From the IMG/VR virus record IMGVR_UViG_3300049825_000011, positions 1-32,846 of that record: a stretch of DNA of 32,846 nt, one strand, 5' to 3'. The DNA is from a virus. The position numbers and the translations under genes were made by a program. Below are positions 1-32,846 of this stretch, piece by piece (the stretch's first letter is position 1; every line of letters starts with the position of its first letter). The notes under the pieces were generated by a model that was not told the DNA's origin, searched no databases, and saw only the letters and a list, made by a program, of their open reading frames with translations.

Positions 1-127
1 TAATGTTCCGGCTTGCACATCCGCAATTTGTGCGGCGGTCATAAAATCAAAAACACTGATAGTTTGACGTAATTTAGTCTGAACTGTAGTGGCTACAGCG
101 TTGCTTTTATTAAGTATGTAACCAATT
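1..127. repeat. Terminal direct repeat, left copy (circular-assembly overlap)
   Basis: These 127 bases are identical to 32720-32846 at the other end. The length of exactly 127 matches a common assembler k-mer size, so this is most simply the overlap left when a circular or terminally redundant genome is written linearly. It lies inside the tailspike gene, and removing one copy joins that gene in frame. A real 127-bp terminal repeat is possible but less likely, since it would sit inside a coding sequence. Confidence 0.95.
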
Positions 128-468
128 AAAGATGAGCCTGTTGATGCCGCAAATGCGGCGTAAATGCCACTTGCGTTGCCCGTTACGTTGTCATACGTTC
201 CTATTGTTGTCGCGGTTGCTGTTTTTAAAACAAACTTGTATGCAACTGCGTCAGTTAACCAAATTTCACCGCCAGAAGCAACGCGGCCTGCTGAGTCCAG
301 CACAATAGGATTGGTATGAGCAATGCTACCGGCGCTTGTTGTGTAGGCAGCTTGCGGCGTTGTAGTACCGGCTGCGTATGTGTAAACAAGACCGCCGGAA
401 AGAATAACGCCGTTATTGTCAAAAAATTGTGCGCCAGCACCGGCCAGCATTGAAAGATTGACAGCCAT
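1..468 (-). CDS. Tailspike/tail fibre, N-terminal part (continues at 32846)
   Basis: This is the 5' part of a tailspike or fibre gene that runs off the left end and continues from the right end. The ATG is at 466-468, 3 nt after the stop of the upstream gene. On the circle the gene runs 468 to 128, then 32846 to 31262: 1926 nt, 641 aa. Residues 1-100 have the head-binding pattern of many phage fibres (FDNNG near 16-20, then a SGGLVYTYAAGTTTP-type stretch and a GRVASGGEIWLTD-like segment). Residues 129-142 (VQTKLRQTISVFDF) are the usual short linker before a beta-helix receptor-binding body. The N-terminus should dock to the tail hub. Placement in the fibre class is firm; receptor and enzymatic activity are unknown. 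Confidence 0.88.
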   Translation of the reverse strand, partial: MAVNLSMLAGAGAQFFDNNGVILSGGLVYTYAAGTTTPQAAYTTSAGSIAHTNPIVLDSAGRVASGGEIWLTDAVAYKFVLKTATATTIGTYDNVTGNASGIYAAFAASTGSSLIGYILNKSNAVATTVQTKLRQTISVFDFMTAAQIADVQAGTL

Positions 469-471
469 ACC

Positions 472-804
472 TTAAATGCCTTCACCTGGCGTTACCAACA
501 GCGCGTTTGCGGTATCAGTTTTAAGCCAAACGTTAGGCGGGAAGGATAGAACTTCAATGGAGCCAGCAAGAAAGCCAACAATGTTTGTAACAGGGCTTCC
601 AGCAGTCGGCGCAGCTACCGTCCCAACGGATACCGATGCACCCGTAGGGTCTGCGGGTTTAAAGCCTAGATAAACAGTGGCGCTTGTGACGTTAACAATG
701 CGGTAAGAAACGGCGTAGACGTTGTCTTGTGTTTTGATTTGGAGATCAGATGTTGTTACAAGAAAAGTTTGGCCTTTGGGTGTAAATGCGTTGACGGTTG
801 ACAT
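472..804 (-). CDS. Small beta-rich phage protein, probably structural
   Basis: A 110-aa protein, rich in Val, Thr, Ala and Ser with few charges, of the kind that forms a small beta-sandwich. I recognise no named family. It has a good ribosome site (AAGGAG about 6 nt before the ATG) and ends 3 nt before the tailspike ATG, so the two are probably translated together. It is the first gene after the terminator that closes the coat transcript. A minor virion or fibre-associated role is inferred from position and composition only. Confidence 0.75.
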   Translation of the reverse strand: MSTVNAFTPKGQTFLVTTSDLQIKTQDNVYAVSYRIVNVTSATVYLGFKPADPTGASVSVGTVAAPTAGSPVTNIVGFLAGSIEVLSFPPNVWLKTDTANALLVTPGEGI

Positions 805-828
805 TGATGCTCCTTAGAGATTTTGCAA

Positions 829-834
829 ATTATA
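829..834 (-). promoter_or_regulatory. Possible promoter -10 (TATAAT) for the 110-aa protein/tailspike unit
   Basis: On the minus strand a perfect TATAAT lies just downstream of the terminator T-tract and about 25 nt upstream of the next start codon. The hexamer 17 nt further upstream (GTGGCT) is a poor -35 and is part of the terminator stem. It could restart transcription after the terminator, but the weak -35 keeps confidence low. Confidence 0.3.
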
Positions 835-842
835 TGCTTTAA

Positions 843-880
843 AACAAAAAAAGCCACCCCTTGCGGGAGTGGCCTTTCTC
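843..880 (-). terminator. Rho-independent terminator after the coat operon
   Basis: On the minus strand a stem with arms GCCAC-T-CCC and GGG-GTGGC (one bulged T), capped by a GCAA tetraloop, is followed directly by seven T's. Flanking A/T pairs extend the stem. It lies 15-50 nt after the stop of the gene downstream of the coat gene and before the next leftward gene, so it closes the scaffold-coat transcript. Confidence 0.85.
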
Positions 881-895
881 AGATTTCATGCGGTT

Positions 896-1318
896 TTAAG
901 GCAGGAAAGTCAGGTCGTAACCGTAGATGAAAATATCAGCGGTTGCTGCTGCACCTTGAGCAGTTGTATTGCGAATGTACAGGTTTGTGCCTGTAATTGC
1001 AGCAAAAGTCGTTGCTCCGGTGTTTACCACAACTGATGCCGATGTAGCGCCAGATGCGGCAGTAGCCGACAAGATAGCCGTACCGCCAGCAGCAGGTGCG
1101 GTGTAAACCGCAAATGCCGCCGTGGTCAAGCTGGTGCTTGCATTGGTCAACAGGATAGTAGCTGCACTAACGCGACCCGCGACCAAAATCGGGACTACGG
1201 TATCACCTACGCTGTTGAGATTGACCGATTGTGCCGATGCAATCAAGCGTAGAGCCTGATTGCTGGACAAGTTAATCGGATGGTTGCTTACAGTGGTTGC
1301 TGCGCCTGGATTAGCCAT
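896..1318 (-). CDS. Protein encoded after the major coat gene, possible head decoration
   Basis: A 140-aa, Ala/Thr/Val-rich protein with almost no charged residues and alternating polar/apolar strands, as in small beta-sandwich virion proteins. It starts 27 nt after the coat stop with an AAGGAA ribosome site and is the last gene before a strong terminator, so it shares the coat transcript. Decoration, head-fibre or stabilising proteins often occupy this position. That role is inferred from place and composition; I do not recognise the family. Confidence 0.75.
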   Translation of the reverse strand: MANPGAATTVSNHPINLSSNQALRLIASAQSVNLNSVGDTVVPILVAGRVSAATILLTNASTSLTTAAFAVYTAPAAGGTAILSATAASGATSASVVVNTGATTFAAITGTNLYIRNTTAQGAAATADIFIYGYDLTFLP

Positions 1319-1344
1319 GATAGTTTCCTTTCTTTAGGGGTTGA

Positions 1345-2565
1345 TTAAGAAGCTACTCGGCAAGCCAATTCTGCGTACAACGGTGCCCAGCCATACAGCA
1401 CGTCAACGCGAGTCGGAATTGAATCGTTGTTGATGGTGTATTGGCGAACGATACGCATTGACAAACCGAGGTCTTTATCGGACGCACGGCCAGCAAAGAC
1501 CACTCCGTCAGGCAAATCAAGATCAGCACAGGCGAGTACAAAGGCATTTTTGTGCATGACAATGTTCTGTGGAGATACTGCACCAGTTTGATTGAACGGA
1601 GTCACAGCAGAAGCACCAGCGCCAGTGATAGACACGTTTTGGAACTGACCACCGGAGATAACAGCAGGGCTAACAGTAACGGCAGTCCCGCTAATAGCGG
1701 TAACGACGAAATTGCGTAGCTTGTTGCTACCGTAGGCTTGACGGTTCTGAGGGTTAACAGCATACACACCAGCGATAGTGAAAGTATCACCAACCAAAGG
1801 AGTGAACGTGCCGCTTTTCGTCAGGGTGAGTGACGATGTTTGTGCCCAACCAGAGGCCAGAATGCCGGTATCAGTGCTGGTGTTGATAGTAGCGGTGCCG
1901 GTGTAAGAGCCGAAAGTTTGAGCAGAAATATTCTGATCCATCTTCCAGTTCATTCCAGCGGAGTCGCGGCCCATCATGCCCTTGGCGTATTGCGAACCAA
2001 TAGTGTTATTGGGTACAAACAAGCCCTTCAAACTGTCCACAATCGTTGCGCCCGTGAAAGGCTCAATAATGCACGAACGGCGACCATCGCGAGGCGCACC
2101 CTCTGCGTCCAAGTAGGCTTGTGCAGTCAGGTATGTCAACAGCGACGTAGGAGGCGAACCAGCAGTACCGACGATATTGGCGGTGTTTAGCTTTGCCATA
2201 GTCGTACCGTCAAAGTCAATCCTGTTGGCTACGGCGGCGACAGCAGGCTTCAAGACGCGATCAGAGAAAGCGTCAAGGCTAAGTGCCAAGTCTTGAGTCG
2301 TGAATTGCGTGTCAACGTGGAACTGTGTAGTCAACGTCACTGGGCTACTCGTCTCGTTAAAATCTTCAACGTTCAACGCAGGGCCGCTAGTGCCGATAAA
2401 ACGGCCAGGACGACGAACATTAAGCGTAGCGCCGATTTTGGCACCAGTAACCGCGAATTGATCGTCGTAGTTACGCATGACTTCAGAGGAGAAAGTCAAC
2501 TCATTTTCCAAGACCATCAACGCTTCGTTTGTGATCATGGAGATGGTAAGCAGGTTATTGCTCAT
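1345..2565 (-). CDS. Major coat protein, P22 gp5-like
   Basis: A 406-aa major capsid protein of the P22 coat family (P22 itself is about 430 aa), which builds the icosahedral shell on the scaffold. Residues 1-120 resemble the N-arm and early core of the family. Residues about 225-310 form a beta-rich insertion that includes GDTFTIAGVYAVNPQ (259-273), typical of the family's inserted I-domain. The C-terminus returns to the core fold. It is preceded by scaffold and portal in the usual order, and an AAGGAAATGAA ribosome site supports the start. The promoter candidate near 3540 and the terminator near 860 bracket scaffold, coat and the next gene as one transcript. Confidence 0.92.
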   Translation of the reverse strand: MSNNLLTISMITNEALMVLENELTFSSEVMRNYDDQFAVTGAKIGATLNVRRPGRFIGTSGPALNVEDFNETSSPVTLTTQFHVDTQFTTQDLALSLDAFSDRVLKPAVAAVANRIDFDGTTMAKLNTANIVGTAGSPPTSLLTYLTAQAYLDAEGAPRDGRRSCIIEPFTGATIVDSLKGLFVPNNTIGSQYAKGMMGRDSAGMNWKMDQNISAQTFGSYTGTATINTSTDTGILASGWAQTSSLTLTKSGTFTPLVGDTFTIAGVYAVNPQNRQAYGSNKLRNFVVTAISGTAVTVSPAVISGGQFQNVSITGAGASAVTPFNQTGAVSPQNIVMHKNAFVLACADLDLPDGVVFAGRASDKDLGLSMRIVRQYTINNDSIPTRVDVLYGWAPLYAELACRVAS

Positions 2566-2592
2566 TTCATTTCCTTAAAAAAAATTGTGTTG

Positions 2593-3486
2593 TCAGCGTA
2601 TTCTCCCCGTTAGTCGTGCAGCTTTCCAAGCCTGATAGTTACCGTGGAACTGCCGATTTGAATCGAGTTCAGTAACTGGCCCGTTTGCTGACGCCTTAAT
2701 CGGGTTGATCGGCGCTGGCGCTTTACTTCTTCCAACAGTAGGTTTTGTCTGAGGCTCTGTCTTTTCAAACTGACCCTCCAGCTTCCCAATTGTTGCCAAG
2801 GCTCTTGTCAAAGTCATGCCTGCCAGTTTTTCAGCGATCTCAGGATTCTCGGCCAAGTGATACAAGATGCGTGGGCCAACTTCAGATTCAAAGATTGCGT
2901 CCCTTACTTCGTTGCTTACCGCAACATCCGCAGAGCCAACCATGTCCTCAAAGTCAGGCATTTCGCTTTTCGCAGATTCAACCCGTTTCGCCCAAGTGTT
3001 AATTACCTTGTCGCGTTCGGCTTGTACCTTTGCTTGCACTTCCTTCTGCTTTTCCTCATTCATCCGCTGGTCTACACGATAGTCTGTCAATGCTTTCGCA
3101 TATTCGTACATATCGGAAAACTGATTTGGCTGCGGCTCCTCGTCGGATTTAGGTTCAGCTTTAGGCTTTGCCCGTTCCTCGTAGTCCCGCAACTTTGATT
3201 CCAGTTGTTGCCTTGCTTCGCGCTCGGTTTGGGCTTCTGCCCTTGCCGCCTCTCGTTGCTTGGTAATCTCTGAAAACCTTTTCTCCAATTTTGGATTCTG
3301 TTTTCTATCCTCTACCGCTGTTGCTTCATTCTCGCTCTCAGATGGTTCACTCTGTTGCGGCTCTGCTTTTGCAGCCTCGCTTGGTGCAGCTAAACCTAAT
3401 TTTTTGGCAGCGAATTCAGCCATATTCTCGTTGGTAAGCACCGTTTGGGCTTGCCGTGGTTGCACTTGTGGTGCTTCTTCTGACAT
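2593..3486 (-). CDS. Scaffolding protein, P22 gp8-like
   Basis: A 297-aa, strongly charged and Gln/Glu/Ala/Lys-rich protein, predicted to be mostly helical with a long coiled-coil-like stretch around residues 60-170. It lies between portal and coat, the standard place for a scaffold, and its size is close to P22 scaffold (303 aa). The last 30 or so residues are basic (ending in RLTGRIR) and may be the coat-binding helix-turn-helix. The protein would template procapsid assembly and then leave. No protease motif is visible, so self-cleavage is not suggested. Confidence 0.85.
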   Translation of the reverse strand: MSEEAPQVQPRQAQTVLTNENMAEFAAKKLGLAAPSEAAKAEPQQSEPSESENEATAVEDRKQNPKLEKRFSEITKQREAARAEAQTEREARQQLESKLRDYEERAKPKAEPKSDEEPQPNQFSDMYEYAKALTDYRVDQRMNEEKQKEVQAKVQAERDKVINTWAKRVESAKSEMPDFEDMVGSADVAVSNEVRDAIFESEVGPRILYHLAENPEIAEKLAGMTLTRALATIGKLEGQFEKTEPQTKPTVGRSKAPAPINPIKASANGPVTELDSNRQFHGNYQAWKAARLTGRIR

Positions 3487-3538
3487 AGGTTTTATCCTAA
3501 GAATTTGCCCCGTCTACCTGGCGGGTAAGGTTGTGCGG

Positions 3539-3567
3539 TTTATACCACAAATCTATTATTGTGTCAT
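3539..3567 (-). promoter_or_regulatory. Sigma70-type promoter for scaffold and coat
   Basis: On the minus strand ATGACA (3567-3562, five of six bases of the -35 consensus) is followed after exactly 17 nt by TATAAA (3544-3539, five of six bases of the -10). The -35 overlaps the last codons of the portal gene, and transcription would begin about 45 nt before the scaffold ATG in the 69-bp gap. An extra promoter here would explain high scaffold and coat output. Confidence 0.55.
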
Positions 3568-5697
3568 TTGTTGAATTAATGGGTTAGACCCTTGGCTAAT
3601 ATCTTGGGCGGCAAACTGTGCATATTGTTGTTGCTCCGCATTCCTGCGGTCAATTTCCATTGTCAAACGGCTTGTGTCCATCCGATGCAACAGTAAATCA
3701 ACAATAGCCTCAATCTCTGTCTTGTTCTGGCTGGTAATGGCTCGAGTATTTTGGTCGTTGACCTTAACTTCTGCCATCGTCTCGGTGTTATGTGCTTTGG
3801 CAGTCTGGCGCATGAGTTCGCGTTTAGTTTCTGCTTCTTGTTTAACGCCTTCAATGTCTGCGCGTTGTTTCATTGCCAGTTGCATTGCCGCCATTTGATT
3901 CTGCATATCTTGAACGGTTTTCTTAGCCTGCGCCAATTGCATTTGAACTTGCGGCGGTACATCCGATTTCTCGTCAATCTGCGACAGCGGGTTCATTGCG
4001 GCCAGCCGGTCAGCAATAACGTCAGCGCCAGGGAAGTCCATGTTCCTAAACACAAGGTCGCCGGCCACGTTAAAAAGTTCAGGCTTTGCCATCATGGGCA
4101 TCATTGCGTCCACGGCTTGTTGGCGTTTGGTCATAAAGCCAGGGCCGGTATCCATTACAACGTCGTACTCGCCCACCGTAACGTCGTTTAGCACGGCCTC
4201 AATGCCATCGTCACCAACTTTGCGCTCGTTGATAGTTTCCATGCTCGGCTGTCCGTCAGCACCGATAATCCGCATTACCCTTTGGGTGTCGTAAATCTTA
4301 GGCATTAAATCTAGGATGATTTTGCCCGTATGCCGAATGCTGCGGGTCATGTTGTCGTAAAAGTGGAAGTTGGACAGGTCAACTTGATTTTGTTGTCCAG
4401 CTAACGCCTTGCCGCTGATATTGCCGCTTGGAAGCTGATTTGGATCGATTACCCCTAGCACCATCTGCAAGTCGGAAGAAATGGCGTTTGCGGCCTCCAT
4501 AATGCCAACTGGCGGGGCTTCTGGCTGTAGTCGGGTTGGTACTGGCGCAGGAACGCCCTCAATGTCTTTTTGCTTGTAGCGCAGGACGGGGCTAGACTTA
4601 ATGTTAGCCAATGCCCATTCGCTTTCGTGCCCTTCGTCTTGGCCTTCAGCAAGCAGCCACTTGGCCTTGGGAGCCAATGCAATGCTTTCGGTCATGCTGG
4701 TGCGCCAGAAGTTGTACATCCGCTGCGGGTCTTTAGCAAATCTTACCAGGCCATACTTCTTGCGTTTGTCGTCCACGATAACCTGTGCGCCGTAGCACGG
4801 AACCACGGGAATATATTTACCGGCCCACGTTTTCTCCTCAAGGATTTCCATCGCGGTCATCTTGACCCACTTTACGGCCTTGCGGAAGGATTCGCGCTCG
4901 TCAATGACCTGCAAGCCTGCTGCGTCTACACGCTCAAAGAATGAGTCCGAGTCTGCGAAATGGCGGGAACCGTCGCTCAGAAGGTACAGACGAGCCTTTT
5001 CACGCTCAATATAGAAAAACTCGGCAATGCGTATATCTTCTTTTGTAATCCAGCTTGCGGTGTCGTCACCAGTGGAGCGTTGCTGGAAGTTTGCCCCGTC
5101 GTTTGCGTCTGGGTAATGCTCGCGGAATACCTTTTTATCCATTACCGTGGTAATCAGGCAGCGTTCAGCGTCCGAGCCATCGGGCAATATAGAGTTAGGG
5201 TCAAAGTACACGGTAAACGGGTTGTCAATCGTGTCAATGTAGATTTCTTGGTCAAAGCTATCCTCGCTGGTGTAGCGGGTATTAATCCTCCAGTAGCCCC
5301 AACCCATTCGCACGGCGTAATCAAAGGCAGTGTCGTAGGCTGTGTCAGCGTTAGAGTTAACTTCAATGTGGCGACAAATGCCTTCAATGGTCTGGGCGAC
5401 CTTGTAATCTGCAAGATTGTTAACGGCGTGAACCTTAATCCGTGGCCGTTGCTGGCGCTGCTGGTTTGTTACTTGACGGATGTAAGCATCAATCTTGTTA
5501 ATGGTCAGGCAGGGACGGGCTTCTACGTTGCGGCTATTTTGAATTTCCACGGGCCATTGGTCGCCAGCGGCAAACTTAACGTCCTGCAATGCTTCTGCAC
5601 GGTTTGTTGATTCCGCATCGTTGACCAGCCGCCAGAATTTAATGGCTTCGTTGATTCGCCCGTCTGCGCTGGAAGTTTGTGCTTGATAGTCAGCCAT
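3556..5697 (-). CDS. Portal protein, P22 gp1-like
   Basis: A 713-aa portal protein, close to the 725 aa of P22 gp1. It forms the dodecameric ring at the DNA-entry vertex, binds the terminase motor and later the tail adaptor. Family features are GDQWP (45-49), RPCLTINKI (61-69) and QVTNQQRQQRP (75-85) near the N-terminus. Residues of about 595-705 are a long Gln/Ala/Lys-rich helical stretch like the barrel of P22-type portals. The gene follows TerL at 26 bp, and its last codons carry the -35 of a promoter for scaffold and coat. Confidence 0.93.
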   Translation of the reverse strand: MADYQAQTSSADGRINEAIKFWRLVNDAESTNRAEALQDVKFAAGDQWPVEIQNSRNVEARPCLTINKIDAYIRQVTNQQRQQRPRIKVHAVNNLADYKVAQTIEGICRHIEVNSNADTAYDTAFDYAVRMGWGYWRINTRYTSEDSFDQEIYIDTIDNPFTVYFDPNSILPDGSDAERCLITTVMDKKVFREHYPDANDGANFQQRSTGDDTASWITKEDIRIAEFFYIEREKARLYLLSDGSRHFADSDSFFERVDAAGLQVIDERESFRKAVKWVKMTAMEILEEKTWAGKYIPVVPCYGAQVIVDDKRKKYGLVRFAKDPQRMYNFWRTSMTESIALAPKAKWLLAEGQDEGHESEWALANIKSSPVLRYKQKDIEGVPAPVPTRLQPEAPPVGIMEAANAISSDLQMVLGVIDPNQLPSGNISGKALAGQQNQVDLSNFHFYDNMTRSIRHTGKIILDLMPKIYDTQRVMRIIGADGQPSMETINERKVGDDGIEAVLNDVTVGEYDVVMDTGPGFMTKRQQAVDAMMPMMAKPELFNVAGDLVFRNMDFPGADVIADRLAAMNPLSQIDEKSDVPPQVQMQLAQAKKTVQDMQNQMAAMQLAMKQRADIEGVKQEAETKRELMRQTAKAHNTETMAEVKVNDQNTRAITSQNKTEIEAIVDLLLHRMDTSRLTMEIDRRNAEQQQYAQFAAQDISQGSNPLIQQMTQ

Positions 5698-5723
5698 AGT
5701 TACCCCTTTTTTTGATTATCCCA

Positions 5724-6998
5724 CTAACCCATCCAGCCGCCAACATTTTCAATCATTGCTTGCTTTTTACGTTTCACCGGCTCTTTTATCATTAGCGCAA
5801 TATACCTAAATGCGTCCGCACCGTGGGAATAGTGGTCGTGCAATGGGCTGCGGCTAAATTGCCCTGTGTCTGGGTCAACCTCGTAACGGTAGTGCCGTAG
5901 GCAGGTAATCCCGTCCGCAGCGTGTTCACGGTCAAACCAGCATGAGGGAAATATTGTCCTAGCGGCGTTAATAGAGTCCACAACAGGCACCTTGGGCAAG
6001 ATATGGGTTTTGTAGCCTGCTGCCCTAACAATGTCGTCAATGCTGCGGCCAGCAGCGGCTAGGGTTTTGTTCTCGGCATCATGCGGTAGCCAGATAATGT
6101 CGTAAACGTAACCGTAGGTTTGCATGGTTGCCATGTAATAGCTGATTGTCTTTTGGCTATCCTCAATGTAGCGTATCAGGCGCGTTTCCATGCCTATGAA
6201 CTGCAAGAACCAAATAGCGGTACTGTCAGACCAGCCAAGGTCAAACACGGCGTGGACGGGCTTTGTGGCGTCGTAGGCCACTCGAGTAATGCGCCCATCC
6301 TTCTCGGCCTGCTGCATTTCCTTGGCAAAGATCGCCCCGTCTACTGTCTGGCGGCACAAACCTTCCCATACCTGGTTGTAGGCTTCCTCGTCCCGTTCCT
6401 TTAGCGCGTCCTTCTCCAACCGTAAAGTTTCAGGGAACCACGGGTTGTCGCTCCAGTTAACTTTGATTTGGATACAGTCATCAGGCGGCTTGACCACGAA
6501 TCGTTGGTAAGTCTCGTCCGTCTCCAACTCAGGGTTGAAGCTAACCCATATCTCGCTGCCCTCTTTGCGAATGGTAGGGATTAAGACGTTCCAGGACAAC
6601 CGGCTAACCGTCTGCGCTTCTTCTACCCATGCAATGTCCACGCCTTCATAAGATTTGATGTTGGCAATGTTGTTCTTTAGGCCAGCAAAGGCAAACTCTG
6701 TCCCGTTCTTGCCTCGGATGCTTGCCTGGGTAATCTCATAGAACCCAAACAGGCCAAGTGCCTCAATTTGGTCGCACAGTAGCTTGTGCACCGAGTCACG
6801 CATGGATGTCATGAACTCTCGCGCACACAGGACACGCAACGGGCTTTTAGCGCCAAGGATTAGTAGCGCCCTGGCTATGCCCCAACTCTTAGCGCCACCC
6901 CGTCCACCGTATGCTACCTTGTAGCGTGACTTTTTAAACAACCCTTCCAGCTTTGCGGGAAACTCTGCATTGGCTATCGCGGCCTGGACATCACTCAT
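5724..6998 (-). CDS. terL: Terminase large subunit (packaging ATPase and nuclease)
   Basis: A 424-aa packaging motor. The ATPase half has Walker A GGRGGAKS (31-38), Walker B VDIAWVEEA (120-128, catalytic Glu 126/127) and the coupling motif SFNP (153-156). The nuclease half is RNase-H-like, with acidic candidates in VFDLGWSD (251-258), HDAE (306-309) and HDHYSHGADAFRY (387-399). The arrangement fits the Terminase_3/PBSX-type group. It overlaps the TerS gene by 8 bp and precedes the portal. Packaging type (headful or site-specific) cannot be read from the sequence alone. Confidence 0.95.
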   Translation of the reverse strand: MSDVQAAIANAEFPAKLEGLFKKSRYKVAYGGRGGAKSWGIARALLILGAKSPLRVLCAREFMTSMRDSVHKLLCDQIEALGLFGFYEITQASIRGKNGTEFAFAGLKNNIANIKSYEGVDIAWVEEAQTVSRLSWNVLIPTIRKEGSEIWVSFNPELETDETYQRFVVKPPDDCIQIKVNWSDNPWFPETLRLEKDALKERDEEAYNQVWEGLCRQTVDGAIFAKEMQQAEKDGRITRVAYDATKPVHAVFDLGWSDSTAIWFLQFIGMETRLIRYIEDSQKTISYYMATMQTYGYVYDIIWLPHDAENKTLAAAGRSIDDIVRAAGYKTHILPKVPVVDSINAARTIFPSCWFDREHAADGITCLRHYRYEVDPDTGQFSRSPLHDHYSHGADAFRYIALMIKEPVKRKKQAMIENVGGWMG

Positions 6999-7329
6999 TG
7001 GGCTTTACAAATGTGACTTGGATGCCCTGCAATGGTTCACCATCAGCGCCGGTTACTTCATTTTTGACGGTTTCTGACCACCGCATTTGCGCTTTTGTCC
7101 ACCATATTAGGCTAGTTGTGTCGCCAGCCAGTGCCTTTGAAAACAGCGTTTTGGCTATTTGCCCGTTTGCTTTTGCTTTGCCCGTGTCTAGTTCGTGCCG
7201 GTAGTGCTTGCGTAGCGTCTTATCGTCTATCCCCACCAAAATGCCTATTTGCTCATGAGGCAAGCCCAAACCGCTAGTGCTTTCAACTAAGCGGCGTGAT
7301 TCATCTGTGGGCAAATGTTCGTGATTCAT
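6991..7329 (-). CDS. terS: Terminase small subunit
   Basis: A 112-aa DNA-recognition subunit of terminase. Residues about 22-42 (GLPHEQIGILVGIDDKTLRK) form a helix-turn-helix, followed by a helical oligomerisation region (about 50-85) and a short C-terminal tail likely to contact TerL. The 8-bp overlap with TerL and this gene order support the call. The pac or cos site often lies in or near terS, but none can be singled out here. No strong Shine-Dalgarno is visible before the ATG. Confidence 0.88.
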   Translation of the reverse strand: MNHEHLPTDESRRLVESTSGLGLPHEQIGILVGIDDKTLRKHYRHELDTGKAKANGQIAKTLFSKALAGDTTSLIWWTKAQMRWSETVKNEVTGADGEPLQGIQVTFVKPNE

Positions 7330-7355
7330 TTTATTAAGGGGAATTTGACTAAATT

Positions 7356-7997
7356 TTAAGCAACTTCTTCAGTTTCTGTCAAAAGAACGGCTGTTTTGCC
7401 GGTGAAGTCTTCCCAACGTTTTACGATTACATCGCAATATTTGGGGTCTAATTCCATCAAATAAGCGTGTCGCCCGTGTTTTTCGGCAGCAAGCAAAGTT
7501 GTTCCGCTTCCACCAAACAAGTCCAACACCATGTCGCCGCCTTTGGTGTTGTTCAACATTTGGTACTCAAACAAAGCCACAGGCTTCATGGTTGGATGCT
7601 CACCATTACGGTGCGGTTTGTCAAATTCTAAAATTGTAGTTTGTTTGCGATCTGTTGCCCAAAGATGGCCAGCACCGTCTTTCCATCCATAAAGGCACGG
7701 CTCATGTTTCCAATGATAATCCTGGCGACCCATAACAAGGCTGGATTTTTTCCAAATTAGACATTGGCGAACCGTCCAACCCGCATCATTACATGCCCCA
7801 CGAAAGTTATATCCTTCGCTGTCAGCGTGCCAAATATAAAAAACTGCCCCTTTTTTCATCACTGTGTCGGCAGTAACAAAGGCATCCCGCAAAAACTGAC
7901 GAAAATCGTCGTTGCCCATGCTGTCATTTTGAATGGTCAACTTATCTTTAGTTCCACCTTCATAAGCCACGTTATACGGCGGGTCGGTCAGTAGCAT
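7356..7997 (-). CDS. DNA methyltransferase domain (N6-Ade/N4-Cyt type), separated from ParB-like domain by a G-tract frameshift
   Basis: From an ATG at 7997 the protein is 213 aa; the open frame reaches upstream to about 8060. It has DPPY (5-8, catalytic motif IV), HPTMKP (134-139) and the AdoMet site DLFGGSGTT (159-167). The catalytic motif precedes the AdoMet motif, as in beta-class enzymes of the N6_N4_Mtase family. In related phage proteins this domain is normally fused to the ParB-like domain encoded just upstream. Here a run of 12 G's puts it in the -1 frame relative to that gene. The ATG overlaps the upstream stop region, and the G-run ends 5 nt before it, so it might act as a crude ribosome site. 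Separate expression, frameshift fusion or an OFF state are all possible. Confidence 0.82.
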   Translation of the reverse strand: MLLTDPPYNVAYEGGTKDKLTIQNDSMGNDDFRQFLRDAFVTADTVMKKGAVFYIWHADSEGYNFRGACNDAGWTVRQCLIWKKSSLVMGRQDYHWKHEPCLYGWKDGAGHLWATDRKQTTILEFDKPHRNGEHPTMKPVALFEYQMLNNTKGGDMVLDLFGGSGTTLLAAEKHGRHAYLMELDPKYCDVIVKRWEDFTGKTAVLLTETEEVA

Positions 7998-8560
7998 ATC
8001 AACCCCCCCCCCCCACCTGTAAGTTCTACGACAGCTTCCACATTTGTGGAATCCCCGCACATTAGCCGGTGGTTGCCTAATTGGTAAATATCGCCCAGCT
8101 TAGTCTTTGGTTCCTCTGGCACATCAGGAACGGCATCCTCGTCCGTTAGCCCTTCAATCACTTCAGGCTCTAGCAGCGCGTTTAACTCTTTTGGGTCAAA
8201 ACCTAGCATTTCCAATGCAAACCCGTCTGCCAACAAGTCGTTTAACTCAATGGTCAGCATCTCATTATCCCAGCCAGCGTTAAGCGCCAGCCGGTTGTCG
8301 GCAATGATATAAGCCTTCTTTTGCGTCTCAGTCAGGTCTGCTAGTTCTATGGTTGGCACTTCCTTAAACCCTAGCTTACGGGCGGCTAATAGCCTGCCGT
8401 GGCCTGCAATGATGCCGTTTGCCCCATCTACCAGGATTGGGTTAGTCCAGCCAAATTCCTTAATGCTTGCCGCGATCTGAGCCACTTGTTCATCTGAGTG
8501 GGTGCGGCTGTTGTTTACATAGGGAATTAGCTCTGTGACTTTCTTTTGGGTTATTTTCAT
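7988..8560 (-). CDS. ParB/sulfiredoxin-like domain protein, normally the N-terminal half of a ParB-methyltransferase
   Basis: A 190-aa product with the ParB-like box GIIAGHGRLLAARKLG (49-64) and IADNRLAL (86-93). Its end matches the usual lead-in to the methyltransferase (GDSTNVEAV, about residues 169-177), then reads glycines through the G-tract and stops after LICY. The lead-in without its continuation argues that the ancestral gene was one protein of about 400 aa. In phages such fusions modify their own DNA; the ParB-like part may bind DNA or nucleotide. The start ATG overlaps the stop of the previous gene (ATGA). Confidence 0.85.
   Translation of the reverse strand: MKITQKKVTELIPYVNNSRTHSDEQVAQIAASIKEFGWTNPILVDGANGIIAGHGRLLAARKLGFKEVPTIELADLTETQKKAYIIADNRLALNAGWDNEMLTIELNDLLADGFALEMLGFDPKELNALLEPEVIEGLTDEDAVPDVPEEPKTKLGDIYQLGNHRLMCGDSTNVEAVVELTGGGGGLICY
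8003..8014. repeat. 12-bp poly-C/poly-G homopolymer inside the ParB-methyltransferase
   Basis: Twelve consecutive C's on the plus strand (G's in the mRNA) sit exactly where the ParB-like reading frame and the methyltransferase frame part. The frames would fuse with 10 or 13 G's, but not with 12. I noticed no comparable G/C run elsewhere in the window. Confidence 0.97.
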
Positions 8561-8721
8561 TTCTTTGCAGTCTTAGCCGATTGCTTGAATGCTGCGGCAG
8601 TTGGTGCGCCTTTAGCGCCAGGGGTACGCATACGTTCTACCTTCTTGCCTTCGGCTTTCTGGCGTTCTATGCGTTCCTGTTTGGCGTGGATGTTGGCATA
8701 AAGCCCAGGTTTAGTAGCCAT
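8557..8721 (-). CDS. Small basic conserved phage protein (54 aa)
   Basis: A 54-aa Lys/Arg/Ala-rich protein starting MATKPGLYANIHAKQ and ending in FKQSAKTAKK. Small proteins of this pattern are frequent in uncultured phages next to the DUF6321- and DUF6496-like genes seen here; the function is unknown. Its ATG shares a base with the stop of the upstream gene (TAATG), and its TGA overlaps the ParB-domain gene's ATG (ATGA). The high positive charge suggests nucleic-acid contact, which is inference. Confidence 0.75.
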   Translation of the reverse strand: MATKPGLYANIHAKQERIERQKAEGKKVERMRTPGAKGAPTAAAFKQSAKTAKK

Positions 8722-8739
8722 TAGCAGTTCCAGTTCTTT
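8719..8739. repeat. 21-bp direct repeat, copy 1
   Basis: Identical to 9107-9127. It covers the codons for the C-terminal KNWNC and stop of the DUF6321-like gene together with the ATG of the next gene. The second copy does the same job at the end of an otherwise unrelated gene. Confidence 0.9.
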
Positions 8740-8990
8740 AGTGATGCTTTTGCTCGTTCCGCTGGCCCTTTAGCGTTCTTTACTACGCCTTCCATCCTGG
8801 CACAGAAACTTGCCTTGCGTCCTGCGTCTGCCTTTGTCTTTGGATTCGGGGCTGGCGGCTTTAGGTTCGCATTGTTCTTGGCGTTGTACTCTGCACGGCC
8901 TTTAGCGGTCATTCCTGCGCCTTTTTCCGTGGGGTTGTAGGTTTTACCCTTTCCCGTGGTCTTGTGCGGAATTGGCTTGTCGTGCTTCAT
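8721..8990 (-). CDS. DUF6321-like basic protein
   Basis: An 89-aa, very basic protein with GKTYNPTEKGAGMTAKGRA near the N-terminus and GRKASFCARMEGV in the middle, the pattern of DUF6321 phage proteins. The start at 8990 is chosen over an upstream in-frame codon at 9038 because GGAG lies 6 nt before it and it overlaps the stop of the upstream 40-aa gene (ATGA). Function is unknown. Its last codons and the next gene's start lie in a 21-bp sequence repeated at 9107-9127. Confidence 0.8.
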   Translation of the reverse strand: MKHDKPIPHKTTGKGKTYNPTEKGAGMTAKGRAEYNAKNNANLKPPAPNPKTKADAGRKASFCARMEGVVKNAKGPAERAKASLKNWNC

Positions 8991-9109
8991 TTTGACTCCA
9001 ATTCGTCTGTGTACCACCAATAATAGCAATTCTGACAAACATACATATCGTCTGAAGCAGCAAACTTTAATTTAAATTCTTTGCATTTAGGACAACAGTA
9101 TTTGTACAT
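8987..9109 (-). CDS. Zinc-ribbon mini-protein (40 aa)
   Basis: A 40-aa protein starting MYKYCCPKCKEF, with a second pair CQNC about 22 residues later. CPKC...CQNC is a two-knuckle zinc ribbon, so it probably binds one zinc ion and perhaps nucleic acid or a protein partner. Its ATG overlaps the upstream stop (TAATG) and its TGA overlaps the DUF6321-like start (ATGA), which strongly supports that it is translated. Confidence 0.75.
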   Translation of the reverse strand: MYKYCCPKCKEFKLKFAASDDMYVCQNCYYWWYTDELESK

Positions 9110-9127
9110 TAGCAGTTCCAGTTCTTT
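9107..9127. repeat. 21-bp direct repeat, copy 2
   Basis: Identical to 8719-8739. It encodes the final KNWNC and stop of the 71-aa gene and contains the ATG of the zinc-ribbon gene. Confidence 0.9.
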
Positions 9128-9324
9128 TTGGCGTTTTGCACGTCAGTCCATAGAGCGCATGAGACATTGTCAACGGTTACCATTTCCAAGGCATTAAAGG
9201 GTAATATGATTTCCTCGTTGTAATGCACCCATAAATGAGTGTGATTACCCGTCAACGGAATTGCGTAGCCTTTATCATAAAGGTCTTTGACCAAACAATA
9301 TTTGCTCAGCAATTCTTTGTTCAT
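9109..9324 (-). CDS. Uncharacterised 71-aa protein
   Basis: A 71-aa mixed alpha/beta protein beginning MNKELLSKYCLVKDLYDKG, with a His/Trp-containing stretch (GNHTHLWVHYNEE). I recognise no family. It starts at an ATGA overlap with the upstream gene and stops in a TAATG overlap with the zinc-ribbon gene. Its last five residues, KNWNC, are the same at the DNA level as the end of the DUF6321-like protein, as if its 3' end had been copied from that gene. Confidence 0.7.
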   Translation of the reverse strand: MNKELLSKYCLVKDLYDKGYAIPLTGNHTHLWVHYNEEIILPFNALEMVTVDNVSCALWTDVQNAKKNWNC

Positions 9325-9467
9325 TTCTTCGCTTTGGCTTTTTTCTCAGCTTCGCGTTTTACGGCATACGCAATTGCCACGGCTTGCTTTTGGGGCTTAC
9401 CGGCTTCCATCTCCTTGGCAATGTTTTTACTCATCGCCTTGGGCATCATGGATTTAATTAGCGGCAT
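9321..9467 (-). CDS. DUF6496-like small basic protein (48 aa)
   Basis: A 48-aa protein with the hallmark EAGKPQKQAVAIAYAVKR (about 21-38) of the small DUF6496-type phage proteins, followed by a Lys/Ala tail. These are widespread in phages and of unknown role. The ATG overlaps the stop of the preceding gene (TAATG), and its TGA overlaps the next ATG (ATGA). Confidence 0.8.
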   Translation of the reverse strand: MPLIKSMMPKAMSKNIAKEMEAGKPQKQAVAIAYAVKREAEKKAKAKK

Positions 9468-9883
9468 TACGATGCGCCGTGGATAATGCAGAAGTTAATG
9501 ATTACCGCCTCACTGTAAGAAGTAGCAGCAGTCAGGTTACGCAAGGTAATCAAGGCAGAGCCAGCGGCCAGATACGAAACATAAGTGGTGTAAGCACCGG
9601 CAGCACTACCAGTAGTATTGCTTGAAACACACACAATGATTGTGTCATTGGCCGAAATCAAGCTGTTTGTCAAGATGAACGACACGGCGGTTGCTCCAGC
9701 CAATGCTGCGTTGTTCATTGTGATACGGCCAGCAGACTTGTTCAGAGTTACGCCGGTAGACTTGTCGGTCGCTTGAGTCACTGTGCCTTGACCGGCAGCG
9801 GAATAGCCGATTTCTTGGGATGCGTAGCAGGTAGTGAATTCTGGGTCGCTGTATGCAACGCCAATAGCAACGGAATTAGACAT
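9467..9883 (-). CDS. Beta-rich phage protein, possible virion component
   Basis: A 138-aa protein with a GVTLNKSAGRITMNNAALA-like core, then alternating hydrophobic strands and a LRNLTAATSYSEAV segment. This pattern is common in phage genomes, where it is usually listed as hypothetical or structural. It resembles a trimeric beta-sandwich decoration or fibre domain more than an enzyme. It lies among small regulatory-type genes far from the head block. An AAGGAA ribosome site precedes the ATG. Confidence 0.75.
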   Translation of the reverse strand: MSNSVAIGVAYSDPEFTTCYASQEIGYSAAGQGTVTQATDKSTGVTLNKSAGRITMNNAALAGATAVSFILTNSLISANDTIIVCVSSNTTGSAAGAYTTYVSYLAAGSALITLRNLTAATSYSEAVIINFCIIHGAS

Positions 9884-9930
9884 GGTAGTTCCTTCAGGTT
9901 AGGCCAAATGTGGCTGTACGTTAATTTTAC

Positions 9931-10188
9931 TCACACTTCCACTACGGCGCAAATGTCCGCTTCTTGGATGATCTGGTAGTCCTGGCCGTCAACCTTGTGC
10001 GTGGGCCAGTTCAGGTAATCACCGTTGCCGTACTTCACAAAGTCACCTACTTGCGCTTCCCTTACCTTTGGGCCAATGGCAACTATTGTGCCTTCGTTGA
10101 ACGGCTCTTTGTTGTTGACGTAAATAATATCTGACAGATTCCGCACCGTTGGTCGGACAAGAACACGGTCATTCAGCGGCTTGAACAT
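9931..10188 (-). CDS. GroES-like co-chaperonin
   Basis: An 85-aa protein of the chaperonin-10 fold. It begins FKPLNDRVLVRP, as GroES does, has the GTIVAIGP turn (about 33-40), then VGDFVKYGNGD and a closing EADICAVVE strand. Host GroES is about 95 aa; here the mobile-loop region is replaced by a short NLSDIIYVNNKEPFN stretch. Such proteins cap the host GroEL ring, as T4 gp31 does, and could help fold the coat or another phage protein. It overlaps the upstream gene by 20 bp, and no strong ribosome site is seen, so coupling is likely. Confidence 0.85.
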   Translation of the reverse strand: MFKPLNDRVLVRPTVRNLSDIIYVNNKEPFNEGTIVAIGPKVREAQVGDFVKYGNGDYLNWPTHKVDGQDYQIIQEADICAVVEV

Positions 10189-10426
10189 CGGATTTCTTTG
10201 TGTATTTGCGCTTTAGGCGGGGCATTACTACGCTTCGTGTTTCATCGGTCAAGATGTTGTATTCCCGCATGATTCTTGGCTGAACTTTGGGTTGACTTGG
10301 CTTGTGTTGCCCACACCAGTCCGTTTCTTGCTTGTTTTGTGTTTCAGGGTAAAGCCTGCACACACCCATGATTTGCCGGTCTACGAAATATTCGCAATTC
10401 CCGCATTTAAAATCTTCAGTAGCCAT
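10169..10426 (-). CDS. Small cysteine-rich (zinc-binding) protein
   Basis: An 85-aa protein with CGNCEYF (8-14), GVCRLYPE (about 21-28) and DWCGQH (about 36-41). This four-Cys set is typical of small phage zinc proteins. The C-terminal half is basic (RLKRKYTKK). GGAGG lies about 8 nt before the ATG. It overlaps the start of the GroES-like gene by 20 bp. Function unknown; nucleic-acid or protein binding is possible. Confidence 0.75.
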   Translation of the reverse strand: MATEDFKCGNCEYFVDRQIMGVCRLYPETQNKQETDWCGQHKPSQPKVQPRIMREYNILTDETRSVVMPRLKRKYTKKSDVQAAE

Positions 10427-10489
10427 TCAAAACCTCCATTTTTGCTTGGTTAGTAAGCCCTGCCGCCTGCAAGCGGTTTGGGTTTACGC

Positions 10490-10675
10490 TTATTGAGAAC
10501 ACTTACGGTTATGGACGTATGCCACACCGCTAGTTTTCCCGCTATCAAATTTTCCGGTTGGGCCGCAATTATTGCTTTGGGCCACGGGGATGTTTTTATT
10601 TGCAGTTCCACGTTCTTGCGCCATGTTTACGCTGGCGGGAAGTTTGCAGGTAGTTCCGTATTTTTCGTCTTGCAT
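10490..10675 (-). CDS. Uncharacterised 61-aa protein
   Basis: A 61-aa protein with YGTTCKLPASVNMAQ near the start and a Gly/Ser/Asn-rich middle (SNNCGPTGKFDSGKTSG). AAGGA lies 8 nt before the ATG, directly after the stop of the upstream gene. Small proteins of this pattern occur in other phages, but no function is known to me. A plus-strand frame over the same bases is taken as a shadow because the strand, spacing and ribosome site favour this one. Confidence 0.6.
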   Translation of the reverse strand: MQDEKYGTTCKLPASVNMAQERGTANKNIPVAQSNNCGPTGKFDSGKTSGVAYVHNRKCSQ

Positions 10676-10685
10676 GGGAATGTCC

Positions 10686-11045
10686 TTAGTTGAGGAATCG
10701 TAGTTTGTACAGGGTTGAATTGATTAAATCTGCAATTTCGTCAATCAGATTCTGCAATTCGCTATCTTGTGGGAGTTCCTTACGGGCTTCCTCCACAAAA
10801 TCTTTTAAGCCTCCCAAATACTTTAGAGGGTCTTTTTCAGTGTGAAATTCCTCGGGGAACTTTTTTAGCTGCTCGTACCGTCCCATGTACGCTTCTGCAA
10901 GCTGGTCGGTCAAGTCAATGATTTGGGCGTAATAATCGCCTAGTGCCTGGTGTTTGGAAAAAGAATCGGTAGACCAGTGCATGAAATGCGTGATCGTGCT
11001 GCTATGCAGCAAGGCGGCTACAAATTCGGCAACTTCTTCGTTCAT
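10686..11045 (-). CDS. DUF5856-like helical protein
   Basis: A 119-aa all-helical protein starting MNEEVAEFVAALLHSSTITHFMHWST, with a His/Trp-rich first helix and a second helical half (YYAQIIDLTDQLAEAY). This matches the DUF5856-type phage family and vaguely recalls four-helix ferritin-like bundles; metal binding is not established. Its ATG overlaps the upstream nuclease gene's stop (11042-11045). Confidence 0.75.
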   Translation of the reverse strand: MNEEVAEFVAALLHSSTITHFMHWSTDSFSKHQALGDYYAQIIDLTDQLAEAYMGRYEQLKKFPEEFHTEKDPLKYLGGLKDFVEEARKELPQDSELQNLIDEIADLINSTLYKLRFLN

Positions 11046-11347
11046 AGCGAGACTATATCATTTTTGTTTGCCAACAACAAGATTGTTTTTTCATGGGCTT
11101 TTTGCCACATTTCTGTGCGTTCTTGCTTGCTCATCCTGCCTTGGTCTAGGTTGGCGTGGCAAATAAAACAGAGTGCGGCCACAAACTCATCGCTGGCTTT
11201 AATTCCCCGTCCTTTGCCGTGGATTCCCTCGTTTGAGTGTGCGGCTACCACCGTCCCATCTTCTGCCCCGCAATGCTGGCAGGGTAGGCTACGGCAGGCT
11301 TCTAAACGCTTTTTATCGCGTAGGTACTTGGTCTTGGGAAACATCAT
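11042..11347 (-). CDS. HNH-type nuclease, DUF1364/YbcO-like
   Basis: A 101-aa putative zinc nuclease. It has C23-x2-C26 (CQHC), AAH (35-37) and C60-x2-C63-H64 (CFICH), the layout of the DUF1364/YbcO group found in ninB-type recombination clusters of lambdoid phages. The start at 11347 is chosen over an upstream frame at 11410 because its ATG overlaps the ninB stop (ATGA). It probably cuts branched or single-strand DNA during recombination. The family is likely; substrate is inference. Confidence 0.78.
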   Translation of the reverse strand: MMFPKTKYLRDKKRLEACRSLPCQHCGAEDGTVVAAHSNEGIHGKGRGIKASDEFVAALCFICHANLDQGRMSKQERTEMWQKAHEKTILLLANKNDIVSL

Positions 11348-11742
11348 GACGCTAAAAACCTTACTCCACGCTCTGCTCCGAACGCTTCCATAAGAGTCTG
11401 AAGGTCGCACATTTCCGCTTTGGTCATCTTGCTGGTGGACAGGCCAAGCACTACAAAACCACCGTCAATGCCAGGCACCACATCTTGTTGTTTTAGGGAT
11501 GCGCTGAAAACGTGCTTCCATTCCTCCGGTGTCAGTTTGCGCCCGTACCAGTCAATTTGGCTGCTGATTTCTGTCAGCATAGCCCAAAGACGCGAGTTTT
11601 GCTCAAGGCTGCGCGTAGCTGGTTTGATTTCTAGTACCATCTTTTGACCGGCCATCAATGCGCTTTTTAGCCGCGGCCAGATTGTTTTGGTCATTGCTGT
11701 ATGGGCCTGGACGGGTTCCCAACACTGTACTGCAAGTTTCAT
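11344..11742 (-). CDS. ninB: NinB/Orf-type recombination mediator
   Basis: A 132-aa NinB-family protein (lambda Orf), which binds ssDNA and helps load annealing proteins. Diagnostic stretches are RSLEQNSRLWAMLTEI (about 44-59), LTPEEWKHVFSASL (about 70-83) and a C-terminal STSKMTKAEMCDLQTLMEAF. It lies between a VRR-NUC-like protein and an HNH nuclease with ATGA overlaps on both sides, a tidy recombination trio. It may work with the ERF protein on the other strand. Confidence 0.92.
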   Translation of the reverse strand: MKLAVQCWEPVQAHTAMTKTIWPRLKSALMAGQKMVLEIKPATRSLEQNSRLWAMLTEISSQIDWYGRKLTPEEWKHVFSASLKQQDVVPGIDGGFVVLGLSTSKMTKAEMCDLQTLMEAFGAERGVRFLAS

Positions 11743-12005
11743 TTCATAACTCCAATCATTCTCAAAGCTGCTTCAGGGCCATCAATCCGCACCAAGGTAC
11801 TACCAGACCAATTCTCAAAGAAGTCGGCTTGTAGCCCCGTTAAACGCTTTTTGGGGCCATCTTTGATCTCCACCAGAAATGTGTGGCCCTTGTATCCGAC
11901 CAAAAGGTCAACTGGTAAGCCAATAATCCAAATGTAGGCACCAGCCGCCCGTAGTGCGCTGACCACCGCCGTTTGATTGGCGTCTACCCTTGCTGCTCTA
12001 CGCAT
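11739..12005 (-). CDS. VRR-NUC-like nuclease (PD-(D/E)XK fold)
   Basis: An 88-aa small nuclease. Candidate catalytic residues are D33 (VDLLVG), E46-I-K48 (LVEIKDG) and Q59 in LTGLQADFF, the order seen in VRR-NUC and small Holliday-junction-resolvase-like domains. Its N-terminus overlaps the upstream gene by 22 bp with GGAG about 9 nt before the ATG. Its stop overlaps the ninB start. It likely trims or resolves recombination branches. Family assignment is good; exact substrate unknown. Confidence 0.8.
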   Translation of the reverse strand: MRRAARVDANQTAVVSALRAAGAYIWIIGLPVDLLVGYKGHTFLVEIKDGPKKRLTGLQADFFENWSGSTLVRIDGPEAALRMIGVMK

Positions 12006-12202
12006 AACTCAATCTCCGTGATTTCCCGCATATATTTCCTGCATCTAGCGTCAAAGCCTTTGCCGTAGTCAGGCTCAAGGTGTGCAATTTGCTTTGTCAG
12101 CCAGACGTTAGCCCTCGGTTTGCCAAGCAGGGCTACGGTTGCAAAGTAGGACGGGACAAGCATCCTTGCCTCTGCTTTCTCTAGTTGTTCGCGGTCACTC
12201 AT
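11984..12202 (-). CDS. Uncharacterised 72-aa protein
   Basis: A 72-aa helical protein starting MSDREQLEKAEARMLVPSY, with GKGFDARCRKYMREI towards the end. I do not recognise it. The frame is open upstream to 12295, but the start at 12202 is favoured by an ATGA overlap with the preceding stop. It overlaps the VRR-NUC start by 22 bp, so it belongs to the same operon. Confidence 0.65.
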   Translation of the reverse strand: MSDREQLEKAEARMLVPSYFATVALLGKPRANVWLTKQIAHLEPDYGKGFDARCRKYMREITEIELCVEQQG

Positions 12203-12351
12203 TTGGTATAGCTGCGAAATGCTGGTTCTGCCGGTTTCTCTTGTCCACAGGCATGTTGAGTAGCTTCTCGCAATACCAACCAAGCCCAATTGCATTTAGT
12301 GCAAACCCAGTATGGCTTTTTACTTGGGCAAGTGTTTATTTGTTTGAGCAT
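12199..12351 (-). CDS. Small zinc-ribbon-like protein (50 aa)
   Basis: A 50-aa protein starting MLKQINTCPSKKPYW, then VCTKCNWAW and later QHACG. The four Cys could form a zinc ribbon. The start at 12351 is chosen because it lies 1 nt after the upstream stop with GGGGAA as ribosome site; in-frame codons at 12372 and 12405 lie inside the previous gene. Its stop overlaps the next start (ATGA). Function unknown. Confidence 0.65.
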   Translation of the reverse strand: MLKQINTCPSKKPYWVCTKCNWAWLVLREATQHACGQEKPAEPAFRSYTK

Positions 12352-12352
12352 G

Positions 12353-12619
12353 TCATTCCCCGTATGTTGCATCGTAATATTGCAAAAGGTCACATTCAGA
12401 GTCACCGTCTAACTTTAATTGCTTAACAGCACGACAAACAATTGACCTTGCATCTTCAGGCATCGCCGCTTGCAGTGCAGCAATTAATCTGTTAGTCCGA
12501 TTGCGTTCAGTAGAAGCATCTTCCACTTTTGCTATAACTTCTTTATCAAGCGCGGCAATTGTTTCATCCAATTGATTGACAAGTGTTTCTAATGCTCTGA
12601 TTTCAATAGATTTATTCAT
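12353..12619 (-). CDS. Uncharacterised helical protein (88 aa)
   Basis: An 88-aa protein with a coiled-coil-like first half (about 5-50, e.g. ALETLVNQLDETIAALDKEV) and a C-terminal acidic segment with two Cys. It lies 6 bp after the helicase gene. Nothing identifies its function. Its place next to the helicase suggests a replication accessory role, but that is only context. Confidence 0.65.
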   Translation of the reverse strand: MNKSIEIRALETLVNQLDETIAALDKEVIAKVEDASTERNRTNRLIAALQAAMPEDARSIVCRAVKQLKLDGDSECDLLQYYDATYGE

Positions 12620-12625
12620 TTTGTG

Positions 12626-13585
12626 TTACTCATAGTTAGTTGGTGCTTCGCCTGCGTTGCCCGTAAATTGCCCCGAGTCTTTGTGCAGCCATAGGCCAAT
12701 TGAGGGTTCTCCGTCTCCGCTGCCCTCAAAATGGCGTTGCTTTCGGCAAAACAGGATCAAATCTGGCTCTGATTGTTTTTTACCAAACTGTCCAGCGGTG
12801 CGCTTGTCGTCTTCTTTAGGCTTGTTGCGCCAGACCATAAACAGGTTATCAACCTGGTCGGTAATGCTGCCGCTGCCCTTGGTATCATGTTTGTCGGGTA
12901 TCTGCGCTTCGTTGTTTGGCTTTTTAAGATGGTGGACTAGGTGAATGTGAATCTGCAAGTCTTTGGCTATCGCAAACAGTTCGCCCACCAGCCGCTTCTG
13001 GCCGTTCATATCGTCCTCGTCGCCCACCACTTTCATCAGGCTATCAATAAAAATGTGCTTAATGCCCAATTCTTTCGCGCAGTACCTAGCCATGCCAATC
13101 ACGGTTTCGGGGTTCGTCACGCCCATTTGGTCATAAATCCACAGGCGTTTATCGCTCCAGGCGCCAAAGTCGTCAAACATTTGGTCTAGTGCTTCATAGC
13201 CTTGGTCGGTCTGGTATTCCGGTGTGTAAGGGTTGGTTCCGATAAACATCCTGCTCATCAGTCGGATTGTCTCCAGTGGCTTCATTTCAAAGGATGCCAT
13301 GCAAACCCGTTCGCCCTGGTGCATCAGGTGCATTGCTATCTGGGCGGTGATTTGGCTTTTGCCGTGGCCATTCTGCCCAGCCCAGACCGTCATTTCACCA
13401 GGTCGAAAGTAAAACGAGTCAAAGGACTTCATCCACGGCATAAACAGCTTGCGCTCGTTCGCCATTGTTCGCATCCGTTCCTTAATGGACGGAATGTAGT
13501 CAGCCGCAGGCCGTACTTTTTGCTTGTTATCAGTTTCTCGCAGGTACTTCAAAAAATCAATTGTGTCGGGAATTAGTTCAGCCAT
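12626..13585 (-). CDS. Replicative DNA helicase, DnaB/Twinkle C-terminal type
   Basis: A 319-aa RecA-fold ATPase of the DnaB/gp4 helicase group without a primase domain. It has Walker A GQNGHGKS (70-77), Walker B HIFIDSL (177-183), a HLVHHLKKP stretch (about 215-223) and GSGSITDQVDNLFMVWR (237-253), the typical later helicase motif. It would unwind DNA as a hexamer at the phage fork. The upstream DUF1376 gene probably supplies initiator or loader function. It overlaps the previous gene by 8 bp. Confidence 0.9.
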   Translation of the reverse strand: MAELIPDTIDFLKYLRETDNKQKVRPAADYIPSIKERMRTMANERKLFMPWMKSFDSFYFRPGEMTVWAGQNGHGKSQITAQIAMHLMHQGERVCMASFEMKPLETIRLMSRMFIGTNPYTPEYQTDQGYEALDQMFDDFGAWSDKRLWIYDQMGVTNPETVIGMARYCAKELGIKHIFIDSLMKVVGDEDDMNGQKRLVGELFAIAKDLQIHIHLVHHLKKPNNEAQIPDKHDTKGSGSITDQVDNLFMVWRNKPKEDDKRTAGQFGKKQSEPDLILFCRKQRHFEGSGDGEPSIGLWLHKDSGQFTGNAGEAPTNYE

Positions 13586-13910
13586 AATAAATTTCCACCC
13601 ATCCTGTTTTTGCTACTTCACCACGCATTTCTGTGTGGCTTGCCGCTACAAACTTTGCCCCTGCCGCTTTGCAGGCGTTAAACAGGCGTTTTGCGCGATC
13701 TTCTGTGTGGCTGGTGATGCTCACCCTCATGTTGACCAGAAATCGCAAATCGAGGCCTTCTATGGCTTCCTTGTGGACACAAACTGTTGGCGTGTCTCCA
13801 TATGTCTCCCAGTTGGTCAATGGGCTGGGAAAGTTAAAGTCGTCCAAGCTAATCATTGCAGGTGCTAGACCTTGCTGGCGCATTTTGATGATTCCTTCGT
13901 GGCCTTTCAT
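13578..13910 (-). CDS. Uncharacterised protein between initiator and helicase (110 aa)
   Basis: A 110-aa alpha/beta protein containing MISLDDFNFPSP (about 19-30), VCVHKEAIEGLDLRFLV and SITSHTEDRAKRLFNA. I recognise no family. The start at 13910 overlaps the stop of the DUF1376 gene (ATGA) with a GGGGGTGAT ribosome site; the longer frame from 13967 lies within that gene. Its position between initiator and helicase suggests a replication accessory factor, without direct evidence. Confidence 0.65.
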   Translation of the reverse strand: MKGHEGIIKMRQQGLAPAMISLDDFNFPSPLTNWETYGDTPTVCVHKEAIEGLDLRFLVNMRVSITSHTEDRAKRLFNACKAAGAKFVAASHTEMRGEVAKTGWVEIYYG

Positions 13911-14557
13911 ATCACCCCCGCCATTACGTTTGATTGACCAAAGGGCGCATTTTTGCTTGTCACCCATTCAGCATTGAAAGATTGCCAGTTGCGAACTACC
14001 GTTTCTTTCAACGCATCTTCCAATGACCATCCTGCTTTTTTTGCTTGTTCAGCAATGCCTTTTATGACCAATGAAGTAACTGATGCTTTCTTTGCTTTAC
14101 GGTGCTTGGTAAATTCCTGCCAAACCTCTTGTGACACGCCGTCAGGCGGTGCAACTTCAATCGCTGTCTTTTTGTGTTTTGTGTTCTGTGTCTTGGGTAC
14201 TGTGTCTTGTGTAGCATTGCTATCGGATTGCAAACGTAATGCGTTCGCATCCCAACGAATCTTTGCGCTTTCACTTGCTTTGCGGCTTTTCTCACCGGCT
14301 TTGGCTACTTCCTTAAGAACCCTCTCAGAAATCCAACCGTAATCCATGCAAATGAAGAACTCTTGCAATACGATTGCAATGCTTTCGCAATGCGTTCGCA
14401 TACGAATGTTGCGAGCAACTTCATCAATGTTTAACGGAATCGGCTTTTCGTGAAGGTATATCCAGTCAAGAAGTCGGCGGTAAACCAAATCTTCTATGTC
14501 TGACAGATGCGCGGTGTGGGACTGATAGTCCCCAATGTTGAACTGGTAATAGTACAT
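13907..14557 (-). CDS. DUF1376 (YdaU-like) replication protein, probable initiator
   Basis: A 216-aa protein. Residues 1-85 match the DUF1376/YdaU domain (MYYYQFNIGDYQSHTAHLS, DLVYRRLLDWIYLHEKPIP), a winged-helix-like fold in phage replication genes. The C-terminal part (about 145-200, EVWQEFTKHRKAKKAS to NWQSFNAEWV) resembles the helicase-contacting ends of initiators. The linker (105-135) is low-complexity at protein level and carries DNA repeats that do not follow the codon phase. The start at 14557 (ATG, TAAGG upstream) is preferred to a TTG at 14653. With the helicase downstream it likely starts replication at an internal origin. Confidence 0.85.
   Translation of the reverse strand: MYYYQFNIGDYQSHTAHLSDIEDLVYRRLLDWIYLHEKPIPLNIDEVARNIRMRTHCESIAIVLQEFFICMDYGWISERVLKEVAKAGEKSRKASESAKIRWDANALRLQSDSNATQDTVPKTQNTKHKKTAIEVAPPDGVSQEVWQEFTKHRKAKKASVTSLVIKGIAEQAKKAGWSLEDALKETVVRNWQSFNAEWVTSKNAPFGQSNVMAGVI
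14172..14213. repeat. Three tandem 14-bp repeats in the initiator gene (origin candidate)
   Basis: CTGTGTCTTG occurs at 14186-14195 and 14200-14209, with an 8-of-10 match at 14172-14181, giving a 14-bp period. The stretch is strongly G/T on the plus strand. A 14-nt period is not a multiple of three, so a protein repeat does not explain it. Confidence 0.7.
14226..14260. repeat. Iteron-like repeat A in the initiator gene
   Basis: A 35-bp unit with GATTGCAA (14226-14233), the inverted repeat ATGCG-TT-CGCAT (14239-14250) and ACGAAT (14255-14260). Repeat B at 14372-14407 has the same three blocks in the same order. In the two copies the core is read in different frames. Confidence 0.7.
14372..14407. 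repeat. Iteron-like repeat B in the initiator gene
   Basis: A 36-bp unit with GATTGCAA (14372-14379), ATGCG-TT-CGCAT (14390-14401) and ACGAAT (14402-14407), matching repeat A with different internal spacing. The protein sequence over it (IRMRTHCESIAIV) is unlike that over A (IRWDANALRLQ), so the similarity lies in the DNA. Confidence 0.7.
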
Positions 14558-14656
14558 TTTTGACCTTACTTCATTGGCCTGCTTCACTAAAAAAGAACAT
14601 CGGCAGGAGGGTGAAGAATCCTCTTTTCGTCCGCTAAGACTAGCCGTGCTCAAATA

Positions 14657-14839
14657 TTACGCTTCTTTTTCTGCTTTCGCAATAGCTTTTGCAAACTTTA
14701 TCCGCATCACCGTTTCCCAGCCTCGAGGCACTACGCCCCGCTTGCGCCAGTTGGAGATGACGTTCTGTTTTAGGTCAAGGATGTACGCTAGGCGACCAAC
14801 GCCACCAGCCGATGCAACTGCGATTTCAAGAATTTCCAT
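14657..14839 (-). CDS. YdaS/Cro-like helix-turn-helix regulator
   Basis: A 60-aa protein whose residues about 7-43 (AVASAGGVGRLAYILDLKQNVISNWRKRGVVPRGW) are a typical YdaS/Cro helix-turn-helix. It probably binds the palindromes at 14853 and 14921 and sets the balance between leftward and rightward transcription. No Shine-Dalgarno precedes the ATG at 14839 or an in-frame GTG at 14848, and a TATAGT box ends 7 nt upstream, so a leaderless mRNA, as for lambda cI, is possible. It is the only transcription-factor-like gene seen here. Confidence 0.85.
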   Translation of the reverse strand: MEILEIAVASAGGVGRLAYILDLKQNVISNWRKRGVVPRGWETVMRIKFAKAIAKAEKEA

Positions 14840-14846
14840 GCGGCGC

Positions 14847-14852
14847 ACTATA
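14847..14852 (-). promoter_or_regulatory. Possible leftward promoter -10 (TATAGT)
   Basis: TATAGT on the minus strand lies about 8 nt before the ATG at 14839 and abuts operator-like site 1. No good -35 is visible 17-18 nt upstream. Transcription from here would give a near-leaderless mRNA repressed by its own product. Confidence 0.35.
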
Positions 14853-14864
14853 TCACAAATGTGT
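14853..14864. promoter_or_regulatory. Operator-like site 1 (TCACA-AA-TGTGT)
   Basis: Matches operator-like site 2 at 11 of 12 positions, the only difference being the last base. It sits just upstream of the regulator gene, next to the possible leftward -10, so a bound regulator would block its own transcription. Confidence 0.6.
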
Positions 14865-14888
14865 AGTCGGACATTAGGGAAAGTACCT

Positions 14889-14940
14889 AGAAAAAAAGTT
14901 AAAAAAGACCTTGAGCAATGTCACAAATGTGATGTAAGAT
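14889..14940 (+). promoter_or_regulatory. Rightward early promoter with A-tract UP-like element
   Basis: TTGAGC (14911-14916, -35) and TAAGAT (14935-14940, -10) are 18 nt apart. Two A-tracts just upstream (about 14890-14908) look like an UP element. Operator-like site 2 fills the spacer. Transcription should begin near 14947 and read the whole rightward operon. Confidence 0.65.
14921..14932. promoter_or_regulatory. Operator-like site 2 (TCACA-AA-TGTGA)
   Basis: A perfect inverted repeat, TCACA and TGTGA around two A's, placed between the -35 and -10 of the rightward promoter. This is a classic position for repression by a small helix-turn-helix dimer. The neighbouring YdaS/Cro-like protein is the obvious candidate. 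Confidence 0.65.
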
Positions 14941-14949
14941 AGCGCCATG

Positions 14950-14973
14950 CCCTGAACTTCTCGGGGTCTTTTT
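14950..14973 (+). terminator. Start-proximal terminator or attenuator-like hairpin
   Basis: CCCTGA (14950-14955) pairs with TCGGGG (14961-14966) around the loop ACTTC, followed by TCTTTTT (14967-14973). It lies only a few bases after the predicted rightward start site and before the first ribosome site (AGGAG, 14974-14978). It looks like an intrinsic terminator at the very front of the early operon, and may act as an attenuator or antitermination site. Confidence 0.5.
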
Positions 14974-14984
14974 AGGAGTCAGAA

Positions 14985-15116
14985 ATGACAGATTTTCAAG
15001 TTATCGCTTCCGTAATTCGTTACCTTAAAGCTGAGGCAGGCGCAGTCTCAGCAAACGTGCATTTGCCAAGTGGCAAAAACGTAGTTGTCTACGTTGATGG
15101 TCGAGTCCAATACTAA
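14985..15116 (+). CDS. Small first protein of the early operon (43 aa)
   Basis: A 43-aa protein starting MTDFQVIASVIRYLKAEAG and ending in NVVVYVDGRVQY, with a helix followed by two strands. AGGAG lies 6 nt before the ATG. It is the first gene after the rightward promoter and its hairpin. Too short for a family call; early-operon leaders of this size often modulate host functions, but nothing here shows that. Confidence 0.6.
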   Translation: MTDFQVIASVIRYLKAEAGAVSANVHLPSGKNVVVYVDGRVQY

Positions 15117-15122
15117 ACCCAC

Positions 15123-15136
15123 GGGGCTACGGCCCC
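15123..15136 (+). other. Stable GGGGC-TACG-GCCCC hairpin before a ribosome site
   Basis: A 5-bp GC stem closed by a C(UACG)G tetraloop, one of the most stable RNA hairpins, ends 3 nt before the AGGAG of the next gene. There is no T-tract, so it is not a terminator. It may protect or process the mRNA or tune translation. Confidence 0.6.
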
Positions 15137-15150
15137 ATCAGGAGAACATC

Positions 15151-15342
15151 ATGGAAGAAGGAATCACAATCATGGCAGAAGATGAAACGCGCATCAACGT
15201 AGACGCTTGGGACACTTACGGCGAACCATTTAAGGTTTGGCTAAACATCGCCGTGCCAAGGGCATCCTGCAGCGCAGTGTTGACCTTTGGTCAAGCAAGG
15301 CAGATTGCAGCAGCCCTGCTCGCATTTGCGGAGGCAGCATGA
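15151..15342 (+). CDS. Uncharacterised 63-aa protein
   Basis: A 63-aa protein with DAWDTYGEPFKVWLNIAVP (about 16-34) and a C-terminal helix TFGQARQIAAALLAFAEAA. The start at 15151 is supported by AGGAG 6 nt upstream; an in-frame ATG at 15085 lies inside the preceding gene. A second ATG (MAEDETRIN) is possible. Its TGA overlaps the next ATG. Function unknown. Confidence 0.65.
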   Translation: MEEGITIMAEDETRINVDAWDTYGEPFKVWLNIAVPRASCSAVLTFGQARQIAAALLAFAEAA

Positions 15343-15419
15343 AACTTGCCGACATTGCCCTTGCTACCGCTATTGGCCTTGGCCTAGCCTACGCTCTTGT
15401 TTACGGGTGGCCGCTATGA
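15339..15419 (+). CDS. Single-pass membrane micro-protein (26 aa)
   Basis: A 26-aa peptide, MKLADIALATAIGLGLAYAL then VYGWPL, that is essentially one membrane helix. It begins at an ATGA overlap with the upstream gene and ends in an ATGA overlap with the next, good evidence that it is translated. It would sit in the inner membrane. Function unknown. Confidence 0.6.
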   Translation: MKLADIALATAIGLGLAYALVYGWPL

Positions 15420-15676
15420 AATGTCTTGCCCCACCTTGCCCATCAGGAATGGCCGAGTTCAACATCTTTATCGAGGGTGTTTGGCTTGTGTGCCATTTTG
15501 AGTACGAACCGGCAGAACGCGCATCGCCCTGTGAACCGGCAATTGACCAGGTGCTGATTTTGTCATCTGCTTACGTCGAAGGCATAGACATTGCCCACCT
15601 GCTCCTGGAAAGCATTGCAATAGAAATCACCAACCTTGCCCAATTGGAACTGGAGAACCAAGAATGCACATACTAA
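15416..15676 (+). CDS. Uncharacterised early protein (86 aa)
   Basis: An 86-aa acidic protein starting MKCLAPPCPSGMAEFNIFIEG, with a strand-rich first half and a C-terminal helix (AIEITNLAQLELENQE). The start at 15416 is set by the ATGA overlap; the frame is open further upstream only inside other genes. Its end overlaps the start of the 29-aa gene. Four Cys are scattered, without a clear zinc motif. I do not recognise it. Confidence 0.65.
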   Translation: MKCLAPPCPSGMAEFNIFIEGVWLVCHFEYEPAERASPCEPAIDQVLILSSAYVEGIDIAHLLLESIAIEITNLAQLELENQECTY

Positions 15677-15753
15677 GGCTTTACATCATGTACCGGCGGT
15701 CTGGCTGGACAGTCTGGAATTCACTCAAACAAATCTTGAAAGCAATCAAATGA
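15664..15753 (+). CDS. Basic micro-protein before erf (29 aa)
   Basis: A 29-aa peptide, MHILRLYIMYRRSGWTVWNS then LKQILKAIK, an amphipathic basic helix. GGAG lies 8 nt before its ATG, and its TGA overlaps the ATG of the ERF gene. Very short peptides of this pattern occur before recombination genes in other phages. It could be a membrane-associating helix or simply a coupling leader for erf. Confidence 0.55.
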   Translation: MHILRLYIMYRRSGWTVWNSLKQILKAIK

Positions 15754-16295
15754 AAAACATAGCCACCGCTTTTATCAAGGCAAAACGCGCTTTTGGCCCA
15801 GTGCTAAAGGTATCCAGCAACCCGCATTTCAAGAGCAAGTTTGCCCCGCTGGATGTGTGCCTCGAGGCTGTTGATGCAGCTTGCCTAGACAACGGGATTG
15901 CAGTCTATCAAGAGACATTTTTAGACGACACAGGCATTACCGTGGAAACGGTGTTCCTGCATGAATCAGGCGAATCCCTGCGGTGCGGTAAGTTGCACGT
16001 TCCTGCAGCCAAACAAGACCCACAGGGCTACGGCTCGGCATTAACCTATGCGCGGCGCTACAGCCTGCTTACAGCCTGCGGTATCGCTCCAGAAGATGAT
16101 GATGGCAACGCCGCCAGCAAACCAATCAAATCAACCGAGGCCACAATCAAAGCATTGTTTGCTGATATTAATGACGCATCAACCAGAGAGGAACTCCAAG
16201 ACGCTTACTATAACGCCATGAAAACGGTAGGCAATGACCAAGCAGCCAAAGACGCAATCATCAAAGCTAAAGACGCAAAGAAAGCAACACTATGA
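15750..16295 (+). CDS. erf: ERF-family single-strand annealing protein
   Basis: A 181-aa recombination protein of the ERF superfamily. The signature DPQGYGSALTYARRYSLLTA (90-109), followed by CGIAPEDDDGN, is diagnostic, and the N-terminal FIKAKRAFGPVLKVSSNPHF fits too. It would form rings on ssDNA and anneal strands made by the exonuclease encoded next. The start at 15750 is set by the ATGA overlap; the frame is open upstream to 15636 but only within other genes. The C-terminal third is a variable Lys/Ala-rich helical tail. Confidence 0.92.
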   Translation: MKNIATAFIKAKRAFGPVLKVSSNPHFKSKFAPLDVCLEAVDAACLDNGIAVYQETFLDDTGITVETVFLHESGESLRCGKLHVPAAKQDPQGYGSALTYARRYSLLTACGIAPEDDDGNAASKPIKSTEATIKALFADINDASTREELQDAYYNAMKTVGNDQAAKDAIIKAKDAKKATL

Positions 16296-16921
16296 AACTT
16301 ACTATACGGGCCTCGGGCCTCTCCGCAATCATGACCGACGGTAAAGGTAAAGACGAACTTTCTGTTGGTGCAAAAACCTACATCACCAAAGCAGCCAAGG
16401 AATTTATCTACGGATACGACGAAAAAGTCGCCAACAAATACATGGACAAAGGTATCCGCTGCGAGGAGGAATCCATAGCCTTGTACAACAGCGTAATGTT
16501 GACCAGCTACGACAAAAACACTGAGCGCCGCGAGAACGAATGGATTACTGGAGAGGCTGACATTGTGGCAACGCACAAAATCATTGATATTAAAACGTCC
16601 TGGTGCGTAACCACTTTCCCCGCGTTGTCTGAACTGGGCGAGGATAAAGGCTACGAATGGCAATTACGGGCTTACATGATGCTGTGGGACAAACCTTACG
16701 CTGAGATAGCTTATTGCCTTGTAAACACGCCAGATGACCTGATCGGATGGGAAGCACCAAGCCTGCACCTAGTTGACCACATTCCACGGGATTTGCGCGT
16801 TACCGTTGTCCATTATGAAAGGGATGCTGAACTAGAAAACAAAATTAAAGTCAAAGTTGCTGCGGCTCGGGAATACTACACCCAAGTTATCCACCAAATC
16901 ACTAACCAACACATTTACTAA
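16292..16921 (+). CDS. PD-(D/E)XK exonuclease, YqaJ/lambda-exo-like
   Basis: A 209-aa nuclease. The core is E59 (RCEEES), G87-E-A-D90 (ITGEADIV) and D99-I-K101 (IDIKTSW), followed by Y121-E-W-Q124-LRAYMM, the order seen in YqaJ and RecB-type phage exonucleases. It would resect double-strand ends to give ssDNA for the ERF protein. The start overlaps the erf stop (ATGA), so enzyme and annealing protein are made together, as in other two-component phage recombination systems. Confidence 0.9.
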   Translation: MKLTIRASGLSAIMTDGKGKDELSVGAKTYITKAAKEFIYGYDEKVANKYMDKGIRCEEESIALYNSVMLTSYDKNTERRENEWITGEADIVATHKIIDIKTSWCVTTFPALSELGEDKGYEWQLRAYMMLWDKPYAEIAYCLVNTPDDLIGWEAPSLHLVDHIPRDLRVTVVHYERDAELENKIKVKVAAAREYYTQVIHQITNQHIY

Positions 16922-16923
16922 TC

Positions 16924-17166
16924 ATGGCTATCACAAAAGAAATCACCGCAATCATTGGCACTTACACAAACAAAGATGGGCAGGAAAAAAAGCGTTACCA
17001 GCGCATAGGCTCAATCATTAACACCAGGAATGGAGAAATGATAAAGCTGGACGTTATCCCGTTAAAAGAAGGCGGCTGGGACGGTTGGGCGTACTTAAAT
17101 GACCCGCAACCAAAGGAAAAGTTCGTAGGGTTACCGCAAGACAATCCAGAAGATTTGCCATTTTAA
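16924..17166 (+). CDS. Probable small ssDNA-binding protein with SSB-like tail
   Basis: An 80-aa protein with an OB-like strand pattern (IIGTYTNKDGQEKKRYQRIG, IKLDVIP, WDGWAYLN) and a C-terminal tip NPEDLPF. That tip resembles the acidic DDIPF tail by which bacterial SSB recruits partners. It sits 2 bp after the exonuclease gene, so annealing protein, exonuclease and ssDNA binder would form one cassette. The tail and context are clear; ssDNA binding itself is inferred. Confidence 0.7.
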   Translation: MAITKEITAIIGTYTNKDGQEKKRYQRIGSIINTRNGEMIKLDVIPLKEGGWDGWAYLNDPQPKEKFVGLPQDNPEDLPF

Positions 17167-17183
17167 TTTCGGGGGGAAAGCGG

Positions 17184-17333
17184 ATGCTATGTGAACTGCG
17201 TAGCGGAACACCAATGCAGCGAGTACCCCCATCTTTTAAGGATTTGTATGAACAACGAGATAGACGATTATCCATTGTGGCTAGTGTTTGCCGCTGGTAT
17301 ATGGACACTGCTTACCCTATTGGGCATTTTTAG
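17184..17333 (+). CDS. Possible overlapping 49-aa protein
   Basis: An open frame starting MLCELRSGTPMQRVPPSFKD with a GGGGGG run 7-13 nt before the ATG. It fills the gap after the SSB-like gene but overlaps the 44-aa membrane protein in another frame for 86 nt. It has a plausible basic helix (DLYEQRDRRLS). Either frame, or both, may be used; the membrane protein looks more likely in the overlap. Confidence 0.35.
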   Translation: MLCELRSGTPMQRVPPSFKDLYEQRDRRLSIVASVCRWYMDTAYPIGHF

Positions 17334-17382
17334 CTTTGGCATGATGTTGTTGGGCTACTGGTGGTTTAAGACTGTGCCATGA
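17248..17382 (+). CDS. Small membrane protein (44 aa)
   Basis: A 44-aa protein starting MNNEIDDYPLW, with a long hydrophobic segment (about 9-40, VFAAGIWTLLTLLGIFSFGM and on) that can span the membrane once, or twice as a hairpin. AAGGA lies 6-7 nt before the ATG. Its stop overlaps a 12-codon mini-frame that leads to the next gene. Function unknown; superinfection exclusion and accessory-lysis proteins can look like this. Confidence 0.6.
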   Translation: MNNEIDDYPLWLVFAAGIWTLLTLLGIFSFGMMLLGYWWFKTVP

Positions 17383-17417
17383 TTAAAAACATATTAAAAG
17401 GAGTGCATTTGTTATGA
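17379..17417 (+). CDS. 12-aa bridging mini-ORF
   Basis: ATG at 17379 overlaps the stop of the membrane protein (ATGA), and its own TGA overlaps the ATG of the next gene. It encodes MIKNILKGVHLL and contains the AAGGAG used by the next gene. It may only serve translational coupling. Confidence 0.3.
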   Translation: MIKNILKGVHLL

Positions 17418-17656
17418 CTGGATTTAACAGCAAACGCCAAGCAGCTTGGAATAAATTTGCTGACCCGTGGCAGGGAATAGCCAAATGGAAAGACCCAGAG
17501 TTAGACCCCATTGATACGGCACAGCCGGTAGCCTGGCAATGGCTTGATTCGGGAAACTTTCGGAAAAAGATTCCTAAAAACTCCAATGTTTTAGAGTGGA
17601 ATCCGCTTTACGCCAAGCCGCCAGCAAAGGAGAAAAACAATGGCCCGACCACTTGA
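17414..17656 (+). CDS. PVAWQ...WNPLYAK protein, paralogue 1 (80 aa)
   Basis: An 80-aa protein with PVAWQWLDSGNFRKK (about 38-52) and WNPLYAKPP (62-70). The same two blocks recur in the next gene, so the two are tandem paralogues. 'EPVAW...PLY..PP' segments are frequent in small phage proteins of unknown role. AAGGAG lies 10 nt before the ATG. It overlaps the next gene by 17 bp. Confidence 0.7.
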   Translation: MTGFNSKRQAAWNKFADPWQGIAKWKDPELDPIDTAQPVAWQWLDSGNFRKKIPKNSNVLEWNPLYAKPPAKEKNNGPTT

Positions 17657-17963
17657 ATCAGACTACACGTCGCAGGTTGCATACACCCGTGCATTAGAGG
17701 CGTACTGCGATACCTTGGCACAGTCAGAGCAGGAGCCGGTGGCGTGGCAGTTTATGAACGGATCAAACTTTCGGAAGCGCAAACCAAACGATTTTACTGA
17801 TTTAGATTCTGACGGATTGCCGTATTGGAATCCGCTTTACGCAAAGTCACCACAGCGCCCGTGGGTAGGGCTGACAGAGGAAGAAGCGGCTGAATGCTGG
17901 ACAACAAGCGCAGAACAGACGTGGAAAAACTTTGAAGCCAAGTTAAAGGAGAAGAACACATGA
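17640..17963 (+). CDS. PVAWQ...WNPLYAK protein, paralogue 2 (107 aa)
   Basis: A 107-aa protein. Residues 1-32 form a helix (SQVAYTRALEAYCDTLAQSE), then PVAWQFMNGSNFRKR (33-47) and WNPLYAKSP (about 63-71) as in the previous gene. The end (RPWVGLTEEEAAECWTTSAE) resembles the short DUF551-type tails of other phage proteins. Its TGA overlaps the next start (ATGA). The family is recognisable by pattern; function unknown. Confidence 0.7.
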   Translation: MARPLESDYTSQVAYTRALEAYCDTLAQSEQEPVAWQFMNGSNFRKRKPNDFTDLDSDGLPYWNPLYAKSPQRPWVGLTEEEAAECWTTSAEQTWKNFEAKLKEKNT

Positions 17964-18214
17964 CTAAAGAAGCAATGAAGCTGGCGCTTGAGGCGTTGGA
18001 AAGCGTTTTGGATGATTCTTCCAACGTGCGGGATGCGTCTATCTCAGGCGGCCTGTACGAGGTTTTTCAATGCCGAAATGCCATCACCGCCATCAAAGAA
18101 GCCCTAGCACAGCCACAAGAGCCCCGCAACTTCTGCCCCCGCTGCGGTAAACGCCGTGGAGGGGACGTTAACTACATCCATACCTGCACGCCACCTGAAG
18201 GAGGACACCAATGA
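17960..18214 (+). CDS. Helical protein with zinc-ribbon end (84 aa)
   Basis: An 84-aa protein. The first half is the common phage pattern MTKEAMKLALEALESV...AITAIKEALAQP, which often precedes PVAW-type modules. The second half has CPRCGKRRGGD then HTC, a small zinc ribbon. ATGA overlaps at both ends tie it into the operon. Function unknown. Confidence 0.7.
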   Translation: MTKEAMKLALEALESVLDDSSNVRDASISGGLYEVFQCRNAITAIKEALAQPQEPRNFCPRCGKRRGGDVNYIHTCTPPEGGHQ

Positions 18215-18438
18215 CCGACCGAGACAAAGAGCTTTTAGAACAGGCTGGAGTTGGTGATAACTGGAATAAGGCAGACTGGTACAGCATGAGCCCAAAGATG
18301 ATTGAAGCCTTTGCCGACCTCATCCGTGCCGACGAGCGTGAGAACTTTGTTGCATTTATCCAAGAGTATCCGCATTGGCTAGGTGACAACGCAAAGCAAG
18401 AAATCATTGCAGCAATCAGAGCAAGGGGTGAACAATGA
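18211..18438 (+). CDS. Small conserved early protein (75 aa)
   Basis: A 75-aa protein starting MTDRDKELLEQAGVGDNW, with FADLIRADERENFVAFI in the middle and IIAAIRARGEQ at the end. This 'LIRADERE...IRARG' pattern is common in small phage genes of unknown function. ATGA overlaps join it to both neighbours. Confidence 0.7.
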   Translation: MTDRDKELLEQAGVGDNWNKADWYSMSPKMIEAFADLIRADERENFVAFIQEYPHWLGDNAKQEIIAAIRARGEQ

Positions 18439-18638
18439 GAGTACGAAACTGGGCAGAGGAAAGAAAAGCAAGGGAACTGCGAAAGCTGCTTAATGAGGTT
18501 GACCCCACGCGCACTATACCTTCCACGCCTTCACCGGCCATGAACCTTTGGGAGCGCCCCACTTACAAGCCCGAGCAGATGTCTGCCGTGCGGCTAGGGG
18601 CTGACAATAATCAACGTTACAAAAGCAGGGGAATATGA
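18435..18638 (+). CDS. Small basic early protein (67 aa)
   Basis: A 67-aa protein with an N-terminal basic helix (MRVRNWAEERKARELRKLLN) and a Pro-rich, probably unstructured rest (PSTPSPAMNLWERPTYKPEQ). ATGA overlaps at both ends. I recognise no family; RNA or protein binding is possible from charge alone. Confidence 0.65.
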   Translation: MRVRNWAEERKARELRKLLNEVDPTRTIPSTPSPAMNLWERPTYKPEQMSAVRLGADNNQRYKSRGI

Positions 18639-19015
18639 TGATGCGCCACCCTACCAACAACAAGCCAATATTAAACGCGCCGCTTTGCGTTGATGACTTT
18701 GGAACCTTGGTTTTCCAGTGTCAATACACAGAAACGCCCGTATGGATTGATAAAGCTATTTTCCTTGGGCCATGCGTTTCGCAGGTAAATGGCACTTATG
18801 TTTGCAGTCCTAACGCCCACAAAGCGTTTAAAGAGTCAAAACAAATTTTTGATGAATGCGAGGCCAATTGCAACACCTGCAAGCGTCTTGTGCGAAGTAA
18901 ACACCCTCCGCGCAAAGATCAACAACTGGTCGGCAGTTGCCACAAACGTGTTGAGTTTTTGTTTCACCCAGAAGATTACATGGGCATGTCTTGTTATGAA
19001 TCACGATCTACCTAA
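18635..19015 (+). CDS. Cysteine-rich early protein (126 aa)
   Basis: A 126-aa protein with eight Cys. CEANCNTCKRL (about 74-84) and GSCHKR (about 100-105) look like part of a zinc-binding site, and a final C is near MSCYES. The N-terminal half is strand-rich (DFGTLVFQCQYTETPVWID). The start has three Met codons in a row; the first overlaps the upstream stop. It overlaps the next gene by 20 bp. Function unknown. Confidence 0.65.
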   Translation: MMMRHPTNNKPILNAPLCVDDFGTLVFQCQYTETPVWIDKAIFLGPCVSQVNGTYVCSPNAHKAFKESKQIFDECEANCNTCKRLVRSKHPPRKDQQLVGSCHKRVEFLFHPEDYMGMSCYESRST

Positions 19016-19196
19016 CTTTGCCGCTTGGTCAAACAAGAACTTGGCCGATTTTGCTGTGGAAGCGTACCTAAAAATGCAAGAGCAGCAGGACTACATCATG
19101 CAGCTTCAGGGCGACTTCAAGGACGCTATGGTCGAGTTACGCAAACTGACGGGTTCCCTGCCGGTCGATAATAAGAGCCTGCCTGCGGGGAAGTAA
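18996..19196 (+). CDS. Last early-operon protein, coiled-coil type (66 aa)
   Basis: A 66-aa protein starting MNHDLPNFAAWSNKNLADFA, followed by a helix YLKMQEQQDYIMQLQGDFKDA that looks like a short coiled coil. The frame is open upstream to 18789, but that part lies in another gene. It ends the rightward operon, and its last 60 nt overlap the end of the oppositely oriented endolysin gene. Function unknown. Confidence 0.65.
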   Translation: MNHDLPNFAAWSNKNLADFAVEAYLKMQEQQDYIMQLQGDFKDAMVELRKLTGSLPVDNKSLPAGK

Positions 19197-19559
19197 TCCA
19201 ACGGCGCTAGGGACACTGATATGCGTCCAAGAATCAAATTCGCGGATGATCTGGTCGTAGGGTAGCTGCGCGGCCATCAAAGCCCGTACTACTTGATCGG
19301 GGGTCATTCCTGGCACCCTAATGTCAGCCGCGCAACCTATGCGGTGCTGAGAAGTGTCTTTGGAACCAACGGCGTCGTTGACCGCTTTAGAGCGAAACGC
19401 AGAGTTGACCATGATGGGTTTACCTATAAGCACCACCTTGACCAACTCCAAAAACTCTGCAAGGCGCTGGAGGTTGGCTTTCTCTTGGTCATTGGGTGTG
19501 TTGTCCAGTGTTCGGTGGTCGGTGTGGGTAAGTTCGGCAAGGGTGAAGTGCGGGGTCAT
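19137..19559 (-). CDS. Endolysin, M15-type peptidase
   Basis: A 140-aa zinc peptidase of the M15 (D-Ala-D-Ala carboxypeptidase or L-Ala-D-Glu endopeptidase-like) group. Likely zinc ligands are H72 and D79 in QHRIGCAADI and H113 in WTHIS. E107 (IIREF) is the likely catalytic acid, and SAFRS (53-57) is the family's substrate-loop motif. No signal peptide is seen, so it should reach the cell wall through the holin encoded just upstream. Its 3' end overlaps a rightward gene by 60 bp. Confidence 0.88.
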   Translation of the reverse strand: MTPHFTLAELTHTDHRTLDNTPNDQEKANLQRLAEFLELVKVVLIGKPIMVNSAFRSKAVNDAVGSKDTSQHRIGCAADIRVPGMTPDQVVRALMAAQLPYDQIIREFDSWTHISVPSAVGLLPRRQALIIDRQGTRQFA

Positions 19560-20053
19560 TTCAGCAACTCTTTGCTCATAGCGTCAGTCTTGTCCTTGCT
19601 GGACTTGCTTGAGCCGTAAAAGAAGGAGATGATGGTAGCCACCGCCGTGCCAAGCAAAAATCCGAGGATGATGTTGCCAAAGTCTTTTCCGCTGGCAGGC
19701 ACCGTGCCAAAGGTAATTGCGAAAAAGTAAGCCATCGAGCCAACGCTCCAGAACCACGCAAACCAATAAATAAAATGTTTAGCAAACAGATCGTCTTGAG
19801 TTAAGGCAGTTTCTTGCATATGCCGTGCGCTGTCGCGATCTGCGTTCTCCAACTCAAACTGTTTGAGGTCTAGTTCAGCCAGCTTTTGCGCTGCCTCTGG
19901 GTCACCGGCAATGGCCTTTGCCACGGCCTCAACGCTATCCTCAACACCGAATTTACTGGCAATAGCAGACACCGCAAAGCCACCCAGAGGGCCGGAAACA
20001 GCAGTAGCCACGGCAGGGGCAATGCCCTTAAGCAAATTGAGTAAAGTTTCCAT
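19556..20053 (-). CDS. Holin, three-membrane-segment type
   Basis: A 165-aa protein with a weak Gly/Ala-rich N-terminal segment (about 8-32), a charged helix, then two clear membrane helices (about 94-116 and 126-147) and a Lys/Ser-rich cytoplasmic tail. The ELDLKQFELENADRDSARHMQ stretch (60-80) resembles the GTA_holin_3TM-type proteins. It overlaps the endolysin start (ATGA), supporting a holin role: making the pore that releases the enzyme. Confidence 0.75.
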   Translation of the reverse strand: METLLNLLKGIAPAVATAVSGPLGGFAVSAIASKFGVEDSVEAVAKAIAGDPEAAQKLAELDLKQFELENADRDSARHMQETALTQDDLFAKHFIYWFAWFWSVGSMAYFFAITFGTVPASGKDFGNIILGFLLGTAVATIISFFYGSSKSSKDKTDAMSKELLK

Positions 20054-20532
20054 CAGTGTCTCCCCATAAAGTCAACGTATTCCATCGTGCCCCATGCGAC
20101 CAAGGTAATCAGTAAAGCACAGGCTATGGCTAACAGCACCATCGTAATTGATTCTTCAATCTCTTGGCGTTTTTTTGCTTTAGCTTTCTGCATTGCAATT
20201 TCTTCAGACTTGCGCTTGGCGACAATGTCGTTGCGCTCTTGAATCATTGCGTAGTACAGCGGCGCGTTGCCAGACCAGATAAGCATATCCTTGAGTTCGT
20301 TTTCAGCGTCGTTCAGTTCTTTTAGGTGCATGACCGTCTGCATGGCCTTGGCGGTATCTGACTGTGCAAAAGACTTTGGCTCTGCTGCTATTTTTGCAAT
20401 CTGGTCTTTTGCGTCGAAGAATTTCATCATGTCATGGACAATGCCATTAACATCTTTCCCCGCTTGGATAACGGCCTTTGCCCCTGCTATTGCGGCTTGC
20501 GCAGTCGCAAATAGTGTGAATGGGTCAAGCAT
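20053..20532 (-). CDS. C-terminal membrane-anchored lysis-block protein (159 aa)
   Basis: A 159-aa protein: N-terminal amphipathic helix (DPFTLFATAQAAIAGAKAVI), a helical middle, a very basic coiled stretch (KRKSEEIAMQKAKAKKRQEI, 106-125) and one membrane helix at 129-147. It starts 2 bp after an XhlA-like gene and shares one base with the holin gene (TGATG). Position and topology suggest a role in lysis, but the tail anchor is reversed relative to an i-spanin. I would not name it a spanin. Confidence 0.65.
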   Translation of the reverse strand: MLDPFTLFATAQAAIAGAKAVIQAGKDVNGIVHDMMKFFDAKDQIAKIAAEPKSFAQSDTAKAMQTVMHLKELNDAENELKDMLIWSGNAPLYYAMIQERNDIVAKRKSEEIAMQKAKAKKRQEIEESITMVLLAIACALLITLVAWGTMEYVDFMGRH

Positions 20533-20534
20533 AG

Positions 20535-20774
20535 TTAAGACCCTTTGCCGAGCCAGTGACTTAGGTATCCAATAGTGCTAGACAAAGCCGAAATAACCAT
20601 CATGCCAACCCAAAACCCACCGCGGCCTTTATTTGCTAGGGCAACCAGCGTTTCAATTGAGGCTTCCAGCTTGTCAATCTTGTGTTCCATTTTGTCAAAC
20701 CTGCGTTCGTAGTCCTCAACCTTTTGCCAAAGAACACCATACTTTACCAAGTCAATTTCAGGGGTAGCCATCAT
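20535..20774 (-). CDS. XhlA-like coiled-coil membrane protein (79 aa)
   Basis: A 79-aa protein with a coiled coil (about 15-45, DYERRFDKMEHKIDKLEASIE), a short basic turn, and one C-terminal membrane helix (53-72). This is the layout of XhlA/haemolysin-type lysis accessory proteins. It could be a second holin or an anti-holin. The ATG overlaps the stop of the large ejection-protein gene (ATGA). Confidence 0.7.
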   Translation of the reverse strand: MMATPEIDLVKYGVLWQKVEDYERRFDKMEHKIDKLEASIETLVALANKGRGGFWVGMMVISALSSTIGYLSHWLGKGS

Positions 20775-23275
20775 TTACTCAAGTCTTGAAGTTTGTTTTT
20801 GCCGGTTTGTTTGCCAATAGCCGCCGCTTTTTGAAGGTCTGCTTGCGCTTTCAATGCCTCCCTAGATGCTGCTTTTGCCGCCATTCTTTCGGATGCCTTT
20901 ACGCCAGCTTGACCGCCAACAAAAGCGCCTAAAGCCGCCCCTGGTGCCTCTCCAACAAACCCACCTATTGCCGCGCCTGCACCAGTACCCAGCTTGCCTA
21001 AATTGCCCTCAATCATACCGATACGCCTAGCTTGCAAAGCTGCGCCTTCATAGCCGTGAATGCCAGGCATTAGGTGTCCCGCATAATTTAAAACATGGAA
21101 TTTACGCACTTCATCAGGAGGGAAGGTTTCCAGTATTTTTTCGCCTACAATTGAATTCATTACCTCATTTGCGCTGTTCTGATTCCATTCGCCCATTTTT
21201 GATGCGCCAGCGCTTTGCACTTCACGGGCTAATGCGCCATCAATTTCGGCTAATGCTGCGGTTGCTGCTTGACGCAATTCTTGCGGGACGGGCGGAATTC
21301 CTTCCGGTGCATTTCTAACGCGCCCCTGTGATAATTCGCTTAAAGTGTCCCGAACGTGCCGCCATTGGTCTTTAGGCAAATTGTTTAACTTTGTTGGTAT
21401 TTTTTCCAATGGCGTGGACGATGTAACAACACCATTTGCATCCATTTCACCAAACAAAGTTTTTATTCCTTTAGAACCAAAAATTGTTTTTTCTAATTTA
21501 TGAATGTTGTCGCCAAGTTTGTAAAGCGCAGGGTCAGCCACCGCAGCTATGTCTTGGTCAATAGCGCCATTTATATCTCTAATAAAACTTGCTCGATCTC
21601 TATTCCAAATTTTAGGACTGTTTAAAATTTTACGAACATGGTCATAAGAAGCAACTGATTTAGGTTCAAGAATTGTTCCATCGCGCATCTTAAAACCCGT
21701 TGTTCTTGCCAAATCAATTAATTCTTTTGCGCCTTCTAATAATTGTTTTTGACCAGCAGCTTTAAATGTTGAAATTTCAAGCGGGTCATTAACAAATTTG
21801 TCCAAATGTGTTGTTTCAATTTTATTGTTACCCATTTTTTCAAATGCGGAGTTATAAATTTGTTTTTTACCTTGGTTTAAATATCCCATCATGCTTGTAG
21901 GCGTTTCATCCATAGGCGATTGACCATGAAACACATCATTGATGGTTGTTCCACGTTGTTCGTCATTGATAAGCCTAGTGGATGCGCCGGTAGCGTTTAC
22001 ACGATCTTTAGCGTACTTAGACAGTGCAGCTTGTTCATTAGCAATCTTTTGCTTGTACACATCACCTTCAGGCGTTCCCAGCTTTGCTTTTGTGTATTCG
22101 GTGCGTAGAGTATTTTCGTTGCCAGTTACAACGCCTGGACGAACTCCGCCTTCTGGTGCAACCTCTTGCACAATTTGTGAGCGTAATTGTTGTTCAGAAA
22201 CAGGAACATCATTCGGGGTCTTGGATAGCTTAACTTGCGGAAATTGACCACGCACCGTTTCTTCACCAGTAATTTGTCCCGCGTAAGGATTGTTAGCGGC
22301 TGCGGCTGCTCCTGCGCTACCTTCTGGGGCTTGTTTAGCCGCAAATTGGGCTTGCGCTTGCTCTTTGGTAAGTGGCTTGACCATTTCTAGTTCAGCAGCG
22401 GCTTGTTTAATCGGTGTGGCTATTGCTTGACCGGCTTGCTTAACAACGGGAGCAACTTCCTTGATTGCTTGAGGAATAGCGGTAGAGCCAATAACAACCA
22501 TGTTGCGAATGTCGGCAGCAGGAACGCCAGTCTTTTCTGAAATCTGCTCTGGTGTCATGCCCAACACGTTAAACATCTTGTTTACTTGTTCAGCAATGGG
22601 TTGCGTAATGCCGCCTAATGGCTGTTGGTACGTTTCCTTGCCTGTAATACCCAAGTATTTACCTACTGGTTTTTCAACGCTTGTAGCTGCTGCTTGCCCT
22701 GTTTGCGCGGCTTGTTCTGGCGTTTGTGCTGTTCTTGCCAAGCCTTGTATAACAGCACCATAAGTAGCAGGCACGATGCCATACAAGGTGTCAAGTGCAC
22801 CGGCTGTTCTTTCGCCCAGATTCTGTTTAGCTTGCAAATACTTGTTTGCTATACCGGCAACCTTTGCCGCAACTGGCCCCACAGTTGGCCTTGGTACATA
22901 AGCACCCATAGTGCCTTCTGCCGTTCCTGTGGTCATTTCAGGGGATTGAATAGGCTGGGCAACGGTTACAGGCTTACCTGAGAAAAACGCTTCCAGTGGG
23001 TCGACAGTTGGTGTTTGAGTTGGCTGAGTTGCTTGCGCTGCAGGTTGTACCGCCGTGCCGTGACGTTGCAACTCTGACTGAATGCTTTTTATGTCAGCCA
23101 ATGTTCTTTTATGAGACGGTGAACCAGGAACATAGTCTGGCAAAGACGATTGCATTTGAGACAAAGAATCTTGCAAGTCTTTTACACCTGCCATTTCCTG
23201 TGCAGTCGGGTCGCCGCTTTTTTTAGATGGCTTTGGCGGTGCTGCACCGCCAAGGAATTGTTCTAAAGCATCCAT
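20771..23275 (-). CDS. Large ejection (internal virion) protein, 834 aa
   Basis: An 834-aa protein next to other ejection-protein genes, as in P22-like phages (gp16/gp20 positions). The first 130 residues are Pro/Gln/Thr-rich and unstructured. Residues about 225-275 have GMTPEQISEKTGVPAADIRNM, a pattern seen in phage internal proteins. The middle is helical. The last 80 residues hold a Gly/Ala membrane-active stretch (GTGAGAAIGGFVGEAPGAALG) and a basic tail. Such proteins leave the capsid with the DNA and help it cross the envelope. No lysozyme or transglycosylase motif is evident. The stretch encoding the middle is clearly more AT-rich. Confidence 0.7.
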   Translation of the reverse strand: MDALEQFLGGAAPPKPSKKSGDPTAQEMAGVKDLQDSLSQMQSSLPDYVPGSPSHKRTLADIKSIQSELQRHGTAVQPAAQATQPTQTPTVDPLEAFFSGKPVTVAQPIQSPEMTTGTAEGTMGAYVPRPTVGPVAAKVAGIANKYLQAKQNLGERTAGALDTLYGIVPATYGAVIQGLARTAQTPEQAAQTGQAAATSVEKPVGKYLGITGKETYQQPLGGITQPIAEQVNKMFNVLGMTPEQISEKTGVPAADIRNMVVIGSTAIPQAIKEVAPVVKQAGQAIATPIKQAAAELEMVKPLTKEQAQAQFAAKQAPEGSAGAAAAANNPYAGQITGEETVRGQFPQVKLSKTPNDVPVSEQQLRSQIVQEVAPEGGVRPGVVTGNENTLRTEYTKAKLGTPEGDVYKQKIANEQAALSKYAKDRVNATGASTRLINDEQRGTTINDVFHGQSPMDETPTSMMGYLNQGKKQIYNSAFEKMGNNKIETTHLDKFVNDPLEISTFKAAGQKQLLEGAKELIDLARTTGFKMRDGTILEPKSVASYDHVRKILNSPKIWNRDRASFIRDINGAIDQDIAAVADPALYKLGDNIHKLEKTIFGSKGIKTLFGEMDANGVVTSSTPLEKIPTKLNNLPKDQWRHVRDTLSELSQGRVRNAPEGIPPVPQELRQAATAALAEIDGALAREVQSAGASKMGEWNQNSANEVMNSIVGEKILETFPPDEVRKFHVLNYAGHLMPGIHGYEGAALQARRIGMIEGNLGKLGTGAGAAIGGFVGEAPGAALGAFVGGQAGVKASERMAAKAASREALKAQADLQKAAAIGKQTGKNKLQDLSK

Positions 23276-24706
23276 TTACAACCTCCCTGTTTCGGACAGT
23301 TTTTTAATGTTCTGATATTTCTTTAGAAAATCTTGGTATTGATTAGGATTAGGAAACAATCTATTTAATTCTGTTTTTTGTTTAACAGGATCAGTTAAAT
23401 CCCGCATGATATTCATGGCTTCAAAAATCTTATTTTCAGAATTGGCGTTCCATGCTTGTTGATAAGCCTTCATGTTGTTGTCGCCATATTTTTGTGCAAA
23501 TTGCTGTGCGCCGTTAGCTTGCATATCCAATTCGGTTTGACCAGCCTGAACCCTACGGGCAATTTCAATCAATATTTTAGGAGGTACTTTAATTGTTCCA
23601 TTAGCTACCGCAGCCATGTCTAAACCAGCCACAGTACCACCAACTGACCCCATAGCTTTGGAGTTTGTAATAGCCATGTTTGCCAAGTCTTTAGCAAGCA
23701 AATCGTATTGGTCACTTTTTAAAGCAGATAGAATTTTTTGTTCAAATTGTCCAGGAATGCCGCCTTCTGGAAAATACAATTTCTCATTAATTCCGGTAGC
23801 TTGTTTAATTACCTCTTGAACGTTGCGGCGACCTTGGCTTAAACCCATTTGACCGTTAACAAGGTTATTTCGGTACTCAGCGCCAGCGGCTTGATCTTTA
23901 GCTTCCGTAGGTTCTGGCATATAGGGCTGCGCTGCGCTACGGACGGGGTAAGGTACACGCATACCAGGGGCAATTTCAGTACCAGCAGAAACTGGGCCAG
24001 AGGCAGTAGAACCTTGCAAACCTCCAGGAATGCCAATTTCAACTTTTTGAGTTCCAAGCCCAGGAGTTACTTTAACAGTTTGACCTAAAGCATTAACCGT
24101 GGTTTGTGTTTGGTAAGTACCTAATTGCGCTGCTTGATCTAATCCAGCAACATGACGTTTAATAAAGTATTCACGTAAAGCAGCAGGATTTTTTTCAGCA
24201 ACATCCATATATGGTTGCATTAAATTAATGGCTTGATCTTCTGGAATGCCTGCTGCTTTGGCTTGAGTTTTACCAAAATTTTCTACAAATTTAAATAATT
24301 GATTTTTATCAACGGCTTCAGGGTTGCTTGCAGCTTGCAAAACAATAGGGTCGTTAATTGCACCTACATAGCCACTAGAAATTATTTGCGCCTTCTTTTG
24401 AGCCAAAGCTAATTTAGCGGAGTCGGCTCCTGTTGCAGCAGTTTCAGCCTCAGAACCGGCCCTGGCAATGGTTGGTGCTAACGTGCCTTCTGCCGCTGTT
24501 GTTGCCGCCGTTTGTTGACGCAATGCCAAAGGATTTATTTGTTGCGCTTGTTGAACGGCTAATTGTTTAGCTTGCAACTCCAAAGGGTTGACTTGTGCGG
24601 CCTGCTGATAGGCTTGCGCTCCACGGGCAATGTTCATCATGTCGCCCAGAGACGTTTGTTGGGGCGGCGTTACTGCTGGTAATGTTGGAAAAGAAAAGTC
24701 TGCCAT
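23276..24706 (-). CDS. Ejection (internal virion) protein, 476 aa
   Basis: A 476-aa, Ala/Gln-rich helical protein. Residues about 20-110 are repetitive (LEVQ-type heptads, AQQINPLALRQQTAATTAAEG), and the rest alternates helices with short Gly/Pro loops. It directly precedes the 834-aa protein (TAAATG, no gap) and follows the gp7-like gene. With them it should form the set of proteins carried inside the capsid and injected. The class is inferred from composition and position. Confidence 0.68.
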   Translation of the reverse strand: MADFSFPTLPAVTPPQQTSLGDMMNIARGAQAYQQAAQVNPLELQAKQLAVQQAQQINPLALRQQTAATTAAEGTLAPTIARAGSEAETAATGADSAKLALAQKKAQIISSGYVGAINDPIVLQAASNPEAVDKNQLFKFVENFGKTQAKAAGIPEDQAINLMQPYMDVAEKNPAALREYFIKRHVAGLDQAAQLGTYQTQTTVNALGQTVKVTPGLGTQKVEIGIPGGLQGSTASGPVSAGTEIAPGMRVPYPVRSAAQPYMPEPTEAKDQAAGAEYRNNLVNGQMGLSQGRRNVQEVIKQATGINEKLYFPEGGIPGQFEQKILSALKSDQYDLLAKDLANMAITNSKAMGSVGGTVAGLDMAAVANGTIKVPPKILIEIARRVQAGQTELDMQANGAQQFAQKYGDNNMKAYQQAWNANSENKIFEAMNIMRDLTDPVKQKTELNRLFPNPNQYQDFLKKYQNIKKLSETGRL

Positions 24707-24709
24707 GAT

Positions 24710-25453
24710 TTATCCCATCATTGAAGAAGCATCTATGGGCGCACCAATACTCAAAGGATTTGCAGAGGATTGCGGTCTTAGCATGGAATATAAAAATCCT
24801 GTGTTACCAATGTTATTGCCAGCACCAGCTAGTGCATTCGCTGCATTGATCTGGCCGCCACCAAGTGCGCTTGCACCACCAATACCAAGTTGACCAATGT
24901 TTGCAGCGGTTTGAGTGCCTAAAGTTTGTGCAGAACCTTGAGCAGTTTGACCGATACCGGCAATGCCTGACAAACGGTTGAAAATGTCTGTCTGTTGATT
25001 ACGGTAGTTGTTTAATGCGTCTTGGTAGCCACTCTTAGCGTAATTTTCCGCAAACATGGTTTTGGCAAGGTCAACATTGGAACCAGGGCTTGCAACATTA
25101 GCATCTTGTGCCGTAGCGCCTAAACCTTGTTGCCTCATAAACTCATAGTTTGGGGCAAGGTTAGCAGTCAAGTCAGCAGGGCCAAACGTCTTTGTAAACT
25201 GCGGCAGCATCGTATTAATTTGATTTAAAGCCCCGTAGCCAGCTTCACGATACGGCTTTTGCTGTTCGTTTAGCGTGTTAAACATTTGCATTTGTTGGGC
25301 AGCCGCTTTATCAGCCGCACTAGCTTGCAAATTAGCTGCGTTTGTAGACGCATTAGCTTGTTGATTCCCGCCAATTAAATTCAATATTGCACTACCGGCA
25401 ATTGCCGTACCCGTTGGGCCTAAAAATGAAACTGCCGATGCAATCCAAGTCAT
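24710..25453 (-). CDS. DNA-transfer/ejection protein, P22 gp7-like
   Basis: A 247-aa protein. An N-terminal hydrophobic segment (about 5-30, AVSFLGPTGTAIAGSAILNL) is followed by an Ala/Gln helical region and NYEFMRQQGLGATAQDAN (about 102-119), a stretch typical of phage DNA-transfer proteins. The C-terminus is Gly/Ala/Ile-rich. The start at 25453 has GGAG 6 nt upstream; a TTG at 25465 is rejected. It likely inserts in the host membrane to help DNA passage. Confidence 0.78.
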   Translation of the reverse strand: MTWIASAVSFLGPTGTAIAGSAILNLIGGNQQANASTNAANLQASAADKAAAQQMQMFNTLNEQQKPYREAGYGALNQINTMLPQFTKTFGPADLTANLAPNYEFMRQQGLGATAQDANVASPGSNVDLAKTMFAENYAKSGYQDALNNYRNQQTDIFNRLSGIAGIGQTAQGSAQTLGTQTAANIGQLGIGGASALGGGQINAANALAGAGNNIGNTGFLYSMLRPQSSANPLSIGAPIDASSMMG

Positions 25454-25454
25454 A

Positions 25455-25904
25455 CTATTCTCCAATCATTTCGTTTGCCGTTACTTTTAACTTGTTTGCA
25501 GAGTCAAAAAGTGCGGTCATATCCGGTTCAATCAATTCAGCCTCAATCTCATCAAGGTCGGTTAGATCAGTTCTGTGAATCGTAATGCCGATAGCATCAG
25601 TCACAGCCAGAGTTACCCGTTTGGTTCCAGGCTGACTTTCAATAATGTCGCCTGCTTGTAGACGTTTCATGCCGCCTTCAGTCCATGCAATTATCTCCCC
25701 TTTTGCACATAAAAAGAAGTGCGGTTTTTTGTGAACCTTGCCAACAATTAGCGTCCCAGCGGGACGAAATAGCTTTCGCATATAAATCCCAGGACTAAAT
25801 TGATGCTCTGTGACCAGTTCAGCTTGTGGCATCACAACCATTTCAGACTGCAAACGCTCAATTTGGTCGCGGCTTACATGGGTTGGAAGTTCTAAATTGT
25901 TCAT
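25455..25904 (-). CDS. Cupin-like protein in the tail block
   Basis: A 149-aa beta-rich protein. Residues about 45-115 (YMRKLFRPAGTLIVGKVHKKP, FFLCAKGEIIAWTEGG, LQAGDIIESQPGTKRV) follow the strand order and G/H positions of a cupin barrel. H and E residues could hold a metal, but the classic HXH set is incomplete. The start at 25904 overlaps the upstream fibre gene's stop (ATGA). A cupin among fibre and ejection genes suggests a virion or sugar-related role; the function is unknown. Confidence 0.72.
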   Translation of the reverse strand: MNNLELPTHVSRDQIERLQSEMVVMPQAELVTEHQFSPGIYMRKLFRPAGTLIVGKVHKKPHFFLCAKGEIIAWTEGGMKRLQAGDIIESQPGTKRVTLAVTDAIGITIHRTDLTDLDEIEAELIEPDMTALFDSANKLKVTANEMIGE

Positions 25905-26722
25905 CCAACAATCCAAATTGTTCCGTTATCAAACACGGGGATAATCACCGCACCACCGCCAACTGGAGCCGCCCCAAATGTTGGAGCCAAAGCATCAGTC
26001 ACCCATGATCTGCGCCCTTGCGTCCCTGCTGCTGGCAACGTTGCTACGGTGTAAGCTACTCCTGCGCCCGTGCCGCCATTTGCAACCGGCAATATACCGC
26101 TAACCTGAGTGGTCAGGCTGACCGCACCCCAAGTAGGTGTTCCAGCACCTGCTGAAGTCAATACTTGACCAGAAACACCAGCCGCGCTAAAAGCGTATGC
26201 CGTGCCGGTTCCATAGGGAACAGCGCCAGCAGTAGGCACAGACGTGCCGTTAGTTCCACCATTGGCAATTGCAAGCGTTCCAGCCAGCGTTACTGCACCC
26301 GTAGTTGCCGTGGAAGGGGTTAGCCCTGTAGTGCCACCAGAAAACGATAAAACGCCATTGTTGTTAATGGTGACGTTACCAGTAGCATTAGATACAGAAA
26401 TGCCAGTGCCTGCAATGTTGGACAAAACACCAGTATTGGCTACTGTGATTGTTCCAGCCGCATTAATGACAGATATACCTGCGCCATAACCTAGCGTGTT
26501 GAGTGTGTAGCCGGTTCCGTTACCAATGAGCAATTGCCCGTTGGTTGGAATAGTTGATAGTCCTGTACCACCTGACGCAACACTTAAAGCAGTTGAAAGA
26601 TTTGTGGTGATAAATGTTGGACTCATTAACCAAAGCAACCAAGGTTGCGTGGGCCTTCCGGTAGTCGGGTCTAGAAATGCCGAATACGGAATATTGATGT
26701 TGGTGCTTGGCATTGTTGCCAT
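25901..26722 (-). CDS. Tail-fibre-like protein with GGTG repeats
   Basis: A 273-aa Gly/Thr/Ala-rich protein. SGGTGLST (50-57), LAIANGGTNG, and LPVANGGTGAG repeat the 'ANGGTG' block of phage fibre shafts; NGQLLIGNGTGY follows the first. The N-terminus (NIPYSAFLDPTTGRPTQPWLLWL) is a conserved docking-like end, and the C-terminus (PVFDNGTIWIVG) a compact tip. It probably forms a trimeric fibre or spike part. Its ATG and the gp10-like stop share base 26722. Confidence 0.8.
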   Translation of the reverse strand: MATMPSTNINIPYSAFLDPTTGRPTQPWLLWLMSPTFITTNLSTALSVASGGTGLSTIPTNGQLLIGNGTGYTLNTLGYGAGISVINAAGTITVANTGVLSNIAGTGISVSNATGNVTINNNGVLSFSGGTTGLTPSTATTGAVTLAGTLAIANGGTNGTSVPTAGAVPYGTGTAYAFSAAGVSGQVLTSAGAGTPTWGAVSLTTQVSGILPVANGGTGAGVAYTVATLPAAGTQGRRSWVTDALAPTFGAAPVGGGAVIIPVFDNGTIWIVG

Positions 26723-28197
26723 TAATTTTCCCCGACGCTGGATTTTAATTCAGCAGAGACAATCACGGCTTTCACTGGGTCACTGATAGCAACTTCAAAA
26801 ATTCTGTCTCTTGCCCATCCCAAACGCCTCCAAATCGCACGGTTTGCGTACTGACCAGTTTTGCCAATAGTCACCCAGTGTTCATTTGACCAAGTAGAGC
26901 CACCGTCGTTTGACCAGCGCAACATAGCTTGGGGGTCATCGCCTTGGCCTATGCTTAAACCCACGCCTGGTTGAAATTGAATTTGGAACGAATCAAAATA
27001 TTGACGTTGCAAGTCTGATGTTAAATGAGGCGCACGGCGCAAACGGCGTATAGGCGTGTCATCTTCTGTGTACACATCGTTTAATATCTTATACAGTTTG
27101 CCGTTTTCGTAATCGCCAACAATGTATTCATTGTTAAAAAAGCATCCGCAATTTGACCGATGACGTTTATAAACTGCTTCTTCGGCATCCCAAGATAACC
27201 ACTTGTGCCATTGTTGAGTTGAACCATCGTAAACCCAAGTCAAACCGTATTTACCCACACTGGGGAAGGTCAGAACATACATTTCATGGCCTTCGATCTG
27301 GTAGGTATAAGCTACCGCATCGCTGGTCACATAATTGGTTATTGATTGTTCAACGGCATGGGTTGAAAACTTTTTCCATTCGTAGCCAGTCATTGCTTCA
27401 ATTGTGGAGTCGCCTCGGGTATCTTTACAGACTGCCGCAAAAGACGCTCCAAACCGAGCAACAGAAAACGGCGCACCGCAGCCGCCTTGCACAGTCGTTC
27501 CAGGCACCCGAGCAAATGGGAAAGTTGTAATCCCGGCAATAGTGTTTCCTACATCAGTCCAGACCTCGGTGGTTACGTCTTTAAGTAAGTAAACTTGCCT
27601 ACGGTCAACAATCAGGCTTTTAATGTTGTCAGGGAATCCATTAGCAGAGCCATATAACGCTTGAGTTGACAAACTTGAGTCCAAGTCAGTGCAAGCCCAA
27701 TTGAACGTGCCTGGTTGGTTGTATATGTTATAACCGTCCACAGAATCAACAACGGTTGCACCTTTCCACGGGCCATCAGTGCTTGGCAATGTAACAAAAG
27801 TGTTGGTTAATTCAACCCATGTATATCTATTTAACCCGTCCACAATGTAAGCAGTCATGCCATTGTTAGTGACGTTATCAGATATTGATACATAGCCCGT
27901 GCTGCTTAATAACGTGCCAATTATGGTCGCGGTGTAGCTGTGGTCAACCTTATAAACAGTGGAACCGGATACCGCAATAAAGTAGTTTTGATTTGACATG
28001 GTATGTAAACCACGCACTTCGCCAGTCACAAGTTGGGCAATTTTTACCAAACCAGGAGTCGGATACATTGCAACAACACCTCGAGCGCCTGGTTGCTTTG
28101 TAGGGTCAATCTCGCAGAAGAAATTAATACATTCCTGCGCGTCCTGGTAAATAGATGGGGCTTCGTAGGAAGCGCCGACAAAACCAAAATCAGGCAT
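26722..28197 (-). CDS. Tail hub / DNA-stabilisation protein, P22 gp10-like
   Basis: A 491-aa protein (P22 gp10 is 472 aa) of the packaged-DNA stabilisation family. The start [27 protein letters not shown], then PGLVKI and repeated blade-like segments with RSNCGCFFNN, fits the propeller-rich hub that plugs the adaptor and receives the spike. It follows the gp4-like adaptor (sharing base 28197) and is followed by a fibre gene, the P22 order. Confidence 0.86.
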   Translation of the reverse strand: MPDFGFVGASYEAPSIYQDAQECINFFCEIDPTKQPGARGVVAMYPTPGLVKIAQLVTGEVRGLHTMSNQNYFIAVSGSTVYKVDHSYTATIIGTLLSSTGYVSISDNVTNNGMTAYIVDGLNRYTWVELTNTFVTLPSTDGPWKGATVVDSVDGYNIYNQPGTFNWACTDLDSSLSTQALYGSANGFPDNIKSLIVDRRQVYLLKDVTTEVWTDVGNTIAGITTFPFARVPGTTVQGGCGAPFSVARFGASFAAVCKDTRGDSTIEAMTGYEWKKFSTHAVEQSITNYVTSDAVAYTYQIEGHEMYVLTFPSVGKYGLTWVYDGSTQQWHKWLSWDAEEAVYKRHRSNCGCFFNNEYIVGDYENGKLYKILNDVYTEDDTPIRRLRRAPHLTSDLQRQYFDSFQIQFQPGVGLSIGQGDDPQAMLRWSNDGGSTWSNEHWVTIGKTGQYANRAIWRRLGWARDRIFEVAISDPVKAVIVSAELKSSVGEN

Positions 28198-29165
28198 TAT
28201 CTGAAACCCCCGTCCATGATGAAGCCAGCATCTTTTGCCTTGCCCATCATCAACGCATCAGGATACCGTGCAACTTGTGGAGGCTTCATGTTAGTACGTT
28301 TAAGAGTAGATTTAGCCTGTGCTGCATAGCTACTAATCAAAGCAACTTGCGTCTGATTACTTTTGCCAAACATAGGCATTAAACGCTCTGCAAGACACCA
28401 CCGCAGTGCCATGTTGTAACCCTGTGGCAGAGTAATCGTGTCGTTTATGGTTTGATATTGTCTAAAAATGGTCTGCGTAAATAGGTGCAATTCGCCCTGT
28501 GACGGGTTGGGGAACACATAGACCGTGCCTAGCGTTTCGGCAGGCATATAGTAGATCATCTTGGCCCAAGGGCCATTGAGTTGTTTAATGCCCAAGGATT
28601 CGTACTCCTCGAGGCTCAGAATCGCTACAGGATAGTCCAAATACCCACCGGCAATGTTACTGCCGCCCTGCGTGGTTGCAACGCGCACAAAGGCCGATTC
28701 AATCGTTAGAGGGCGTTCGTAATAGGCCCTGACAGTAGTGCTTGCCGCCGTTTGTGGAATGCTTACGGTGTAGGTTCCAGCTTCGTTGACGTTGCCACCG
28801 GCTCCAGTGCCAAAGGCCACAATGGTCGTTCCAGGGGTGATGCCCGTGCCGGACAGGGTCATACCCATCGTAATGCCGCCATAGGTAATGCTGGTGACGG
28901 TTAAGGTGTTGCCAGAAATAGAACCGACAAATGTTGCGCCTACAGACCCACCAGGGCCAAGGGTATATTGCACGGTGTTTTGTACGGTTTGGAAAATTAA
29001 CTCAGTCCGATAAAAGACCATCATGTTTTCGTTAGACCACTGCGACAACATATCGTTGAGCATATCTAAACCGTCTTGCGCTTCATCAGCCGTTGGGACT
29101 TCACCGGCAGCAACCGCGCCAATGTCTTTCATAGCGCGAGTAATAATGTCAATCGGTTGAGTCAT
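28197..29165 (-). CDS. Head-tail adaptor, P22 gp4-like, with inserted beta domain
   Basis: A 322-aa protein, about twice P22 gp4 (166 aa). The N-terminus [25 protein letters not shown] (4-28) is typical of the P22 tail-accessory family. Residues about 78-148 are a Gly/Thr-rich insertion ([32 protein letters not shown]) like small Ig/lectin-like modules of phage proteins. The rest returns to the helical adaptor. It should extend the portal and bind the gp10-like hub. AAGGAA precedes the ATG. Confidence 0.85.
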
Positions 29166-29174
29166 TTTTTTTCC

Positions 29175-30761
29175 TTAAATTGATATGACTTTATTTTTCC
29201 TGCGCGTATAAATGTAACGGCTTAGTTGTGCAAAAAAATCCCATCCGGTATTGTTTCCAGCGTTGATGTTGTTATCAGTGGAATACGCATTCCATGTAGC
29301 GCCGCCAGTAGCTGCAATGTCCTGAATGGTTAGATAGCTTACAGTGTTGGTTCCGCTTGCATTGCTGATGGTAGCTTGTGTACCAGGCGTTGTGCTTTGC
29401 AAAAACTTTTGATTTGTTCCCGTCGTAACAAAAGAACCTACGGTGCTGGTTGTGCCAGATTTAAGTTGCAAGGTGCCGTTGGTCATTGTCAGCGCACCCG
29501 TTACAGACAAAGCATCTTGACAAGCAAAAGTTCCGCCTACGCCGTCAAAAGTTATAGCATTAGAAAAAGTAAAGCTGTTAGATGTAATGGTTTTTGTTCC
29601 AGATGTAGAGGCAAAAGTAATACTGGGAGTCCCTGTCATTCCGGTTACACCACCAAAATTCCAGTTACCGTAAACAACTTGTGCCTGAACAATAGTAAAA
29701 GTTCCAGTAAACCCTACAAAACTGACGTTACGGAAAGCCGCGCCGCCACCTGAAAATGATATTAAGTCTGCGCCATTATTTACAGTAAGGCTTATTGAAT
29801 AGGCTTCTGGGGTGCTAAAGAATCTTCCCATTGCAACAGCGCGAGTTTGTCCTGCCGTTCCAGGGCCAGTGGCTTCTACCGATGGGTTTGTTCCCGATAC
29901 GGTCATGTTGGTAGACGTGCCAATGTTGAATATGGTTACGTTTACCCCCGTAACTACAATCTTGCCTGTACCAAAAGCTAAAGTGCGCGTGTTGCTGTTA
30001 GTTGAGGAAAACAGCCCTGTTGAAAGCGTGTACCCGTTTAAATCCAACGTACCGTTAGTTAGCGTACAAGTACGAGTAGCACCAGAAGTCAGTGCGTCTT
30101 GAAGTTGCCAAGTGCCGCCTACGCCGTTGAATGTGAATGGGTTATCAAACACAACAGCAGCCGTGGTTATGGTCTTTGTTCCTGATGTCGCAGCAAAGGT
30201 ATACCCAGAAGTTCCCGCTGTACGGGTCATTCCAGTTGACGCTTTAAAGTTCCCGTAAATTGTAAGTACACTATTACCTAATAGTCCTGCGTATCCAGTC
30301 GGGTTTGTGCCGTCAGTGAAATCAAGATTACAAAATGCTCCAGCGGTAAGACTTAATCCAGCAGTACCCGCAGTAATTCTGAACGAAATACTGTTGGCCT
30401 CTGTAACGGCTGTCGGTGTAATTGTCCTTAACGAAACTGTAGTTGTAGATGTGCAAATAATCAGCGGCGTACCACTAACAGCCATTGTTGTAGCGCCAGT
30501 AAAAATCGTACCCACACTGTTCAGCGAGATCGTGTTTGTGCCAAAGGCAAGCGTGCCTGTGAAACCTGTGCAGGTTAGGGTCTGAACCACTGGGCTGATG
30601 TCTAGCGTGGCTGTGACAGTACCTGAAGCAGCGTTAAAAATTGCAGCGTCAGAGCTTCCCGGCACTGAAGCACCGGCAGGAGTGCCCGTTGCGGAAGATG
30701 ACCAGCTTGCGGTGCTGTTCCAGTTTCCAGAAACACCAGCGGCCCAGTAACGGTTTGCCAT
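29175..30761 (-). CDS. Adhesin-like beta-helix tail protein
   Basis: A 528-aa Thr/Ser/Gly-rich protein. The start MANRYWAAGVSGNWNSTASW is the 'NRYW..GGTGNW' head of many phage adhesin-like tail proteins. The body is a long run of short strands. TSGTKTIT...FDGVGG...QDAL recurs at 192-226 and 386-419, an internal duplication. Its basic end (YIYTRRKNKVISI) is unusual. Probably a receptor-binding or side-fibre protein; no enzyme motif is seen. Confidence 0.75.
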   Translation of the reverse strand: MANRYWAAGVSGNWNSTASWSSSATGTPAGASVPGSSDAAIFNAASGTVTATLDISPVVQTLTCTGFTGTLAFGTNTISLNSVGTIFTGATTMAVSGTPLIICTSTTTVSLRTITPTAVTEANSISFRITAGTAGLSLTAGAFCNLDFTDGTNPTGYAGLLGNSVLTIYGNFKASTGMTRTAGTSGYTFAATSGTKTITTAAVVFDNPFTFNGVGGTWQLQDALTSGATRTCTLTNGTLDLNGYTLSTGLFSSTNSNTRTLAFGTGKIVVTGVNVTIFNIGTSTNMTVSGTNPSVEATGPGTAGQTRAVAMGRFFSTPEAYSISLTVNNGADLISFSGGGAAFRNVSFVGFTGTFTIVQAQVVYGNWNFGGVTGMTGTPSITFASTSGTKTITSNSFTFSNAITFDGVGGTFACQDALSVTGALTMTNGTLQLKSGTTSTVGSFVTTGTNQKFLQSTTPGTQATISNASGTNTVSYLTIQDIAATGGATWNAYSTDNNINAGNNTGWDFFAQLSRYIYTRRKNKVISI

Positions 30762-30763
30762 GA

Positions 30764-30934
30764 CTACTCCTCAACCGGCTCGTCAACTACAGGCGGTGGG
30801 TTGTCAATATAGTCCCTCCACTTGTCGTAGCGTGCCTGCTTCATGGCCTCAATCTGCGCGTCGGTCAGGCCGTGGTCGTCAGCTAGGTGCAGAGCGTCCG
30901 AAAAGCCGTTGATGGTGAAATCAATTTTTATCAT
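30764..30934 (-). CDS. Small tail-region protein (56 aa)
   Basis: A 56-aa protein: a strand (MIKIDFTING), then DHGLTDAQIEAMKQARYDKW and an acidic Pro end (DNPPPVVDEPVEE). The start at 30934 overlaps the upstream stop (ATGA); an in-frame codon at 30946 is less likely. Small proteins of this type often lie beside fibre genes. Function unknown. Confidence 0.65.
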   Translation of the reverse strand: MIKIDFTINGFSDALHLADDHGLTDAQIEAMKQARYDKWRDYIDNPPPVVDEPVEE

Positions 30935-31251
30935 ATTTGTGCCCAAGGCAAAGATAGAGTAACAGGCTTAGATACTTTTTGAGCATCAATTGCTAACCGT
31001 AAATTTTTCTCAATTGCTTCTTTGTTGATTTTTGCATAAACCCATTCCCACACAATGTCTTGCGTAAGTTGGTCATAAGAAACAAAAGATATTGGGTTTA
31101 GTTCAAGAACTATTGTCCCTCTTAAAAAATCAAAATAAGCATTGTCCTCAACTGCATTGCAATGCCAGTTAACTTCAGACACAACATTTGTTTTTCCATC
31201 TTTTGCAATGTAAACAGGCAAGCTATCAATGCACCAATTAAATTGAATCAT
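30931..31251 (-). CDS. Uncharacterised tail-region protein (106 aa)
   Basis: A 106-aa protein with a strand-rich first part (FNWCIDSLPVYIAKDGKTNVV) and a helical second part (QDIVWEWVYAKINKEAIEKN). Similar proteins follow fibre genes in many phages (DUF7936-like), but the function is unknown to me. It starts 10 nt after the tailspike stop and overlaps the 56-aa gene (ATGA). A fibre chaperone or virion role is a guess. Confidence 0.7.
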   Translation of the reverse strand: MIQFNWCIDSLPVYIAKDGKTNVVSEVNWHCNAVEDNAYFDFLRGTIVLELNPISFVSYDQLTQDIVWEWVYAKINKEAIEKNLRLAIDAQKVSKPVTLSLPWAQI

Positions 31252-31261
31252 TTGTTACTTT

Positions 31262-32846
31262 CTAGTTAGGCACATCTGCTGGTGTACGGGATGCCTCAAC
31301 CCAAGACGTTGTTCCGTTGTATACAAAATCAATTGTTCTGCTAAAACCATTTGCAGGGTTAGTCCATGCACTATATAAAAATGCGGCTCCCCAAGTTATT
31401 GCTCCCATTGCACCACCACTAGCGTTTCTTATCTTAATGCTAATGCGTTGACCGTCAACAGAATTAACAGGGTTTGTAATAGTAAACGCTGTACCGTTTG
31501 TTACGTTAATGTCAAATTCATTTCCCAAAAAGGCATCAATTGCAACTGAAGCCCCGTAAATTGGTATGGTACGTTTCAATGCAATGCGTTTTGTAAAAGC
31601 AGGTATTTGATACGTTGTGTTTGCATTGTCAAGCAGCACATTGCCGCCAAGATCAAGAGAAATTACAGGTGGGGCATTTGTTTCAACATACGAACTTTTT
31701 AGGCTATAAAAGGTTACTGTTGATTCGGTGTTCATGTGCAGTCGGCTGCGTTGCACTAATTGAAAAGTAGATGGCGCTGTGCTGCTGGATGAATACGGCG
31801 TAGAGATATTTGCGCTGATAAGTTCAACACCGTTGCTTGGAGTTGGTATGCTTTCATCAGCATAGTTACAAAGTATTGTGTTTGCAATTGGCGTTTGAAA
31901 TGCGGCATTAATAATAGTTAACCCTGACAAACTTGTCGCCCTACCTGAATATCCGTTGTTAATGCGAATTGAATTGTTTGGACGGGTTGTATTATATTCA
32001 CCAACTACATTATAAAAAGAAATTGGGAAATCAGTGCTTAAACCATCTTGAACACCAAGGCGAATATAAATCCAAGCACTTCCAGCCTTTTGCGTCATGT
32101 AAATGTTAAAGAAACTAATATGCCCAAAAGCAGCACCGCAATCTAAATATATACTGGCGCTTCCTGCTGTCCCATCTACGTTACCAATAACACCACCAAT
32201 GAAGGTATTAGCGGTCATAGATGAGCCAGTTAACCCGCCAATACTAATAACAGATTCTCCTTGTGCCATATACAAACCGCCATATATTGCCGTATACGGA
32301 ACAAGGTAGCAGCTTACAAAAGTGTTTTCTTCGCTTGCAATGTTGTACACACCAAAATATTGATAATATCCAGTGACTGTCATACTGATAAAAGTATGGC
32401 CTCCCGCTGATGCGGCAGAAGATCGACCTAGAATCAAACCAACTTTGGGTCTTGCTGATGTATCTGCCTCAATTGAAAGACTTTCAATGACACAAGATAA
32501 ACTACCAATTAGCGACAAAGTGCATTTGCCAGTGTGGTACGCAATGATTCTTGACCCGCTTGTACTGAGTTGTCCAGGGTCTCCGTATAGCTTAATGCCA
32601 CGGACGTTCTCGCATAAAATTGGGGAAAGAACTTTGTAATTACCTGATGGAAAATACAAAGATTGCCCATTACCAATAGCCAATATTGCGTTGTTTATTG
32701 GTGTGCTAACGTCAATTGATAATGTTCCGGCTTGCACATCCGCAATTTGTGCGGCGGTCATAAAATCAAAAACACTGATAGTTTGACGTAATTTAGTCTG
32801 AACTGTAGTGGCTACAGCGTTGCTTTTATTAAGTATGTAACCAATT
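31262..32846 (-). CDS. Tailspike/tail fibre, main body and C-terminus (continues from position 127)
   Basis: The 3' part of the tailspike gene that starts at 468. On the circle it reads without a break through the repeat at 32720-32846. Residues 143-641 form a right-handed beta-helix-like body: short strands with Asn/Gly/Ser turns (for example GGLTGSSMTANTFIGG) and a Thr/Ser/Asn-rich end typical of trimeric spikes. Such bodies often carry polysaccharide-degrading activity, but no catalytic set can be named here. A start at 32761 would cut off the docking domain. Confidence 0.88.
   Translation of the reverse strand, partial: IGYILNKSNAVATTVQTKLRQTISVFDFMTAAQIADVQAGTLSIDVSTPINNAILAIGNGQSLYFPSGNYKVLSPILCENVRGIKLYGDPGQLSTSGSRIIAYHTGKCTLSLIGSLSCVIESLSIEADTSARPKVGLILGRSSAASAGGHTFISMTVTGYYQYFGVYNIASEENTFVSCYLVPYTAIYGGLYMAQGESVISIGGLTGSSMTANTFIGGVIGNVDGTAGSASIYLDCGAAFGHISFFNIYMTQKAGSAWIYIRLGVQDGLSTDFPISFYNVVGEYNTTRPNNSIRINNGYSGRATSLSGLTIINAAFQTPIANTILCNYADESIPTPSNGVELISANISTPYSSSSTAPSTFQLVQRSRLHMNTESTVTFYSLKSSYVETNAPPVISLDLGGNVLLDNANTTYQIPAFTKRIALKRTIPIYGASVAIDAFLGNEFDINVTNGTAFTITNPVNSVDGQRISIKIRNASGGAMGAITWGAAFLYSAWTNPANGFSRTIDFVYNGTTSWVEASRTPADVPN
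32720..32846. repeat. Terminal direct repeat, right copy (circular-assembly overlap)
   Basis: Identical to 1-127. See the left copy. The two copies should count once in the true genome. Confidence 0.95.

Follow-up and report, generated by a model that had tools for sequence, protein, structure and literature searches.

A candidate phase-variable poly-G tract in the ParB-domain DNA methyltransferase genes of phages

A run of 12 G's splits a ParB-domain DNA methyltransferase gene in a viral sequence of 32,846 bases (the whole stretch that was analyzed; here, the window). On the basis of comparative sequence data, the tract is very probably a contingency locus, at which slipped-strand mispairing would turn phage DNA methylation ON or OFF in a phase-variable manner, and the consensus sequence of the window would be in the OFF state. 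Phase variation, as suggested in the original prediction, is supported by tract lengths that span three frames in near-identical relatives and by purifying selection on both out-of-frame halves of the gene.

The poly-G tract and the split methyltransferase gene

The features of the window are as follows.

7988..8560, minus strand: upstream ORF (190 aa) with the ParB N-terminal domain, a linker, and the first strand-helix of the methyltransferase domain; predicted truncated OFF product
8003..8014, minus strand: poly-G tract, 12 G (C12 on the plus strand); proposed hypermutable slippage switch
7995..7997, minus strand: ATG read in the methyltransferase frame as the M of VDMLLTDPPY; not a conserved feature of the tract loci
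7974..7985, minus strand: catalytic motif IV, DPPY
7356..8060, minus strand: downstream ORF with the catalytic part (motif IV DPPY through motif I FGGSGTT) of a beta-class N6/N4 methyltransferase
6991..7329, minus strand: small terminase subunit (phrog_309), neighbor
5724..6998, minus strand: large terminase subunit (phrog_3717), neighbor

The tract is the sole G/C run of 7 bases or more in the window. C8 words were observed five times, all inside the tract (expected, 0.59 per window-sized shuffle), and this count was reached in 0 of 100 shuffles. A re-reading of the sequence bore out the original prediction with respect to the tract coordinates, the arithmetic of the frames, and the presence of an ATG at 7997. 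At 12 G's, the ParB domain ORF and the DPPY-bearing methyltransferase ORF are mutually out of frame. The upstream ORF ends in ...CGDSTNVEAVVELTGGGGGLICY-stop (last residues, GGGGGLICY), its stop codon lying 12 bases 3' of the tract. The downstream ORF reads ...GGGVDMLLTDPPYNVAYEGG..., with homology beginning at about residue 17 and the catalytic part starting VDMLLTDPPYNV.

The upstream ORF exhibited a match to ParB_N (Pfam; E = 1.6e-6), and the downstream ORF exhibited a match to N6_N4_Mtase (PF01555; E = 5.4e-26), with DPPY (motif IV) located N-terminal to DLFGGSGTT (motif I FxGxG), i.e., in the order of the beta-class N6/N4 enzymes. Both halves matched the phage family phrog_498 in tandem (profile positions 33 to 220 and then 223 to 433; E = 1.9e-71 and 2.4e-99, respectively), and they show the feature by which this family is recognized, the linkage of a ParB-like N terminus to an N6/N4 methyltransferase. 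Structural matches of the N-terminal part are ParB/Noc proteins, and those of the C-terminal part are beta-class methyltransferases such as CcrM. Intact (i.e., in-frame) relatives encode a protein of about 400 aa.

The tract does split the ParB-methyltransferase ORFs as originally described; as a refinement, it lies within the methyltransferase domain rather than between the two domains, after the first strand-helix (HRLMCGDSTNVEAVVEL) and immediately before motif IV. In an AlphaFold2 model of the relative L447 (mean pLDDT, 71, i.e., moderate), a helix at residues 174 to 181 is followed by a strand at residues 186 to 191 that leads to DPPY, and the predicted helix-strand loop between them is the tract site. 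The loop encoded by a 10-G tract (LTSGGGVDM) is of the same length as that of the tract-less relatives (LTGGAGVDM).

The methyltransferase gene immediately precedes the genes for the small and large terminase subunits, as is the case in Javan213 and MW202867, and the window also carries portal and head genes. A small ORF at 9931 to 10188 (minus strand) showed a match to Cpn10 (GroES-like; Pfam; E = 1.2e-8).

The proposed switch would operate as follows. The gene product would be a single ParB-domain/beta-class DNA methyltransferase of about 400 aa, and the G-run would gain or lose G's during replication through slipped-strand mispairing. A run that keeps the frame would provide a glycine loop of normal length before motif IV, so that the enzyme is made (ON). 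Other lengths would lead to a stop just past the tract and to a 190-aa product without the catalytic motifs (OFF); the assembled 12-G consensus of the window would be such an allele. A phage population would then be a mixture of methylating and nonmethylating genomes. Its benefit may lie in hedging between opposed host defenses, namely, restriction that cuts unmethylated DNA and systems that attack modified DNA. We infer slippage as the mutational mechanism, together with its rate, the expression of the gene, the target of methylation, and the effect on fitness, whereas the tract, its frames, its length polymorphism, its recurrent origin, and the purifying selection are documented by the sequence comparisons that follow.

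Tract length in related phages

Relatives of the window were placed by a lineage-specific scan. In the window lineage, 12 G's in the window (OFF) are accompanied by 11 G's in L444 (OFF; 90.1% identical) and 10 G's in L451 (ON; 86.3%), and the tract is absent from L441, L446, and L447, which are in frame (ON). Thus, the close relatives are not all uninterrupted fusions devoid of a tract, the finding that was named in advance as speaking against the switch. In a sister lineage with 98 to 99.9% identity, the tracts cover all three frames (9 G's in L183 and L445, OFF; 10 G's in L442 and L449, ON; 11 G's in L450, OFF), and the mixture of tract lengths that the original prediction proposed to look for in related phages is present among near-identical genomes. 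This polymorphism was found in relatives rather than in the window's own population; a search for a near-identical copy of the window's own phage returned none, the closest relative being 90% identical. At the sequence level, the change in length switches the gene between full and truncated frames, with in-frame and both out-of-frame alleles represented.

Five pairs of near-identical contigs (L183/L450, L427/L438 [OFF/ON], L431/L437, L372/L387 [OFF/ON], and L162/L448; 27.4 kb aligned) exhibited indels only in methyltransferase poly-G tracts, and other homopolymers of 6 bases or more were unchanged in the same alignments. For example, over 9,820 bases, L162 and L448 are distinguished by a single substitution and by a C5-methyltransferase tract of 15 versus 13 G's.

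These pairs bear on the possibility that the true genome is in frame and that 12 is a miscount introduced by sequencing or assembly. The 12-G count comes from one metagenome assembly (a single IMG/VR virus record), homopolymers are prone to error, and runs of 14 to 19 G's at contig ends (e.g., L417 and L218) look unreliable. However, isolate genomes and numerous independent contigs share the tract, and near-identical contigs differ at the tracts while their other homopolymers of 6 bases or more stay constant. An error of this kind touches the count in one contig and neither the tract itself nor the pattern. Thus, the indel artifact that was offered as the plain alternative may apply to the exact count of 12 in one contig and does not account for the existence of the tract; as an explanation of the locus, we regard it as improbable.

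The same alleles weigh against programmed ribosomal frameshifting or transcriptional slippage, by which an out-of-frame gene would yield the fusion in a fixed proportion. Slippage of the ribosome or the polymerase on long homopolymers is possible, and it could yield leaky expression from OFF alleles. However, a programmed shift, including the -1 ribosomal slip put forward in the original prediction, requires an offset that is constant across homologs, whereas offsets of 0, +1, and +2 were all found in one lineage at 98 to 99.9% identity, and the tract-less relatives are plain in-frame fusions. This explanation is very improbable.

Distribution and site specificity of the tract

A scan for runs of G8 or longer that precede a T-DPPY motif by at most 32 bases identified at least 120 viral contigs, and the loci found in this way are, by design, selected by the tract pattern. 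The same scan of GTDB genomes returned 53 contigs, cultured isolates included, a few of which are not methyltransferase genes. Isolate genomes with the tract included those of Collinsella intestinalis DSM 13280, Slackia sp. ZJ119, Pseudoramibacter porci, and Limosilactobacillus. Most of the tract loci are from metagenome assemblies, in which miscounts of homopolymer length are possible. As a composition control, poly-C runs (C8 or longer) before DPPY were found in 4 contigs, compared with at least 120 for poly-G.

Loci chosen by protein similarity alone (i.e., with the tract ignored) carried 7 sense runs of G8 or longer in 158.5 kb of the gene versus 2 in 534 kb outside (Poisson P of about 3e-8). 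The window tract thus has one of the properties by which simple-sequence-repeat phase-variable genes are recognized, being an intra-ORF run of sufficient length for slippage that is longer than expected by chance and belongs to a run type enriched in the gene relative to the surrounding DNA. Among the best 80 loci, i.e., those closest to the methyltransferase half of the window, 4 had a tract upstream of DPPY and 4 had one in the ParB loop.

CGDS-type viral contigs (duplicates removed, among the matches listed) comprised 56 in frame, 26 at +1, and 13 at +2, and the in-frame share of 56/95 among these listed matches exceeds one third (P = 2.8e-7). The genome contigs (bacterial isolates and MAGs, duplicates removed) comprised 9 in frame, 12 at +1, and 12 at +2; the ON share (9/33) showed no excess over one third. 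In an exploratory comparison, the in-frame share was higher in the viral contigs (56/95, among the matches listed) than in the genome contigs (9/33; Fisher P = 0.002). Prophages being OFF and lytic phages being ON is possibly the explanation of the difference, the two sets also differing in many other ways.

The in-frame excess also concerns a reading in which the gene encodes two proteins, the methyltransferase half being translated from its own start (ATG at 7997 or GTG at 8060) with the G-run as a ribosome site. An ATG 5 bases past the tract and purifying selection on both halves would fit such an arrangement. However, translation from its own start would deprive the domain of its conserved HRLMCGDS strand-helix, and a fusion is indicated both by the relatives that lack the tract and by the surplus of in-frame alleles. 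The separate start at 7997, given as a third reading in the original prediction, is not general, since 44 of the 120 tract loci among the matches listed have no in-frame ATG, GTG, or TTG between the tract and DPPY. We consider two separate proteins scarcely probable.

Purifying selection on out-of-frame alleles

Between the window and L444, which are both OFF, the methyltransferase part had a dN/dS of 0.042 and the ParB part one of 0.092. Since dN/dS is about 0.04 to 0.09 between these two OFF alleles, the gene is not decaying. Across comparisons between OFF alleles and their relatives, dN/dS was 0.03 to 0.09, and the downstream frame of OFF alleles stays open over about 209 codons. The low dN/dS and the open downstream frames fit a reversible switch rather than decay. 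That a random frameshift killed a dispensable methyltransferase, as the out-of-frame consensus might suggest, is hardly credible given that selection is not relaxed after the frame break, that about 209 codons are still open downstream, and that one lineage holds both ON and OFF alleles.

Relation to known phase-variable systems

In Helicobacter, Neisseria, and Campylobacter, poly-G or poly-C tracts are known to make restriction-modification methyltransferases phase variable, one example being the type III M.Hpy300X-like gene (PMC12003011). As in these bacterial systems, a homopolymer lies within the methyltransferase ORF, where a gain or loss of one base decides whether the predicted product is complete or truncated. 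The bacterial genes belong to restriction-modification systems, whereas that of the window is phage borne and encodes an orphan methyltransferase with a ParB domain; it is located beside terminase genes and carries its tract in the motif IV loop. Phage-encoded poly-G phase variation has a counterpart in Campylobacter phages, whose hypermutable polyG tracts make a receptor-binding protein phase variable (Sorensen et al. 2021, Cell Rep 35:109214, in the account given in PMC11868660). In that account, the Campylobacter phages switch a receptor-binding protein (i.e., adsorption) within one host genus, whereas the tracts described here lie in a DNA methylation gene of many unrelated phages. The expectation that such a tract would be notable in a phage was right, insofar as poly-G variation in phages, as represented in that account, concerns the receptor-binding protein of Campylobacter phages and none was found for methyltransferases. 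In the open-access literature that was searched, we found no earlier description of a phage methyltransferase made phase variable by poly-G.

With respect to enzyme family, the window halves match the ParB-domain methyltransferases of phrog_498 in tandem, but most members of that family lack the tract. The catalytic part resembles the CcrM and M1.HpyAVI-type beta-class N6-adenine methyltransferases in sequence and fold, whereas enzymes of this type have no ParB domain, and the window gene scored 55 bits against the NCBIfam CcrM cutoff of 830. The mechanism itself is known; the difference lies in the combination of a phage methyltransferase, several loops, and many unrelated phages.

The usual view of phage methyltransferase genes is that they provide an anti-restriction function that does not vary. 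Were many of them switched stochastically, a phage stock would contain both methylated and unmethylated genomes, with consequences for host range, for escape from restriction and modification-dependent defenses, and for surveys of phage methylomes. Many split phage methyltransferase genes in annotations would then be OFF alleles rather than broken genes. Because ON and OFF alleles occur in otherwise nearly identical genomes, it would be possible to test directly under what conditions methylation is costly to the phage.

Other tract sites and recurrent origin

Tracts of G9 or longer in the ParB domain, before IIAGHGR, were found in 46 viral contigs, 28 of which were in frame. Poly-G runs after DPPY (38 in frame, 12 out of frame, and 6 without a methyltransferase-length frame) included pairs of the same gene in different frames (L372/L387). 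These runs had been meant as a second control; they represent another tract site and are therefore not a clean negative control. A quick FastTree tree of 160 sequences, a sample enriched for tracts, gave at least 13 changes for the pre-DPPY tract and at least 7 for the ParB-loop tract, counts that hold for that set. The ParB-type methylase of Streptococcus phage Javan447 (L280:2082-3248), which is annotated as two genes, was rejected as a candidate; it is divided by an in-frame stop codon and has no homopolymer.

Tracts in C5-methyltransferase genes

Phage C5-methyltransferases with a tract after GFPCQDIS were found in at least 120 contigs, including the following.

L162:6439-7314, plus strand: C5-methyltransferase with a tract after GFPCQDIS and a second open frame (also loci L454-L571)

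Among the matches listed, 107 C5 loci comprised 82 joined to the methyltransferase frame, 15 joined to a second frame, and 10 joined to neither. In 102 of 104 C5 loci, this second (+1) frame has no stop codon across 110 codons, compared with 9.9% of synonymous shuffles. Substitutions at codon positions 1, 2, and 3 were distributed as 0.395, 0.21, and 0.396 in the second-frame region, versus 0.137, 0.081, and 0.782 in the ParB-methyltransferases. The substitution pattern and the open second frame point to dual coding, with the second frame also under selection. The second frame matches phrog_1008, and searches of Pfam, NCBIfam, and PDB returned no match for it.

Whether poly-G contingency loci are a general, recurrent switch of phage methylation appears evenly balanced. 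Such loci would have been recruited independently at several glycine-tolerant loops of the ParB-domain N6/N4 enzymes and also in C5 genes, and the C5 switch may have three states, in which slippage joins the N terminus of the methyltransferase to a cytosine-methyltransferase C terminus, an alternative C terminus, or a stop.

In three phages close to the sister lineage of the window (L162, L443, and L448), a ParB-type methyltransferase gene with 10 G's is accompanied by a C5-type gene with 15 G's (L162 and L443) or 13 G's (L448). In Mycobacterium phage Shida (L572:392-1343), the overlapping genes 6 and 5 are each annotated as a DNA methylase, and gene 5 contains sequence of the second-frame type with a GNGVCPQQA motif at its end.
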